The notes under the pieces: model-generated
What the model saw: only the letters and a program-made list of their open reading frames with translations
What the model was told of the DNA's origin: nothing
The model's database searches: none
Source: Methanosarcina barkeri 3
GTDB lineage: Archaea; Halobacteriota; Methanosarcinia; Methanosarcinales; Methanosarcinaceae
Assembly: GCF_000970305.1 (NCBI RefSeq)
Contig: NZ_CP009517.1
Coordinates: 4,154,001-4,218,000 of the forward strand
DNA length: 64,000 nt
Reading direction: 5' to 3'
Position numbers and translations under genes: made by a program
In this document: piece by piece, positions 1-64,000 of the stretch
How the letters are laid out: the number at the start of each line of letters is the position of its first letter
How positions within the stretch are numbered: the first letter of the stretch is position 1

Positions 1-115
1 TATTAAGCCCGGTATGCCGCCCTGAAGGACAACTCCCTGTGCATGTGCCACACTGCATGCAGGAAAGTAAGTCAAGACCTGCATCCTTTAACACTTTTGA
101 TAATTCTTCACTCAT
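1..115 (-). CDS. hdrC: Heterodisulfide reductase subunit C, N-terminal part (cut by window edge)
   Basis: Only the first 38 codons lie in the window. The start is ATG at 113-115 read leftwards. The peptide begins MSEELSKVLKDAGLDLLSC and continues with a ferredoxin-type cluster motif CMQCGTCTGSCP followed by SGRHTGLN. This is the characteristic first 4Fe-4S site of HdrC, the iron-sulfur subunit of CoB-CoM heterodisulfide reductase, which passes electrons to the HdrB active site in the last step of methanogenesis. The soluble HdrABC type is meant, not membrane HdrDE. The rest of the gene and any hdrB partner lie outside the window, so the paralogue cannot be named. Confidence 0.85.
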   Translation of the reverse strand, partial: MSEELSKVLKDAGLDLLSCMQCGTCTGSCPSGRHTGLN

Positions 116-590
116 ACAGGTTCACTGTCTGATTTATTCGGTTCGTCTTTTTTAAAAAAGAAAGATAAGCAAGATAATTAGATAAAGAGAAAATTCCGCA
201 ACTGAAATTGGTTTTTAGAACTTTACAATAAACAGGTTTTTCCTGAAAAATTCATTGTAAGTGCTTTCAGATTCTTCACTGATAAGTTCTTTTCTTACAA
301 ATTTTTCTCATGTTGAATTCATTTTTACAGATTTATCTCATGATGAATTCATTTCTTGCAGATTTTACTCATTTTAATTATTAACCTCATAATATTTAAC
401 ATAAGCTAAATTTGTCCGGTTCAATAAAAGGAGTGAAGAATTTAGTTCAAGATTAACAGTCACAGATTTTAGAATTTCTTTTTATTAACCATCCATTAGT
501 GGTTAGTTTTTGCCAGTCATTCGTAATAATTAGTTCTTGCCGGTCATTCATTAATGAATTTTTATCAATCATCTGTTACTGAGTTTGTTT

Positions 591-652
591 ATATATCTGA
601 AGGCACAGGTTCTTGTTTCATATATTCCTAAAACCTGTGCCTTCAGATATAT
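591..652. repeat. Perfect 21-bp inverted repeat (long hairpin)
   Basis: Bases 591-611 are the exact reverse complement of 632-652, separated by a 20-base AT-rich loop. It lies in the 650-base gap between hdrC and npdG, both on the minus strand, about 115 bases beyond the npdG stop. It may end the npdG transcript, or be the remains of a small mobile repeat. The remainder of the gap (116-590) holds imperfect direct repeats (near 300-375 around CTCATGNTGAATTCAT, and near 500-560 around GCCNGTCATTC) and no gene that I can see. Confidence 0.8.
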
Positions 653-766
653 TATTTATACGATTATATAAAATTGAGATTCCGGAAGAATACTTGTCTC
701 TCCAGATTCAATATCTTTCATTTCTGATTTTTTCCTGCATACCTCTCGTGGTTCCAGAAGATATTA

Positions 767-1474
767 TCAAGAAAAGTTTATTCCTAGATCTTTTAGTCCG
801 TTGAGTTTTGCAAGGTTGATCAGTAGTGGCGTAAGCGATTCCATAGTGTTTGCCTGCTTAATAGGACCTCCGTCCAGGGGTCTCAGGCATCCCATATTCT
901 CTGTAAGCTTAATGACAAGCTTCTTTGCTTCTGCATCATCACCGCATACCAGTGCATGATGCACAGCCTTGCATTTGGCAATATCTTTCAATTTTCTTGC
1001 AGGGATATTGTGAAAAGCTGCAACAACTTTTGTAGAAGCCGGGACATTTTTCTGAATTGCAAGAGCGGCTGAACCTTCTTCTGGAGGTTTATATACAAAT
1101 AAGTCTCCTTCCTTTACCATCGGGACTACAGGAGTAATAATAATCTTGTTTTCAATAACTTCACGAATCTCATGCAGCAATGGTATAACATGGTCAAAAC
1201 GAAGAGAAAGAATTATTATTTCGGCTGCCTTCGCAGCTTCAAAATTAGTGTTTCCTGTAATGTTTATTCTTGAAGTATCGAACCCACAATTTTCAAGCTC
1301 TGATAAGTCTTGTTTTGCAGCTTCATCGGCAGCTTCCTTGGATCTGGACCCTATAATGATCTCGTTCTTTACACCTTCAGCCATAAGATTTTGAAGGGCC
1401 AGCCTGAGCACCATACCTTCTCCTATATTGCCAGTTCCTCCTAAGACAGCTATTTTTAACATTTTAGAACTCAA
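767..1474 (-). CDS. npdG: NADPH-dependent F420 reductase (F420H2:NADP oxidoreductase)
   Basis: Transfers hydride between reduced coenzyme F420 and NADP+, supplying NADPH for biosynthesis in methanogens; cytoplasmic. The 235-residue protein has the family's N-terminal dinucleotide motif GGTGNIGEG (about residues 12-20), then GSRSKEAADEAA, where the Arg/Ser after the second strand suits the NADP 2'-phosphate. The end LDGGPIKQANTMESLTPLLINLA is the typical Fno C-terminal helix. The first codon is TTG at 1474: GGAGG stands 10 bases before it, whereas the ATG four codons later is 22 bases away. Upstream DNA holds a 21-bp tandem repeat. Length and motifs are normal for the family. Confidence 0.9.
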   Translation of the reverse strand: MSSKMLKIAVLGGTGNIGEGMVLRLALQNLMAEGVKNEIIIGSRSKEAADEAAKQDLSELENCGFDTSRINITGNTNFEAAKAAEIIILSLRFDHVIPLLHEIREVIENKIIITPVVPMVKEGDLFVYKPPEEGSAALAIQKNVPASTKVVAAFHNIPARKLKDIAKCKAVHHALVCGDDAEAKKLVIKLTENMGCLRPLDGGPIKQANTMESLTPLLINLAKLNGLKDLGINFS

Positions 1475-1570
1475 TTTGAAAAAACCTCCAGTTTGCTATA
1501 GATTTCATAAAGTATGTTAGAAAGTAGTATACTTTATATCTTTGTTAACTAAATTGCGATCGTTAATGAG

Positions 1571-1642
1571 ATTAGAATAATCGCTAATTTAATTAGAATA
1601 ATCACTAATTAAATTAGAATAATCACTAATTAAATTAGAACG
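1571..1642. repeat. 21-bp tandem repeat, three units plus a partial
   Basis: Units at 1571-1591, 1592-1612 and 1613-1633, with a partial fourth at 1634-1642. The core is ATTAGAATAATC(A/G)CTAATT. Each unit is itself partly palindromic (ATTAG...CTAAT). It lies about 100 bases upstream of the npdG start, in the 350-base gap to the DUF2284 gene, so it could be a promoter-distal protein binding array or simple repeat expansion. Confidence 0.8.
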
Positions 1643-1824
1643 TTGTGTATGGCAACTCAAACTTTTAAATTATTTTTATTAATCAGGATGTTTCTCCTGG
1701 ACTATGAAGCTAAACTCTTTTATTAATTTCGCTTTTTTCATTTAGTATTTCTTTTAATTTTTCGATATTTTAGATGGAAATTTAAAAGGTTTTGAAATAT
1801 GCGTAATTCATTTTGCTTGAATTT

Positions 1825-2364
1825 TTACTCAAGCAGCAAAATTCCTACACACACTGTTTTCTCAGGTTTGCAAAACTCAAGTATAAGTCCTGCCTTTTCC
1901 ATTGCCTTCTGAAGGTTTACTCCTACAGCCTCAGGTGCAAAGCGCCTCAATTCAGGCTTTATGCATTCTTTAAGGTTACAGACATCGCACTCGTTGCATG
2001 AGCCGGGTCTAAGGAGATGAGCAAAAGTAAAACCTTCCCTGAAAGCTTCATGTTCGAGCTCTAACATTTTATGGAAAGAATCTTTACGAATTTCTCCCCA
2101 GGCTTCAAGGATGTCCGATACCAGTGAAGTATCACACTCATCGACAAGTAGAAGTGCACTATTGTATTCTCCTATGATTTTTCTAAACTCCTCCACCGAT
2201 ATAACATTAGGTGGACAGCTCAATCTCTTTCCGTAACCTCTACAGCCATAAGCACATTTCAGAGCAATCCTGTTCTCAATCGGAATGTCATCTGCATCCA
2301 CAAAGTAAGCCTTGAGCCCGACCTCTGATGCTTTTTTAAAAAGATCTTCAAATTTTCCTAACAT
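1825..2364 (-). CDS. DUF2284 cysteine-rich, predicted metal-binding protein
   Basis: A 179-residue soluble protein of the DUF2284 family, function unknown. Cysteines cluster in two places: CAYGCRGYGKRLSCPP (about residues 38-53) and GSCNECDVCNLKECIKPE (about 122-139), consistent with iron-sulfur or other metal binding. The family is frequent in methanogens and anaerobes. The ATG start is preceded by GGGGTTATC, a good ribosome binding site. Diverges from the M24 peptidase gene across a 370-base AT-rich gap. No partner gene points to a role. Confidence 0.75.
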   Translation of the reverse strand: MLGKFEDLFKKASEVGLKAYFVDADDIPIENRIALKCAYGCRGYGKRLSCPPNVISVEEFRKIIGEYNSALLLVDECDTSLVSDILEAWGEIRKDSFHKMLELEHEAFREGFTFAHLLRPGSCNECDVCNLKECIKPELRRFAPEAVGVNLQKAMEKAGLILEFCKPEKTVCVGILLLE

Positions 2365-2734
2365 GATAACCCCTTTTCAAAAAACTCTTTTTGTTTTTAC
2401 ATTTCATTTCTTTTTACTTTTTATTTCTTTTTAATTTGTTTTCATTCTAGTTATTCTTTTTATTTTGAGAAACGAACTAAGATCTTACTAGCCCTGAAAT
2501 TAACTGGCCCTAAGGTTAACTGGTCTTAAAGTTACTTTTTACCTTTGAAGAAATCACTGCAAAAGGTATATTTTTAAAAATCACTGAAAAATTATAGTGT
2601 TATGAAAAACAAAAATTATTACATATATTTACTATCTATATTTGCTCATAAATTCTTGTCTAAGAAATTCTTGCCTATTTACTATGTAAGTGATATCTCT
2701 TAATTGATAACAGATAATTAGTAAAGGAATTTAC

Positions 2735-3928
2735 ATGATTAAAAAAGTACCTTTAACCGAACTAAAAAACCGGATGAGAAATTTTAGAAAACGGATGGAT
2801 ATCTCAAATCCTCAATGGGAAATAGCTGTTATTTTCAGTAAAATAAACCTCTATTATTTTACAGGTACGATGCAGGATGGAATGTTAATTATCCCTAAGA
2901 ACGGAGAAGCAACTTTCTGGGTACGCCGCAGCTACGAAAGAGCCCTGGACGAATCTTTATTTCCTAATATCGAGCCTATGAACAGTTTTCGTGATGCTGC
3001 AAAGAGCATAAGTGAGCTTCCGAGCACGGTATACCTTGAAACCGAAGTTATTCCTCTAGCTTTGTACCAGAGGTTCCAAAAGTATTTCCCTTTTAAGAAT
3101 GTCAAATCTGCGGACTCTCAAATTTGCGCTGTCAGAGCAGTAAAAAGTGAATACGAACTCTCGCTAACAAGAGAAGCTGGCAGGATTCATCAGCATGTAC
3201 TTGAAGATCTTGTACCTGAAATGCTGCACGAAGGAATGAGTGAAGTAGACCTGTCAACCGAACTATATTCAGTTATGGTTGAAGAAGGACATCATGGATT
3301 GTGCCGTTTTGGAATGTTTGATACCGAGATGGTCCTGGGAAATGTCTGCTTCGGTGAAAGCTCGATTTATCCTTCTTACTTTAACGGGCCTGGCGGAATT
3401 TACGGGATGAGCCCTGCAGTTCCCCTTATCGGAAGCCGTGACAGAAAACTGAAAAAAGGAGATCTTGTATTCATTGATATCGGATGCGGGGTTGAAGGCT
3501 ATAACACGGATAAAACTACCACATACATGTTTGGCTCTTCGCTTCCACAATACGCCATAGATGCCCATAATAAATGTGTGGAAATACAGAATGAAGCTGC
3601 TTCAATGTTAAAACCAGGTGCTATACCCTCGGAAATCTACACAACCATAATAAATAATCTAGATTCGGAATTCCTGCAGAACTTCATGGGTTTTGGCAAC
3701 CGTAAAGTTAAATTCATAGGCCATGCGGTTGGATTACTAATCGACGAAACCCCTGTGATTGCTGAAGGATTTGATGAGCCACTCCAGGAAGGAATGGTGT
3801 TTGCTCTCGAACCTAAAAAAGGAATTGAAAATATAGGAATGGTAGGAATTGAAAATACTTTCATAGTAACTGCTAAAGGTGGAGAGTGTATTACAGGAAA
3901 TAATCCGGGATTGATTCAAATATTTTAA
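2735..3928 (+). CDS. M24 family metallopeptidase (Xaa-Pro aminopeptidase-like)
   Basis: Cytoplasmic pita-bread-fold peptidase or related hydrolase, 397 residues. The N-terminal creatinase-like domain covers about residues 1-145 and the catalytic domain about 150-397. All five dinuclear metal ligands are visible: D248 (FIDIGCG), D259 (GYNTDK), H330 (IGHAVG), E359 (LEPKKG) and E373 (GIENTF), so it should be active. Cleavage of Xaa-Pro bonds is the usual family activity but substrate cannot be read from sequence. The ATG has AGGAATTTAC before it. A broken copy of the last about 50 codons occurs at 8019-8171. Confidence 0.85.
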
Positions 3929-4089
3929 TTGCGAATCAAGAATCCAGGGAATCAAGCATCTAGAAGGTTCTTTACTAACAGGTGATGATATTTTCAAACG
4001 CCTGAAGACGGCATTTTTCCTTTCCGATAAATACTTTCCTTAACCTAGAAACATTTTTCAATCCATAAGTTAGAAAGTGCCACCCACCA

Positions 4090-4185
4090 GCTTGCCTGGC
4101 GGCGCTTGCGGAAGCTTATCCCGAAGAGGCAATAGTCCAACAGTTCGTTGGACAATTACCTAGGGAACTGGCTAAACAAGGCTGA
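4090..4185 (+). pseudogene. Possible 3' end of a decayed gene
   Basis: In the gap between the M24 gene and the FilR1-type regulator there is a GC-richer patch whose reading frame gives ALAEAYPEEAIVQQ, then FVGQLPRELAKQG and a TGA stop. It has no start and no upstream frame. The composition looks protein-like, and a C-terminal transposase piece is one possibility, but I do not recognise the family. Inside it GTCCAAC-AGTTC-GTTGGAC is a perfect 7-bp hairpin. Confidence 0.3.
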
Positions 4186-4245
4186 TATGTCCATTTTTCT
4201 TGATTTGATCGATAACTGTAAAATAAAATTTCATTATTGTGAACT

Positions 4246-5055
4246 CTACCTACCCTTTACAATATCAAAAAACCTCTCCCCCCATTCAATGGCCTTCGAG
4301 TCGGAACTGAATAATCCTGTACTGATATCGTATTCAACGTTTCCTTTTTTGTACAGGCTCAGTGAAAGGCGTTTATTCGTAACAATGAGCCCCACTTTGA
4401 TATCTTGACCCATGACCATTAATTTGAAATTTTCATAATCTTTCAGTGCTTCTATTTTTTCCAAGTAAGGTGATTGCTTCAACTCTTCTGCAACATGAAG
4501 AGAAACTATAAGCTCAACAGGGATTCCTTCTTTCACTCTTTCAGAGATTGAATCAGCATATCCTCCGGTTACTACGGACGATATACCATATATATGATCT
4601 GCTTCTTTAATTATTTTTAACTGATTGTTGTAGACATTAAGGACTTTCATACCTTTATCCTTAAGGATTTCAGACTCGTAAAGACATCCGATTTCTTTTA
4701 ACAGAGGATCGGGAATTCCTTCAAGGTAATGTCTCAACCAGAAATGCTTAAATTTATTAATTGTCCAAAATGTTATAAAAGAGTCAGCTACTCCTAAAGC
4801 TACAATTTTTCCTGCTGGCGTCAGGAAATACTCACGTCCTTTCATCTCTATTAGATGATCTGCTTCGAGTTTCCTGAGCTTTGGAATTATAACCTTAGAA
4901 GTGCTTCCGGTAATTTCACGCAGCTGAGAAAGCTTTCTGCTGCCTTCATTTAATGACAGAAGTATCTCTGTTAGAAGTCTTGACCTGTATATTGCCTGAA
5001 TACCATCTCCCATTTCTCTATAAATTCCGAAGCCGTTCATTTCCTGCCGCCACAT
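4246..5055 (-). CDS. Winged-helix transcriptional regulator with FilR1-type (DUF1724) domain
   Basis: A 269-residue cytoplasmic DNA-binding protein. Residues about 25-95 form an ArsR-like winged helix (LTEILLSLNEGSRKLSQLRE, then TSKVIIPKLRKLEADHLIEM and the wing YFLTPAGK). Residues about 130-265 match the FilR1/DUF1724 sensor-like domain common in Methanosarcina, with YGISSVVTGGYADS, then EGIPVELIVS and LIVTNKRLSLSLY. The first ATG has a distant GAGG; the ATG six codons later (5040) is a possible alternative start. The ligand and targets are unknown, and the nearest divergent gene is the frameshifted C39-like peptidase at 5477. Confidence 0.75.
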   Translation of the reverse strand: MWRQEMNGFGIYREMGDGIQAIYRSRLLTEILLSLNEGSRKLSQLREITGSTSKVIIPKLRKLEADHLIEMKGREYFLTPAGKIVALGVADSFITFWTINKFKHFWLRHYLEGIPDPLLKEIGCLYESEILKDKGMKVLNVYNNQLKIIKEADHIYGISSVVTGGYADSISERVKEGIPVELIVSLHVAEELKQSPYLEKIEALKDYENFKLMVMGQDIKVGLIVTNKRLSLSLYKKGNVEYDISTGLFSSDSKAIEWGERFFDIVKGR

Positions 5056-5344
5056 CTACAGATTTTTTTTCCTCATTTTCTTATTAAATTGTTTTGTCGT
5101 AATATATTCTTTTCTTTTGTTGGGGCACGTATATCAGTATCGTTTTGCTAATTTTGTTGTTTAGTAAAGAGAAGAATGTTCAGATTATTTGCTAAAAGTA
5201 AGGTCGAATTTCATACGTCAGTTAGAGTTCTGAAACTTCACTATTTTGATGAAAAAGAGAATCAGTTTAATGAATGTTAATCAGACTGATGAATCATTGA
5301 TCATCGTAATAAATATATAGAAGAGGGTTAAAAGAAATTTTCGA

Positions 5345-5455
5345 ATGTGAAGTTCAAACAAACCTTCCAGAGCAGATTTGAACTTCACATACCCTGAGGC
5401 AAGAAAATGATAGCTTTAAGAGTACTTAAGGCTTGCCTTATCCTGCCTCCTGGGT
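5345..5455 (+). promoter_or_regulatory. Structured 5' leader, copy 1 (loop inverted)
   Basis: Lies just before the peptidase gene at 5477, downstream of a TATA-like AATAAATATATAG near 5308. Hairpin A: ATGTGAAGTTCAAA (5345-5358) pairs perfectly with 5377-5390. Hairpin B: ACCC-GAGGCA (5391-5401) pairs with TGCCTC-GGGT (5444-5455), enclosing AGCTTTAAG (5412-5420) paired with CTTAAGGCT (5425-5433) around the tetraloop AGTA. The same nested B structure recurs at 10858 and 15015. The loop of hairpin A reads as the reverse complement of the corresponding loops in the other copies. Confidence 0.65.
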
Positions 5456-5476
5456 AAAAATACACGAGGTAAAGGC

Positions 5477-6687
5477 ATGAGAACAAGAAATGACTCAGGA
5501 ATAGGTATGCTAATTTTAGCAATACTGCTGGTTGGTATGGTGTTAATACCAACTGTTAACGCACAGGAAGAAAACAACTATAGTGTAACTGCAGAGGAAG
5601 CTTTTAAGCATGCAAATACGCGCATGATAAGGTTTATAGCAACCGATACACAAAAGTTTGAAAGCTGGGAAGGGGCATCTATTGATCCCAAACCACTTGA
5701 GCTTTATGATATAAATGGTCAAAAATTATATTATCAATTTTCAGTACATAATAATAAAACAATAGGTAAAATAGACGTCGGTGCCAATAAAACACTGGGG
5801 CAGCCAATCCAGGTCATCGAATTTAACCCGATACCCTTTAACATTACTGAAGTTATGGAAAAGTCAATAGAAACTGCTAAAAAAGATTATTCAACTGGAG
5901 AAATCGAATCAACTAAGATGGTTGTATATAGCTATCCCAAAATAGGGGCAATGACTGTAGTAAAGGACAAGACTACAGAGAAGAATATAGAATATTTATA
6001 GATGCGTACACTCTTGATTTGGTACCAGATGAACCCACAACAGAAACAAAACCTGGAGTTTGCTCAATCTACGAACAGAAGTCGAAGAATGAAATAGACG
6101 AAAATTTAAAAGAGTGGAAAAAAAGTGATGAACTTACCAAATTTATAGAAAGCGCAGCAATTAAAAAGGGAGTTAATATTAATACTTCGGTCACTGAGGG
6201 AGATATCAAGAAACTTAGTGACGACTTAACAACAGTGGCAACAAGCACAAGTAAGTATCTTGATACTACTTTGTATGGGCAAGAAAATGATCATTACTGT
6301 GCTCCAGCATGCGGTCAAATGATTGCTAAATACTATGGAGTAACTCACACCCAAAATTTCATATATCAAAAGATGGGCCCAGGTTATGATATTGGCGGAA
6401 ACGTTTATAATAAAAATCAGTTAAATTACTATAAACCAACTGCGGGATTAAATAAACCTAATTCAGTCTATGTTACAACCTTTACGTTTAGTAATGCGGT
6501 TTCTGAAATTAATAATAATAGACCATTTGTAAGTATAAAAGACAGCCACTCTAGAGTTTGTAGTGGATACTTAAGTTCTTATCCAGATTATTATTTAGCA
6601 ATTGACGATCCATTGCCTGAAGATTATGGCTATTCTTTCATGGAAGGTTTTGGTTCAGAAGATTACCGTGTATATGTGAGGAGTTAA
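5477..6687 (+). pseudogene. Secreted C39-like cysteine peptidase, broken by a one-base frameshift
   Basis: Two frames that together make one protein of about 403 residues. The first part (5477-6001) starts MRTRNDSGIG with a signal peptide ending VNAQ and a prodomain-like region. Frame 2 ends at 5999-6001, but the next frame already reads EEYRIFIDAYTLDLVPDE from about 5980, so about one base (probably a G near 5976-5980) is missing. The second part carries a C39-like core: HYCAPACGQMIAKYYG (nucleophile Cys), SHSRVCSGY (His) and AIDDPLPED (Asp). The domain order matches the intact gene at 10940. It shares the leader type and signal-peptide style of that gene. It could be a sequencing error, or a real inactivation. 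Confidence 0.75.
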
Positions 6688-6702
6688 AACTCCTCATTTT
6701 TT
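6677..6702 (+). terminator. Hairpin overlapping the stop codon, followed by six T
   Basis: TGAGGAGTT (6677-6685) pairs with AACTCCTCA (6688-6696) and is followed by TTTTTT. It contains the TAA stop of the C39-like gene and sits 14 bases before the UPF0228 start, so it may attenuate or process the message between the two cistrons. Confidence 0.65.
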
Positions 6703-6715
6703 AAAAGGTGGTAAT

Positions 6716-7732
6716 TTGAGTAAAATCAGCAAAAGAATTACTGTTTTTAGCGGTGTTCTAGCTCTTATAATACTCTGGGGGTTGTTTACAAGTGCAGCAG
6801 TTGACACAAAGGCACCAGCTAATACGAAAATGCCAGTTCAAGAAAAACAAGTAGCTGGCTTTTTTATCGAATTTGAAGAGGGGACTACTGAGCCGGAAGT
6901 TAAAGCCATTCTTGAAAAATACAACATGACTATAAACATCATAGATTACAATTTTGATATTACGCCAAGTAGGTACTACATGATATTAGATAGAGATAAA
7001 ACAATAGAGATAGAGGAATTGGTAGATGATATAAACTTGACTGGCCCTGTAAGAAAAGGAAGTAATTATATATTAACGGTAACGGAACAAGCTATTCAGG
7101 ATAAAAATTTTCTCGCAATACTGGAAAAAAATAATCTTCCAATGAAAAAATCCGTCTATTGTTATATTGGTTTAGAAGATGAATCTAAGAGTGGTAGCAT
7201 TCCAGAGAAAGATGCATTCCAAATTGCAAATGAGCTTGAAAGGAATGAAAAGGTGCTGACCGCATCTCCAGATACGAAAGTATATCATTTATTGATTGAA
7301 TTTGAAGATGGAACCACTGAGCCTGAAGTTAAAGCCATTCTTGAAAAATACAACACAGCTATGAACGCCATAGAATATAATTCTGACCTTCAGCCAGAAA
7401 GGTACTACCTAACGGTAGACGCAGATAAAAGAATGGATGTAAGAGATCAATTGAGAAAAGATGAAAATTGGACTGATCCTATATATTTTAACCATGATAT
7501 CAAAAAAGGAAATAGTTATATAATTACGGTAACTGAACAAGCTATTCAGGATGAAAATTTCCTTGAAATACTGAAAAAAAATAATCTTCAAGTGAAAAAC
7601 TCTGTCCTCTGTTGTATTACTCTTGGAGATGGATCTAAGAAGTGGATTTGGGAGAGCGATGAAAGAAGAATAGAAAACGAGCTTAAAAAGAATGAGAAGG
7701 TATTGACTGTAATATCTTCCGGCAGTACCTAA
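6716..7732 (+). CDS. UPF0228 family protein, two tandem repeats, secreted or membrane anchored
   Basis: 338 residues, TTG start with GGTGG 4 bases upstream. Residues about 8-29 form a signal or anchor segment (ITVFSGVLALIILWGLFTSA). Two homologous units follow: about 44-165 (FFIEFEEGTTEPEVKAILEK, then GSNYILTVTEQAIQDKNFLA) and about 188-325 (LIEFEDGTTEPEVKAILEKY, then NSYIITVTEQAIQDENFLEI). This is the pattern of UPF0228, a family I know mainly from Methanosarcina; function unknown. It follows the peptidase gene by 28 bases with a hairpin in between, so the two may be co-expressed extracytoplasmic proteins. Confidence 0.7.
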   Translation: MSKISKRITVFSGVLALIILWGLFTSAAVDTKAPANTKMPVQEKQVAGFFIEFEEGTTEPEVKAILEKYNMTINIIDYNFDITPSRYYMILDRDKTIEIEELVDDINLTGPVRKGSNYILTVTEQAIQDKNFLAILEKNNLPMKKSVYCYIGLEDESKSGSIPEKDAFQIANELERNEKVLTASPDTKVYHLLIEFEDGTTEPEVKAILEKYNTAMNAIEYNSDLQPERYYLTVDADKRMDVRDQLRKDENWTDPIYFNHDIKKGNSYIITVTEQAIQDENFLEILKKNNLQVKNSVLCCITLGDGSKKWIWESDERRIENELKKNEKVLTVISSGST

Positions 7733-8018
7733 TAAGAGCCTATCCAAAAAATGTTGTGAACTAATGCTTTGATTTTGATATATAGAAGACATATTTTTTT
7801 AATATCACTGGAATAAACTTTTAACAAACGAACATGGTTTTAAAATAACACACTCTAAAACATCAACTGATTATCGATATATTACTCTAGATTTGAAAAT
7901 TAAGTTTAATAACGTGAATTTTCAAAGTGAAACTTGTAAACAATGTCATATTCTCTTTTTCCAATAAAATAAATGGAAAATACAGAACATCAAAGTAAAA
8001 AATAAGAAGGATTACAAT

Positions 8019-8171
8019 GAACCTCTCCAGGAAGGAATGGTATTTGCTCTTGAACCTAAAAAAGGAATTGAAAATATAGGAATGGTAGAAATTGAAAATA
8101 CTTTCATAGTAACTGCTAAAGGTGGAGAGTGTATTACAGGAGATAATCCGGGACTTATTCCTGTGTTTTGA
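8019..8171 (+). pseudogene. C-terminal fragment of an M24 peptidase gene
   Basis: About 150 bases encoding [45 protein letters not shown] and LIPVF then TGA. It matches the last about 50 codons of the M24 gene (3775-3928) almost base for base, with a few changes (EIENT for GIENT, IPVF for IQIF). There is no start and no catalytic N-terminal part. It is either a partial duplicate or the stump of a second copy removed by a deletion. The gap before it (7733-8018) shows nothing else beyond an IS-end-like GAGCCTATCCAAAAAA at 7735. Confidence 0.8.
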
Positions 8172-8246
8172 ATAATTAAGTCTTGTATAAAGCTAATGTT
8201 TAATCGATTAATAGAAAACTGACATTGAGATAAAGTTGTTCGAAGG

Positions 8247-8975
8247 TTATGTTTTGAGCCATTTCAGCAATTCCAGCTCCACAGCCGGATTCACAAAATA
8301 TTTTGTAAACTTGCCTTCTACTTCAGAGAAAATAACATTGTCTTCCCTTAATTTTTGTATATGCCAGTGAGTAGTGCTTTTGTCTAAGTTCAACTTTTCT
8401 GATATTTCCTGATTTGTAATCTCAGGATTTTCCAGAATATTAAGTAGTATATGTTTTCTTGTACTGCCTTTAAGATGTGCTATTATTATTTTATCGTTTT
8501 TTGTGAAAGCATTGGAATTTTGAAACACTCTTGTAAATTTTCCTTCCTTTGTTAAGGTCAATTCCCCTTCAGCTTTGAGTGTTTTAATTTGATATCTTAT
8601 AGACCCCAGGCTAATTTTCAGGTTTCTTGATATTTCAGATGGTGTACACCCTGGCTTACTCAGAACATAATTAATAATTTTCACTTGAGTAACCTTTTTA
8701 CTTAGGCTCCATATCTGACCAAGAATTATAGGAACTAATTTAAAGAAGGAAACGAAAGCAACCAGGTATCCCAATATATAAGCTATCTTGAATGACAAAG
8801 GAAATTCCCAGAAGGTAAGAGTCCTATCCGCCCCGCTCATGTCAACAGCATCGCCCAATTTTTCAAGTTTTTCATCGGGTGGGCAGGGACCAACGGTATA
8901 TCCTCCGGTGTCTGCACTCGTAGTACCTACTGCGGTACTCAGTACCAAGATAAAAAGTAATTTCATTTTCCACAT
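8247..8975 (-). CDS. Membrane-anchored tandem winged-helix regulator, copy 1
   Basis: 242 residues. Order: signal-like segment (about 4-21), a short outside region of about 40 residues with one Cys (GGYTVGPCPPDEKLEKLG), a membrane segment (about 63-88, IAYILGYLVAFVSFF...), then two cytoplasmic winged-helix units: about 95-150 (IINYVLSKPGCTPSEISRNL, then SLGSIRYQIKTLKAEGELTL) and about 165-235 (ILLNILENPEITNQEISEKL, then KSTTHWHIQKLREDNVIFSE). The second resembles ArsR/MarR-type domains. The layout suggests a one-component regulator that senses outside or membrane state. About 97% identical to the protein at 13544-14269. No clear ribosome binding site; ATG at 8966 is an alternative start. Confidence 0.75.
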   Translation of the reverse strand: MWKMKLLFILVLSTAVGTTSADTGGYTVGPCPPDEKLEKLGDAVDMSGADRTLTFWEFPLSFKIAYILGYLVAFVSFFKLVPIILGQIWSLSKKVTQVKIINYVLSKPGCTPSEISRNLKISLGSIRYQIKTLKAEGELTLTKEGKFTRVFQNSNAFTKNDKIIIAHLKGSTRKHILLNILENPEITNQEISEKLNLDKSTTHWHIQKLREDNVIFSEVEGKFTKYFVNPAVELELLKWLKT

Positions 8976-9382
8976 AGCAGCGCATAATTGAGTAATTACG
9001 TTTGTAAATTCAGATTGTATAATCTTCTGTCCTGGTCACCCATATATTTCATACTTCCAAGTTCCCGGTTCAATTCCATTTGAATTTTGAATATTCAGGT
9101 GAATTCTCCCGTTAACTGCTCATCAGCATTTATCATAGTAAGAACCTAGCACTGAGCCACTAGTATTGTGATTCTCCCCAATTAAGATCTACAGCCAGAG
9201 GAGTAAGACCACCGCTAGCATTTTTTCCATGTAGATTTGTCTCTCCCTGACTGAAGAAACCATAAACTGTCATAATACCTCTATCTGTGTCAACGATACA
9301 ATTTCAGTATCATGTAAAGATGCTATGATATAGTTGCTTGAGATTTTTGCTTTTTCCACATTTTCAGCTGCTGCCGCTGTAG

Positions 9383-10545
9383 GGTGCTCCATTATTATAT
9401 AGTTGATATTTATATATTAGATATAATATAATAATATTTAATGGGTAAAAGAGGACCAAAACCAAAATTCACTGGCGTTTCCTGTCCAAACAAAGATTGT
9501 AAATTTCATGGTATTTCTGGAAAGAATAATATCGTAGGTAACGGCACATATCAAATCAAGAACAGGAGTGTTCATAAATACATCTGCCGCGAATGCGGCA
9601 GAGTATTCAACGATCGAACAGACACTTTCTTTGACAATCTTCGTAAGGATGAATTCATCATTAAGTTAGCTTTGAAAATGGCTATTAGAGGAATGTCAAA
9701 TGAAGGTATTGCAGATGTGCTGGAAATTCAACCAGTTACAGTCAGTAATTGGTTATCTCGTGCAGCAAAACAATGTGATAATGTAAATGAAGATTTGATG
9801 AAAGATATCAATGTTTCTAGAGTTGAGATGGACGAGCTGTGGGTAATAATAAAAAAAAGTTGCTCCAAGAAGCAAAGTTGAAGATGATGGAGCATGGATG
9901 TGGGTAAGCTTTGCACCTGAATCAAGGCTAATAATTGATTTTAAAATTGGACCAAGAAAACAGTATGTAGCAGACGAACTGATAGAGGGTACAGATAAAC
10001 GTCTTTCAGATTCAAAACCCATTTTCGTTACAGATGGATTAAAGTTCTATTCTGAAGCTCTTTTGAAAAAATACGGAGAATGGATGGAGTTTCCTAGAAC
10101 AGGAAAGAGAGGAAGACCAAAGAAACCAAGATTAGTAGCCAGTAAAAACCTGAAATATGCTCAAGTTATCAAAAATAGGAAAGGGAAGAAGCTCCATAAA
10201 GTTGAAAAGAAAGTTGTTTTCGGTGAAAGTATTGATCAAAAAAGAATATCAACGAGTTTACTGGAAAGACAAAACCTAACTTTCAGACAAGACAACAATA
10301 GAATCTCAAGGAAAACAATAGGCTTTTCCAAGAAAACCAAATACTTGTTCAACCAAATGAAGCTTTATATTACTCATTTTAATTTTTGCAGGAATCATAT
10401 GGGATTAACAAAAGAAAAGGAAGATGGAGTCTTTGAGAAAAAGACGCCTGCACAAGAGTCTGGAATTACTAAGAAAAAATGGTCACTCATAGAATTATTA
10501 AATTATAAGTCGACAAAAATATCAACTAATTAATAAAGGAGCACC
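9383..10545 (+). mobile_element. IS1-family insertion sequence, 1163 bp
   Basis: Ends are GGTGCTCC(A)TTATTA at 9383 and its near-perfect inverse ending GGAGCACC at 10545. Flanking bases 9375-9382 and 10546-10553 are both CGCTGTAG, an exact 8-bp target duplication. Ends beginning GGT and an 8-9 bp duplication fit IS1. It carries one transposase split over two frames and interrupts the small secreted protein gene. Confidence 0.9.
9441..10533 (+). CDS. IS1-family transposase, two frames (needs +1 shift)
   Basis: The first frame (9441-9881) starts MGKRGPKPKF, has a zinc finger (CPNKDCKFHG, then CRECGRVF) and a helix-turn-helix (GIADVLEIQPVTVSNWLSRA), and reaches the first catalytic Asp in VEMDELW. 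The reading then passes through eight A (9851-9858). The next frame continues KKVAPRSKVEDDGAWMWVSF, with the second Asp in VTDGLKFY and the Glu in LLERQNLTFR followed by SRKTIGFSK, the IS1 hallmark. The change needed is +1 (or loss of one A), not the -1 of classical IS1. Slippage on A8 could restore it; otherwise the copy is dead. InsA/InsB-type functions would then lie in one fused protein. Confidence 0.85.
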
Positions 10546-10608
10546 CGCTGTAGTGGCAGATAAAAAAAGCAGGGTTGCCAATATAATAAATAATATCTTT
10601 CTTGGCAT

Positions 10609-10808
10609 TTTTGACTCTCCTGTTAACACTTATCAAAAGAGCTTACTTAAATTTTATGGTAAAATTGTCCAATTATCTCGCAAATCATTCTATAAATCTT
10701 AAAAAAATCAAATTTAAATTTAATTATACTTTCAGTTGGATGATTTGGTCACAAATTAGTTATAAGAGTAAGTTTCTAGAAAAATATGAACATTTAAGAA
10801 GATGTTCA
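10609..10808. promoter_or_regulatory. Divergent promoter region, copy 1, with TTTGGTCACAAA motif
   Basis: Separates the small secreted protein remnant (left) from the C39-like peptidase (right). It is strongly conserved with 14769-14969 and 19948-20145. The shared block around GTTGGATGATTTGGTCACAA is followed by a TATA-like TAGTTATAAGAG. TTTGGTCACAAA (10744-10755) has palindromic TTTG/CAAA flanks and abuts the TATA-like element, where a winged-helix repressor or activator could bind. Confidence 0.5.
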
Positions 10809-10913
10809 GTGGAGCTCAAATTCTCTCTGGAAGGTTTATTCGAACTCCACATTGCCCGGAGGCATGATTGGTGTTAGCTTTAAGAGTACTTAAGGCTTAC
10901 TTGGTCTGCCTCC
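10809..10913 (+). promoter_or_regulatory. Structured 5' leader, copy 2
   Basis: Hairpin A: GTGGAG (10809-10814) with CTCCAC (10845-10850), loop containing CTCTGGAAGGTTTATT. Hairpin B: GGAGGCA (10858-10864) with TGCCTCC (10907-10913), enclosing AGCTTTAAG-AGTA-CTTAAGGCT (10876-10897), nine pairs around a tetraloop. It ends 26 bases before the peptidase start at 10940, and the CTAGGAGTT after it supplies the ribosome binding site. Confidence 0.65.
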
Positions 10914-10939
10914 TAGGAAAACAACTAGGAGTTATACAA

Positions 10940-12196
10940 ATGATTAAGAAAAAAAGTGGAATAGATGTAATATTTGCGGCAATATTGATTGTTGGTTTAG
11001 CTTTTTTGCCTTCTGTGAATGCACAGGAAGAATCAAATGGGACTGACACATCAAATGCGGTCAGCGTGGATATAGCTGAAGAAGTTGCATCTTACTCTAT
11101 AAAAGAGATTTCTGGATCTTTATCTAATTTTTCAGAATGGGCAAATGCAACTGTAAAATTATCCACGGTTTATTACAATCTTGCTAACAAAAAGTCAGCA
11201 TATTCATTCAACGTTGTAGAAAATAATCAACAAGTGGGATATATTTTCATTTCAGCGACAAAGGATAACTATCCAGTTCTGGAGTTTTCAAAAGGCAAGA
11301 TACCTAATGAAATACCAGAATTTACGACACGTTCAAAATCATTAGTACAAGAACGCGCTAATGAGATAAAACTAGAGAGTGCTGACAAGGAAGAACCGGT
11401 TATTGGAGATATGAAACCTCTTTATTTAGGCCCAACATTTTACTACGCTGAGTATACCCTAACCGATAAAAAAGGTAAAGCCAAAGAAAAAGTAATAGTA
11501 GATTTGCCATTTTCAACTATAGTAGACTTTAATGAGTCAAATGTAAATGTTTCAGATAAGAAAAACCACTATTTTAACAATACATATTTACAACATCAAC
11601 AAGAAATAAGAAAGAAAGACGCAAATGCACAATGGATTACCCTAGAAAAAGAAATGACTGATCCCTCAAGTTATTCTACGTCTTCTAGTTCAAAATCAAT
11701 CAGTGGCGTGCCTAAGTATAAGTGGTACTATGGTTGTTCTCCAACTGCGTCTGGGATGGTATTAGGGTATTGGGCCAGCCACGGATATTCTTACCTAGTA
11801 ACGGGATATGACCTAGTAAGAGAATTAGCATATGCGATGGGCACAGATTGGCCAGGAAGTGGATCAACTTGGCCATATAAAATTGATGATGGTATAGAGA
11901 CAGTTTGCAATAACCATGGATATGATAACTTTGATGCATCCAATGATATCTATGTTTCATGGACTGAGGTAAAAACCGAGGTGAATGCGAATAAACCTTT
12001 CGTGCTCAGCATGCTAAATGGAGGGACAGGTAATGGTTACACTCAGCCATATGGCGAGCATAGTGTAACTTGCATAGGATATTATGATGGAAATCAAGAT
12101 TACGTATACTTACATGATACATGGGATACAAGTAACGTACACTACTTAGCGTTTGGGAGCTGGACTGGAGCTATGGCAACATGGGTGAGGCCTTAA
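10940..12196 (+). CDS. Secreted C39-like cysteine peptidase
   Basis: 418 residues from ATG at 10940, which has AGGAG 8 bases upstream; the same frame is open from 10868 but that part is leader RNA. Signal peptide: MIKKKSGIDVIFAAILIV...SVNAQ (about 1-28). A prodomain-like region (about 35-240) is followed by a C39-like catalytic domain with C266 (WYYGCSPTASGMVLGYW), H374 (GEHSVTCIGYY) and D393 (YLHDTWD), the expected papain-type order. It should act outside the cell; the substrate is unknown, and C39-like domains can also be non-exporter peptidases of cell-surface proteins. It has the same plan as the frameshifted gene at 5477. A hairpin and the gene at 12233 follow. Confidence 0.75.
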   Translation: MIKKKSGIDVIFAAILIVGLAFLPSVNAQEESNGTDTSNAVSVDIAEEVASYSIKEISGSLSNFSEWANATVKLSTVYYNLANKKSAYSFNVVENNQQVGYIFISATKDNYPVLEFSKGKIPNEIPEFTTRSKSLVQERANEIKLESADKEEPVIGDMKPLYLGPTFYYAEYTLTDKKGKAKEKVIVDLPFSTIVDFNESNVNVSDKKNHYFNNTYLQHQQEIRKKDANAQWITLEKEMTDPSSYSTSSSSKSISGVPKYKWYYGCSPTASGMVLGYWASHGYSYLVTGYDLVRELAYAMGTDWPGSGSTWPYKIDDGIETVCNNHGYDNFDASNDIYVSWTEVKTEVNANKPFVLSMLNGGTGNGYTQPYGEHSVTCIGYYDGNQDYVYLHDTWDTSNVHYLAFGSWTGAMATWVRP

Positions 12197-12212
12197 CCAC
12201 CCATTATATTTT
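12181..12212 (+). terminator. Hairpin spanning the stop codon, followed by a T-rich run
   Basis: ATGGGTG (12181-12187) pairs with CACCCAT (12198-12204); the TAA stop is in the loop and TATATTTTTC follows. It is the same arrangement as after the C39-like gene at 6677. Confidence 0.55.
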
Positions 12213-12232
12213 TCTTGAATTGGGGCAGGCAA

Positions 12233-12910
12233 ATGTTTTCCAAGAAAGTGAATAAAAAGATAGCCCTTTTAATATTTTTGATAATTGCTCTCCTTGGAGT
12301 ATGGCTTATTTTTGACGTTATTCCAATTGGCCCAGGACTGCCTCCCTCAGAGGGTATGCCAGGATGGTATATTCCGGGAGCCTGGCAAGGAAATGAACAG
12401 GGTTGCACATCACTTTTTCCAAAGATTTCCCCTTACTGTAATGCAGGAAACTACTCTCAAGAAAAATTAATAAATGTTTGGTACTTTGACGATGAATCTG
12501 AGTTCTTAAAAGGGGAAGATACACTTTATCATTATTTGGAAGAAAACGGTAACGTATTCTATCAGGAACTGAATATTAGTGAAGAACTTCAAGAGGTAAT
12601 TGAAAGGCGTGAAACTGAAAACGCATGGGGTCCCATTTATGGTCCTTACTCTTTTAATGCAACAGGGTATAAAAGTCCAGAAACCTCAGGATACTTTCTA
12701 GTGTACGAGAAACCTTTCCTTAAAGGGAGAGATGATTATTTCGTAGTTTATTACGGAGTTAGGAACACAACTAATCTAACTAAAGAAGCACCAGAACTAA
12801 AGAAATTGATTGCTGAGTCTTATTATATGGCTAATGGAGAAGGGAAAGTTGATAGCTTAAAACCAGGGAATAAAAAAGAAAAGGAAAATATTTTATTTTC
12901 GTGGTTTTAA
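12233..12910 (+). CDS. Membrane-anchored extracytoplasmic protein, unknown family
   Basis: 225 residues from ATG at 12233 (GGGGCAGG upstream); an in-frame TTG at 12215 is less likely. One N-terminal membrane segment (about 6-28, IALLIFLIIALLGVWLIFDV) is followed by an outside domain with two Cys, several N-glycosylation-type NxS/T sites (NYS, NIS, NAT, NTT, NLT), and a Lys/Glu-rich end. It starts 36 bases after the peptidase stop, so it is probably its operon partner. I do not recognise the domain. The paired arrangement of a peptidase and a small membrane protein is repeated at 6716 and 16044 with unrelated sequences. Confidence 0.6.
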   Translation: MFSKKVNKKIALLIFLIIALLGVWLIFDVIPIGPGLPPSEGMPGWYIPGAWQGNEQGCTSLFPKISPYCNAGNYSQEKLINVWYFDDESEFLKGEDTLYHYLEENGNVFYQELNISEELQEVIERRETENAWGPIYGPYSFNATGYKSPETSGYFLVYEKPFLKGRDDYFVVYYGVRNTTNLTKEAPELKKLIAESYYMANGEGKVDSLKPGNKKEKENILFSWF

Positions 12911-13009
12911 CAAAGGATGAGCTTCTAAAAATAGACTCGATGAACCGTTACCTTATGGTGACGCTAGCGGTATATCATTGGAATGTGAGATCGTGAAGAT
13001 CGGAAATTA

Positions 13010-13207
13010 TTGTTTATAGGAACAGTGATTGAGCTTGTGCTATTCGGATTTTTTGAATTTGGAGGGCTTGATCTAACATACGGAAGGATTATAGGTGCGG
13101 TTATTGTAGGTTCATTAATTGGTAAAACTATAGGCAAAGGCTCGGAGAAATATGCTTTTTTAATATTTATATATAATTTGGTTATTATGGTTTTTTCTAT
13201 TCAGTAA
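13010..13207 (+). CDS. Short hydrophobic protein or gene remnant
   Basis: A 65-codon frame from TTG at 13010, with two membrane-like stretches (FIGTVIELVLFGFFEF and AFLIFIYNLVIMVFSI) around a Gly-rich turn (VGSLIGKTIGKGSEKY). There is no ribosome binding site and no ATG, and the frame closes only 7 codons further upstream, so it may be the stump of a larger membrane protein. The remaining 336 bases to 13543 show no gene. Confidence 0.3.
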   Translation: MFIGTVIELVLFGFFEFGGLDLTYGRIIGAVIVGSLIGKTIGKGSEKYAFLIFIYNLVIMVFSIQ

Positions 13208-13543
13208 TCAGGTTATCTGGATCATTTGTTGAAAAATGCGATAAGATAGTCACATGGAATATGGGAAACTAAAAAATACTAATATAAACACTGTCGTCTG
13301 TGCTAATTCGCGGATAGAGGTTATCAAATTAGCTCTAAAAAATCCAGATCTAATTGACAATTGTTTTTATAAAGATCTCCCATATTTATTCTTATTTCCA
13401 ACCAGTTCTGTGCTATCCTATTAGCAACCTAATATGAGAAAATATATACATCCACAGATAGTGAAAAAGGAGATAAATTTTTAAATTAAAATTCTAATTT
13501 GAGAGCTTTGAAAAGGCTGCTCAAAGTTTATATTTGAGCCGTT

Positions 13544-14269
13544 TCAATATTTGAGCCATTTCAGCAACTCCGACTCCACAGCTGGATTCACAAAATACTT
13601 TGTAAACTTGCCTTCTACTTCGGAGAAAATAACATTGTCTTCCCTTAATTTTTGTATATGCCAGTGAGTAGTGCTTTTGTCTAAGTTCAGCTTTTCTGAG
13701 ATTTCCTGATTTGTAATCTCAGGATTTTCCAGAATGTTGAGTAGTATCTGTTTTCTTGTACTGCCTTTAAGATGTGCTATTATTATTTTATCGTTTTTTG
13801 TGAAAGCATTGGAATTTTGAAACACTCTTGTAAATTTTCCTTCCTTTGTTAAGGTCAATTCCCCTTCAGCTTTGAGTGTTTTAATTTGATATCTTATAGA
13901 CCCCAGGCTAATTTTCAGGTTTCTTGATATTTCAGATGGTGTACACCCTGGCTTACTCAGAACATAATTAATAATTTTCACTTGAGTAACCTTTTTACTT
14001 AGGCTCCATATCTGACCAAGAATTATAGGAACTAATTTAAAGAAGGAAACGAAAGCAACCAGGTATCCCAATATATAAGCTATCTTGAATGACAAAGGAA
14101 ATTCCCAGAAGGTAAGAGTCCTATCCGCCCCGCTCATGTCAACAGCATCGCCCAATTTTTCAAGTTCTTCATCGGGTGGGCAGGGACCAACAGTATATCC
14201 TCCGGTGTCTGCACTGGTTATACCTAGGGTACTCAGGAAAAGAATAAAAAGTAAGCTCTTTTTCAACAT
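13544..14269 (-). CDS. Membrane-anchored tandem winged-helix regulator, copy 2
   Basis: 241 residues, nearly identical to the protein at 8247-8975 from residue about 20 onwards; changes include Glu for Lys in EELEKLG, Gln for His in STRKQILLN and Ser for Glu near the end. The signal segment differs (MLKKSLLFILFLSTLGITSA). It has the same plan: a short outside part with CPPDEELEKLG, one membrane segment and two cytoplasmic winged helices. Like copy 1 it is followed leftwards by nothing related and preceded by the small secreted protein remnant and divergent promoter region. The near identity of the coding part against more diverged flanks suggests recent duplication or gene conversion. It may regulate the neighbouring secreted genes; that is inference. 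Confidence 0.75.
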   Translation of the reverse strand: MLKKSLLFILFLSTLGITSADTGGYTVGPCPPDEELEKLGDAVDMSGADRTLTFWEFPLSFKIAYILGYLVAFVSFFKLVPIILGQIWSLSKKVTQVKIINYVLSKPGCTPSEISRNLKISLGSIRYQIKTLKAEGELTLTKEGKFTRVFQNSNAFTKNDKIIIAHLKGSTRKQILLNILENPEITNQEISEKLNLDKSTTHWHIQKLREDNVIFSEVEGKFTKYFVNPAVESELLKWLKY

Positions 14270-14289
14270 AGTTGACCCGTAACTTGACT

Positions 14290-14768
14290 AATTTGTTTGT
14301 AAATTCAGATTGTATAATCTTCTGTTCCGGTCACCCTATACCCATATACTTCATACTTCCAGGTTCCCGTTTAAATACCATTTGAATTGAATATTCAGGC
14401 GAATTCTCCCGTTAACTGCTCCATCAGCATTTATCATAGTAAGAACCTAGCACTGAACCCATTAGGAGTATATATTTTAGGCCGAAAAGAGTCTGTCGAA
14501 TCTCCCCAATTAAGGTCTACAGCCAGAAAGGTAAGACCACTACCTACGTTTTTTCCATGTAGATTTATTTCTCCCTCTGACTGACGGAATCATAAACTGT
14601 CATAATACCTAGATCCGTGTCAACGATACAAATTTCAGTATCATGTGAAGATGCTACGATATAGTTGCTTGAGGTTTTTACTTTTTTCACATTTTCAGCT
14701 ACTGTTGCTGTAGTGACAGACAAAAAAATCAGGGTTGCCAATATAACAAATAATATCTTTCTTGACAT
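14290..14768 (-). pseudogene. Small secreted protein gene, decayed, copy 2
   Basis: Opens as MSRKILFVILATLIFLSVTT, with signal peptide then KTSSNYIVASSHDTEICIVD, and stops at codon 68 (14565). Past the stop, shifted frames still read EINLHGKNVGSGL, FLAVDLNWGDSTDSF and GTEDYTI, so the original protein was about 150 residues. It matches the remnant at 9000-10608. The first 60 residues also resemble the M28 peptidase N-terminus. Whether the short 67-residue product is made is unknown. Confidence 0.7.
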
Positions 14769-14969
14769 TTTTGGCTATTCTGTTAACACTTATTAAAAGA
14801 GCTTACTTAAATTTTATGGTAAAATTATCCAATTATCTAGCAGATATCTCTGTAAATCTTAAAAAGTTCAAATTTAAGTTCTATTAAACTTTCAGTTGGA
14901 TGATTTGGTCACAAATTAATTATAAGAGTAATTTCTAGAAAAATATGAACATTAAAAATGATATTTGAT
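14769..14969. promoter_or_regulatory. Divergent promoter region, copy 2, with TTTGGTCACAAA motif
   Basis: Closely matches 10609-10808. The motif TTTGGTCACAAA is at 14904-14915, followed by TAATTATAAGAG as a probable TATA element for the rightward peptidase gene. Confidence 0.5.
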
Positions 14970-15070
14970 GGAACTTAAATTATCTCAGAAGGTTTATCCG
15001 AACTCCACTTGCCTGGAGGCAGGAAAATATTAGTTTTAAGGGTACTTAAGGCTTTTCTGTTTCTGCCTCC
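14970..15070 (+). promoter_or_regulatory. Structured 5' leader, copy 3
   Basis: Hairpin A is weaker here (GGA...TCC around CAGAAGGTTTATCC). Hairpin B is strong: GGAGGCAG (15015-15022) with CTGCCTCC (15063-15070), enclosing AGTTTTAAG-GGTA-CTTAAGGCT, where the C-to-T change keeps pairing as G-U. The ribosome binding site AAGGAGTAAGGC follows, before the peptidase start at 15093. Confidence 0.65.
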
Positions 15071-15092
15071 TAAAAAATAAGGAGTAAGGCAG

Positions 15093-15983
15093 ATGATTAA
15101 GAATAAAAGTGGAATAAGTGCAATATTTGCAGCAATACTTCTTGTGAGTATTGCTTTCGTACCAGCTGTGAGTGCAACAGATAATACTACAAAAAGAAAC
15201 CAAGATAAAGACATCGTAGAACCTTGGTTTGAAAAAGGTGACGAACTAAATAGGCTTAGTGGTGATGAACTTCGTACCCTTGCTGAGCAAAACGAGACGA
15301 TAAGGAAAATGATCAAGGAAGATCTAAAAATTGAGCCTGTACAAATTGAAAGTCTCAAAAGTTTGGAGAATCTTCCTGATAATTATCCTGATGATGTAAA
15401 AAATGCAATAATCGAAAATTTTACATCAAGAAACGTTAGTCAACAATTCTCAACGAAAGCAACAACGACAACAAATACAGTTAATGTTTGGATAGTCGCA
15501 GATGAAGAGTATAGGAGTACTTACGGAAGTAATTGGCAGACTCAAGCATACAATACCATAGAAAATGCCGACAACGCATTCTACAGTGATCATGATATAG
15601 ATTTTGTAGTGGGCAAATATTCAACATGGGATAGTACTGATAGTGAAGATAATTGTAGTGAACTACTCGATGAAGCTGAACTTGAAAGTGGATGGCTTTC
15701 AAACAAACAAGGTATGGATATGCTGGCTGTTTTTACAGATCAGGGGACAGACCACAGAGGCGTATCTGAAAACGGAGGTGACGCATGGTTAATGGATCAT
15801 CAGATAACTTCAGGTTGGGACTGGCACCTTGCGCAGCATGAGGCTTCTCATAACTATCGTTGTCCAGATCATAAATACGCTACCACTCCGTACTGCATAA
15901 TGACTTATAATTATATGATGATAACAGACGATTGGTGTAGTAGTTGTGACCAAACAATAGAAAATAACAGGAACCATTTTTAA
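15093..15983 (+). CDS. Secreted metzincin-like zinc peptidase
   Basis: 296 residues. Signal peptide MIKNKSGISAIFAAILLVSI...VSA (about 1-28), very like that of the C39-like protein. A charged prodomain-like part (about 30-120) leads to a catalytic domain. The zinc site is HEASHNYRCPDH, giving H249, E250, H253 and H260, with a Met-turn-like CIMTY (M270). The spacing between second and third His is one residue longer than the classical HExxHxxGxxH, and the Gly is Arg; relatives of the HE-xxH-x6-H type exist. C-terminal Cys pairs (YCIM, WCSSC) may form disulfides. It carries leader copy 3 and is followed by the small membrane protein at 16044. Confidence 0.75.
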   Translation: MIKNKSGISAIFAAILLVSIAFVPAVSATDNTTKRNQDKDIVEPWFEKGDELNRLSGDELRTLAEQNETIRKMIKEDLKIEPVQIESLKSLENLPDNYPDDVKNAIIENFTSRNVSQQFSTKATTTTNTVNVWIVADEEYRSTYGSNWQTQAYNTIENADNAFYSDHDIDFVVGKYSTWDSTDSEDNCSELLDEAELESGWLSNKQGMDMLAVFTDQGTDHRGVSENGGDAWLMDHQITSGWDWHLAQHEASHNYRCPDHKYATTPYCIMTYNYMMITDDWCSSCDQTIENNRNHF

Positions 15984-16043
15984 ACATTTAGAAATAGTGC
16001 CCAAAAAGTTAGCACATTCTTTTCAATTTTTCTGAGGAATATA

Positions 16044-16382
16044 ATGAAGGCAAAAATGAAGATTTTAGTTGCAATTTCTTTTGTGATTTTAGCAATTGGT
16101 CTGATTTTCTTTTTAATGATTTATCAACCTGGTATAGGTATGTATGTTAAAGCTGAAAAAATTATGGATTCACCGGAAAAATACGTGGAATTCAATTTAA
16201 CAGATCTAGAAAAATATCCTTATGTGAAAGAAGCAGTAATGAATCCTGGAAAAGAAATAGAGGTTCCTTTTGACAATAATGATGATATGAATGAATTTTC
16301 TGAAATTATGTATACTAACGAGACTGAATATTTAAAACTGAATGGTGAATATTATCACATAAATTACTACTCTCTCGATTAA
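16044..16382 (+). CDS. Small membrane-anchored protein, unknown family
   Basis: 112 residues, ATG preceded by CTGAGGAATATA. One membrane segment (about 6-28, ILVAISFVILAIGLIFFLMI) is followed by an outside acidic domain (YVKAEKIMDSPEKYVEFNLT, then DNNDDMNEFSEI). No family recognised. It follows the metzincin-like gene by 60 bases. The stretch before it, CTTTTCAATTTTTCTGAGG, recurs almost exactly before the beta-helix gene at 17004, so these second cistrons share their 5' signals. It probably accompanies the peptidase; its role cannot be read from sequence. Confidence 0.6.
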   Translation: MKAKMKILVAISFVILAIGLIFFLMIYQPGIGMYVKAEKIMDSPEKYVEFNLTDLEKYPYVKEAVMNPGKEIEVPFDNNDDMNEFSEIMYTNETEYLKLNGEYYHINYYSLD

Positions 16383-16385
16383 TGA

Positions 16386-16436
16386 TGCTTTAAATAATTT
16401 TTCCTTTCATAAGGCTTCTTTGGTTCTGCCTCTAAA
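16386..16436 (+). promoter_or_regulatory. Truncated 5' leader, copy 4
   Basis: Keeps the 3' half of the leader (TGCTTTAAATAATTTTTCCT, then AAGGCTTCTTTGGTTCTGCC) but lacks the GGAGGCA arm and hairpin A, so the long outer stem cannot form. It precedes the pseudogene at 16459. Confidence 0.55.
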
Positions 16437-16458
16437 GTAGAATACATAAAGTAAAGGC

Positions 16459-16936
16459 ATGATAACAAAGAAAAAGTTTGGAACAGGAATGCTAATTTCT
16501 CAATGCTGTTAGTAAACATGGCTTTCGTATCGATAGTAAGTGCAAAAGAAGTTGTTAATGCAGCAGAAAACACTAAAGATGGGAACGTTGGAATTCGGGT
16601 CCTTGTATTGTCCGTACCCATATATGGAGATTTATCCAACCTCAGAAACAGATACATTCAGCTTTACTATACCCTCGGGACAAAGCTGGGGTAGAATATC
16701 AGCGGATGTAGATCCAGTGTACACTCCTTGATACTTCCGGAGACATCAGCATCGAACCAGTAAACTCAAGTAGTACAAAGGTAGCTGGTGACACTCTCTA
16801 TGGTACTGAAACCCACCTGGATTTTAATTATGATCCCGGTTATGACCTAACAGCAGGTTCTTGGCGTATTAGAGTTAAAGGCGTTGACCTGAACGGCCAT
16901 CCAGGATATGACGGAGGAGCATATATATACAATTAA
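16459..16936 (+). pseudogene. Decayed gene for a secreted protein
   Basis: Start ATG 16459 after GTAAAGGC. The signal peptide is broken: MITKKKFGTGMLIS, then, one frame over, MLLVNMAFVSIVSAKEVVN. Further shifts lead to YPYMEIYPTSETDTFSFTIP, then SGQSWGRISADVDPVYT, and finally LDTSGDISIEPVNSSSTKVA up to WRIRVKGVDLNGHPGY and a TAA at 16934-16936. At least three frameshifts are needed, so it cannot be expressed whole. The mature part looks like a beta-sandwich secreted domain. It carries the truncated leader copy 4. Confidence 0.75.
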
Positions 16937-16959
16937 TCAACAGCAGAAGACTTTACAGG

Positions 16960-16992
16960 TAGGTTACATTGTAACTTCCTTTTTCAATTTTT
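16960..16992 (+). terminator. Weak hairpin plus T-rich run
   Basis: AGGTTAC-ATT-GTAACTT followed by CCTTTTTCAATTTTT, between the pseudogene and the beta-helix gene. Confidence 0.4.
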
Positions 16993-17003
16993 GAGGCAAT
17001 ATT

Positions 17004-18059
17004 ATGAGAATTAAAATTTATTTTTTATTAGTGTTTATTTATCTATTTATTATAGGTACTGCCGAAGCAGCTACGCTCACAGTGAGCGAAAACGGTCAAG
17101 CGAACTATACAATGATTCAGGAAGCTATCAATAATGCAAATGATGGTGATACACTTCTTGTGTACAATGGAACCTTCTCAGAGAATGTAATTGTTAACAG
17201 ATCGGTGTCCATAAAATCCAATTCTGGTAATCCTGATGATACTATTGTTCAAGCTGCCAATCCCGAGGAACATATCTTTAATGTAACTAAAAATAACGTA
17301 ACGATTAGCGGCTTTAAAATTACTGGTGCTGAAAATTTTGTTAGATCCCCAGTTGCTGGCATACATCTCGAAGGAGTTAATAAGAACATTATTAGTAATA
17401 ATAAATTATCACAAAATGTAGTTGGAATAGATCTTCAGAATTCTCATAATAATGTGCTGGAAAACAATACTGCTTATGACAATGAGAGAGGCATTCGTTT
17501 TACAAATTCTAATAGCAATACTCTAATCAACAATGACGTTTTTAACAACCATTTTGGCATCTATTTTTGGGGCTCCAAAAATAATATTTTGAATCATAAT
17601 AATGCAAGTTCGAACGAAGAAGACGGTATCTGGATTGAAGATAACAGTAGTAACAACACAATAAATAATAATATGATCTCAAATAGCGATAGTGGCATTC
17701 TCCTTACTGAATCTAGCAGTAACAATACAATAGAAAGTAACAATGTAACTTCTAGCCTTGTAGGAATTCAAATAACTGACTCTAACAATAACACAGTGAA
17801 GGATAATTTTCTAACGAATAATAGCCGTACTGGAATTTCGATTATGAGAGATTCCAGCAACAATACTGTTAAAGATAATTTCTTGTCAAATAACAGTGAA
17901 GATATTTTAACGGAAAACTCTACTAATAACCAGATCTACAATAATGAAATTAAGGAAAGTGAGGTCCATAATGCAGATACTTCACAAGTGCCATTTACTG
18001 ATCCTCTATTGACAGTGATCATCATACTTGGAACATTTGCATTCATGAGAAAAAAGTAA
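17004..18059 (+). CDS. Secreted right-handed beta-helix (NosD-like) repeat protein
   Basis: 351 residues. Signal peptide to about residue 24 (...GTAEAATLTVSENGQ). The entry sequence ANYTMIQEAINNANDGDTLL, then GTFSENVIVNRSVSI, is typical of pectin-lyase-like/NosD proteins. About ten 22-24 residue PbH1-type repeats follow (NNTI.NN...SN..GI...), rich in Asn. The C-terminus has a membrane segment and positive end (LLTVIIILGTFAFMRKK), so it should be anchored outside by its tail. Ligand is probably carbohydrate or surface matrix, but this is inference. ATG with TTTGAGGCAATATT upstream. Converges with the M28 gene. Confidence 0.75.
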   Translation: MRIKIYFLLVFIYLFIIGTAEAATLTVSENGQANYTMIQEAINNANDGDTLLVYNGTFSENVIVNRSVSIKSNSGNPDDTIVQAANPEEHIFNVTKNNVTISGFKITGAENFVRSPVAGIHLEGVNKNIISNNKLSQNVVGIDLQNSHNNVLENNTAYDNERGIRFTNSNSNTLINNDVFNNHFGIYFWGSKNNILNHNNASSNEEDGIWIEDNSSNNTINNNMISNSDSGILLTESSSNNTIESNNVTSSLVGIQITDSNNNTVKDNFLTNNSRTGISIMRDSSNNTVKDNFLSNNSEDILTENSTNNQIYNNEIKESEVHNADTSQVPFTDPLLTVIIILGTFAFMRKK

Positions 18060-18174
18060 CTGTGAACAATTGTAATAATTAATATGAGTCTTTAGACACT
18101 TGTTCCACTTGCACCAGACATCTATTAAAAAAGACAATCATCACCCAATAGATCGTTTTAACCTGATCTCACTT

Positions 18175-19947
18175 TTATTTTTTTTCATCTTTAGAGCCTT
18201 TTAGATTCAATAATTTTCTTTTTATCAACTTCCCATAAAATGCAAAAACAACCAAACTTGCAAATACACCTGAGATGAAGATAAGTGGATTTTTACGATC
18301 AGCAATCGGGTTATCTACTTGAATTCGTTCCATAGAATATTTTCTAAAATCAGAAATTCGATTCTCCACAAACACAGTTCCATTTTCATTTTCTGACCAT
18401 ATTTTTAGGTTATGACTTCCTGGAGTAAGAATCAAGAGATTCCCTGAATACAGAGGCCCAAAATTATCCAGACAAAAATAAAGAGTTTTATTTGAGTCCA
18501 CAAAATTTTTTGGGTACCCAATTATATAATTACCACAGTATTTTTCTTCCTGACCTGGAAGCTCAAAACTCCTGTTTTGCTTTTCCTCATTTACAGTGTT
18601 TATGCTATCAGAGCCTCTGTTTCCATAAAAGTCGGTTGCCGTAACTTTGATAGTATGTTTTCCTTCAGGAAGTGAAAAGTTCCTGCCCGATTGGAGATTT
18701 CCCAGGCTCTGGTTGTCGAAGAAGATGTCAATAGTGGCCTCTGGGTCTGATACAGTATAGAGGAGTTCAAATGAGACTCCGGATACCTCTGAATTGGAAA
18801 TATTAACAAATGGAGCCTGATTCTCGTCAGGACTAGCCAGACAGATAAGACTTTTGGCAGTCAGAACACTTGCATTCCTGACGATCGAAAAGTCGATATT
18901 GTCAACTGTGTCACTTAACTTGTGGAAGTTTCTATCGTTATGATGGCAAATTGCTACTGCAGGAATATCGCTTTCCCAGAAGATTTCATGATCTCCTCCG
19001 ATTAAAGGTTGAATAAAGTTTGAATAATCCGGAACTAAAGACTGAATTCTGATTCCTGAGTTTTTTGCTTCGTTTTCAAAAATAGCTTTAAGCCAGGTAT
19101 GCTGGGGAAGGTAGTCTACGTAGAGAGGCTCGTTTCCTATAGAATCCACATTAATAACTGCAACGATATCATTTTTCAACTCAGGATGGGCTTCAATCCA
19201 GGCCTGGCTGCCGAGAAGATTGTATTCTTCCCCGGAAAAAGCAATGAAATATATTGTTCTGTCAAATGATTCATTCTGCAAGACCCTTGAAAGTTCAAGC
19301 ATGCAGGCAACTCCTCCGGCATTGTCATCCGCTCCGGTTCCGTTGGCCGATTCACAAACATAGGTGTCGGACCAGACTGGCCAGAGATAGGGCTTCCTCA
19401 TCTCAGAATCAAAAATATCCTTCAAACCTGCTTCTGGAGGTACAATTATTCTTGAATCATAATGCGCAGTTACGAGAATAATTTCGTCTTTAAGAGCTTT
19501 TCCCTCTTTAATCCCCATTACGTTTGTGCCGCTTACGTTCCAGTAATTGAAGTCTCGTGTACGTACCCTCGCGGAAAAATTTTCCGGAGAAACCCGCAGG
19601 CCTGCTTTTTCCATTTCATCTTTTATAAATAGGGAAGCTTCAGCAGCATTTTTACTTCCAATTTTTCGTTCTCCAAAAGAAGATATAATTCGGGTTGAGT
19701 TTTCAAGTCTGGTTTGAGAAACATCAAAAGATATAGATGTATTGTTATGTTGCATTTCGGAATCAAAATTGTGGGCCGCCAGGGTGTCTACATTCTTGTT
19801 AACTGGTCCGATTTTAGTATTAAATGACGGTGTTATTGTATAGTTGCTTGATGATTCTCTTTCGTCTAAATTTTCAACTGTTGCTGCCGCAAAGGAAGAT
19901 AGAAAAAGCAAAGTTGCCAATGTAATGAAAAGTATCCTGCTTGACAT
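18175..19947 (-). CDS. Secreted, membrane-anchored M28 family zinc peptidase
   Basis: 590 residues. Signal peptide MSSRILFITLATLLFLSSFA. The M28 domain (about 85-370) shows all co-catalytic zinc ligands: His in VTAHYDSR, Asp in TGADDNAGG, Glu pair in SGEEYNLLGS, Asp in VDSIGNE and the late His in FHKLSDTVD. A C-terminal region has beta-sandwich character (VSDPEATIDIFF, then LPEGKHTIKVTATD) and ends in a membrane helix and a Lys-rich tail. M28 enzymes are aminopeptidases or carboxypeptidases; which one is not decided here. Its first 60 residues resemble the small secreted protein remnants and its upstream DNA is copy 3 of the divergent promoter region. Confidence 0.85.
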   Translation of the reverse strand: MSSRILFITLATLLFLSSFAAATVENLDERESSSNYTITPSFNTKIGPVNKNVDTLAAHNFDSEMQHNNTSISFDVSQTRLENSTRIISSFGERKIGSKNAAEASLFIKDEMEKAGLRVSPENFSARVRTRDFNYWNVSGTNVMGIKEGKALKDEIILVTAHYDSRIIVPPEAGLKDIFDSEMRKPYLWPVWSDTYVCESANGTGADDNAGGVACMLELSRVLQNESFDRTIYFIAFSGEEYNLLGSQAWIEAHPELKNDIVAVINVDSIGNEPLYVDYLPQHTWLKAIFENEAKNSGIRIQSLVPDYSNFIQPLIGGDHEIFWESDIPAVAICHHNDRNFHKLSDTVDNIDFSIVRNASVLTAKSLICLASPDENQAPFVNISNSEVSGVSFELLYTVSDPEATIDIFFDNQSLGNLQSGRNFSLPEGKHTIKVTATDFYGNRGSDSINTVNEEKQNRSFELPGQEEKYCGNYIIGYPKNFVDSNKTLYFCLDNFGPLYSGNLLILTPGSHNLKIWSENENGTVFVENRISDFRKYSMERIQVDNPIADRKNPLIFISGVFASLVVFAFYGKLIKRKLLNLKGSKDEKK

Positions 19948-20145
19948 TGTTAATTCTCAGATAACACGTATCAAAAGAGTTTACTTAAATTTTATGGCAA
20001 AATAGTCCAATTATCAGCGCAATAGCTTTGTAAATCTTGAAAGGAACTCAAATTTAGATTGATTATACTTTAGTTGGATGATTTGGTCACAAATTAGTTA
20101 TATAAGTAAGTTCCTGGGAAAAAAACATTAAAAATGATGTTTGAT
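19948..20145. promoter_or_regulatory. Divergent promoter region, copy 3, with TTTGGTCACAAA motif
   Basis: Matches the regions at 10609 and 14769. TTTGGTCACAAA is at 20082-20093, followed by TAGTTATATAAG. On the left it serves the M28 gene; on the right the expected secreted protein gene is missing. Confidence 0.5.
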
Positions 20146-20246
20146 GGTGCTCAAATCCCTCTGGAAGGTTTATTCGAACTCTAATTGTCTGGAAGCAGAA
20201 AAAACTTGTTTTAGTATGCTTAAAACGTTCTTGGTTCTGCCTTTGG
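20146..20246 (+). promoter_or_regulatory. Decayed 5' leader, copy 5, without a gene
   Basis: Contains the conserved CTCTGGAAGGTTTATTCGAA loop. The outer stem is damaged (GGAAGCAG against CTGCCTTT), while the inner hairpin has changed on both sides and still pairs (GTTTT...AAAAC). Only short open frames follow before the convergent glutamate synthase operon. Confidence 0.5.
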
Positions 20247-20314
20247 AAAAATAGAAAGAAAAAAAGATGGAGTATAACTCCATTCAAATCTGTTTTGAAG
20301 TAATTATTCCGGTT

Positions 20315-21349
20315 TTACTCCGGTTTTCTTTTAAGCTTTTTCTTAGCAAGTTTTTCAATTATCCCGGTATCGACTTCTCCACCTATACTCAATTTCTTGT
20401 TAGCAACTGCGCTTTCAAGAACGTGTTGTCCTACAAGAGTGCGGACAACAAGAGTGGTGTAGCCGTCAGGGCTTCCAACCGCACCGGCTGAGATGTCAGC
20501 TTCAAGGGCTGTAAAGTCCGTGCAGACGCTGCAGCCTGGGCGGACAGTGTCCTCAAGTTCGGTAAGGGGAATTACATACTGCATTCCGTCATTGAGGGTG
20601 ATTTCGAGCTTGCCTTTAACGTCAATACGGCAGACCTTCATGGGTTCGAGAGCATACTCACTTTTTAGCTTGCCTGCAACAAGTTTTTCATAATCGAAAC
20701 TTTCCGTGCAGAAAAGCCCCATGATGAAGCGAATGGACTTTTTGTATGGGCCCACAAGCTGGTGGTCGGTCTCAAGCATTTTACGAACTGCCTGGACAAC
20801 GCATGGAACTCCGACGACTGCAATGTTCCTGTACTTCCTGTTTACAACTGCTTCCTTAAGAGAAGAAACAAGAGGAACCCACCAGTTATAACGGCTTCCT
20901 GCCTGGCCGATAAGAGCTTCACTCTTGGTTATTACCATAGAGTGCGGCTTGAGGGTCCAGGGATCCTCTGTGACCGTAACTACAGCATCTACAAGACCTG
21001 TATCAAGGGCGTTTGCAAGAATTGCTGTTACTGCTCCTCCACTCTGCTTTTTCGGGATATTAAACTCGGCTTTTCCGGTAGTAATTTCCAGATAGTCTCC
21101 GAGCAAGCTTGAGGGCTGTTCTTCAAGTCTCGGACAAACTTCGTAACAGGCTCCGCAGGAAACATCGTCAACAGCGGCTTTACAATAGTTATTACTCTTC
21201 GGATGTGTTGAATCGCCGCCTGTTTCGAAGTACAGGGCGTCAGCAGGGCAGACTGCAATGCAGGCCCCACAGCCTGAGCAAAGGCCTTCGTCCCAGACTT
21301 TTGACTTAAGGTCAAGGTAACTTTTGCTGATTGGTTTCTGTTCTGCCAT
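20315..21349 (-). CDS. FrhB/FdhB-type coenzyme F420 subunit of glutamate synthase
   Basis: 344 residues. Two 4Fe-4S sites at the N-terminus (CSGCGACIAVCP at about 21-32 and CGACYEVCP at about 65-73), then the FrhB family domain that binds FAD and exchanges hydride with F420 (SGGAVTAILANALDTGLVDA, GVPCVVQAVRKML, GLFCTESFDYEKL, CSVCTDFTALEADISAGAVG). It is the last gene of the glutamate synthase operon, 6 bases after the GXGXG subunit, with GGGAGTGATC as ribosome binding site. The likely role is to feed F420H2 electrons to the synthase in place of NADPH or ferredoxin. This link rests on context plus family. Confidence 0.8.
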   Translation of the reverse strand: MAEQKPISKSYLDLKSKVWDEGLCSGCGACIAVCPADALYFETGGDSTHPKSNNYCKAAVDDVSCGACYEVCPRLEEQPSSLLGDYLEITTGKAEFNIPKKQSGGAVTAILANALDTGLVDAVVTVTEDPWTLKPHSMVITKSEALIGQAGSRYNWWVPLVSSLKEAVVNRKYRNIAVVGVPCVVQAVRKMLETDHQLVGPYKKSIRFIMGLFCTESFDYEKLVAGKLKSEYALEPMKVCRIDVKGKLEITLNDGMQYVIPLTELEDTVRPGCSVCTDFTALEADISAGAVGSPDGYTTLVVRTLVGQHVLESAVANKKLSIGGEVDTGIIEKLAKKKLKRKPE

Positions 21350-21355
21350 TTATGA

Positions 21356-22099
21356 TCACTCCCATACGTATTTACTTGCAAAAGGACGGCTGCTTACAGG
21401 TCCGATCTTCGTGTAGTTGGTGTCCAGGAACTCTGCGGCGTCATACCCGAACTGCTCGCAAAAACTCTTTATAATTGGGGCAATGCGTTCAAGATCACTT
21501 TCGGTAAACTTGAATTTTTTAGCTCCTCCCCCAAGTAAGAAATCGTCAACTTCTCCACGAATGATAATTTCCCCACCGTGGATTCCGCTTCCGATACCCC
21601 TGTCTGTCATGGCTTTATCCTTGCCAATACCGAGCACGAGCACCAGGCCACCTGCCATATACTCACCTAGGAAGGAGTGGGCTGTGCCGCCTACAACAAG
21701 TATAGGTCTGGCTTCCACTTCATACTGTTTCATGTGGATGCCGCCACGATAGCCAATATTATTCTTAATGAAGACTTTTCCTCCTCGCATGCTGTGGGCA
21801 ACTGCGTCTCCTGCACTTCCGTGAATCACGAGCATCCCTTTATCCATTGTGTTGCCTGGAGCATGTTCAGCATTCCCATGTACAATGCATGTAGGCCCGC
21901 TCATGAACATTCCCAGGTCTCCTCCTGGAACCCCATTAACTATAATGCGGACATTGCCTCTAAGCCCATCTCCTATAAAACGCTGCCCTAGTACGTTATC
22001 GAGTATGATTTCCTCTGCTCCGTCCGCAACCGCAGCCCTGATTTTCTGGTTTAAGGGGGTGTAGTGCATACCTCTTGAATCAATTTTTACCGTCTTCAT
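21356..22099 (-). CDS. Glutamate synthase GXGXG-domain subunit
   Basis: 247 residues forming the right-handed beta-helix that is the C-terminal domain of classical GltB. Repeated GxxxG/GxGxG motifs are visible (GLRGNVRIIVNGVPGGDLGM, GNAEHAPGNTMDKGMLVIHG, SAGDAVAHSMRGGKVFIKNN, GGLVLVLGIG). It is thought to hold the other domains and the ammonia channel together. It follows the FMN subunit after 5 bases. In archaea the GltB domains are often separate genes as here. Confidence 0.85.
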   Translation of the reverse strand: MKTVKIDSRGMHYTPLNQKIRAAVADGAEEIILDNVLGQRFIGDGLRGNVRIIVNGVPGGDLGMFMSGPTCIVHGNAEHAPGNTMDKGMLVIHGSAGDAVAHSMRGGKVFIKNNIGYRGGIHMKQYEVEARPILVVGGTAHSFLGEYMAGGLVLVLGIGKDKAMTDRGIGSGIHGGEIIIRGEVDDFLLGGGAKKFKFTESDLERIAPIIKSFCEQFGYDAAEFLDTNYTKIGPVSSRPFASKYVWE

Positions 22100-22104
22100 T
22101 TAAA

Positions 22105-23616
22105 TCAGGCCCCCGCTGGCAGTACATCAAGGATATTAAGCATTTTTTCATCCAGCATATACCCACGCAAGCGGTCTCTATTGCCGCGCAGACTTTCTAT
22201 ACTGTTAATCCCTGCAGCACCCATAAGCTCACTGAGTTCGTCAGTCCAACCCTGAATAAGATTTGAGACCTGAACTGCTCCTCTCTCAGGATCAAGCCTG
22301 CTCACAAGCTCTGGACGCTGGGTAGCAATACCCCACGGGCAAAGGTTTCTATAACAATTGCCGCAAACCCGACAGCCCAGAGCAACAAGGGCAGCAGTCC
22401 CGATATTAACAGCATCTGCTCCGAGAGCAATTGACTTTGCAAGGTCTGCACTGCTCCTTATCCCGCCACTTGCAATAATTGAGATCTCGTTTCTTACTCC
22501 CTGTTCTCTGAGTTTCTGATCAACGCTTGCAATTGCAATTTCAATCGGAATTCCCACATTATCCCTGAAGACCTTGGGAGCTGCTCCGGTTCCACCACGG
22601 AATCCGTCAATTACTACCGCATCTGCAGAAGAGCGAGCAATACCAGCAGCAATTGGAGCTACGTTATGCACAGCTGCAATCTTAACGAAGACAGGTTTCT
22701 TCCATTCGGTTGCTTCTTTCAGGCTTCTAATGAGCTGAACAAGGTCTTCAATACTGTAAATATCATGATGAGGTGCCGGACTAATTGCATCACTGCCAAT
22801 AGGGATCATGCGAGCCTTTGAGACTTCTTCACTTACTTTCTCTCCAGGCAGATGTCCACCTATACCCGGTTTTGCTCCCTGACCGATCTTGATCTCAATG
22901 GCAGCACCTCTTTCAAGATAATCGATGTTTACACCAAACCGGCCTGATGCAACCTGGACAATCATGTGGTCCTGATAAGGATAGAGAGCTTCGTGGAGCC
23001 CTCCCTCTCCTGTTCCCATATAAGTCCCGAGCTCTGTTACGGCCTTTGCCATGCTAAGCTGAGAGTTCAGGCTTATAGCTCCGAAACTCATGTGGCCGAT
23101 CATAATAGGGGTATTAAGCTTAAGATTTGGGGCAATCTTTGTTTCTAGCTCTACGTCACCACTTTCGGTCTTTCTGAACTTGAGTTTGGAAGGTTTCTTT
23201 CCAATGTAAGTCCTGAGTTCCATTGGTTCTCTCAGGGGGTCAATACTAGGGTTTGTAACCTGGCAGGCGTCAAGAAGAAGGTGGTCATAGACAACTGGCA
23301 AATCACTGGCATTTCCCATTCCTGAAAGGATAATCTTTCCACTGCGAGCCTGTTTAATAATGTCCTCTCTGACTTCTCTGGACCAGAGGGGGTGGCTGCG
23401 GTAGTCTACAGGTTTCTCTGTAAGCGTGATTGCATCTCTTGGGCACATGGCAACACAGCGAAGGCAGCCTGTACATTTCCTGGATTCTATGAGGATTTTG
23501 TCGCCTTCTCTCCTGTACACGCCGTATGAACAGTTTTCAATACAACGCCCACAGTCCATGCACTGGTCGCGGTCAATGCTGACCTTAAATTTTGGGGGCA
23601 CACTTCCGAGCGTCAT
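22105..23616 (-). CDS. gltB: Glutamate synthase FMN/iron-sulfur catalytic subunit
   Basis: 503 residues. Two ferredoxin-type clusters come first (CMDCGRCIENCSYGVY at about 19-34, CTGCLRCVAMCPRDAI at about 48-63). The FMN-binding TIM barrel follows: GHMSFGAISLNSQLSMAKAV, GQGAKPGIGGHLPGEKVSEE, the phosphate-binding FRGGTGAAPKVFRD, GGIRSSADLAKSIALGADAV and the 3Fe-4S cysteines CRVCGNCYRNLCPWG. It makes glutamate from 2-oxoglutarate and glutamine-derived ammonia. It overlaps the amidotransferase gene by 4 bases (ATGA), implying coupled translation. Confidence 0.9.
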   Translation of the reverse strand: MTLGSVPPKFKVSIDRDQCMDCGRCIENCSYGVYRREGDKILIESRKCTGCLRCVAMCPRDAITLTEKPVDYRSHPLWSREVREDIIKQARSGKIILSGMGNASDLPVVYDHLLLDACQVTNPSIDPLREPMELRTYIGKKPSKLKFRKTESGDVELETKIAPNLKLNTPIMIGHMSFGAISLNSQLSMAKAVTELGTYMGTGEGGLHEALYPYQDHMIVQVASGRFGVNIDYLERGAAIEIKIGQGAKPGIGGHLPGEKVSEEVSKARMIPIGSDAISPAPHHDIYSIEDLVQLIRSLKEATEWKKPVFVKIAAVHNVAPIAAGIARSSADAVVIDGFRGGTGAAPKVFRDNVGIPIEIAIASVDQKLREQGVRNEISIIASGGIRSSADLAKSIALGADAVNIGTAALVALGCRVCGNCYRNLCPWGIATQRPELVSRLDPERGAVQVSNLIQGWTDELSELMGAAGINSIESLRGNRDRLRGYMLDEKMLNILDVLPAGA

Positions 23617-24665
23617 TCAATAAACCTCCCTATAATTGGTTCTCCTGCCCTGGGAGTGTATACATTCTTAACTTCTGGATCAAGTACTCTTATTGCAGCT
23701 TCTTCACTGGATATATAGAGCCGGTTTCCATTTTCACCAACTACCAGAGGACGCAGTTTAATCCTGTCAGTAAAACCAACAATACCATTCTCGGTCCCGA
23801 CTACGATTGCAAATGGTCCATTCATGAGGGCAGATCCATAGGTAAGGCGAACTGCCCTGTTCAACTCTGCTTCTTTCGCAGGCATCCGGTCAATATCATC
23901 CCAGAAAGGTGGAGCAAGAGCCTTGACAACCATTTCATAAGAAAGATCATGCTGCCTTCCAAGCAGGTCAAATAGATAGGCTACAACTTCGGTATCGGTA
24001 AGTGCAGTGCATTTGTATCCGTATCCCTCAACATAGCGCTGGTTTGTACCATATGAGGTAATTTCTCCGTTATGTACTACTGACCAATTAAGCAGGTTGA
24101 AAGGATGAGCACCTCCCCACCAGCCCGGAGAATTTGTGGGATAACGGTTGTGGCCAAGCCAGATATATCCCTTGTAATCTTCAATTCTGTAAAAGTTTGC
24201 CACATCTTCAGGCCAACCGGAAGCTTTGAAGACTCCCATATTTTTCCCGGAAGAAAAGATTGTAGCCCCTTTTACATTAGCATTTACTTCCATGACTATG
24301 TAAGTAACAACATCTTTTTCAGAAGCCGCTTTCCCTGACATCAGGTCTTCTGAAGGCTTAAAGAAATATCTCCAGGGAGTATGTACTTTCTTTATGCCAG
24401 GTTGTGGGGTGGTCGGGATTTCTTCCTGGTGAACAATTTCTCCCAATTGCTGGAGGAGTTCATCTACCTTCTTTTTGGGTTCGCCTAGATTGTCAAAGAA
24501 AACATGAAGAGCATAGTAGTCTGCATAATCAGGATAAATTCCATATGCAGCATAGCCTGCCCCGTCTCCACTGCCTCTTTCATTCATGAGACTGAGGGCG
24601 GCTTTTATGCTCGACCCGTCCATTCTGGACTTTGTTCGGTCTATAAAGCCTATTATTCCACACAT
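23613..24665 (-). CDS. Glutamate synthase glutamine amidotransferase subunit (class II)
   Basis: 350 residues from ATG at 24665. An open frame extends 25 codons further, but class II amidotransferases need Cys directly after the initiator, and MCGIIGFIDR begins here, with GAGTGATC upstream. Active-site features: Cys2, GHNRYPTNSPG (Arg), VVHNGEITSYG (Asn/Gly) and TALTDTEVVAY (Asp). It releases ammonia from glutamine for the FMN subunit. First gene of the four-gene operon; its promoter, with a nitrogen-type palindrome, is at 24939-24972. Confidence 0.9.
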   Translation of the reverse strand: MCGIIGFIDRTKSRMDGSSIKAALSLMNERGSGDGAGYAAYGIYPDYADYYALHVFFDNLGEPKKKVDELLQQLGEIVHQEEIPTTPQPGIKKVHTPWRYFFKPSEDLMSGKAASEKDVVTYIVMEVNANVKGATIFSSGKNMGVFKASGWPEDVANFYRIEDYKGYIWLGHNRYPTNSPGWWGGAHPFNLLNWSVVHNGEITSYGTNQRYVEGYGYKCTALTDTEVVAYLFDLLGRQHDLSYEMVVKALAPPFWDDIDRMPAKEAELNRAVRLTYGSALMNGPFAIVVGTENGIVGFTDRIKLRPLVVGENGNRLYISSEEAAIRVLDPEVKNVYTPRAGEPIIGRFIE

Positions 24666-24938
24666 TTTGATCACTCTAAAAATGGATAGGAATGAATGTA
24701 ATATATTCTCAATAATTTCTAAATTATTTCCGTGGCTCATTTTTGAGAATTAGTTCAAAAAACTTGCCAGCTGAAAAACTGGGTTTCAGGGGTGACTTGT
24801 CATCAATTTCGTAATTTATGGATCTTTAACTAAGTTTGTTTCATGTGAATTATTTAATTAATGTGATTATATCGCAACGTTTCCACATATGGTTCTACTT
24901 ATCGTCATACATCGAGAGGGTCACCACTAAGGGAAGTA

Positions 24939-24972
24939 AGTAATTTAGTACCTATTTGACAATATATATATG
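24939..24972 (-). promoter_or_regulatory. Promoter of the glutamate synthase operon with NrpR-like operator
   Basis: On the minus strand a TATA element (CATATATATATTG, 24960-24972) is followed after 7-8 bases by GGTA-CTAAAT-TACT (24939-24952), one base short of the palindrome GGTA-N6-TACC. glnA has the same arrangement at 26837-26870. This pattern is what I recall as the Methanosarcina NrpR operator. Confidence 0.6.
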
Positions 24973-25341
24973 TTTCTTTTTCCGGTTAAAAGTTTTTAAG
25001 TTAATGCCGCAAAGCACAACGGTTTAACCTTTTAATTTTCGCTAACTTCTATTTTTATCTTATAACCCTCTATATTCTTATCTAAAAATATCTTTTTTAA
25101 TAGACTGCCACACTATTGCCTTTAGGGCTTCAGTGCCATTTATTTATTGGGCAAATCTTAATAAATTTATTAAAACAGAATGATGTTCTTGAAGAATAGG
25201 ATTTTTTAGAAGGGAAGCATTTTTATATTAATATTCATTTCAGGCAATAGTCTTGAAAAATATTAAAAAATTTAGTATTTTCTGACGAATACGTTCAGTA
25301 AAAAAATAGTTTATTAGTTAAGGGATTATTTTTTAAAATGA

Positions 25342-25368
25342 AGACACACTTCTCGAAGGAGTGTGTCT
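25342..25368 (-). terminator. Strong hairpin downstream of glnA
   Basis: AGACACACT (25342-25350) pairs perfectly with AGTGTGTCT (25360-25368) around 9 bases. It lies about 95 bases past the glnA stop. The rest of the 800-base gap 24666-25464 has the gltB promoter and AT-rich DNA, with no gene seen. Confidence 0.5.
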
Positions 25369-25464
25369 CTTCAAACAAACTTTTAATTTTGCCATAATTT
25401 TGTCATAATTTTACTACATCAAATTTTTTCAGTACCCACATGAGTTTCAGGACTTCTGGCATGC

Positions 25465-26808
25465 TTACAGCATATCCAAATATTTCTCAAGTTCCCAAGG
25501 GTGAACAATTGCTTTGTATTCATCCCATTCCATCTCTTTAGCACAGAGATAATTACTGAAAACGTGTTCTCCTAGCACTTCTTTTACGAATTCACTGACT
25601 TTCATTTCATCAACTGCCTCTTTAAGGTCTGCAGGTAGGGAGCGAATACCTTTATTTTCTCGTTCTTTTTCCGTAAGGTGGAAAATGTTCATGTTAGTCG
25701 ACTCTCCTGGATCGATCTTGTTCTTTATACCGTCAAGTCCAGCTCTGAGCATCAGGGCAAAGGCAAGATAAGGATTACACGCTGGGTCTGGACATCTTAG
25801 TTCAACTCTTGTCCCATTGCCACGAGTTGCAGGAATACGGATAAGGGAACTTCTGTTCTTTGCAGACCAGGTGAGGTAAACCGGTGCCTCATACCCGGGT
25901 ACTATTCTCTTATAGGAGTTAACAACCGGATTCGTAACAGCTGCAAATTCCTTAATGTGTTTTAACAGACCACCAATATAGTACATTGCTTCCTGGGAAA
26001 GCTGATCTGTACCCTCTGGGTCATAGAATGCGTTCTTACCTTCCTTGAAAAGGGATTGGTTAGTATGCATGCCTGAACCATTTACTCCAAAAAGAGGTTT
26101 AGGCATAAAGGTGGCATAATATCCTTTGTGATATGCAATTGATTTTACCACATATTTGAAAGTTATAACATTATCTGCGGTGCTCAGCACGTCACCGAAT
26201 CTAAAGTCAATCTCATGCTGAGAAGGTGCGACTTCGTGATGAGAAGCTTCGATCTGGAAGCCCATATGCTCAAGAGCATAATCAATATCTCTACGTACAT
26301 CTTGTGCACGGTCAAGGGGAGAGAAATCGAAGTACCCTCCATGATCCGTAAGTTCTGTGGTTGGATTTCCGTTTGCGTCAAGTCTGAAGAGGAAGAATTC
26401 CATTTCAGGACCTACATTCATTGAGTACCCCATTTTTTTGGCTTCCTCAATTGCGCTCTTAAGAACATATCTGGGGTCTCCCTCAAACGGTTGACCGTCA
26501 GGAAGATACACATCTCCAAGGATCCTGGCTACTGCTCCAGTTGTAGGTCTCCAGGGAAGGATCCTGAAAGTAGACGGATCAAGCACAAGTTTCATGTCAG
26601 ATTCTTCAATCTTTGTAAAGCCCTGGATTGAAGACCCGTCAAACATTACTCCACTTTCAAAGGCTTCTTCTAACTGTTCAACAGGTATTGCCCAGCTTTT
26701 TATGATGCCAAGTGTGTCCGTAAACTGGGTACGGATAAACTTTACGTCTCTTTCTTTTACAGCCTCTAACACATCTTCTTTGGTCATACATTTTTTTATC
26801 TGCACCAT
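25465..26808 (-). CDS. glnA: Glutamine synthetase type I
   Basis: 447 residues, the usual length for type I-alpha. Forms glutamine from glutamate, ammonia and ATP in a dodecamer. Visible signatures: FDGSSIQGF, MEFFLF (metal Glu), HEVAPSQHEIDFRF, NGSGMHTNQSLF, the ammonia/ATP region KRIVPGYEAPVYLTWS and RIPATRGNGTRVELR. The adenylylation loop of the beta type is absent; it ends HPWELEKYLDML. The ATG has GGGAAATC upstream. Its promoter carries a perfect GGTA-N6-TACC operator, so nitrogen control by NrpR and effects of PII/2-oxoglutarate are likely. It works with the glutamate synthase operon 800 bases away. Confidence 0.95.
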   Translation of the reverse strand: MVQIKKCMTKEDVLEAVKERDVKFIRTQFTDTLGIIKSWAIPVEQLEEAFESGVMFDGSSIQGFTKIEESDMKLVLDPSTFRILPWRPTTGAVARILGDVYLPDGQPFEGDPRYVLKSAIEEAKKMGYSMNVGPEMEFFLFRLDANGNPTTELTDHGGYFDFSPLDRAQDVRRDIDYALEHMGFQIEASHHEVAPSQHEIDFRFGDVLSTADNVITFKYVVKSIAYHKGYYATFMPKPLFGVNGSGMHTNQSLFKEGKNAFYDPEGTDQLSQEAMYYIGGLLKHIKEFAAVTNPVVNSYKRIVPGYEAPVYLTWSAKNRSSLIRIPATRGNGTRVELRCPDPACNPYLAFALMLRAGLDGIKNKIDPGESTNMNIFHLTEKERENKGIRSLPADLKEAVDEMKVSEFVKEVLGEHVFSNYLCAKEMEWDEYKAIVHPWELEKYLDML

Positions 26809-26836
26809 TTTGATTTCCCATCCTGACTAGGCATTA

Positions 26837-26870
26837 GGTATCCTTTTACCTATACAATAGTATATATACT
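26837..26870 (-). promoter_or_regulatory. glnA promoter with NrpR-like operator
   Basis: TATA element AGTATATATACT (26859-26870), then after about 8 bases the perfect palindrome GGTA-AAAGGA-TACC (26837-26850 on the minus strand). A repressor here would cover the transcription start, as expected for NrpR, which releases DNA on binding 2-oxoglutarate. Confidence 0.7.
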
Positions 26871-27089
26871 TTTCTTAATCGCGTATAAAAAATAAAACTG
26901 TTGAGAAATATAGTAAATCGTACTATCTTTGAAAGTACTTGTATGATTAAGCCCCAATTCTGCAGATATATTTCTAATCCCATGTATATAAATCTCATTA
27001 AAGCTAATTACACAAAAAGTGAGTCTCTTAGTGAGCTCACTTTCCTCAGTAAATTTCGTAAACTCATATTTTTTCCGCGATCAGTTCTT

Positions 27090-27177
27090 GAGCTTATCCC
27101 AAAATATTGTCTAATCTACTATTACCGCCAATATTATAACTCCTATTCTGGCATTATATTGGTTTTGGGATAGGCTC
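27090..27177. repeat. 88-bp MITE-like element with 15-bp terminal inverted repeats
   Basis: GAGCTTATCCCAAAA (27090-27104) is inverted as TTTTGGGATAGGCTC (27163-27177) with one mismatch. The inside is AT-rich and non-coding. A single similar end, GAGCCTATCCAAAAAA, lies at 7735. It resembles the ends of IS elements, so it may be a non-autonomous derivative. No clear target duplication. Next to it AAGTGAG...CTCACTT near 27018-27045 is another small hairpin. Confidence 0.45.
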
Positions 27178-27493
27178 TCTAATTAAACATGGATTTATCG
27201 GACTTTTATGCAGTAAGCAAAAGCACCTATGTAACGTATTTAGAGGCTAGAAATGATATCAATCAGTTCTCACAACTATCTGTAGATAGTTTAAACTAAT
27301 CAAAACTGTTCATAAAATGCCTTAAGGAAAATTGTTGATTTTCAAAAATACTGCTGAATGTGGAGTGAGATTTGAGTTTTTTCCGGCAATATGTATTTGC
27401 AAAAATACTGTAAAAAGCAGTATTAAAAACTTAAAGTTTTTTCAACCCAAATATTAATAAAGATCGAGGCATAGAATTATTTCCGGGTTTGGT

Positions 27494-27976
27494 ATGGTTC
27501 AAAAAATTAATTTTTTCAAGTTACTTGCCTCTGTATTGCTCTGCCAGTTTTCAGGGGCAATAGGTTCGATATTTACAGCGTCTTCTCTTGAAAACTGGTA
27601 CCTTTTGCTTGAAAAACCGACTTTTACCCCGCCACCTCAGGTATTCTTTCCCGTATGGGTTACACTTTATACACTTATGGGAATCTCATTATATCTTGTC
27701 TGGGAAAAAGGGTTGCAAGAACAAAAAGTTAAAAAGGGAATGCTTATTTTCGGAATTCAGTTAAGCCTTAACGTTATCTGGTCTTTTCTCTTTTTTGGGC
27801 TAAAATCTCCTTATTATGCTTTTATTGAGATTATTTTTCTCTGGCTTGCAATCTTCCTGACAATACTGAAATTCCGAGAAATTTCAAAAATGGCTTCATA
27901 TCTACTATTTCCTTATATCCTGTGGGTTAGCTTTGCTGCACTGCTTAATTACTATCTATGGACTCTGAACTCATGA
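27494..27976 (+). CDS. tspO: TspO/MBR family membrane protein
   Basis: 160 residues, five membrane helices, rich in aromatic residues. Family motifs: FTASSLENWYLLLEKPTFTP followed by PPQVFFPVWVTLYTLMGIS (the WY..L.KP.FTPP..VF..VW..LY signature), then NVIWSFLFFGLKSPYYAFIE and PYILWVSFAALLNYYLW. TspO proteins bind tetrapyrroles and influence stress responses in bacteria; the archaeal role is not settled. It stands alone, 685 bases from glnA and with no operon partner. The ATG at 27494 has only a weak GGGTTTGGT before it. Confidence 0.9.
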   Translation: MVQKINFFKLLASVLLCQFSGAIGSIFTASSLENWYLLLEKPTFTPPPQVFFPVWVTLYTLMGISLYLVWEKGLQEQKVKKGMLIFGIQLSLNVIWSFLFFGLKSPYYAFIEIIFLWLAIFLTILKFREISKMASYLLFPYILWVSFAALLNYYLWTLNS

Positions 27977-28130
27977 CCTAAGATTTAAAACTCATTATTG
28001 AGCTCCTGAATTACTCTAGCCTGCTTTCGTTAAAAATTTACTTAAAAACGGTTTGTTCAAAATTGATTATTATCTAAAATTAGTCATAACTATTAAGTCT
28101 ACGGCAATGTTCCGAATTATCTATAAATTC

Positions 28131-28213
28131 AAAGTCAAATTTTTGTGTACTTAGCATAATTCAGTTCTCTCAAAAGTCAAATTTTTGTGTCTTAGCATAA
28201 TTCAGTTCTCTCA
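28131..28213. repeat. Tandem duplication of about 42 bp
   Basis: Units 28131-28172 and 28173-28213 differ by a one-base deletion; both contain AAAGTCAAATTTTTGTGT and TTAGCATAATTCAGTTCTCT. Non-coding gap 27977-28694; the short TTG-started frame at 28281-28481 in this gap has no ribosome binding site. Confidence 0.8.
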
Positions 28214-28694
28214 ATATTGACTTCTCAAACTACTAACTTATTAAGAGTTATAATTTTACAGAAAACAAAAATGCGATTCCTTGAATAACATGCATAACTA
28301 TATGAAAATGCATGCTAACGGCAACATTTTCATGCTAAACTGGCATACTACCAGCTTACCAAAAAAGTTGGTTGATATCATTTTGATGAAAACAAGAAAA
28401 TTGATAACTAATCGTGAACAGATAAAAAGGCACTCTATTGATAATAGTCAAAAAAATAAACTCATTAAAATTGTACGTTGAATCTTAATAGCAATAACTA
28501 TCGATGCTGTTTTAACCATAGTTATATAGACTGTTTAAGACTATTTTTAAATTAGTTAACTTGATATACTTTTATCTGAACCATGTTTTATACTGGAGTT
28601 CTGGAATGACATCCTTAATAACTAAAAAAGTTGTAAAGAAAGTTTGCCTAAATGCCCAGGGTTAAACTTTCGTTTTTCAAATAATATAATCGTG

Positions 28695-28904
28695 TTACAA
28701 AGCTCCACAGCCACAGCTTCTTCCTAGAAGAGTCGATATTCGGTGCTTCAGATGGTGAATATCATCTTCGGACATGTTCTGAAGCTCTTTTTTATGTTCT
28801 TTTTCTATATGATCTAGCATAGCATTTTCAACTTCTTCCAGTTCATTGCCAGCAGCCATAAAATTACACTTGAACCCCAGATCACTACATTTTATTATTT
28901 TCAT
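28695..28904 (-). CDS. DUF1059 family small protein
   Basis: 69 residues from ATG 28904, chosen because GAGGAG stands 5 bases upstream; an ATG 6 codons earlier lies before that site. The sequence MKIIKCSDLGFKCNFMAAGN, then MLDHIEKEHKKELQ, has the DUF1059 pattern with Cys near residues 6 and 13 and two His (CSDLGFKC..., DHIEKEH), suggesting a small metal site. The end GRSCGCGAL adds two Cys. Function unknown; often found near stress genes. The nearest gene is the Hsp20-like one, same strand, 130 bases upstream. Confidence 0.75.
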   Translation of the reverse strand: MKIIKCSDLGFKCNFMAAGNELEEVENAMLDHIEKEHKKELQNMSEDDIHHLKHRISTLLGRSCGCGAL

Positions 28905-29034
28905 AAAATCTCCTCTATGCAAATAGGTGTTAATAGAAACAATCTTTGTTAATTAAATAAAAATACAATAAAGATTAATAGGATATAAAATTAAGTTTTT
29001 TAGTTATTTTACAATAATCTATTCCTTCATAGTC

Positions 29035-29343
29035 CTACTCAATCGGAACATACCTTGCACACGTAAAATCCTCTTTATAAGGAATTTTGATAGTAAGCAT
29101 TCCTCCATTGTTGGCTGCAACTGCTTTCTCTGGATCTACAGGCCCATCCAGAAAAAAAGATCCCAAGTACTCTACGGTTTTACTGAATGCTTTTAGATAA
29201 AAACTGTTTTCATGCATTAAAAGTGTAATATTCTCACTTTCTACATCGGGAAGTTCAACTTCCAAAGTAAGATATTGATGTTTATCATCATGATACATTG
29301 CTAGTATTGGAGTTTTCAATACTCTGGGTACTGCACTTTCCAT
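29035..29343 (-). CDS. Small Hsp20/alpha-crystallin-like protein
   Basis: 102 residues, AGGAGAG ribosome binding site. The alpha-crystallin fold is recognisable from YLTLEVELPDVESENITLLM, NSFYLKAFSKT and the second half GGMLTIKIPYKE (the family's ...G.L.I..P motif). Both N-terminal arm and C-terminal IxI tail are very short, so higher oligomers may not form as in classical small heat-shock proteins. Presumed ATP-independent chaperone in the cytoplasm. Methanosarcina has several such short versions. The long AT-rich upstream gap (to 30263) includes TATA-like tracts. Confidence 0.7.
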   Translation of the reverse strand: MESAVPRVLKTPILAMYHDDKHQYLTLEVELPDVESENITLLMHENSFYLKAFSKTVEYLGSFFLDGPVDPEKAVAANNGGMLTIKIPYKEDFTCARYVPIE

Positions 29344-29461
29344 GACACTCTCTCCTTAAAGAAGATTCCAGTAAAATCTCTCTTCTTACTCGATTTAACG
29401 TACACTGCTTTCTCAACAGGTGCTGACAAATTACCTTTTCTTTAAGTATACGGTTTGAAAA

Positions 29462-29565
29462 TTAGCGACTGCTTTTTTTCGGGCTTATAGGACAGCAGAT
29501 TGCGTAACTGTCTGCATACTCAACTCCTTCTGTGGTAGCTTTTACATAGAAAATATCTTCAGTAA
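29462..29565 (-). pseudogene. Possible C-terminal gene remnant
   Basis: The minus strand reads EDIFYVKATTEGVEYADSYA, then ICCPISPKKSSR and a stop, which looks like protein. There is no start codon in frame and a stop lies just upstream. It is in the 920-base gap 29344-30263, otherwise AT-rich and without genes that I can see. Confidence 0.3.
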
Positions 29566-30263
29566 TTTAAGAGGTATTGTTTTCTTTTTTACTCTAGAAG
29601 AATTATTTCTATTTTCAGGTTTTCAAATCAGTCATTAAGATATACACTAATAATCGATGATAGTCACAAAGTATCTACCATTACTTATCCCCAAAATAAC
29701 ATTATTGGTTAACGTATTTATATATATCCTAGTCATAAATCTGGAAATATATAATTATAATTATAATTATTGAATTACAGATATTCAAATAATATTAAAA
29801 ATCCTTTATTACTTTTAAAATAAGTCTATTTTCTAGCTTAATCAACTTATGGTTCGAAAATTAGTCCTATAATATAAAGATATCTCTTATATATTCTTTT
29901 AATCTTCTATTTGTCATGTAATAAAGAAAAAACTTTTTAATAGAAAACAAAAGCGGAAAATTATTAGGAACCAAATTTCAAGAAGTAAAATTGGACAGGA
30001 TGATCTATCAGATACTTTAGAGAATTTTAAATGAAAAAGAACAGTGTCTAAGAGATTAGTTTAGAAACTTTATTTCCTATTTATATAAACCATCTGAGGC
30101 ATAACTAGTTGTGTAAAACTATCAAGATATTTGTTCAAACTCAATAGTTTCAATAAATTACTAATTAAATTTATACCCACTTAAAACAGGGGATCTAATA
30201 CTGGGGTCTAACATAAATGACAGAAGTGATCCAATAAGGTAGAGGGAAGGGGTTGATTAACGA

Positions 30264-31283
30264 GTGACCGGAAACGTCATAGAAGTAAACAATCTTGAGC
30301 ATTCATACGGTTCTATAAAAGCTGTTGACAATATCAGTTTTACTGTAAAGCAAGGAGAGATTTTCTCATTTCTTGGCCCAAACGGAGCGGGAAAGAGTAC
30401 TGTTATTAATATCCTCACCACACTCAGGAAACTCCAGAAAGGCGAAGCGAGAGTTAACGGGTATGATGTTGCAAAGGAACCAAACTCAGTAAGGAGGTCG
30501 ATAGGCATTGTTTTCCAGATGCTTTGTCTCGATCATGAAATGACAGTATCTGAGAATCTTGAATATCATGGCAGGATTTACTCGATGAAAAAAAAAGAAA
30601 GAAGTAAACGCATCGAGGAACTTTTAAAACTTACAGATCTGGAAAGTAAAAAGGATACCCTGGGAAAAGATCTGAGCGGTGGCATGAAGCGAAGGCTTGA
30701 GCTGGCAAGAGGGTTGATGACAAAACCTGCAGTCCTTTTTCTTGACGAACCAACGATAGGTTTCGATATCCAGACGAGAATGAGAATGTGGGAATACCTT
30801 AGAGAGATTAAGAGAGAGGGCACTACCATATTCCTGACAACACACTATATGGAAGAAGCCGATCAGTTGAGCGACAGAATAAGCATAATTGACCATGGGA
30901 AAATAATCGTAACTGGAACCTCCAATGAGTTGAAGAATAAACTTGGTAAAGACCTTATTTACCTGGAAACAAGTGATAATAAGGCTGCTGCAGAGATATT
31001 AAGGTCACTGGCGTCAGTTAAAAATGTAACAGAAGATACAAAATCCCTGAGAATTATGATCGGAGAGGATGTCACACATGTGCTTCCTCAAATTATGGAT
31101 AAAATTCGGGGAGGGGGGATAGAGATTATAATTGTAAATATTAAAAAACCGTCAATGGATGATGTTTTTGTTCATTATACAGGACATGAATTAAGGGAAG
31201 GTAATGGAAACGGAAATGCAAATGCAAATGCAAATGCAAATGAAAAACAACAAGAAATAGAAACGGCGGTGGTTTCTAAATGA
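30264..31283 (+). CDS. ABC exporter ATP-binding protein (DrrA-like)
   Basis: 339 residues from GTG at 30264 with GGGGTTGAT upstream. Walker A GPNGAGKST (about 39-47), Q-loop IVFQM, signature LSGGMKRRLELARGL, Walker B AVLFLDEPT and H-loop TTHYMEEAD are all intact, and the extra C-terminal part is the DrrA-type domain. It ends in a low-complexity Asn-Gly/Asn-Ala tract coded by hexamer repeats (31204-31248), then EKQQEIETAVVSK. It powers export of an unknown hydrophobic compound together with the next gene, which it overlaps by 4 bases (ATGA). Confidence 0.9.
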   Translation: MTGNVIEVNNLEHSYGSIKAVDNISFTVKQGEIFSFLGPNGAGKSTVINILTTLRKLQKGEARVNGYDVAKEPNSVRRSIGIVFQMLCLDHEMTVSENLEYHGRIYSMKKKERSKRIEELLKLTDLESKKDTLGKDLSGGMKRRLELARGLMTKPAVLFLDEPTIGFDIQTRMRMWEYLREIKREGTTIFLTTHYMEEADQLSDRISIIDHGKIIVTGTSNELKNKLGKDLIYLETSDNKAAAEILRSLASVKNVTEDTKSLRIMIGEDVTHVLPQIMDKIRGGGIEIIIVNIKKPSMDDVFVHYTGHELREGNGNGNANANANANEKQQEIETAVVSK

Positions 31284-32113
31284 GCTTTGAATTTCGTGCT
31301 ATATACTGGAGAGAGATGGTGAAATACTTCAGATATAAATCAATGCTCATCACTTCAATGGTCCAGCCTGTAATGTGGCTGGCATTCTTTGGGCTTGCTA
31401 TGTCAGATAGTTTTGAAAAATTAACTTCACTTGTTCCAAGTGAACCTGGAGTTCCAGTAGTCGCGTATATTTCGTATATGGGTGCAGGAATAATTGCAAT
31501 GGATGTGTTGTTCAGCAGTTTGTTTGGAGGAACCACCCTCATGTTTGACAAAAAGTTTAGCCTTTTGAGGGAAACTCTTGCAAGTCCAGTTCCCAGGTCT
31601 CATATAATTCTAGGTATCGGACTTTCCGCTGTGACTAAAGCTTTATTCCAAACTTTCATAATAATAGGGTTTGGAAAACTTGTAGGAATGGAATTCTTTA
31701 AGGGATATACCCTCATTGAAACTCTCATCTCAATGGTGGGTATTATGTTACTTGTGGCAATTTTTACTCTAGGCTTCCTTTTTCTATCAGGTTCAATTGC
31801 AATTACCGTTGAAAATCCAGAAGGAATGCAGTCTATTCTCACCCTGGTTAGCATGCCCATTTTCTTCGTAAGTAACGCCCTTTATCCCATTGACGGCTTT
31901 CCTACTTTCCTCAAGGTTCTATCAATGTTTAACCCGCTGACCCTTCTGGCAGGTGGAATTCGTTATTTTGCTTTGGGGACCAATTTCTCCGTGATGGGAA
32001 ATCACTATATCTATACTACAGTAGATATAGTTGTGGCTTTCCTCGGCCTCATTTTCTTCGCCCTTGTAATGCTATCTGCTGCAATGTGGAGATTTAATAA
32101 AGTAGATATATAA
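31280..32113 (+). CDS. ABC-2 type exporter permease (DrrB-like)
   Basis: 277 residues with six membrane helices. The ABC-2 signature region is visible: TLASPVPRSHIILGIGLSAV, then the C-terminal VSMPIFFVSNALYPIDGFPT and FLKVLSMFNPLTLLAGGIRY. Start ATG overlaps the stop of the ATPase gene, so the two are translated together. The substrate is unknown; related pairs export drugs or lipids. No regulator lies adjacent, and a long gap follows. Confidence 0.9.
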   Translation: MSFEFRAIYWREMVKYFRYKSMLITSMVQPVMWLAFFGLAMSDSFEKLTSLVPSEPGVPVVAYISYMGAGIIAMDVLFSSLFGGTTLMFDKKFSLLRETLASPVPRSHIILGIGLSAVTKALFQTFIIIGFGKLVGMEFFKGYTLIETLISMVGIMLLVAIFTLGFLFLSGSIAITVENPEGMQSILTLVSMPIFFVSNALYPIDGFPTFLKVLSMFNPLTLLAGGIRYFALGTNFSVMGNHYIYTTVDIVVAFLGLIFFALVMLSAAMWRFNKVDI

Positions 32114-35107
32114 TTTCCACGATTTGCTTATTTTTTTAATTTTTCTTGAAAGCTGGAAAGTGTTTCCATTTAACACCATGTTTTTATACTTATTTAAATT
32201 ACATATGAAATATTTATTTAATTTATATTTGGAGAGAAATTTAGATACACAATCAGTTTTTATTTAGAAAACAGTTATGAATCATAACTCCAGGCATCTT
32301 AATTAGATATATCCTTCAGTTAAGCTTAACAAAACACAGTAAAACACTATATAACTATGCGTAACACTTTTCAAGAGGATGCTTTGAGTCTTGCTCTTTC
32401 TTGGACTAAATAGTGAAAACACGGAATAGGCTTAAAAACTTGATTTCAAAACTTTGTTTTTCAGGTTTCTTTCCTACGAAATTACCAACTATTACTCTCT
32501 GCTACTTCTTATTTGAGGAAAAAGTTTTGGTTATGTTAGTTATGGAATCTGAATTACCGGCTTTGTAGAAATCTATCTGAACTTCAGTTTTCAGGTTAAT
32601 TTTAAAATCCAAAGTTTAAAACTGCAGTTATAGTATAGAATCGGAACTCTTTACTAGATCTAAATAAAAACTCCTCACATGGTCTTAAACTACATATAAA
32701 CAACTAAAGCAGGGAAAACAGGTAAAAAGACACATCGTTAGGGTTACAGATGATTTTTCTTTGGTTATGTCATTTGTATCAGGTCTTTCTATGCCCTTTT
32801 AAGGCTGCAAGGTATGAAAGTCTAGAACCAGCTAAACCTCGATAAGATGGGATAAAGAGTAAATCGGCACAAGAGGATTCCAGCCTCCAGTGTATTAAGC
32901 AGTTAGATAAGCTCACGATCGTCATCCAGCTCACCGATTTTTCCATAACTATAGGTGACAATTAATTAATCATAGGAACTTTTGGTTTTAAGACTAGGAA
33001 AATTGCTTTTGGTTGAAATTAAGGACTTTTACAAAGCCTTATTTTTTAATTAAAAGTTCAAATCTTTTTGTTTTAAGTCTATTCCATAACTCAAAACTGA
33101 TTCTCCAGGCCTCGAATAAGAAAGGATCAATGAGTTTCGGATCACAAAAATTAGCTCTAAAATTTTTATTTATTTAGAAGATAAAACTGATTTTGGAATG
33201 AGCTGTTTGAATATTCAAATCTTCTGTCACTTTAAAAGATTAAATCTAATTTTTATCCTTAGTTTGACAGTATAAACTAAATTAAGTAAGAGGCTTCAAT
33301 TTTTTGTCAAAAATCAATTAACAGTATTCATAAATTTCGTAAAATTGCCTCTGATTTTCCAGCTTCACAATCACTATAAAGCGAATTAGTAGAGATTTTT
33401 GTCCCATTTTATCACTTTTGGCACCTAACTTTTGGGATAGTACCTATATTTTATCTGAGATTCACGCCATCTGTCAAATTCTATACCACAATTTTGGTCA
33501 AAAATCATAATTGGTCAAAAATCATAAAAATAGCCATCAAGAGAAAGAGAATCATCTGTCAAATAGAATCGTAAAAAATTGGCAAAAATTTGTTGAAATA
33601 ATATTATGTATCATTCCAACGGATATGAAAGCAATCTTCCCACATAAAAATCAAACTGTCAAACTAAGGTTTCATTAAAAACCTTAAAATCTTATTATTT
33701 AGAACTCTTTAAGGCTCTGTTCCAAAATCCAGTGATTTTTACATTTCTTGAATGAAAATCTGAATTAGCAAGAAGAATCCCGTTTTCATCAAAATCAGTA
33801 TTCGATATCTAAAGACTTCAAACCTGAAATCACACTACAAGAATGGTGACCAGTTACAAAGTCCAGTGGTTTTGAATTTTATAGCCATCATTTGCTTCTG
33901 GTACTGAGTCCTCTTTAATTGATTCTTAAAAATATCTTTTAAATTTCAGTTCCTCTGCCTAAGCTATATCCTTATTGGATTCTCAAATAAAAGAACACAG
34001 CTGGTATGTGAAAACTCATTCTACTGAATTCTTATAACTGTTTGATCAATCACTTTAGTAGTTTCTCTAGAAAAAACATGAATCCAGTCACTTTTGCTAA
34101 GAAAAAATGATACAGGTCACATTCATGCATGAGCATGTAATCTAAACCTGTATTGGGATATCATAGAGAACGGTAACTGACTAGTAAACACCTGGGATCT
34201 ATTTCATCTGGAAAATCTTCCGAAACCGCCAAAGCTAGAACCATCGATGTACATCAGCTTAAACCTTACTATCTCTAGAAATAAGGTGATTTTTGTATAA
34301 CTTAAATAAAGCATTGACATTGTAAGTACCTCCACGTATCTACTTTCAAGCTGTCTTTTTTAATTCGTTTTCCTTCAGTTAAAATTAACTTATCTTCCAG
34401 TTTAACCTGCTTCTTCCAGTTTAACCCGCTTCCTCCAGTTTAACCCGGTTCCTCCAGTTTAACCCGGTTTACGGATTACTTCGGATAGTATGTGTCTTCG
34501 CCAAACCCCCTTAGACGTCCATTTTATATCATACTCCCAAACTATACTCCCAGGAATTTACTTTGGAACTATAGGTAAGTATAAACAATCTTGAAGATTT
34601 CCAGCTAAAAGATTCGTGAATTTGAAGAGTTATATCTTGGAAATTTAGATTGTTTATATTTGTTTCTGTCTATTAAATTTCTTAATTTATTATTAAAAAA
34701 TACTTTTTCCAATAATAAACTACTAAGGAGCATCAATACGAGAGTATACACTAAATTTATATATAATGTGAAGAACGAAAACTCCTTACAAATAATAGTC
34801 TCTTAGTTTTTGGACACAGAATCTTTTGCTACAACATTTACACAGGATTACGAAGCATGTCGTTTTTTTTGGTTTCTATTTAAATTTATCAGAGATAAAT
34901 GCCGTATGAGAGAAGCAATAGTGTTCAAAAAATATTAAGCTCTCCTGATTTTGAACTTTTTAAAAACAACTTAAAGTTTTGTACCGTTTCTTATCTCATA
35001 TTTTCAAAACTTATATTTAAAACTGTAGAAGCTTTCAAAAACTTGAATATTAAGAAAATAAAAAAGAAGTAAAAAAGTGGCAGTATTTTGTTTCTTTTGC
35101 GAAGACG
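32114..35107. other. 3-kb stretch without a recognisable gene
   Basis: AT-rich on both strands with frequent stops. I see one tandem repeat (34392-34467), a hairpin ATACAGGT...ACCTGTAT near 34110-34160, and isolated IS-end-like fragments (near 33413 and 33713). The only frame of 60 codons (32779-32961, minus) has no start signal. It may be decayed genes, untranslated RNA or both. Confidence 0.6.
34392..34467. repeat. 19-bp tandem repeat, four units
   Basis: Units 34392-34410, 34411-34429, 34430-34448 and 34449-34467, each close to TTCCTCCAGTTTAACCCGG, drifting at two or three positions. A half unit precedes. No spacers, so not a CRISPR array. Confidence 0.85.
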
Positions 35108-35132
35108 AAGTTGCCTGAAAAACAGGCAACTT
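35108..35132 (-). terminator. 10-bp hairpin beyond the small-ORF cluster
   Basis: AAGTTGCCTG (35108-35117) pairs exactly with CAGGCAACTT (35123-35132) around AAAAA. It lies 34 bases past the last small ORF. The T-rich side is on the plus strand, so it may serve either strand. Confidence 0.5.
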
Positions 35133-35166
35133 TATGTTATTTTTATTTCTTAATCAACGCTTTTGC

Positions 35167-35244
35167 TTAGTCGCTGTAGAAAAATTTGAAGACTTCAGCT
35201 GTATAGGCTTTTGTGATCTGTGAATAGTAAATACTGTATATCAT
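35167..35244 (-). CDS. 25-residue small protein, paralogue of the next
   Basis: ATG 35244 to TAA 35167. Peptide MIYSIYYSQ...AYTAEVFKFFYSD. GGAGAG stands 9 bases before the ATG. It matches the 25-residue protein at 35379-35456 in length and at about 14 positions: MIY(S/A)I(Y/F)YS, then AY-AEVFKFFY-D, with Tyr and Phe making up a third of residues. It is conserved in protein while codons differ, which favours real coding. No family recognised; the aromatic, amphipathic pattern could suit a membrane-surface peptide, but that is inference. Last member of the minus-strand set of four. Confidence 0.6.
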   Translation of the reverse strand: MIYSIYYSQITKAYTAEVFKFFYSD

Positions 35245-35378
35245 ATTATCTGTCTCTCCAATATCTACTGAGTTTGTTCGCCTACCGTTATACCTCCGGC
35301 TTTCTGCAGTCAAGAAATAATAGACCATATGGTCATTCTCCGACTGCAGAAACTGTTTAATTTACAGCCTGACTAACA

Positions 35379-35456
35379 TTAGTCTTGGTAAAAGAATTTG
35401 AATACTTCAGCCACATATGCATAGCTGACATTTGAATAGAAAATAGCATATATCAT
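35379..35456 (-). CDS. 25-residue small protein, paralogue of the previous
   Basis: ATG 35456 to TAA 35379. Peptide MIYAIFYSN...AYVAEVFKFFYQD. GGGAGTGAT stands 3-4 bases before the ATG, a strong archaeal ribosome binding site. Its twin is at 35167. The gap of 134 bases between them holds GC-rich inverted pieces (CTGCAGTC.../GACTGCAG at 35305-35346), possibly a processing or regulatory structure. The function is unknown. Confidence 0.6.
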   Translation of the reverse strand: MIYAIFYSNVSYAYVAEVFKFFYQD

Positions 35457-35584
35457 AATATCACTCCCTTATTTTTATATATATCATCTGTTATCATCTG
35501 TTATACCCATCTTCTGCAATCTGAACATACAATAATTTGTCATTCTCTGCAGAGACCTTTTCCACTTCTGCTTTAGAAACTCAT

Positions 35585-35674
35585 TTAAGAGAACTGGAAA
35601 AAGAAGCAAATTTCGTTTGCAAATTGAAATAATTGGCCAAGGTCGAATCCAAAGATAATTTCTGGTAATGCCAT
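35585..35674 (-). CDS. 29-residue small hydrophobic protein
   Basis: ATG 35674 to TAA 35585. Peptide MALPEIIFGFDLGQLFQFA, then NEICFFFQFS. GAGGG lies 7 bases before the ATG, ideal spacing. One Cys and nine Phe; could lie in or along the membrane. The ribosome binding site overlaps the stop of the 46-codon ORF just upstream, so the two look translationally linked. No family recognised. Confidence 0.55.
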   Translation of the reverse strand: MALPEIIFGFDLGQLFQFANEICFFFQFS

Positions 35675-35685
35675 GCTTATTCCCT

Positions 35686-35826
35686 CTATATTTTGTATTT
35701 TCTAAATCGATACCTGCATACTGTAGATAACAATTTTATTTGCAACCTCTGTTCAGTTTTGACATAATTTTCGTTTACCAAGCCTCCAAATCGTACGGCT
35801 ACTGTCAGCCACTTAATAAGATTCAT
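35686..35826 (-). CDS. 46-residue small basic protein
   Basis: ATG 35826 to TAG 35686. Peptide MNLIKWLTVAVRFGGLVNEN, then a basic end (RYRFRKYKI). AGAGG stands 11 bases before the ATG. It is the first of four minus-strand small ORFs, following TATA-like elements at 35885-35920, and its stop is 11 bases before the next ATG. A hydrophobic start and very basic tail suggest a membrane-surface peptide, but nothing is recognised. The least certain of the four. Confidence 0.4.
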   Translation of the reverse strand: MNLIKWLTVAVRFGGLVNENYVKTEQRLQIKLLSTVCRYRFRKYKI

Positions 35827-35884
35827 GTGGTAAATTTCCTCTTATTTCAGGATATACCGTTAGAAATTTTAGCTAACAGTGACT

Positions 35885-35920
35885 GTATATAGCTATATAT
35901 ACTAAGTTATATAAGCTCAA
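35885..35920 (-). promoter_or_regulatory. Probable promoter of the small-ORF cluster
   Basis: On the minus strand: GAGCTTATATAACTTAG and, 10 bases on, AGTATATATAGCTATATAC. Either could be the TATA element; the first small ORF starts 60-80 bases downstream. The remaining gap up to 36486 is AT-rich without a gene. Confidence 0.45.
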
Positions 35921-36486
35921 TAGAAAATCATCTCCTTATGAATAATACTCCTTAAATGTTTAGAGTAAGGATTTAATATACATATATATGTTTTTTTGAC
36001 TCATAATATGTTTGAAAGTTTAAGATTTATTTCGACTTAGATCTAAATATTATATTGTTTCCCAGGTCTAAAGAAGAAATCCTTTAAAGTGTATGGTATA
36101 GCCTTCTTAGTTCTATCATCATCTTTTAAGAAAAATATGTAATATAAAAGAAGTATAAGTTTATTAGAACAGATACTTAGATAAGATTATAAATTTTTTA
36201 ATAAATACTTCTCCTATCATGAAACAACTGCAGCTTTCTATTTTCACGGTCTCTATTTCATTTGATTCCGTTTACAGTAATTTTTGACAAAGAAAAGCGT
36301 TTTATACGTAATAAATTCATCCAGAAGTCTGGAACAGTGTGTAAACCGTCAATCATGAAAACTTAGTTTTTGACTTCCGCTTTCAGAGCTAGAAGTCGGT
36401 AATTTATTGCCTTCAAATTAACTCTTTAGGCGAAAATTAAGAAAGCATAAGTTAAAATGGACTTCTTTACATAATAAGTAAAAACG

Positions 36487-37230
36487 TTGAGATTATTCGA
36501 TGTAATTTTTCATCACATTTCAGTAACTTTGGGAAAGGGGGATGTAAATATTATCAAAAATAGTTTACCTGAAGATGGATTCCCTATTGTCGGGATTTCC
36601 AACGAAAGTCTGGAAATTCCCGTGCTCTCAGACGTCGATATCAAAATTGAGAGAGTAGAACTTGTGGATATAATGGGCTCATCAGGCTCAGGGAAAAGTG
36701 TTCTTGTGAACCTTATAGATTGCCTTGACAGGCCTACTGAAGAACAAGTTCTTGTAAAGGATCGTGACCTCAATAGATTGTCAGATCAAGAGCTTGTCCA
36801 CTTTACTAAGCTTGAAATTAGTTTTGGGTCGCAGATTTTTAATCTTGCTCCACACCTGACTGACCTTGAGAATGTTTTGCTCCCAACCTTTGCAAATTTG
36901 AAAATCAATATTGATCAAGAGGGTTATGCAAGAGAACCTCTTGAAGTAACGGGACCTCATAACCGTATTCATCATAGACTAGGAGAACTTTCAAGAGGTA
37001 AGTCCAAAAGGATTTCAGTTGCATGTGTACTTATTAACGATCCTGTAATCCTTCTTGTGAATGAGCCGACTGGAAACCTTAACGCCAGAACAGGAGCCGA
37101 AATCCTTCGTATGTGTATGGATTTGAATAACGATGAGAGAACATTAGTAATCATTACACACTACCCTGAGGTTACAAAATATATTAACAGGGTTGTCCTG
37201 GTAAAAGATGGAATAATTAAATGCAACTGA
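36487..37230 (+). CDS. Degenerate MacB/LolD-type ABC ATPase
   Basis: 247 residues from a TTG without a ribosome binding site, so the start is uncertain. It is a diverged paralogue of the ATPase at 40021. Walker A is kept (GSSGSGKSV), but the signature is LSRGKSKRISVA instead of LSGGQSQRVAIA, Walker B reads VILLVNEPTGNL with Asn for the magnesium-binding Asp, and the Q-loop is disturbed (SFGSQIFNL). The H-loop His is present (ITHYPEV). The frame is whole, so it may be a low-activity or regulatory subunit, or a gene beginning to decay. It is first in a set with a COG1361 protein and a permease. Confidence 0.75.
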   Translation: MRLFDVIFHHISVTLGKGDVNIIKNSLPEDGFPIVGISNESLEIPVLSDVDIKIERVELVDIMGSSGSGKSVLVNLIDCLDRPTEEQVLVKDRDLNRLSDQELVHFTKLEISFGSQIFNLAPHLTDLENVLLPTFANLKINIDQEGYAREPLEVTGPHNRIHHRLGELSRGKSKRISVACVLINDPVILLVNEPTGNLNARTGAEILRMCMDLNNDERTLVIITHYPEVTKYINRVVLVKDGIIKCN

Positions 37231-37242
37231 AGGTGCAAGTAT

Positions 37243-38484
37243 ATGGAAATGGTTAAGAAGATTACTGTAGCAACTCTTTTTTCCTTGCTTTTGATTTCCT
37301 TGCTCTTTGCAGCTCCTGCCTCTGCAGCTGTTGGGGGAGAAAACCTGAAAGTCACAATAGTTGAAACAAATCCCTATCCTGCGAAAATAGGAGAATATTT
37401 AACTTTGACCGTTCAGGTAGAAAATATCGGAGGAAGTAAAGCTGACAATGTCGATATCGAAATTGTGCCTCAATATCCTTTCTCTCTTGATTCCGAGGCA
37501 AATGCCATAAAAAATATAGGAGTTCTCAATCCTGGCAGAACTGCTACAAAGGAATTTTACCTTTTTGTAGACAAAAATGCGCAGAAAGGAGTACGTTCCA
37601 TTGACATCAGAACAAAAACAGGTAAAAATAGCCCCTGGAGTGAGAAAAGTTTTGACATAAGAATAGGCACTGAAACATTTAACAGCAAGGGTACAGTTGA
37701 ACTTAAAGAATTTGTTTCGGACCCTGAGGTTTTCATGCCCGGAGACAGGGGTACTGTCACTGTAACTCTTAAAAACACCGCAAGTAATCCTACTGTCACT
37801 ATTGGTGGGAGTGACTTTGATACCAATGCCAGAATTCAGGCCGCAGTTTTAAGACCTTTATCTGAAGGGATAATTGTTCTTGATGCTCCTTACGGAGATA
37901 TGGGCCTTTTGGGACCCGGAGATAGCATCAAGTTGACTTTCAATGTTAAAGTTGCAGAAGACGCTCCAGAAGGAACTCACAACTTTGAACTTGCAATAGA
38001 GGGGAACTCCTTCGATTACAATAGCAGAAAGAATATTCCTCTAAAGGTCGATTCTTCAAACATAAGAGTAATTCCTTCAAAAGAACTTAAACTGACAAAT
38101 GGTGAATCTACAATCGAGTTCGATGTAGCGAACACTCATCCGAACGAGTTCAGTTCGGTAAGTATAAAACCTAAAGCTGAAGGCATCACATTTTACCCTG
38201 CGGAATATTTCATAGGGCCAATGAACCCGGACGAACTTTTTACGATTGAATTTAATGCTATCACAAATGATTCATGGAGTGCCAGTAAGGAAGGAGAGAT
38301 AAACATGAGTCTCACTGCAAACTATAATAATGGGATCAATCGACATGCAAATACTGTAGGAGACCTGAGATTTGCAAATACTTCAGAAATTGCAGAGTCT
38401 AATTCAACAACCATATTGACCGGTGGACTTATTATAATCTCTATTCCTGCCGCTTTTATGTTCTACCGAAGAAGAAAACAATAA
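37243..38484 (+). CDS. COG1361-type extracytoplasmic protein of an ABC export set
   Basis: 413 residues. Signal peptide to about residue 28 (ending PASAAVGGEN). Tandem CARDB/NEW3-like beta-sandwich domains (TVQVENIGGSKADNVDIEIV, GDRGTVTVTLKNTASNPTVT, GDSIKLTFNVKVAEDAPEGT), then a C-terminal membrane helix and RRRKQ. AAGGTG lies 7 bases before the ATG. Proteins of this type accompany MacB-like permeases in Methanosarcina and may pass substrates across or bind them outside. The middle is almost identical to the protein at 40933, while both ends differ. Confidence 0.75.
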   Translation: MEMVKKITVATLFSLLLISLLFAAPASAAVGGENLKVTIVETNPYPAKIGEYLTLTVQVENIGGSKADNVDIEIVPQYPFSLDSEANAIKNIGVLNPGRTATKEFYLFVDKNAQKGVRSIDIRTKTGKNSPWSEKSFDIRIGTETFNSKGTVELKEFVSDPEVFMPGDRGTVTVTLKNTASNPTVTIGGSDFDTNARIQAAVLRPLSEGIIVLDAPYGDMGLLGPGDSIKLTFNVKVAEDAPEGTHNFELAIEGNSFDYNSRKNIPLKVDSSNIRVIPSKELKLTNGESTIEFDVANTHPNEFSSVSIKPKAEGITFYPAEYFIGPMNPDELFTIEFNAITNDSWSASKEGEINMSLTANYNNGINRHANTVGDLRFANTSEIAESNSTTILTGGLIIISIPAAFMFYRRRKQ

Positions 38485-38525
38485 TAAGAGAAGGGATAGC
38501 TGACATCATATTTGTGGGGGAAAAT

Positions 38526-39740
38526 ATGATAAAATTTGCACAGGCAGCTCGTATAGCATCTGGGAGTATAGGAAGTGCTAAGCTAAGGTCTGTACTTACA
38601 ACATTGGGGATAGTAATTGGCATAGCTGCAGTAGTTGTTAACGCATCTCTTGGTGCCAGTTTTAACCAGTTTTTTACTGACGAGATATCTTCTGTAGGCT
38701 CTAACTTTATTATCGCAGCTAGTGAGCAGCCAAATCTCTTCTTTGATAACGAGTACAATATAATGAAGAATACACCGGGAATTTCCGGCGTATCTCCAAG
38801 AAAATCGATGAGTGGGGATCTCACGTATCTTTCTGAAACTAAAAATGTGAATACTGCAGGAGTTAACAAAGATTTTCAAGAAATCCAGGGACTGCAAATG
38901 GAAGAGGGCACTTTTCTGACAGATAAAGATAGCGCTGCGGCTGTTCTTGGATACGATATTGCAAATGACAAGTTCAGTAAGAATATTTCCCACAGGAGCA
39001 CTGTAGAGATCGCTTTTCGACAGGAGAACGGTACGGTTGTAAAGAAGAGTTTTAAGGTAAAAGGAATATTGAAAAATTCCAAGCCAACTGTTGTGAGTGA
39101 GGACAGTGACTATGATTTGACAGTCTTCATTCCCGTTTCTACTATGAATGAGATGATCGGGGAAAAAGATTATGGAGCTTTCCTTGCAATGGCAGAAAGT
39201 CCTGCAAAAGTTCGTGACATTTCAGATGAAGTCGATAGCAGATTAGCCAGAAATTTCGGAGTGCCGGAAAGAGATATTGATGAAGAGGATTTAAAACCCT
39301 ATTACGTCTTTAATCAGGAGGAAGTTCTTGAGCAGACTGGAAAAATAGGGGATGCTTTGAGTTCTTTCCTGCTTGTTCTTGCCTTAATATCTCTCTTTGT
39401 GGGCTCCATAGGAATTATGAATATTATGCTTGTGACCGTAACTGAAAGAACTAGAGAAATAGGGATAATGAAATCTGTAGGCTATAGCAACTCCAATATT
39501 CTATCTCTTTTCTTGCTAGAATCTATAATGGTCAGTTCCTTTGGAGGAATTGTAGGCACTATAATCGGTAGTCTGGGAGCTTATGCTCTTGAAATTACTC
39601 TTAAACTTCCTCCTGTATTTCCCTTAACATTGATCGAAATAGGGATTGCAGTTTCGGTTCTTGTTGGGATAACTGCTGGTTTATATCCTGCAAGAAAAGC
39701 TGCACGCATGAATCCTGTGGACGCTTTAAGATATGAATGA
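38526..39740 (+). CDS. MacB-like ABC transporter permease
   Basis: 404 residues from ATG 38526, which has GTGGGGGA 4-5 bases upstream; an in-frame GTG at 38514 lies in that site. One N-terminal membrane helix (LRSVLTTLGIVIGIAAVVVN), a large MacB periplasmic-core-type outside domain (about 45-275), then the FtsX module of three helices (GIMNIMLVTVTERTREIGIM, ending ARKAARMNPVDALRYE). This is the mechanotransmission type of exporter, driven by an ATPase such as that at 40021. It has the only permease of the two sets here. Confidence 0.9.
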   Translation: MIKFAQAARIASGSIGSAKLRSVLTTLGIVIGIAAVVVNASLGASFNQFFTDEISSVGSNFIIAASEQPNLFFDNEYNIMKNTPGISGVSPRKSMSGDLTYLSETKNVNTAGVNKDFQEIQGLQMEEGTFLTDKDSAAAVLGYDIANDKFSKNISHRSTVEIAFRQENGTVVKKSFKVKGILKNSKPTVVSEDSDYDLTVFIPVSTMNEMIGEKDYGAFLAMAESPAKVRDISDEVDSRLARNFGVPERDIDEEDLKPYYVFNQEEVLEQTGKIGDALSSFLLVLALISLFVGSIGIMNIMLVTVTERTREIGIMKSVGYSNSNILSLFLLESIMVSSFGGIVGTIIGSLGAYALEITLKLPPVFPLTLIEIGIAVSVLVGITAGLYPARKAARMNPVDALRYE

Positions 39741-40020
39741 AAATCTGTCCGGTGAATAGGGCTTACTTTGTTTGGAGAATAGCCCTTTTCTATTTCAATT
39801 CTTAACCAGCTCAACCAGGTATTAATTGGCTAAAAATAACTTCAAATAACTTCAAAATAACTTCTTAAAGAGTATTTTCATGAACTCACTTGACGAATTT
39901 AGCTCACAGGGAAATCACTTTAAGGTTAACGTTTAAAGCATAGAAATCATATTAGACTATATTATATAGAATTAAGATTTTAATAAACGTACTTGTTAAT
40001 TTAAAAACAAAGGAGTAGAT

Positions 40021-40884
40021 ATGAAAATGAAAACTTCGATTAAAGATGTTTCTGCTCCCGGAGATTTAATCTTGGAGACAGAAGTAGATAATCCTACACT
40101 AGAAGTAGAACTGCCCTCTAAAGAAGGTCTCGTTAATTCAAACGAAGAATCATTTAAATGTAAACTGGGCCGTTCGAAATGTCTGAAGAGTGACGAACAT
40201 AGAACAACAACTCCCGTTATTGAAGTTATTGATGTCAAAAAGAGCTATACTCTTGGAGATCTGGAGGTTCCAATTCTTCATGATATAAACCTTGAAGTGA
40301 GAGAGGGAGAGTTCCTTGCCATAATGGGACCCTCCGGTTCAGGGAAGAGCACACTTATGAATCTTGTAGGTTTTCTTGATAGGCCTACGGAAGGAACAAT
40401 CATAATCAAAGGTCTGGATATCAATAAACTGTCTGATAAGGAAGTTGCCAGGCTCAGAGGGTTAGAAATCGGTTTTGTTTTTCAGACATTCAACCTGATC
40501 CCCAGACTCACGGCTCTTGAAAATGTTGAGCTTCCAACCTATGCTAACACAAGGAGTGGAGTTAATACTCATGAAAGAGCAAAGGAGTTACTTAAACTTG
40601 TAGGTCTCGAGGATCGAATGTATCATAAACCAGGTGAGCTTTCAGGTGGTCAATCCCAGAGAGTTGCTATTGCCAGAGCTCTTATCAATGACCCTGCGAT
40701 CCTCCTTGCAGATGAGCCCACTGGAAATCTTGACTCGAAGACAGGGTGTGAAATTCTAAATATATTTAGAAAACTTAATGGAGACGGAAGAACCATTGTA
40801 ATGATTACTCACGATCCGGAAATTGCAGGATATGCAGACAGGATAGTGCTCGTAAAGGATGGAATTATTCAGAATGCGGAATAA
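40021..40884 (+). CDS. MacB/LolD-type ABC transporter ATPase with N-terminal extension
   Basis: 287 residues, AGGAG 6 bases before ATG. The ATPase core begins at about residue 68 (IEVIDVKKSYTLGDLEVPIL) with intact Walker A GPSGSGKST, Q-loop FVFQTFNLIP, signature LSGGQSQRVAIARAL, Walker B ILLADEPTGNLD and H-loop ITHDPEI. The first about 65 residues are an acidic/polar extension with two Cys (FKCKLGRSKCLKS), unusual for this family. It is likely the working motor for the permease at 38526 together with the COG1361 proteins. A TATA-like TATATTATATAG lies at 39958. Confidence 0.9.
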   Translation: MKMKTSIKDVSAPGDLILETEVDNPTLEVELPSKEGLVNSNEESFKCKLGRSKCLKSDEHRTTTPVIEVIDVKKSYTLGDLEVPILHDINLEVREGEFLAIMGPSGSGKSTLMNLVGFLDRPTEGTIIIKGLDINKLSDKEVARLRGLEIGFVFQTFNLIPRLTALENVELPTYANTRSGVNTHERAKELLKLVGLEDRMYHKPGELSGGQSQRVAIARALINDPAILLADEPTGNLDSKTGCEILNIFRKLNGDGRTIVMITHDPEIAGYADRIVLVKDGIIQNAE

Positions 40885-40932
40885 TCCTGGTGTTTACTTT
40901 AAAACTCAAGCGAATCTGGGTGTGGAATTAGA

Positions 40933-42189
40933 ATGACAATTATCAAAAATTCATTTGTTCCTCTAGTATTATCTTTGCTTTTGATTTCTTTGCTTTTTTC
41001 AGTTCCTGCCTCTGCAGCTGTTGGAAGGGCAAATCTGAAAGTCACAATAGTTGAAACAAATCCCTATCCTGCGAAAATAGGAGAATATCTGAATCTGACT
41101 GTCCAGGTAGAAAACATTGGGGGAGATAAAGCCGACAACGTTGACATCGAAGTTGTGCCTCAATATCCTTTCTCTCTTGATTCCGAGGCAAATGCCATAA
41201 AAAATGTAGGATCCCTCAATCCTGGCAGAACTGCTACAAAGGAATTTTACCTTTTTGTAGACAAAAATGCGCAGAAAGGAGTACGTTCCATTGACATCAG
41301 AACAAAAACAGGCAAAGATAGTCCCTGGAGTGAGAAAAGCTTTGACATAAGAATAGGCACTGAAACATTTGACAGCAAGGGCACAGTTGAACTTAAGGAA
41401 GTTACTTCGGACCCCGATGTTTTCATGCCCGGAGACAGGGGTACTATCACTGTGACTCTTACGAACACTGCAAGTAGTCCTACTGTCACTATTGGTGGGA
41501 GTGACTTTGATACCAATGCCAGAATTCAGGCCGCAGTTTTAAGACCTTTATCTGATGGGATAGTCGTTCTTGATGCTCCTTACGGAGATATGGGCCTTTT
41601 GGGACCCGGAGATAGCATCAAGTTGACTTTCAATGTTAAAGTTGCAGAAGATGCTCCAGAAGGAACTCATAACCTTGAACTTGCAATAGAGGGGAACTCC
41701 TTCGATTACAATAGCAGAAAGAATATTCCTCTAAAGGTCGATTCTTCAAACATAAGAGTAATTCCTTCAAAAGAACTTAAACTGACAAATGGTGAATCTA
41801 CAATTGAATTCGATGTAGCCAATACACATCCGAACGAGCTTAGCTCTGTAAGTATAAAACCTGAAGCTAAAGGCGTCACATTTTATCCTGTTGAGTATTT
41901 CATAGGACCAATGAACCCGGACGAACTTTTTACGATTGAATTTAATACAGTAACAGATAGTTTATCAGATGACGGAAGAAATTTCTCCGAGCCTATAAAT
42001 CTAACACTTTCGGCAAATTACAGCAACGGAATAAACAAGCACGAGAACATAGTAAGCAACATGTATATTCAGTCCATTGAGGAAACTCAGGGAGAAAGTT
42101 CAAGCATGATTATCCCAGGTTTACTACTTGTTGTCATCGCTATTGCTGGTATGTTAGTTTACAGAAAGAAGAAACAGAGCAGAAAATGA
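40933..42189 (+). CDS. COG1361-type extracytoplasmic protein, second copy
   Basis: 418 residues, signal peptide, repeated CARDB/NEW3-like sandwiches and a C-terminal membrane helix with a Lys-rich tail, as in the protein at 37243. From about residue 30 to 300 the two differ at only a few positions, and the DNA is also near identical over long runs, while the signal peptide and last 80 residues have diverged. This points to gene conversion after an older duplication. It follows the intact ATPase by 48 bases; no permease follows, so it may share the one at 38526. Confidence 0.75.
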   Translation: MTIIKNSFVPLVLSLLLISLLFSVPASAAVGRANLKVTIVETNPYPAKIGEYLNLTVQVENIGGDKADNVDIEVVPQYPFSLDSEANAIKNVGSLNPGRTATKEFYLFVDKNAQKGVRSIDIRTKTGKDSPWSEKSFDIRIGTETFDSKGTVELKEVTSDPDVFMPGDRGTITVTLTNTASSPTVTIGGSDFDTNARIQAAVLRPLSDGIVVLDAPYGDMGLLGPGDSIKLTFNVKVAEDAPEGTHNLELAIEGNSFDYNSRKNIPLKVDSSNIRVIPSKELKLTNGESTIEFDVANTHPNELSSVSIKPEAKGVTFYPVEYFIGPMNPDELFTIEFNTVTDSLSDDGRNFSEPINLTLSANYSNGINKHENIVSNMYIQSIEETQGESSSMIIPGLLLVVIAIAGMLVYRKKKQSRK

Positions 42190-42375
42190 AAATCCGTAAG
42201 AACAAAAACTTCTGGAAAATTGAGTTTCAAATGTTTTGGAAAATTTTTGAAGATAGTGCCACTCAGCAGATCTCCTGAAACTGCTCCGCATGTTTCAGGC
42301 TGCATTCAACTTTTTCAGTTCTACTCTGAGAAAGCGTAAAAACGATTATTGTTTTTGGCTTTAACCAATATCCTT

Positions 42376-43716
42376 TCAAATTATTTCTTTACTATTTGTC
42401 GGAAGAGTAAAGATAAACGTACTGCCTTTTTCTCCCTTTGATTCCACCCAGATTTTTCCTCCGTGAAGATTTACGAAGTTTTTAGCAATATAAAGTCCAA
42501 GTCCAGTTCCACCGTATCCTCTGGTTGTGGAAAGATCCGCCTGAATAAAAGGCATAAGCATCCTTTCATGATCTTCTTTTGACAAACCTATCCCACTATC
42601 CGAAACTTTAATCTCAAGCATCCCTTCTTTTTTGAGGGCACTTACAGTAACCTTCTTATTTTCAGGAGTGAGTTTTATAGCATTATTTATTAGACTGTAC
42701 AGGATCTGTCTCAGCTTTGTCCTGTCAGCCCGGATATTCTCAGAAACGTCGACCTTTATTTCTACACTAACCTTCTTACTTGAGGCAAATGAGAGAAGAC
42801 TCATTTTTACCTCTCCTAGAAGGCTGGCAACATCTACGTCTTCATAATTAAGGCTTTTTTCCCCGGCTTCGAGCCTTGATATATCAAGTAGATCATTAAT
42901 AATTTCCAGAAGGTTTTTCCCACTTATAAGAATATTACTTACGTACTTTGACTGTCTAGTGTTCAGAGAACCGAAAGCTCCTTCCAGCAGCAGATCGGAG
43001 AAACCTATTACCGAGTTAAGGGGAGTCCTAAGCTCATGGTTCATGTTAACTATCAACCCATTTTTAGTCCAGTTTGAGGTTTCCATATCTTCTTCCGCTT
43101 TGAGAAAATTAGTAGTCAATTCTACTTTTTCTTCCGGACTTCTCAAACTCTCCAATTTTCCTTTTCTTTTGGCAAAAACGTTGCTTTCCTCCATTAACTC
43201 GAGCAGGACTCTACCTGAAAGTTCTTCAAGAGGAATGGTATAGAGAAGTGTTATGTTTTTATTTTTTTCCAAAGCCATTGTTTCAATGACCTTTCCACAC
43301 GTCTCAAGACAAAGCTGAAGAGAATTACCAGTATTTTTAATCTCAAAATTTGTTCTAAACCCTGAAAATCCTCCAGAAAGGGTTCTTCTAAATCCTTCTT
43401 CTGCTAGTTCTTTTACTACTGACGCAAGAAGAGTAAGATCTTCCGGAAGCGGATTAACAGGAAGGAATTCTAACTGAGATGAAGTGAGGTAATGCTCGAC
43501 ATCCACTCCTGCCTTTATAAATTCATTTTTTGCCCTTTCAGTGGCCAGTTTATCCGGAGAAAACCATAAGCAATATTCTCCCCCTTCAAGTCCTTCCTTA
43601 AAATAGGTAACAAATAATTCTATCAATCCTTCAGTGTCCTCATATACGGCAGAGATCTGGTGACTCTGCGGAGCTTTTAAAGAAGAAACGGAGTCTTCAA
43701 CAATATTTTTCCTCAA
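42376..43716 (-). CDS. Soluble sensor histidine kinase with MEDS domain
   Basis: 446 residues from TTG at 43716: GGAGGAG lies 6 bases upstream, whereas the longer frame to 43800 has no such site. N-terminal MEDS domain (about 20-180: HQISAVYEDTEGLIELFVTY, GGEYCLWFSPDK, then LPEDLTLLASVVKEL), a sensor type named from methanogens and methylotrophs. Then a coiled linker and the kinase: H-box MNHELRTPLNSVIGF, N-box LINNAIKLT, G1 VSDSGIGLS, F-box PFIQADLSTTRGYG and G2 GGTGLGLYIAK. All catalytic residues are present; no membrane helix. No response regulator is nearby, so its partner is unknown. Confidence 0.85.
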   Translation of the reverse strand: MRKNIVEDSVSSLKAPQSHQISAVYEDTEGLIELFVTYFKEGLEGGEYCLWFSPDKLATERAKNEFIKAGVDVEHYLTSSQLEFLPVNPLPEDLTLLASVVKELAEEGFRRTLSGGFSGFRTNFEIKNTGNSLQLCLETCGKVIETMALEKNKNITLLYTIPLEELSGRVLLELMEESNVFAKRKGKLESLRSPEEKVELTTNFLKAEEDMETSNWTKNGLIVNMNHELRTPLNSVIGFSDLLLEGAFGSLNTRQSKYVSNILISGKNLLEIINDLLDISRLEAGEKSLNYEDVDVASLLGEVKMSLLSFASSKKVSVEIKVDVSENIRADRTKLRQILYSLINNAIKLTPENKKVTVSALKKEGMLEIKVSDSGIGLSKEDHERMLMPFIQADLSTTRGYGGTGLGLYIAKNFVNLHGGKIWVESKGEKGSTFIFTLPTNSKEII

Positions 43717-44511
43717 AGTATTTCTCCTCCATATCAGATTGCGTTCCAATGTTATGTAACTGGGCTTGAACAGGGTATGAGATAAAATATAAAGAGGCAA
43801 ATTTTAATGTTTAGCAATGTCAGACTTTTAATGTTCAGCTGTGTCAGGCAATTTAAGTGCTTTAAATCATTTGAAAATCTCAAAGCAATATAACCATCTT
43901 TCGAAGTTTATAACACTTATACATACTCTTCATTTTTTATATGTATATTGCTAGCATATATAAGAAATATCCGCGTTTATACTATTTTTTTAAAAGTAAT
44001 TTGTCATGTGTTTGAGAATTAATATTTACTGAAGTTTTGGAAACCTTACAAAAAGGAATCAATAAAACGAAACCATATAAAACGAAATTTTACAAAATAA
44101 AATCATATAAAGCGAAACCATATAAAATCTAAAAACTGAACCTTATGAAATACATTTTAACTTTAACTGTTAGCAAATATATTCCATATATTTCATACCG
44201 TGTTTGAATATTTAAATTTGGATTACGTGAACTTTCATATAAAGTTGCGGCATTAAGGATGAAGATTTCTCTACCATAACTCTCACATTTAAACTTATAT
44301 AGAGAACTTTTTCTCTGAATAATTATGTCCTAATTTATATATTGTAAAAAGTCGGAATACTAATTATATATCTTGAGAATAAATGAAAATAGTATTGTCA
44401 ATATAATTTTTCCGGCAGAATTCTATTGTTAATTTAAGCCGATACTACTCGATATTATTAATTTAAGCCGGTACCAGGACAGATCTGCGCAGCTTTAAGG
44501 AGGACTAAAGT
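43717..44511. other. 800-base intergenic region with short repeats
   Basis: Contains repeated GAAACCATATAAAA-like units at 44065-44130, and two copies of TTAATTTAAGCCG(A/G)TAC near 44430 and 44458 just before the flavin reductase gene. TATA-like tracts are frequent. No gene seen. Confidence 0.6.
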
Positions 44512-45177
44512 ATGGAGACAGGAGATAAAAAGGCTATTGGAGCCAGAAATTTTCTTTACCCTATGCCCACTACCCTAGTCGGGGCTCGTGTAAACGGAAA
44601 GCCGAATTACCTTACAGTAGCTTTTTGCGGAGTCATACAGGCAAGTCCTCCAATGATCGCGGTGACTCTTGGGAAAATGCATTATACAAATGAAGGAATA
44701 AGGGAAAACCAGTGCTTCAGTGTAAACATTCCTTCCAGGGATATGGTAGAGGTTACGGATTACTGCGGTATAGTCTCCGGAAAAAGGATAGATAAATCAG
44801 AAATTTTCGAAACTTTTTATGGAAAACTTGAAAGAGCCCCAATGATTCGGGAATGTCCTGTGAATCTTGAATGCAGGCTTGTAGACATTCTGGATCTAGG
44901 AGGTCAAAGTGAGGTTTTCATAGGGGAGATTGTTGAAAGTTATGCAGAGGAAAGGTATCTCTGCAATGAACTTCCTGATATTGAAAAGATCAAGCCTATA
45001 GTTTTTTCCATGTATGATAATAATTACTGGGTAATAGGTGAGCATCTTGGCAAGGCCTGGTCCATCGGAAAAAATTTTGCTGAGGACGGTAACGAAAAAA
45101 AAGCTGAAAACACTAAGCAAAAGGAAAATAAATCTCATTGTAGATGTCACTGGAAGCAAATAAATAAAAATGCATAA
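44512..45177 (+). CDS. Flavin reductase-like FMN-binding protein
   Basis: 221 residues, AAGGAGGA 6-7 bases before the ATG. The split-barrel flavin-binding fold (about 8-190) is clear from PTTLVGARVNGKPNYLTVAF, ASPPMIAVTLGKMHYTNEGI, ENQCFSVNIPS and DYCGIVSGKRIDK. Members reduce FMN or use it to reduce other substrates in the cytoplasm. The last 25 residues are a charged tail with SHCRCHW, absent from most relatives. Followed 90 bases on by a second flavoprotein gene, so a two-gene redox unit is likely; the electron donor is not known. Confidence 0.85.
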   Translation: METGDKKAIGARNFLYPMPTTLVGARVNGKPNYLTVAFCGVIQASPPMIAVTLGKMHYTNEGIRENQCFSVNIPSRDMVEVTDYCGIVSGKRIDKSEIFETFYGKLERAPMIRECPVNLECRLVDILDLGGQSEVFIGEIVESYAEERYLCNELPDIEKIKPIVFSMYDNNYWVIGEHLGKAWSIGKNFAEDGNEKKAENTKQKENKSHCRCHWKQINKNA

Positions 45178-45267
45178 ATGATATAATTAGCCATTTATTA
45201 GAAAAGCTGTTGGGGATATTCTCTTCAACTCACAGGTTCATTATTCAATGGGAATGGGGGATTACAC

Positions 45268-45999
45268 ATGAAAATAACAGTATTCAGCGGAAGCCATAAG
45301 GGCAGAGAAGGAAACACTCTAATTATGGTAGATGAGTTCCTGAAAGGAGCAGAAGAAGCCGGAGCAGAAACAGAAAATATTTTCTTGATCGAGAAAAAAA
45401 TTGGATATTGCAAAGGTAAATTCGAGTGCTGGCTTAAAACTCCTGGAAGCTGCACAATCAGGGACGACATGGATGACCTGCTTCCCAAATTTGTTGCTTC
45501 AGATATTGCGGTATTTGCATGCCCCGTATATTTCGACAATATCCCGGCTGTTATGAAAAATTTTATAGATAGACTTGCTCCTGTACTTTTACCTCATTTT
45601 GAAGAGGACAAAATGGGAGAGTACAGGCACGCAAAACGCTATGAAAAGCTTCCAAAAATCGCCGTGATATCAAATGCCGGGCTGCCTGGTCAGACAAACT
45701 TTGAGGTTGAAAGTCTTTTTTTCAAACGGCTTGCAAGAACTTTTCACACTGAACTCGTTGCTGAGATTTACAGAGGAGAAGGAGAAATCTTCAGAGGTAA
45801 AAACAATATCATGCTAAAACCGCTCTTGGGAAAGTATAAAAAAACCCTCAGATGCGCAGGAAGAGAACTTGTAGACAATCAGACACTCTCAGAAAAAACC
45901 ACTAGAGAACTCGAAAAATCAATTGTGCCTGCAAGTCTGTACATAAAATTTGGGAATGAAGAATGGGACCGTCTGTACGAGGAGAACAAGGTTGACTGA
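45268..45999 (+). CDS. Flavodoxin-fold NAD(P)H/FMN oxidoreductase
   Basis: 243 residues, GGGGGATT before the ATG. N-terminal FMN site SGSHKGREGNTLIMVDEFLK and the motif CPVYFDNIPAVMKNFIDRL are typical of the iron-sulfur flavoprotein/FMN reductase family. The Cys stretch YCKGKFECWLKTPGSC keeps three Cys but replaces one cluster Cys with Lys, so a 4Fe-4S cluster is doubtful. The C-terminal 60 residues are an extension. It probably acts with the preceding flavin reductase-like protein in the cytoplasm. Confidence 0.8.
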   Translation: MKITVFSGSHKGREGNTLIMVDEFLKGAEEAGAETENIFLIEKKIGYCKGKFECWLKTPGSCTIRDDMDDLLPKFVASDIAVFACPVYFDNIPAVMKNFIDRLAPVLLPHFEEDKMGEYRHAKRYEKLPKIAVISNAGLPGQTNFEVESLFFKRLARTFHTELVAEIYRGEGEIFRGKNNIMLKPLLGKYKKTLRCAGRELVDNQTLSEKTTRELEKSIVPASLYIKFGNEEWDRLYEENKVD

Positions 46000-46079
46000 A
46001 CAAAGATGAAAAACATAAAGAAATTGCAAACGTATCGATAGTCAAAACATATGTAAAAAACCCCTTTTCAAAAGCTTGA

Positions 46080-46380
46080 ACAAAAATCACTACAAACTCT
46101 AAAACTTCAAGAAGGCGTGATCACAAGCCTTTTAAAAAAACTGCTTGACCGCAAGCCTTTTAAAAAAAGGCTTGAGCGAAAAACCACTGCCAGATTGAAA
46201 ACTTCAAGAAGGCGTGATCACAAGCCTTTTCAAAAAAGGCTTGAGTGAAAACCTTTTGAGAAAAGGTTTTATCGAAAACCAGAGAATCACTTGGATTTGA
46301 GAACCTTAGCCCCAAACCCTATAGGCGTGATCAACCGGCGCAACGGTTGCGGGTCAACGGTTTCGGGTCAACGGTTGCTA
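46080..46380. repeat. Array of repeated hairpins between convergent genes
   Basis: The run AACTTCAAGAAGGCGTGATC and following CACAAGCCTTTT occurs near 46105 and 46200. Several AAGCCTTTT-(n)-AAAAGGCTT and AACCTTTT-(n)-AAAAGGTTT hairpins occur in a row, then CAACGGTTGC-type repeats near 46335-46378. The purpose may be bidirectional termination. Confidence 0.75.
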
Positions 46381-46400
46381 CAAAAAACATTACATAGTTC

Positions 46401-48155
46401 TTAATTAGTCCCTAAGTCTCCTTCCACAAGGTCTTCCAGGTTGTGTTCCATGTAAGGAGCATTGCTCCTGTCGATCAGTTCCTGACAGACTTCTACTGGC
46501 TTTCCATCCATTGCAAGAACCCCTTTATCAATCAATATAGCCCTGTGAGCAACCTCTCGAACAAAATCCATGTGGTGACTCACAAGCACAATAGTCGTGC
46601 CAAAGCGTTCGTTGATTCTTTTTAAAGAGTTTGTGACATCCCTGAGAGTTACAGGGTCAAGATCTCCGAAAGGCTCATCAAGCATAAGGTACTCGGGAGA
46701 GGTTGCAAGGCTCAAAGCAATGAAAGCCCTGACATGTTCACCTCCGCTGATCTGGTAAGGAGTTTTGTCAAGAATTTCCATTGGCAGGTCAAGGGCTTCA
46801 AATACTGGCCTTGCATAGGCATCGACATCAGTTACTGGAATCATCGGAAAGAGTTCGGAATATATTGTGTCTTTAAGGCTTAATTCCCGCAGTGCGGTTT
46901 CTTTATCTTCTTCTGGCATGTCAGGAAGGCGGTATATAGTGTCAAGGGTCTCATCCGACATCCCCATTTGTCTAGCTTTATTCCTTGCGTATTCAATTGC
47001 ACCTTGCTTTTTAATGCTTAGCCTAAACCGAATCTGTTCCCTTACCGTGGAGTTCACAGACATAGAGAATTCCTGATTCATAACACTCATAATTCTCCTG
47101 AGTTCCATGCGTTTTTTGCTATATTCGGTGACATCTACCCAGTCTCCGTTGCAGAGATACTCAACGGTTCCGCTCTTTGGTTTCACAAGTCCTTCTATGA
47201 GTTTCATAAGGGTTGTTTTTCCAGCTCCAGAGGGTCCGATAAAAGCTAGAATTTCTCCTCTATGAATATCGAGGGAAAAATCTTTGATATTCAGAACTTC
47301 TCCCATCCTGATGATAGAATAGCGTTTTGAGATATCTTTAATTTTTATGCAGACTTCATTTTTTTCAGGTTCCCCAAGCTCTTCCCTTGGCTTCATATCC
47401 CTTAGGAAATTTTTAAGTACCAGGGAAGGTTCTCCATCAGCTGCAATTTTCCCATTCTCAAGAAAGATCAGCCTATCTGCAAGATAAGCGTGAATCTCCG
47501 GAAGGTGAGAAACTACTATAATTGGGATATTCAACTTCTTTTTCAGGCTCTTTATTACATCAAGAACTTCCTGTTTTGTATCCGGCCCAGTCATTGTAAC
47601 AGGTTCATCGAGGAGAAGAACCCTTGGCTTTGCGGCAAGCTGCCTTGCCATTACGACTCTCTGTTTTTCTCCCCCGCTCAGAAGATTAGTAGAATGAAGC
47701 GCCTTATCCTCCAGGCCCACGAGTTTTAGATACTCCATTGCTTCAATAAATAGCTCATCGTAATCGTTATCTACACTATGCGGAAGATGTTCATTCTGCG
47801 GAAGAGCTTCATGCCCTACTCGAAGGTAGTTCAGCTTTCTCATAATGTTTTCAATCGTTGGTCCGTTCCAGAGCCCGAAGTTTCGTTGTAGGTGTATTGC
47901 GCTAACGCTCTTCAGAAATTTTCCTCCTTCAATCCCTGAAGCAGGCGTTATAATTTCTCCATCTACTTCCACAGTTCCCTCCTGAAAGGGCTCAATTCCC
48001 CTAATGATACGCAACAACGTCGATTTCCCGCTTCCACTTCGACCTGTTATCCCGAGAATTTCTCCATCCTCCACCGTAAAGTCGATATGGTCCAGCACTC
48101 TTATATTTTCGGAACGTACTTCATAATCTTTAACCAGGTTGGAAACTCTGAGCAT
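46401..48155 (-). CDS. atwA: Methyl-coenzyme M reductase activation component A2
   Basis: 584 residues from ATG 48155; the ATG two codons earlier abuts the AAAGGT site and is less likely. Two ABC ATPase domains in tandem: the first with [25 protein letters not shown] and LLLDEPVT; the second with [25 protein letters not shown] and [12 protein letters not shown]. The insert with [20 protein letters not shown] and the length are those of component A2 (AtwA), which uses ATP to help reduce the nickel of cofactor F430 in methyl-CoM reductase. There are no membrane parts. It stands alone here. Confidence 0.9.
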
Positions 48156-48596
48156 AATCATACCTTTTAGTGTTAATCGTAAGTTAATGCCTGACCCGAA
48201 ATCTATTCTGTAATTCTGCCAATTATGAGTGACAATTTATTATTTTTTCGCTGCAGTATTCGGATGCTTTGCACCACTATAATTCATACTAAAATAGGAG
48301 TCAGATATTACCTTATAACTATTTATTACAATCGGCTGCTGTAATATAACCTGAACTGTATCAAAAATTAAATTGCATACTCAAAAATTCATAAGGGGTG
48401 TTATAAATCAATATAGAGCCTAGAGCCAAAAGAAGAGTTTCGGAGCATGAAAAAATTACTCATTGCTTAATCTCATTAGCTTTGATCTAAAAAAGCCTGA
48501 TTAAGCAAATACAAGAACTTCATTTGGTTTAAATGTTATAGAACGCCTGCACTCCGAAAAAGGTACTCTGAAAAAATGAATAATTTAGAGAAATAG

Positions 48597-48770
48597 TAGA
48601 GTTAAGTAAGAATTAAATAAGAGTTGAATGAATTAAATAAGTCTTAAGTAAGAACTAAATAAGTCTTAAATAAATCTTAAGTAGAATTAAATAAGTCTTA
48701 TAAATCTTAAGTAGAATTAAATAAGTCTTATAAATCTTAAGTAGAATTAAATAAGTCTTAAATAAATTCT
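48597..48770. repeat. AT-rich tandem repeats, about 31 bp unit
   Basis: From 48597 the sequence repeats GAATTAAATAAGTCTTA and TAAATCTTAAGTA in varied order; the clearest units, about 31-32 bases, run from 48672 to 48765. It lies between the GGGP synthase stop and atwA start in a 660-base gap with no gene. Confidence 0.8.
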
Positions 48771-48815
48771 TTCATACTTAAAAGCAGGTAGCACGTCCCA
48801 AATCTTTGTTAGGGT

Positions 48816-49559
48816 TCATCTTTTTATAGCTGATACAATCTCAGCTACTTTTGCAGTAACGTTCTTTACTTCTTCAAGAACGGTGCCGGTAACTATCATA
48901 TCCGCACCTGCCGATGCACAGAGCTTTGCAGCCTCAGCATCTCTAATACCGCCGCCAACAATGAGTTTGTTTTCTCCTAGAACTTGCTTGACAGCTCCTA
49001 TCATCTCAGGGTTGATAGGTTTGTCAGCTCCTGACCCGGCTTCAAGGTAAGTATAGTGCATACCCAGGTATTTGCCTGCAAGGGCATACACTGCAGCAAT
49101 TTCAGGTTTAGTTCTGGGAATCAGTTTAGCGTCCCCTACCCAGCCTACAGTCCCTCCAGGTTCGACTATAAGGTATGCCATGGAGATAGGTTCTATCTGG
49201 CTTCTATATACAAGCGGGGCCCCCAGCACCTGGTTTGTGATCACATATCCTATATCCCTTGAGTTCAGAAGGCTCATGAAAAATACGGCATCTGCATATC
49301 TGCTAAGCCCGGCTGAACTTCCAGGAAAAAGAATGGTTGGGACGTTTACCTTTTCTTTTATTTTTATGACGGTCTCATCAAGCAGGGTTCCCGACGCTCC
49401 GGTTGAGCCCCCTATCATGATGGCATCAGTGCCTCCCTCAACTGCTGCAAGGGCAATTTCAGCGGCTCGTTCAGGCGTTTGGGAAGCGGGATCGATAAGG
49501 GTAAGATGAACTTTTCCTTCCTGATCAATGATTTTCTGAAGGTGTGCTTCCACCTGCAA
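48816..49559 (-). CDS. Geranylgeranylglyceryl phosphate synthase
   Basis: 247 residues from TTG at 49559; GGAG in the end of the preceding gene is 10 bases away. Forms the first ether bond of archaeal lipids from sn-glycerol-1-phosphate and geranylgeranyl diphosphate. TIM-barrel signatures of the family: HLTLIDPASQTPERAAEIAL, TDAIMIGGSTGASG, ILFPGSSAGLSRYADAVFFM, the substrate motif YLEAGSGADKPIN and IVGGGIRDAEAAKLCASAGA. Follows rpl40e by 6 bases, so both are made from one transcript. Confidence 0.92.
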   Translation of the reverse strand: MQVEAHLQKIIDQEGKVHLTLIDPASQTPERAAEIALAAVEGGTDAIMIGGSTGASGTLLDETVIKIKEKVNVPTILFPGSSAGLSRYADAVFFMSLLNSRDIGYVITNQVLGAPLVYRSQIEPISMAYLIVEPGGTVGWVGDAKLIPRTKPEIAAVYALAGKYLGMHYTYLEAGSGADKPINPEMIGAVKQVLGENKLIVGGGIRDAEAAKLCASAGADMIVTGTVLEEVKNVTAKVAEIVSAIKR

Positions 49560-49565
49560 AAAAGA

Positions 49566-49727
<162 letters not shown>

Positions 49728-50029
49728 CTATTATTTTTCAATATTGATAAGGTATATAGCCCGCTTAATGGATGTTAAGAGATATAACGTTTTTCATTAA
49801 AAAAGTCCTTCTTTTATTGAGTTTGCAAACTTCTCTTCTTTAATTCTTAGAATAATTCTCGCTTTTCTAATCCTGTCAACTCAAAGCTTATTTATTGCTT
49901 ACGTTGTTTATTCTCTGCCCTGTGTGCCTAAAGCAGGTTGAGGCTTAACTAGTTAGTTGACATTGGACTGTGTCAAAGTTAACATTGAAATTATATAACG
50001 ATGATAATTATTTACCGATAAAATCATTG

Positions 50030-50122
50030 TTTTAAGCTAATTATTATTTAAAACTAAAATTAGTATCTAAAATTAAAATTATTATTTAAAACTAAAATTA
50101 TTATTTAAGATAAAATAGTTAT
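50030..50122. repeat. AT-rich direct repeats upstream of purB
   Basis: TTATTATTTAAAACTAAAAT-like units recur four times with changes between 50030 and 50122, in the divergent gap between rpl40e and purB. Confidence 0.6.
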
Positions 50123-50234
50123 TTAAAGCCAAAACCTTCAGACTCAAGTATAATTCCACGGCTAATTATTCTATGGCCAATTTAACTCTTTAGAGTTTAT
50201 TAAGTTCCCTGTCTTATAAATGGTGATTTATGTG

Positions 50235-51578
50235 TTGATTCATCCTATAGACTACCGGTATGGTACAGCAGAAATGAAATATGTATGGAGCCAGGAAAAC
50301 AGACTTGTCAAGCTCCTTCAGGTCGAGGCAGCCCTTGCACGTGCAGAAGCGGATATGGGTTTAATCCCCGCAGATTCGGCTGAGATTATATCTGAAAGTA
50401 TCTCTTCCGTAAAATCTGAGAGAGTTGACGAAATTGAATCTGAGATCCATCATGATATGATGGCTGTAGTTACTGCAATTTCTGAACAGTGCAGAGATAA
50501 CGCTGGAAAATGGGTACATTTCGGAGCAACTTCAAACGATATTCTAGATACGGCAACAGCTCTCCAGATTAAGGATGCAATCGACCTTCTGGAAGATAAA
50601 CTTAAAATTCTTCTTGGGGTTCTTGTTGACAAGGCCGAAGCACACAAGCATACGGTCTGCTGCGGGAGAACTCACGGGCAGATAGGAGTTCCGACAACAT
50701 ATGGACTGCGTTTTGCCATATGGGCCTCGGAAATTTCAAGGCACCTGGACCGTCTCCATCAACTCACTCCAAGAGCGACCGTAGGGCAGATGACAGGCGC
50801 AGTTGGTACCCAGGCTGCTTTTGGAAAAGCCGGGATTCTTATCCAGAAACTTACAATGCAGTACCTTGGAATCGGCGCTGTAGATGTTTCCAGCCAGATC
50901 ATTCAGAGGGATAGGCACGCCGAATTCGTAATGTGGATGGCAAACACGGTTACGACTCTGGATAAGATCGGCATAGAAATCAGGACTCTCCAACGCAGTG
51001 AAATTGCCGAGATTGAGGAAAGTTTTGGAAAAAAGCAGGTAGGCTCATCTACTATGCCCCATAAACGCAATCCAATAAAATCCGAGCAGATATGCGGGCT
51101 TGCAAGGATTGTAAGGGCCATGGTAGAACCCGAACTCCTTAACAATACCCTGTGGGATGAAAGGGATTTGACTAACTCCTCTTCAGAGAGAATAGTTTTC
51201 CCTGAAGCCTGCGTGCTTACGGATCATATTCTTAAGCTTGGGATAAACGTAATTGAAAACCTCAGATTTTATCCTGAGAACATTCGGAGGAATCTGGAAC
51301 TGCTAAGAGGCCTCAATATGGGAGAGGCTGTAATGATTGAGCTTGCAAAAAGAGGAGTAGGCAGGCAGGAAGCTCATGAACTCGTAAGGACTGCAGCAAT
51401 GAAAGCCCACGACACTGGACAGCACTTCAAAATTGTACTTCTGGAAACTCCTGATATTGCAAGATATTTAACTGCTACAGATATCGAGAATCTCGTAAAT
51501 CCAGATAAGTATATAGGAACTGCAGTGGAACAGGTTGAATTACTTGTCTTAAAACTTCGTGAGGCTTATTCCCTCTAA
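50235..51578 (+). CDS. purB: Adenylosuccinate lyase
   Basis: 447 residues from TTG at 50235 (MIHPIDYRYG), with GGTGAT 7 bases upstream. Frame also contains ATG 50220 and GTG 50232, but the first lies upstream of that site. Cleaves SAICAR and adenylosuccinate, releasing fumarate, in purine synthesis; a homotetramer in the cytoplasm. Signatures: HHDMMAVVTAI, HFGATSNDILDTATALQ, GRTHGQIGVPTTYGLRFA and the fumarase-superfamily loop GSSTMPHKRNPIKSE. Monocistronic, convergent with ramA. Confidence 0.93.
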   Translation: MIHPIDYRYGTAEMKYVWSQENRLVKLLQVEAALARAEADMGLIPADSAEIISESISSVKSERVDEIESEIHHDMMAVVTAISEQCRDNAGKWVHFGATSNDILDTATALQIKDAIDLLEDKLKILLGVLVDKAEAHKHTVCCGRTHGQIGVPTTYGLRFAIWASEISRHLDRLHQLTPRATVGQMTGAVGTQAAFGKAGILIQKLTMQYLGIGAVDVSSQIIQRDRHAEFVMWMANTVTTLDKIGIEIRTLQRSEIAEIEESFGKKQVGSSTMPHKRNPIKSEQICGLARIVRAMVEPELLNNTLWDERDLTNSSSERIVFPEACVLTDHILKLGINVIENLRFYPENIRRNLELLRGLNMGEAVMIELAKRGVGRQEAHELVRTAAMKAHDTGQHFKIVLLETPDIARYLTATDIENLVNPDKYIGTAVEQVELLVLKLREAYSL

Positions 51579-51766
51579 CTTACTTCCTCTAACCTTTTTT
51601 AATTTTTACTTATTTGAAGAGTTGCAGGAAGTTATTTTCTCCCCTAGTTTGAATCATATTATTCTTTATGATCTCTTTTAAAGTCTATGTAAGCTATTTA
51701 TTGCCCTATGTTTTCAGATTTCATTGAGGATTTAGAAGTCGTCTGATCAGGATCCTGAGCTACTTT

Positions 51767-53392
51767 TTATTCCTGCAACTTCTGTTTGAAAACCTCAAGA
51801 TTTTCCCAGTTAAACTTTTCCGGAGGACAGGCCCTGATACATCTCTGGCAGTGGGCGCCTTCACACAGGTCAGTGCTTATCATAACCCTGTTTTCCTCGT
51901 CAATTGATATAGCGCCCGTTGGACAGACTTTAATACACTTTTTGCACTCGGGGCAATCGACAATCATAGTCATATAGGTCCCGACTCTTTCAAGTACATG
52001 AAGTCCTTCTTCTCCAAGAACTGGAATATCTCTCTCCACGCGTTTTTCTATAATAGGGTTCTGTATAGGTTCTCCTAGCTCTGGAAGTCCTTTCTTTTTG
52101 AGATATTTCCTGAACATTTTAAAAGGCATACCTTCCTCCCAGTATGCAAGCTCAAGAACATACACGTCTCGGAATTCAGGGGCAATTGCAAACATTATAT
52201 GTGTACCTATTATCTGACTTGCAATATCCTGAAGCTCCCATAATCTCTTTTCTGAAAGCAATATTTCACGGGCGACTGCAAGTGAAGTATTTCCAAGCTG
52301 GAAAATCTTTCCTGTTGCGTATGGAATCAAACCGATTTTCTGGGCCTTTGCCGCATCCATATAGGTACCAGCAGCACCTGCCATGTAAGCCGTATCAATG
52401 TCTGCTATTTCAATACCTGCAGTCGAACAGAGAGTAATATGTCCTGCACGAATCGCACCTATTGCTTTTCCGGCTTCAGTCAGGTCTTTCTCAGAGAAAT
52501 CCATCCAGTTTTGCATATGAATAAGCCCATCAGGAGTTTTAATCTTTGGGAGCTCTATAAGGCCGCGTTCAATTCCTTTTTCTATCAGAGCTATAACCCC
52601 GGTACCTGTAATTCCTTTGGCTTTGATCTGACCTTCCTGAAGGATTTTCCCTGTTGACGGATCTATTATATCTCCGGGAACTGATTTCATTTCTTCACTC
52701 AGGACATAGTTCCTTAATCCTCCATTCTCGAATTCAAAATCTGATATGGTGTAAGGAGAAGCAAGGTTTCCATGTCTTATCTGCTGTCCTTCAAGGGCAG
52801 GACCAGCAGCTGCAGATCCCGTATAAATAATATCCTTCACTTTGAGGGCCATCTCTGCATTTGTTCCGTAGTCCGTAGCAATTGAAATTTCATCACTATC
52901 GAGCATTCCGGATTTAATTATCAGGGCAAGGGCGTCGGCTCCAACTTCATGCTTTATTGCAGGAGGAACTACAATCTCACAATCATATTCATCAAATCCG
53001 GGAATTTCACTGCTATGTATGATTCTTGCGCTTCTATCCTGCTCCTGTATATTATACTTCTTTTTCTTCCGTTCTCCTGCATAAGCGAGGTCTTCAATGC
53101 TTATTCCCTGGAAGATGGATAGTTGAATCGGGTTCCCACAGATTGAAAGCCTTTCAAGCTCCTCGCTTTTTACATCGAGAGCTTGGAATAAGTTTTTTAC
53201 TGCGTTTATAGAAAGTCCGTGCGCGAGGTCCTGGCCATAGTGAATCGCAAAATCCATATGATCCATCACATTCGCTCCGGGGAGAGGATTCCTCAAAGTT
53301 ATCACTGTTCTTCGGATTTCTTCTGTATCAAGATCGATTTTTTGAGCTCTATACCCACTTGTTCCAAGGTCAATTGCAACTCCACATCTCAT
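51767..53392 (-). CDS. ramA: RamA-family corrinoid protein reductive activase
   Basis: 541 residues. Reduces inactive Co(II) corrinoid proteins of methylamine (or related) methyltransferase systems to Co(I) using ATP. The N-terminal ASKHA-type fold starts VAIDLGTSGYRAQKIDLDTE and includes IATDYGTNAEMALKV and KGITGTGVIALIEKG. The C-terminus has two ferredoxin sites: CPECKKCIKVCPTGA and CEGAHCQRCIRACPPE. This matches RamA; Methanosarcina have several paralogues, so the exact substrate is open. ATG start with GGGGAATTTCT. No methyltransferase gene is in the window. It converges with purB. Confidence 0.85.
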   Translation of the reverse strand: MRCGVAIDLGTSGYRAQKIDLDTEEIRRTVITLRNPLPGANVMDHMDFAIHYGQDLAHGLSINAVKNLFQALDVKSEELERLSICGNPIQLSIFQGISIEDLAYAGERKKKKYNIQEQDRSARIIHSSEIPGFDEYDCEIVVPPAIKHEVGADALALIIKSGMLDSDEISIATDYGTNAEMALKVKDIIYTGSAAAGPALEGQQIRHGNLASPYTISDFEFENGGLRNYVLSEEMKSVPGDIIDPSTGKILQEGQIKAKGITGTGVIALIEKGIERGLIELPKIKTPDGLIHMQNWMDFSEKDLTEAGKAIGAIRAGHITLCSTAGIEIADIDTAYMAGAAGTYMDAAKAQKIGLIPYATGKIFQLGNTSLAVAREILLSEKRLWELQDIASQIIGTHIMFAIAPEFRDVYVLELAYWEEGMPFKMFRKYLKKKGLPELGEPIQNPIIEKRVERDIPVLGEEGLHVLERVGTYMTMIVDCPECKKCIKVCPTGAISIDEENRVMISTDLCEGAHCQRCIRACPPEKFNWENLEVFKQKLQE

Positions 53393-53701
53393 AGAAATTC
53401 CCCAAACTCTCCCTATTTTACCGGTACTTTGGTGTAATGCTGTTTCAGATTTATTTACACATTATTTTGAAAAATAACGTATAAATAAATAGGGGGATTT
53501 ATTTCTCCCTACATATTTTAAACCCCTTTGAATTTATCTTAATATTTTTCTAATCCGTTTAAAAAAATAATCTCACTAATGTGTCCACTCTCTTTGCTTT
53601 TTTCTTTCAAGACCGATTGAATATTCACATTCCAATATGAAAAACAGATATCGGGAGGAAGATGACTGGCATATCTTTATATATTACAAGTGACTTTGTA
53701 T

Positions 53702-54024
53702 AGCTGATGAGCTAGTCCGGGTAGCCCGGCGTTACCTGTAACCCGAAATCGCCGATACGCGGGGGACGAAGCCAAGGGAAGATGCGTCGAAGGGACTCCA
53801 GCCTGGAATCTCAACGGAGAAGCCCCGTCCTGCTTGGATGGTGCAGGTATGCGGGTTTGCTGGAGAGCAGGTCTTCATACCCTAACTGCAGAAACCGGTC
53901 GAGGCCCGGAAGGGAGCAGACTTACTGTGGGCAACTATCGCTTGCGGGGCTGCGGGGTGGAGAAGAGGTCCCAGTCTACTGGTATCTCCAAGATTCAACG
54001 ACCTGAAGCGTGCTCATCGCTTTA
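53702..54024 (+). ncRNA. Archaeal 7S signal recognition particle RNA
   Basis: About 320 bases, GC-rich against the AT-rich surroundings. Helix 8 hallmark GGCCCGGAAGGGAGCAGACT near 53903 is present. The ends pair: GATGAGC (53706-53712) with GCTCATC (54012-54018), the archaeal helix 1. A TATA element TTTATATA at 53676-53683 is at the right distance for a start near 53703. Exact ends are estimates. Confidence 0.9.
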
Positions 54025-54175
54025 ATACACAAAATAATTAGAATACATCAGGTGATTCAGTTTTATAGCATAACTATTATACTTCTTGTAAAATAGTCTC
54101 TGTGAAACCCTTCCCCTGGAAAAGATTAAATACATAAAATGCGTTTAAGGGGACGCGCTTCTTGAAGTCCTTTGT

Positions 54176-54260
54176 GACGAGATAGCCAAGCCCGGTATGG
54201 CGCGGGATTGCTAATCCCGTGATGCTCTGCATCCCGGGGGTTCGAGTCCCCCTCTCGTCG
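54176..54260 (+). tRNA. tRNA-Ser (anticodon GCU)
   Basis: Acceptor GACGAGA pairs with TCTCGTC, followed by discriminator G. Anticodon stem CGGGA/TCCCG surrounds loop TTGCTAA, giving GCU. Long variable arm (GATGCTCTGCATC) is typical of serine tRNAs; T arm GGGGGTTCGAGTCCCCC. No encoded CCA. TTTCTTTTTT follows. It lies 150 bases after the SRP RNA, with its own TATA-like ATTAAATACATAA. Confidence 0.95.
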
Positions 54261-54628
54261 TTTCTTTTTTATTAAAATTTATCCACACAAAGAATTATGT
54301 CCTTTTCCACACAAAGACCTATTTCCTTTAATTCTCTTTTTGCAGTAGCTTGCATGTTATCGATTTTTGTAACAGCTTGTACCTTATATATTTGCAGTAG
54401 TCCGTATCTGGATTTTGGATACAATTTCATTCGAACAAGCTTTCATCCTGAATTATTAATTCTGGATTCCTAACAGTTACCATCTGAAACTTATCATGAC
54501 TTCAAAAATTATTGGAAAATCCAAACTTCCCGATCTTTAACTTCGTCTAGCACCAAGTAAAGTCCCAATTAATTTAGACAGTTCACTATATAATAACATT
54601 TATATTATTTAAAAATTAATTTATATTG

Positions 54629-56620
54629 ATGGCAACGAATCTTTTAACCGACCTTTTAATCATCTTCGGACTTTCTATTCCTGTAGTTTTTACTTTCTCA
54701 AGATTAAAAATAGCTCCACTGATTGGATTTCTACTTGCAGGCATTCTTGCCGGACCTTTCGGTTTTGGACTGATTAGAGAGATTGAAAACATCGAACTTT
54801 TGGCTGAAATCGGCGTTGTACTTCTGCTTTTTACCATAGGTATGGAATTCTCGCTGCGCGATCTTTTACAGCTTCGCAGAATCGTAATTTTTGGAGGCGG
54901 TTTGCAGCTTTCCATAACTTCAATTATCGTTGCTCTTATATTCCTCTGGCTTGGTAATTCCAGAGAATCGTCAATTTTCCTTGGACTTTTAGTGGCATTA
55001 AGCAGCACTGCAATTGTCCTTAAACTCTTACAGGAAAAAGGAGAAATCTATAGCCTTCACGGACGAACTTCCTTGGGAATACTAATTTTTCAAGACATCG
55101 CAGCAGTGATAATTATTCTCTTAATTCCTGTCCTTGCAGGCATTCCAGGAACCGAGAAGTCCTTTTTAGAACTTATCCTGCAGGGGCTGGGGCTTATCAT
55201 GTTCACCCTTATAAGCGCCAGATATGTCGTTCCTTTCATCATGTACCAGGTGGCAAAGACACGGAATAATGAGCTTTTTCTACTGAGTGTTGTAGCAATA
55301 GGGCTTTCTGTCGCCTGGTTGACTTCTATAGTTGGTTTGTCTCTGGCACTAGGAGCTTTTCTTGCTGGCCTGATCATCTCGGAATCTGAGTATTCAGTTC
55401 AGGCTCTTGGGAACTTAATTCCATTCAGAGATATGTTCATGAGTATTTTCTTCATCTCAATAGGGATGCTGCTTGATCTCAACATATTAAGAGAACATCT
55501 GCTCCTGATCCTGGCTGCTACCCTGGCTGTGCTGCTTCTGAAGGCTCTGGCAAACAGTTTGAGCACCTTTCTCATAGGTTTTCCTTTGCATACAATGATT
55601 CTGGTTGGATTTTCCCTTTCACAGGTTGGAGAATTTTCCTTTATCCTTGCAAAAGTAGGTTCTGCAAGTGGATTAATTTCCTCTCTCATGTACCAGGAAT
55701 TTCTGGATGTTGCAGTACTTTCTATGGTGCTTACCCCTCTTTTTATGAGTATAGGGTATCGAACCACGACTTTTGCTGACTTTCTGCCTTTTCCCCCAAT
55801 CTTGAAACAGGGCTGGTACAGTAAATTTAAAGAAAAAGAATCTGAAGAGAAACTTGAAAACCACGTAATTATAGTAGGATTTGGGATAAACGGTAGAAAT
55901 GTCGTGACTGCTGCAAAAGCAGCTTCAATTCCCTACATAGTAATTGACATGAATCCTGAAGTCGTACGGATAGAGAAGCAGAAGGAAGAGCGTATTTTTT
56001 ACGGTGATGCTGCTCAGAATGCTGTACTGGAACATGCAGGCATCCAGACCGCGAAATCTGTTGTCGTGACCGCAGGTGATCCTCCGAGCGCTAAAAGAAT
56101 AATTGAAGCTGCCCAAAGGTTAAATCCGGAAATCCACATCATTGCCAGAACACATTTCCTGAGTGAGCTGGATAAGTTCTATGATTTTGGGGCAGATGAA
56201 GTCATTTCTGATGAGTTTGAAAGCTCAATAGAGCTTTTCACAAGGGTACTTCACAGATACTTAGTTCCCAGCAGTGAAATCTATTCCCTTACTTCAACAT
56301 TACGTGCCGACCATTATAAGATGCTTCGAAGTACTGGCATCCCCAGGAAAAAAATCTGCGATCTGGCTCTTGATTTTGCAGATGTGGAAATCCGGAGTAT
56401 CAGGGTAGGGAAATTCTCAAAATCAGCAGGAATGACTCTTGGGGAACTCAATCTTCGGAAGAACTATGGAGTGTCCGCACTTGCAATCTCACGTAGTCAT
56501 AAAATCATTCCCGGACCGGAAGCTGAGACTGAAATTCTCGCGGATGATATTCTGCTTGTGATCAGCCCACCTGAAAATGTTGAGGAAGTTAGAAAGCTTT
56601 TCGAGGACGGTGCGGAATAA
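54629..56620 (+). CDS. KefB-type monovalent cation:proton antiporter with RCK domains
   Basis: 663 residues from ATG 54629. CPA2 exchanger domain of 12-13 helices (about 1-385), with typical PLIGFLLAGILAGPFGFGLI, the ALSSTAIVLKLL motif and SQVGEFSFILAKVG. Then a TrkA-N/RCK domain (IIVGFGINGRNVVTAAKAAS, ending its NAD-binding strand in VIDMNPE) and a TrkA-C domain (about 575-660). It exchanges K+ or Na+ for protons under nucleotide control. There is no ribosome binding site and a TATA element lies about 25 bases upstream (54599-54607), so the mRNA may be leaderless. Confidence 0.88.
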   Translation: MATNLLTDLLIIFGLSIPVVFTFSRLKIAPLIGFLLAGILAGPFGFGLIREIENIELLAEIGVVLLLFTIGMEFSLRDLLQLRRIVIFGGGLQLSITSIIVALIFLWLGNSRESSIFLGLLVALSSTAIVLKLLQEKGEIYSLHGRTSLGILIFQDIAAVIIILLIPVLAGIPGTEKSFLELILQGLGLIMFTLISARYVVPFIMYQVAKTRNNELFLLSVVAIGLSVAWLTSIVGLSLALGAFLAGLIISESEYSVQALGNLIPFRDMFMSIFFISIGMLLDLNILREHLLLILAATLAVLLLKALANSLSTFLIGFPLHTMILVGFSLSQVGEFSFILAKVGSASGLISSLMYQEFLDVAVLSMVLTPLFMSIGYRTTTFADFLPFPPILKQGWYSKFKEKESEEKLENHVIIVGFGINGRNVVTAAKAASIPYIVIDMNPEVVRIEKQKEERIFYGDAAQNAVLEHAGIQTAKSVVVTAGDPPSAKRIIEAAQRLNPEIHIIARTHFLSELDKFYDFGADEVISDEFESSIELFTRVLHRYLVPSSEIYSLTSTLRADHYKMLRSTGIPRKKICDLALDFADVEIRSIRVGKFSKSAGMTLGELNLRKNYGVSALAISRSHKIIPGPEAETEILADDILLVISPPENVEEVRKLFEDGAE

Positions 56621-56865
56621 AGAGAAGTTCCATTTTGTTATTTATAATGAGAGAGTTTATAATGAAAGATTTAACTTAGCTATAATGTTTACATACTTAT
56701 AGTAACTATATTGTTAATGCTTATATTCTAAAATTTTTGGGGTCAAAAGTACTTGAATACTCACAAGTGGCAGATTTAGAATTTAGTGTTTATTTTTATA
56801 TTTATTTAAACATTTTTATTTGCTCGCTTAATTAAGTGCTTATTTATCTATCTGGTGGAACTTTC

Positions 56866-57558
56866 ATGATGCGTGATGTTAAAGAAACTTTTCAGGAAGT
56901 CGTCCAAGCTATATTTCCTTTAACACTTGTAGTCGTGTTACTGTTGCTTGTGTTCGTCGGTATAGGCCTGGATGATCTGATCTCCTTTTTGATAGCTACA
57001 GTGCTAACTGTAATCGGAATGACCTTTTTTCTAACCGGGGTTAAGCTGAGTATGCTTCCTATAGGTGAGGCAATAGGAGCTGATTTGCCTAAGCACAGCT
57101 CACTGGCTTTTATCGCAGTGATGGTGTTTCTACTCTCGTCCTTTGTAGCTGTAGCGGAACCTAATGTAAGTGTTTTAATTAGCATGATAAACTCAGCTTT
57201 ACAAGGGAGTATAGATAACAATTTACTGATAATTTCTATATCCTTTGGAGTAGGTTTTCTTATGGTTATTTCCATCCTGAGAATAATCTTTGGATTTCCG
57301 ATCAAATATCTGTTTGCAGGAAGTTATTCAATCATACTCATGCTGTCTTTCTTTGTACCTGCTGATTATCTGGCAATTGCCTTTGATTCCGGAAGTGTGA
57401 CTACAGGAGCAATGATTGTGCCTGTGATTATTGGCCTTGGAGTCGGGATAGCTTCAGTATTGCAAGATAGATCTGAACTTGATGGTTTTGGACTTATCGG
57501 CCTAGCGACTATAGGTCCCATATTGAGTCTCATGCTACTGGGGGTTCTGTCTTCATGA
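56866..57558 (+). CDS. DUF1538 membrane protein, first half (cassette 1)
   Basis: 230 residues from ATG 56866 (GGTGG 7 bases upstream); GTG at 56836 is too far. Six to seven membrane helices. DUF1538 features: EVVQAIFPLTLVVVLLLLVF, LTGVKLSMLPIGEAIGADLP, FVAVAEPNVSVL and AIAFDSGSVTTGAMIVPVII. The function is unknown, probably transport. Bacterial relatives carry two such domains in one protein; here the two are separate genes overlapping by 4 bases. A PII-like gene follows, suggesting nucleotide or 2-oxoglutarate control. Confidence 0.8.
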   Translation: MMRDVKETFQEVVQAIFPLTLVVVLLLLVFVGIGLDDLISFLIATVLTVIGMTFFLTGVKLSMLPIGEAIGADLPKHSSLAFIAVMVFLLSSFVAVAEPNVSVLISMINSALQGSIDNNLLIISISFGVGFLMVISILRIIFGFPIKYLFAGSYSIILMLSFFVPADYLAIAFDSGSVTTGAMIVPVIIGLGVGIASVLQDRSELDGFGLIGLATIGPILSLMLLGVLSS

Positions 57559-58283
57559 GTTTAGAAATTACGGGATTTTGGCTCATGTTTTTTGAAGTTA
57601 TCCAATCAATTGCTCCTCTAATAATTTTCTTCACATCCTTTCAGATATTATATTTAAAGCTGCCATTATCACAATTAGTAAGACTTTATATAGGGCTAGC
57701 CTTCACTGCATTTGGTATGATCTTATTTCTTCATGGAGTCAATAACGGATTTCTCCCTGCAGGAACGAAGATAGGGGAGTTCTTTGGAGATTCTAAGAAG
57801 AGCTTTTTAATTCCTCTAGGTTTTGTTCTTGGTTTACTTGCTGCTTTTGCGGAACCTTCTGTAAGAGTATTGTGTTATCAGGTTGAGGAATCTTCCAGTG
57901 GCTATATAAGATCAAATCTTATGCTCTATATGCTTTCCTTCGCAGTTGCTATGTTGTCTGCGATTTCAATGGTAAAAATTGTCTATAAGATACCTTTCAT
58001 ATACATAATAGTTCCAGGTTATTTATTTGTCCTTATTCTGTTATGGCTTTGTGACAAAGATTTTGTGGGTATTGCATTCGACGCAGGAGGAGCTGTAACA
58101 GGTCCGATGGCTGTGTCTTTTCTGATGTCAATGGCTGTAGGAGTGGCTACATCATACGAGGGGACAGATCCTGTCGCAGACGGCTTTGGCCTGATTGCGA
58201 TGATAGCACTGGCGCCCATCATTTTCGTTATGCTTCTGGGTGTTTACATAAGATTTAACGGAGGTAGAGAGAGTGTGCAATGA
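57555..58283 (+). CDS. DUF1538 membrane protein, second half (cassette 1)
   Basis: 242 residues, ATGA overlap with the first half. Same internal plan: VIQSIAPLIIFFTSFQILYL, LHGVNNGFLPAGTKIGEFFG, LLAAFAEPSVRVL and AIAFDAGGAVTGPMAVSFLM. The shared acidic AEP and GG.(V/A)TGxM motifs are candidates for the transport path. A unique insert (CYQVEESSSGYIRSN) follows the AEP motif. It overlaps the PII-like gene by 11 bases. Confidence 0.8.
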   Translation: MSLEITGFWLMFFEVIQSIAPLIIFFTSFQILYLKLPLSQLVRLYIGLAFTAFGMILFLHGVNNGFLPAGTKIGEFFGDSKKSFLIPLGFVLGLLAAFAEPSVRVLCYQVEESSSGYIRSNLMLYMLSFAVAMLSAISMVKIVYKIPFIYIIVPGYLFVLILLWLCDKDFVGIAFDAGGAVTGPMAVSFLMSMAVGVATSYEGTDPVADGFGLIAMIALAPIIFVMLLGVYIRFNGGRESVQ

Positions 58284-58626
58284 GAAAGATTTTGTATTAA
58301 TAGTCACAATTGTAAAAAAAGGCTGGGGCGATGAGGTAATTAAGGCTTCAAGAAAAGCCGGTGCCCATGGCGGAACAATCTTATTTGGTCGCGGTACAGG
58401 AGTTCATGAGAATAAAAGTATTCTTGGCTTAATGATCGAACCAGAAAAGGAAATCGTCCTCACAGTAGCTGAATCGACAATTGAGGATAAAATCAAAAAT
58501 AGTATTATTGAGGCTGTAAACCTCAACGAACCCGGAAAAGGGATTGGGTTTGTAGTTTCTCTGGATAAAGTATTTGGAATTTGTCATCCACTTTATGATA
58601 TGTTGCACTCTAACAGAGAAATATGA
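58273..58626 (+). CDS. PII-like signalling protein linked to DUF1538
   Basis: 117 residues from GTG 58273 with GGAGGT 7 bases upstream. The PII fold is seen in VLIVTIVKKGWGDEVIKASR, AGAHGGTILFGRGTG and the C-terminal EPGKGIGFVVSLDKVFGI. The T-loop is short and lacks the uridylylated Tyr of GlnB, so control would be by ligand only. It overlaps the membrane gene, a strong sign that it regulates that protein, as GlnK does with AmtB; this is inference. Its counterpart in cassette 2 is dead. Confidence 0.75.
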   Translation: MCNEKDFVLIVTIVKKGWGDEVIKASRKAGAHGGTILFGRGTGVHENKSILGLMIEPEKEIVLTVAESTIEDKIKNSIIEAVNLNEPGKGIGFVVSLDKVFGICHPLYDMLHSNREI

Positions 58627-59241
58627 GTAACTCCACTTAGGAAATTATGAATGTTCCTATCTGGAGACTTTCAAGTTTGAATTTAACTTAAAAACTTATT
58701 TTTTTCGTTAGATCTGGTTGACATTTGCTATTCTCAATAGTGATAATTTTAAACAATGAAAATTAGCCGTTACCACGGTTAAAAGAGAAATAGCATAACA
58801 ATGAGGTCTGTTAAGGATTATTTTAAAATCAAGGAGTAGAAAAAGTAAATTTACTTGCTATCTATATTTTATTTAGACGGAGACTTGTGCTCAAAGAGTA
58901 TTATATAATATTAGTCATATAATTAATTGGGGAATTGGCAATTAAGATTCAGATATGAAATCTACGATTTAAACCAGATGTCTAAAGCTGAAATAGGAAA
59001 TTTAAAAATCCTTGTAGAAAATAGAATTTCTAAATTCATAATATATTAAGATTAATGAATATATATAGACATGTAAATACAATGGATCGTCTGCTCTTTC
59101 AACTTAACAACGTGGCGAAGATACTTCACCAGTTTAGCAATAATTGATATTTTCAATATGTCTCATTGATGAAATTTACCTTAAACAGCTCAGATCTGTA
59201 ATTTGTAAAGTAAATTCTATCTATTGCGGAGGGAAATTTTT
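58627..59241. other. 615-base gap, no gene seen
   Basis: AT-rich DNA with TATA-like tracts (58905-58925 and 59040-59070) that may drive cassette 2. No open frame with a start signal. Confidence 0.6.
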
Positions 59242-59937
59242 ATGATATGTGATATTAAAGAGACTATTATTGAAGTTGTGCAGGCAGTATTTCCTTTAAC
59301 GCTTGCAATACTTTTGCTCATGCTGACATTAGTTGGTACTAGTTTGAACCAGCTTGCATCTTTTTTGACGAGCATATTACTTATCTCACTGGGAATGATT
59401 TTTTTTCTTGTAGGCGTTAAGATTGGTATACTTCCAATGGGTGAGGCAATAGGAGCTGATTTGCCCAAGCATAATTCACTTGCTTTTATTGCAATAGTAG
59501 TCTTCCTACTCTCGTTTCTAACAACCATTGCGGAGCCTGATGTAAGAGTTTTAAGTAACATGGTTAATTTAGTTTCACAGGGCAGTATAGATAGTAATAT
59601 GATAATAATCTCTATAGCCTTTGGAGTTGGCTTGTTTGTAGTTATTTCTATTTTCAGAACAATTTATGGAATTCCAATCAGGTATCTGTTTGCAGCAGGC
59701 TATCTAATTATACTCGCGCTGTCATTTTTTGTACCGAGTGAATACCTGGCAATCGCTTTCGATGCAGGAGGTGTGACCACAGGGTCTATAACTGTACCTG
59801 TTATTATGGCTCTTGGAATCGGAATAGTTGCAGTATTACAAAAGAAGTCTGAACTTTCAGATAATTTCGGAATCATGGGATTAGCTTCCATGGGCCCTGT
59901 AGTTATTGTAATGTTGCTGGGGGTTCTGTCTTCATGA
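59242..59937 (+). CDS. DUF1538 membrane protein, first half (cassette 2)
   Basis: 231 residues from ATG 59242, preceded by CGGAGGGAAATTTTT. About 60% identical by eye to the protein at 56866, with EVVQAVFPLTLAILLLMLTL, GVKIGILPMGEAIGADLPKH, TTIAEPDVRVL and AIAFDAGGVTTGSITVPVIM. Six to seven helices. It is intact and probably functional. The cassette repeats cassette 1 in order, spacing and overlaps. Confidence 0.8.
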   Translation: MICDIKETIIEVVQAVFPLTLAILLLMLTLVGTSLNQLASFLTSILLISLGMIFFLVGVKIGILPMGEAIGADLPKHNSLAFIAIVVFLLSFLTTIAEPDVRVLSNMVNLVSQGSIDSNMIIISIAFGVGLFVVISIFRTIYGIPIRYLFAAGYLIILALSFFVPSEYLAIAFDAGGVTTGSITVPVIMALGIGIVAVLQKKSELSDNFGIMGLASMGPVVIVMLLGVLSS

Positions 59938-60665
59938 ACTCAGTTACAGAGGGAATCTCGCCTGTATTCTTTGAAGTTATTCAGTCACTTGTCCCTCTTG
60001 TAATTTTTTTTGCTCTATTTCAAAAAGCACATTTAAAGCTTCCGTTTTCACAATTAATAAAACTTTATACCGGATTAATTTTAGCCGGATTTGGAATAGT
60101 ATTATTTCTTTATGGCGTATACAGTGGCTTTTTTCCTATAGGAAGAGAGATTGGTGAATTTTTCGGCAATTCCGACAAAAAAAACATTTTAATACCGATA
60201 GGTTTCGTGCTTGGATTCCTTTCAACTTTTGCAGAGCCTGTTGTAAGGGTATTATGTTACCAGATTGAAGAGTCTTCCAATGGTTATATAAGATCAAAAC
60301 TTATGCTTTATGTTCTTTCCTCTGGAATTGCTGTGTTCGTTGCCATTGCAATGGCAAAAATAATTTATGGAATCCCTTTTCTGTATATAATAGTCCCAGG
60401 TTATCTATTCGTATTTGTTTTATTATGGTTTTGCGACAAAGATTTCATAAGTATAGCATTCGATGCAGGTGGAGTTGCAACAGGCTCTATGGCTGTAACA
60501 TTTCTCACATCAATGACCGTCGGACTAGCATCTGCACATGAAGGTGTAGATGCAATTGCAGACGGTTTCGGCTTAATTGGAATGATGGCACTTGCACCCG
60601 TTATTTTTGTTATGTTTCTGGGCATTTATATAAAATATAATGAAGATAAAAAAGATATTCAATGA
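59934..60665 (+). CDS. DUF1538 membrane protein, second half (cassette 2)
   Basis: 243 residues, ATGA overlap with the previous gene. Matches the protein at 57555: EVIQSLVPLVIFFALFQKAH, LYGVYSGFFPIGREIGEFFG, LSTFAEPVVRVLCYQIEESS and AIAFDAGGVATGSMAVTFLT. The downstream PII-like gene is a relic, so this transporter either runs without it or is served by the PII-like protein of cassette 1. Confidence 0.8.
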   Translation: MNSVTEGISPVFFEVIQSLVPLVIFFALFQKAHLKLPFSQLIKLYTGLILAGFGIVLFLYGVYSGFFPIGREIGEFFGNSDKKNILIPIGFVLGFLSTFAEPVVRVLCYQIEESSNGYIRSKLMLYVLSSGIAVFVAIAMAKIIYGIPFLYIIVPGYLFVFVLLWFCDKDFISIAFDAGGVATGSMAVTFLTSMTVGLASAHEGVDAIADGFGLIGMMALAPVIFVMFLGIYIKYNEDKKDIQ

Positions 60666-60992
60666 GAAACTTTGCGTTAATAATTAAAGTTATAAAAAAA
60701 TTATACAAATTTAACTATTACAGTTTCTCGTAGAAACTTGCACCTTTCGAGAAATAATATATTATTTGGACTCTATATATCATTCATGAAAATAAAAATA
60801 TTTTTAGTTTAATATTGAATCTGATAAAAAAATTACTCTTACAATAACTAAATCAGATATTGTAGATAATAAATTCTATTACTAAGGCAGCAAAATGAAT
60901 TCTATTACTAAGGCAGTAAAAATGTTAACAAACCCCCAAATTAGTGTAGGATCTTTGGTCTGTGTTGATTAACATGGTATTGCTCATACTGT
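60661..60992 (+). pseudogene. Decayed PII-like gene of cassette 2
   Basis: Compared with the gene at 58273, pieces in three frames remain: NEK(.)FALIIKVIKK, NNILFG, IHENKNIFSL, DKKITLTITKSDIVDN, NSITKAVKMLTNPQISVGSL, VCVD then a stop and HGIAHT. Stops and frameshifts interrupt it many times. A 25-base direct duplication (AATTCTATTACTAAGGCAG twice, about 60866-60920) is one lesion. Confidence 0.75.
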
Positions 60993-61167
60993 GAGAAAGA
61001 GAATTACCACAGTAAAAATCTTATTTATAATCTCTATTCATAATCTCAGCACTGCTGGAACCTGCAACAAACAATTAAACCAAAATGAACATTCAGAAAA
61101 AAAGAAGTTTGAGAAATAAATCGGATAACATTACCGCTTAATAGCAATGAAACTTTGAGGCTCTAAA

Positions 61168-61425
61168 ATGTTTAAAGTCCTTATTGACATCCCTGCGCAA
61201 GCCTTTTTGAAATCGGCTGATGAAATGACTTACTCCAGAGTCAAAGAAACTCTTGATGAACTTGTCCTCGATCCGGTCCCACCGCGAGCAAAAAGAATAA
61301 TTGAGAGTAAGGAAAAGCTTTTCAGACTACGGTCCAGGCATTTAAGGCTGCTTTATAGAGTCAATTATGAGCACCAGACCCTGGTAGTTATAATTATCGA
61401 GCCTGTAAATCGCATGTATCGTTGA
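61168..61425 (+). CDS. RelE/ParE-family toxin-like protein without visible antitoxin
   Basis: 85 residues, TTGAGG 7-8 bases before ATG. RelE-fold pattern: VLIDIPAQAFLKSADEMTYS, then PPRAKRIIESKEKLFRLRSR and HLRLLYRVNYEHQTLVVIII, with the basic Arg cluster of ribosome-dependent RNases and a C-terminal EPVNRMYR. No antitoxin ORF lies immediately upstream or downstream; the 170 bases before hold only stops. It may be a free-standing member with an antitoxin elsewhere, or an inactive relic. Confidence 0.7.
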   Translation: MFKVLIDIPAQAFLKSADEMTYSRVKETLDELVLDPVPPRAKRIIESKEKLFRLRSRHLRLLYRVNYEHQTLVVIIIEPVNRMYR

Positions 61426-61798
61426 AGAGAGTAAAGATGTAAACTCTTCTTCCGTTAAGTGTTATAACAGGAAATTAGAAAAAGAATGATCAGGCAAATA
61501 CAAAATATAATTTCAACCTGTCTTAAGAAATTATCTTGCATAGTTCATAATATGCAAGACTACTATAAATTATTTACTCAAGATTGACTATTGAAACTCA
61601 TGGGATTCCAATAAACTGAGATATAGGCATAAATTTTATACATATATTCTATTTTTAGGTATCAATAAACTCTAATATTTATTATGATATATTTTTTGAA
61701 TAGTTAGACCGAAAACATTGAGAATTGCTATTATTTTTATACATCTTCAAAAAATAATTTTTTTTATTTTTGGAAATTTTTCCAAAAAGTCAGTATAA

Positions 61799-62592
61799 CT
61801 ACCTTTTGTTACTTCCTTTTATGTAAAATATAGTTAGCAAACTAACAATCCCCCAAATTAGTTCAAATCCTGGAGTTTTTTTGCTTTCTTTTGGAGGAGC
61901 GCGGGTCTCTTTTTTCTGCTCAGGCGTCTGCTTAACATTTGCTACTGCACTCTCATTTTCTTGTTTAAGGCTCTGAGTGTTATTTTCAGGCTGTGTTAAA
62001 CTGGAATTCATAACAGAAGTTACTGACTGTTCTAAATTGGCTTTTAATACCAAAATACCATTATTGGAATCGGCTACATAGATATTACTACCGGAAATTG
62101 AAACGTCCAAAATTCCCCAGGAAGAACTGAATCCTCCTTCCACAATTGGAGAAGAGGAATTGCTAATATTAACAATCACAAGACCAGAATTAGCAATATA
62201 GGCGTAATTACCTGAAACTGAAATGGCCTTACAAATGCCAATATGGCGGCTTTCGCTTCCTTTGCGAATTGGAGAAGAGGGATTACTGATATCAAAAATA
62301 CAAGACCATCAGAGTCTTCAACTAAATAAGCGTAATTGCCGGAAACTGCAACACAGTCAGCATATCCAGTTTCATACTTTCCTTTAAGGGTCGGAGAAGA
62401 AGGGTTGCTAATATCAACAGTCACAAAACCATTATCACCATCAGCTACATAGGCGTAATTGTCGGAAACTGCAACACTACGAGCACGTCCGGCAGTATTG
62501 TACCTTCCTTTGAGCTTTGGAGAAGAGGGATTGCTTATATTAATAATCTCAAGACCTTTATCACCAGCAGCCAAATAGGCGCAATATACTTT
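61799..62592 (-). pseudogene. LVIVD-repeat beta-propeller protein, truncated and frameshifted
   Basis: Repeats of about 42 residues such as LEIINISNPSSPKLKGRYNT, SVAVSDNYAYVADGDNGFVT and VDISNPSSPTLKGKYETGYA. At the T-run near 62300 the frame shifts: past it the next frame reads DISNPSSPIRKGSESRH, IGICKAISVSGNYAYIA, then NSGLVIVNISNSSSPIVEGG. A linker rich in Gln/Glu/Pro and a C-terminal membrane helix follow (GFELIWGIVSLLTIFYIKGS). The 5' end is missing; the first repeat starts without ATG or signal peptide beside the 24-bp repeats at 62643. Originally a surface-anchored propeller. Confidence 0.75.
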
Positions 62593-62642
62593 CTACCCAC
62601 TCGATATGGAAATCTTGCACCTCTAGTTGCCCTTCTATCATC

Positions 62643-62714
62643 CTTTATCCATGTACTCTGAACAACCTTTATCCATGTACTCTGAACAACCTTTATCCAT
62701 GTACTCTGAACAAC
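62643..62714. repeat. 24-bp tandem repeat, three perfect units
   Basis: Units 62643-62666, 62667-62690 and 62691-62714, each containing CTTTATCCATGTACTCTGAA. It lies at the broken 5' end of the LVIVD gene. The unit is a multiple of three and reads VVQSTWIK on the minus strand, but no gene signal supports that. Confidence 0.9.
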
Positions 62715-62748
62715 CTTTCGACAACTTAATATAATGTAATGATATATG

Positions 62749-62806
62749 TACAATATGTAAAGTTTGCATTACATATTGTAATTAAACATAGACATTTATA
62801 TGTGTA
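62749..62806. promoter_or_regulatory. Perfect 12-bp palindrome and promoter of the DUF2178-XRE pair
   Basis: TACAATATGTAA (62749-62760) is inverted exactly at 62769-62780. A looser palindrome TATATGTGTACATATA (62789-62804) follows with a TATA-like part. Repeated TGTA/TACA half-sites upstream of a regulator gene suggest an autoregulatory operator. Confidence 0.55.
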
Positions 62807-62869
62807 CATATACATGAGTATACTGAGAGAATTCGGCTTTCATTGAAAACCCTTATGGAGGTTCTGTAA

Positions 62870-63253
62870 ATGAAACATAAGCAGTTCAAAATAATCACAT
62901 TTCTTACTACAATGGTTATGGCAGCTGTAATTAGCTTTTCAATTTTAATAGGAAATCCTGCACTTGCCGTGGCTTCCTTCTTTGGAGGCATAGCTGTTAT
63001 GTACCTCTCAAAACGCAGACTGGAAGATATTGTAGAAGATGAGAGAATTCGTCAGATAAGTCAAAAAGCCTCAGGAATTACATTCCAGTTCATAATTCTT
63101 AGTTTTGCCATAGGGGGCGCAGTCCTTATAGCAATGAAGGATACTTATCCGAAATATACAGATTTTGGTTTTTTCATGTCATACGCAGCTTGTACGAGTC
63201 TTGTACTTTACTCTATCTTTTATATGTATTTTAATATGAAATCAGGAGGATAA
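62870..63253 (+). CDS. DUF2178 membrane protein
   Basis: 127 residues, GGAGG 8 bases before ATG. Four membrane helices (about 7-25, 28-46, 70-90, 100-122) with the DUF2178 core SKRRLEDIVEDERIRQISQK between the second and third. The role is unknown, but these proteins are commonly coded with a small XRE regulator, as here (gene at 63344), so a sensor or anti-regulator role at the membrane is possible. Confidence 0.8.
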   Translation: MKHKQFKIITFLTTMVMAAVISFSILIGNPALAVASFFGGIAVMYLSKRRLEDIVEDERIRQISQKASGITFQFIILSFAIGGAVLIAMKDTYPKYTDFGFFMSYAACTSLVLYSIFYMYFNMKSGG

Positions 63254-63343
63254 ATTGACGGTTAGAGTTTACAGGTTTCCAGATTACTGAAGTATCTCGT
63301 CAGATATCCGTTTACGTTCGCTTGTGAAAATATGGAGTTTTCA

Positions 63344-63568
63344 ATGAAAAATAATATAAAAGTTTACAGGGCAATACACGATCTTACTCAGGAAAACCTG
63401 TCTGAAAAAGTAGGAGTTACAAGGCAAACCATAAATGCAATTGAAAAAGGTAAATATGATCCCTCGCTTGAACTTGCATTCAAGCTTGCCAGGCTTTTTG
63501 ATGCCCGTATTGAAGAAATTTTCCTCTATGAAGACCGTGAAGCCAGGAACTCTGAAAGAAAGGGTTAA
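63344..63568 (+). CDS. XRE-family helix-turn-helix regulator
   Basis: 74 residues from ATG 63344, which has GGAG 6 bases upstream; an ATG at 63332 overlaps that site. The helix-turn-helix is almost the whole protein: VYRAIHDLTQENLSEKVGVT, RQTINAIEKGKYDPSLELAF, KLARLFDARIEEIFLYED. It belongs to the short YozG-like type usually paired with a membrane protein. Likely represses its own operon through the palindrome at 62749-62780. Confidence 0.88.
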   Translation: MKNNIKVYRAIHDLTQENLSEKVGVTRQTINAIEKGKYDPSLELAFKLARLFDARIEEIFLYEDREARNSERKG

Positions 63569-64000
63569 TTCACTGATTCTGAGATAAAGGACTTAATGGT
63601 TTAAAATTGAGAAATTTTAAGGGATATTTCCCAGATAGTTTTTTGAGTTTAATTCTTTTCATTGAAAGCTAATTTATGAGATATTTCAGATAAACCTAGC
63701 TTTCCTGAACTCCCTAAACAAGTAAACCCGGAGAAAAGAAAGCCATATAACTATTTATATTTCCACAAAAACGAGAACTGGGAGCTATACAGGCTCTGGG
63801 GTAAGTAAGTTGATTTTCTTTGCAGAAGTTAACGACATCGCACTCCAAAAAGCAATTTTAGTTTCTAAATATATTTATATGAAATGAAAAGATAGTTACA
63901 ATTAACGGATATCTGCAGATGTACGGACTGCCAGTTTCTGTCATCAAACAAACTAACAGGTAAATAAGCAAGTTATAAAGAAAATAAGCAGGAGCAAAGA
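63569..64000. other. Window end, no gene seen
   Basis: AT-rich. A TATA-like AAATATATTTATATG near 63868 may be the promoter of a gene beginning beyond the edge. Confidence 0.5.

Follow-up and report, generated by a model that had tools for sequence, protein, structure and literature searches.

On comparative evidence, an apparently empty 4.4-kb stretch of the genome of Methanosarcina barkeri 3 holds at least four genuine genes, which encode proteins of 25-38 amino acids and are kept across Methanosarcina. The stretch was analyzed within a segment of 64,000 nucleotides (contig NZ_CP009517.1, positions 4,154,001 to 4,218,000), referred to here as the window; coordinates of the features are given in Table 1. 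Three of the genes form an array in which gene B is followed by two tandem copies of gene A, and the fourth, gene C, lies 0.85 kb 3' of the array. Comparison among genomes establishes, at the level of sequence, the genes themselves, selection on their coding frames, their conservation and operon order, a covarying leader shared with other loci, and linkage of the array to the proximal paralogue of a neighbouring ABC cluster. The best reading of these data, to which even chances are given, is that the B-A operon and gene C belong to a Methanosarcina micro-protein regulon whose peptides are membrane-associated and work with the adjacent ABC system.

Table 1. Features of the small-gene locus and its surroundings (positions in the window).
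Feature	Position	Strand	Evidence or remark
Second, weaker leader/promoter element upstream of C	34701..34801	-	R1 model E 0.0022 in window
Gene C, MSMLYLSYTKITLFLEIVRFKLMYIDGSSFGGFGRFSR, 38 aa, SD GGAGG	34204..34320	-	conserved; synonymous excess; predicted helix
Terminator region: hairpin AAGTTGCCTGTTTTTCAGGCAACTT (35132-35108), then T-runs	35040..35132	-	region conserved 3' of arrays
Gene A copy 2, MIYSIYYSQITKAYTAEVFKFFYSD, 25 aa, SD GGAGAG	35167..35244	-	as copy 1
Hairpin TTTCTGCAGTCGG...GACTGCAGAAA between both A genes	35301..35352	-	conserved intercistronic structure
Gene A copy 1, MIYAIFYSNVSYAYVAEVFKFFYQD, 25 aa, SD GGGAG	35379..35456	-	family of 79 units; synonymous excess
Hairpin GGTCTCTGCAG...TTGCAGAAGA between B and first A	35508..35557	-	conserved shape, 5/9 pairs with compensatory changes
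Gene B, MALPEIIFGFDLGQLFQFANEICFFFQFS, 29 aa	35585..35674	-	homologues of 24-31 aa head every array; synonymous excess P=0.027
46-aa ORF, non-conserved, part of leader	35686..35826	-	stops in most of 21 genomes
Promoter and structured 5' leader (R1 class) of B-A array	35771..35951	-	R1 model E 2e-5 in window
TATA box TTATATAA	35907..35914	-	nearly invariant among 21 aligned leaders
Upstream promoter box TATTATTCATAAGGAnnTnnnnTTCTATT, candidate regulator site	35919..35947	-	nearly all array genomes
Array-proximal MacB/LolD-type ATPase, divergent	36487..37230	+	degenerate motifs LSRGKSKR, NEPT in window genome
COG1361/CARDB-type surface protein, array-proximal copy	37243..38484	+	proximal copies group apart from distal
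MacB-type permease of ABC cluster	38514..39740	+	synteny
Distal ATPase (motifs intact) and distal COG1361 copy	40021..42189	+	synteny, motifs

Small genes of the array and gene C

The initial annotation had described a cryptic operon of four very small, Phe/Tyr-rich proteins, each preceded by a ribosome binding site. The positions of the four minus-strand ORFs (46, 29, 25 and 25 aa), their ATG starts and the purine-rich motifs were confirmed, as were the TATA box upstream and the strong hairpin with T-runs downstream. The assumption that such a series would rarely arise by chance also held. In a first-order Markov model of the 4.4-kb stretch, in which SD-ATG ORFs of 20-60 codons were counted, none of 2000 simulated strands contained four within 660 nt; 0.27 were expected per strand, and five were observed on the minus strand and none on the plus strand. 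Under this stricter SD-ATG rule the AGAGG motif of the 46-aa ORF is too distant from its ATG, while a 53-aa N-terminally extended form of the last ORF and another ORF at 34320 are admitted. Conservation and synonymous bias within Methanosarcina support the 29-aa and both 25-aa ORFs, which are under purifying selection and syntenic, but not the 46-aa ORF. Among the 21 genomes that harbor the array, the 46-aa frame is intact solely in the genome of the window and in those most closely related to it, and it is broken by stops in most of the others, so that it was rejected as a gene. The surrounding DNA, by contrast, is well preserved as far as distant species over the whole span between the upstream box and the SD of B, TTATATAA included, and the ORF is therefore read as part of the leader. 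Three features had been overlooked: the two 25-aa ORFs are tandem paralogues, a conserved tiny gene (family C) follows the array, and the leader is common to many other tiny-ORF loci.

An array of B followed by tandem A genes is present in 21 of 31 Methanosarcina genomes, with 28 copies of B and 79 of A in total. The A units were gathered with a profile that took both 25-aa peptides of the window as its starting point, and one B copy (in G008) was missed by the B profile and recognised by eye. All A units begin with ATG behind a G-rich SD, encode 25-28 residues and share the consensus MxFSxxYSxVxxxYxAExFKFFYCx. Each array contains two to seven of them at spacings of 129-365 nt; in the window, the two copies are 212 bp apart and show 73% DNA identity across a 91-nt tandem repeat. 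B always stands first, in one to three copies with start codon and SD. The members of this family have 24-31 residues, 28% of them Phe, and the consensus FGFNLxQxFxFxNN. One genome (G009) carries the B-A-A cassette three times. For 62 of the 79 A units the nearest relative is located in the same array, which indicates that copies were duplicated or homogenised locally.

Selection on the coding frames was assessed in pairs of nearest units, the expectation being obtained by redistributing the same substitutions. Family A showed 91 synonymous changes against 66 +/- 5.5 expected (P<=0.0005) and no excess in frames +1 and +2, family B 46 against 37 (P=0.027), and family C 48 against 32.6 +/- 3.8 (P<=0.0005). 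In close A pairs, pN/pS is about 0.4. A decayed fragment of a larger protein, which the 53-aa frame over the second A copy had brought to mind, was rejected because the 25-aa start, the SD and the length recur in 79 units.

Gene C belongs to a family of 32-44 aa proteins (MFFYLSYTKITFYIQIIRLKIMYISG...). Each of the 21 array genomes carries one member 3' of the array, always in the same position, and G025 has it there as well; start codon and SD are carried by 21 C genes. The C profile is collinear with the A profile (hhalign E 8e-4 in one comparison, probability 24%), and judged by this alignment C and A are perhaps distant relatives. The AlphaFold model of C consists of one helix at residues 2-26 (pLDDT 74 overall, about 90 in residues 11-20). 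An imperfect tandem repeat of the 19-bp unit TCTTCCAGTTTAACCCGCT lies at 34393-34468 of the window, in the untranslated stretch that separates C from the second leader.

The A and B profiles match the same genomes and nothing convincing beyond Methanosarcina. When 238 genomes of the class were searched with the A profile, only the genus rose above noise; weak A matches elsewhere in the family Methanosarcinaceae were judged to be due to chance. Plasmid and phage records, searched with regard to a mobile or viral origin, yielded no match. A, C and a few of the Gly/Cys/Trp-rich peptides described below were compared with Pfam and NCBIfam, and a few sequences of B with NCBIfam and PADLOC, in each case with no match. 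A PDB search gave weak partial matches only.

Leader RNA and the loci that share it

A hairpin, GGTYTCTGCAGGGAA...TTCCCgATTGCAGAAGACC, separates the genes in many arrays; five of its nine pairs show compensatory changes, and a core GTATAACGGGGGATGAACAAA follows it ahead of the SD. Where the spacers are short, the hairpin has been lost, but the core and the ORFs remain. The arrangement of a leader-peptide attenuator was not encountered: the A array ends in a terminator region, after which only the tiny gene C and then unrelated genes follow. A terminator-like match in G006 was examined as a possible array locus and proved not to be one. Transcription of the array is expected to start about 25 nt downstream of the TATA box. 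The upstream promoter box has a further copy in another genome (L190, G030:C1, about position 5000), where it precedes an acyltransferase-like gene carried by a 58-kb replicon.

The wider distribution of the leader emerged from a weak A match in genome G001, which we take to be M. acetivorans. Following it up revealed another locus, at which two A-type ORFs of 27 aa are nearly identical; its upstream region matches many places, two of them in the window's own genome, and most of the places matched carry tiny ORFs. The aligned leaders share a box ACTATTTAATGgTAAGtA...ATTCTaT, followed by TTTATATAA, and a segment TATACTC...GGCAATT that pairs with AATTGCC...GAGTATA about 70 nt later. A model of this leader class (R1) was built from 15 leaders of other loci, none of them from arrays. 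At E<=0.01 it found 132 sites in 28 of the 31 Methanosarcina genomes, and these include the array leaders. In the window it recognised the elements ahead of B and of C (Table 1) and no other below E 0.5; most array loci show such a second match ahead of C. Across 115 copies of the 12-pair stem, 88% of cells are paired and 219 double changes occur, compared with at most 51% and at most 60 in slid controls, in an alignment that had been fitted to the leader structure and thus favours it. In the array leader of the window several pairs of helix 1 are non-standard, and helix 2 holds. A search of Rfam returned only SRP RNA and tRNA matches for the window, and none at E<=0.1 in six loci of the regulon.

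Among the 97 leaders inspected outside the main arrays, including the C leader of the window, 75 are followed within 700 nt by a tiny SD-ATG ORF, as against 21% of random positions. The encoded peptides, often in tandem, form Phe/Tyr-rich (A-like), Ile/Phe-rich and Gly/Cys/Trp-rich groups; examples from the window genome itself are MWFGNCGWGGCGGWGWRRWRGCGWGGCGGWW and MGGFPFFKKFDNCGCGCGCGGG...KEVCCITAVRACKIKG.... A minority of leaders precede longer genes, namely those for a 110-aa secreted Tyr/Gly-rich protein, for a DUF362 protein and, in another genus, for a secreted protein of about 500 aa.

Several individual loci illustrate this variety. Three leader loci lie close together in the window genome (L301, G000:C1:660500-668500; leaders at 928, 1955 and 3216) with Gly/Cys/Trp-rich peptides of 31-71 aa; one of them has two tandem variants, and two have in common a C-terminal CITAVRAC.IKG motif, which also occurs in relatives from many species. 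In M. acetivorans, three leaders occur within 3 kb (L253, C1:3011000-3017000): the pair of 27-aa A-type ORFs follows one, a pair of identical 37-aa Gly/Cys/Trp-rich ORFs follows another, and the third has no clear ORF. At six loci (L325, L329, L332, L333, L335, L339) the leader stands ahead of a conserved secreted protein of about 110 aa (MGKQIS...YYGPDSGY.GGY). In two genomes of another genus of the family (G036 and G039; L342 and L341), the box and a stemmed leader precede the secreted protein of about 500 aa, and G022 has a similar gene behind the leader. Since box and stem occur in this other genus, the leader either is older than the peptide arrays or has been exchanged.

In the mechanism proposed here, one promoter with a structured 5' leader would drive B and the two tandem A genes, and the second, weaker leader would serve C. 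With the same box and leader placed ahead of several tiny-ORF loci per genome, a common regulator acting at the box, the leader RNA or both may switch these loci together. At its broadest, the proposal is a new class of structured RNA leader, possibly a riboswitch or RNA sensor, that co-controls many tandem genes for Phe/Tyr-rich and Gly/Cys/Trp-rich peptides of 25-75 aa acting together at the membrane or surface, and that is absent from the literature searched; its chances are put at somewhat below even.

The adjacent ABC cluster

An ABC cluster of constant composition lies divergently beside the array at each of the 19 loci examined; it consists of a proximal ATPase, a COG1361 protein, a MacB permease, a distal ATPase and a distal COG1361 protein. 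A tree of the COG1361 proteins separates proximal from distal copies (support 92/99), and therefore the set was probably doubled early in Methanosarcina, as judged from this branching. The array is found at this place in 21 of the 23 genomes that possess the proximal copy and in none of the three with the distal copy alone (G006, G019 and G022). The two genomes that kept the proximal set without an array there are G011 and G025. G025 has retained the promoter and C, and G011 harbors a likely diverged B-A-A-A array elsewhere, behind the same leader (L337). In the clade of M. acetivorans-like genomes (L087, L093, L094, L098, L099) the array is followed directly on its 3' side by a convergent gene for a DEAD-box RNA helicase in place of the ABC-2 pair; a helicase is also located near the orphan A gene of G002.

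Although the cluster adjoins every array examined, A-type loci elsewhere, in M. acetivorans and G002, have no ABC neighbour. Furthermore, the proximal ATPase of the window genome no longer has the standard residues of the signature and Walker B motifs, and some relatives have a degenerate or truncated version of it, which disfavours a simple dependence between array and transporter. In the proposed functional tie, the B, A and C peptides would act with, or be handled by, the array-specific MacB/COG1361 ABC system.

Possible functions of the peptides

Both A (GRAVY 0.55, net charge about 0) and B (GRAVY 1.15, net charge about -1) are hydrophobic, and together with the helix predicted for C this suggests a location at the cytoplasmic membrane. 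The strong SDs and repeated gene copies would provide a high dosage of very short aromatic peptides. The Phe/Tyr-rich peptides are probably membrane-associated and probably work with the neighbouring ABC system, in line with the membrane or signal peptides that the initial annotation had listed, either of which is possible for the locus. This reading is strained by the lack of significant helical amphipathicity in A and B, and by the secreted proteins and Gly/Cys/Trp-rich peptides that the regulon includes, the latter having no obvious part to play at the membrane.

These same loci make the strongest rival, albeit an unlikely one, the view that the hydrophobic and Gly/Cys/Trp-rich peptides alike serve a structural or adhesive purpose in the cell envelope or matrix, for which they would be produced in large amounts under a single condition and exported, with A, B and C leaving via the adjacent ABC transporter. 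High copy number and strong SDs would fit bulk synthesis, the sister loci encode low-complexity Gly/Trp/Cys/Phe peptides, the leader also precedes the 110-aa Tyr/Gly-rich secreted protein in several genomes and the ~500-aa secreted protein in another genus, and the neighbouring COG1361 proteins are surface proteins. However, A, B and C have no signal peptide, and A and C hold conserved charged residues besides their aromatic ones.

Peptides of 20-31 aa that lack a leader sequence are encoded several to an operon in the PSM-alpha operon, which is associated with an ABC exporter, and in leaderless bacteriocins of the aureocin A70 type. The array resembles these systems in combining several tiny ORFs without signal peptide with a nearby ABC cluster of the peptide-export type, but a leaderless multi-peptide bacteriocin or PSM-like system exported by that transporter is improbable. 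The net charge is near zero in A and slightly negative in B, the helical hydrophobic moment does not exceed that of column-shuffled controls (P 0.36 for A, 0.66 for B), and other A-type loci lack a transporter. A classical amphipathic or cationic antimicrobial peptide, a role of the kind considered in the initial annotation, is likewise unsupported, and the multi-locus regulon with an RNA leader sets the Methanosarcina array further apart from these operons.

In enterobacteria, Ibs/Sib and Ldr/Rdl are type I toxin loci with tandem copies of tiny hydrophobic ORFs. The likeness of the array to them, together with its structured intercistronic hairpins, would suit type I toxin-antitoxin-like modules, in which tandem hydrophobic membrane toxins are checked by antisense RNA or by the leader. 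This explanation, raised earlier for the locus, is very improbable: no conserved antisense promoter was found, as antisense TATA-like sites differ in place between clades, are absent in most, and trace to Tyr-Lys codons in one group. Genus-wide conservation and fixed synteny are unlike mobile addiction modules, and unlike Ibs/Sib and Ldr/Rdl the array is archaeal, alternates two families per operon and has a shared structured leader. In the least probable explanation, RNA is the functional product, leader and array transcript being regulatory and translation secondary. The strongly covarying leader stem and the conserved intercistronic hairpins would suit it, but A and C show a synonymous excess that, for A, is absent from the control frames; the 79 A units are also constant in ORF length, start and SD, and short-spacer arrays lose the hairpins while keeping the ORFs.

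The regulon of membrane-associated micro-proteins remains the preferred reading and can be placed beside published work. A search of openly accessible papers found no account of such arrays or leaders, which is weak evidence of novelty. A Ribo-seq census of M. mazei reports 314 unannotated small ORFs (PMC11456600); as far as its main text describes them, they resemble the genes studied here in being tiny, mostly intergenic, often genus-restricted and in some cases membrane-associated, and a term search of that text turned up neither tandem arrays nor a leader or regulon common to several loci. MtrI of M. mazei (PMC12774963) is likewise an overlooked small protein conserved in Methanosarcinales, but with 68 aa, a zinc ribbon and a stand-alone single gene it bears no resemblance to A, B or C.

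Little work has addressed small proteins or structured mRNA leaders in archaea. Several of the micro-protein families described here are under selection, match no known family and have one recurring, covarying leader in common, in a genus for which genetic tools exist and of which one species, M. mazei, has a Ribo-seq dataset. The findings provide a defined regulon to test, a candidate new class of archaeal regulatory RNA and a case in which genes of 25 codons have been amplified in tandem. They show that empty-looking stretches of methanogen genomes can be dense in conserved genes.
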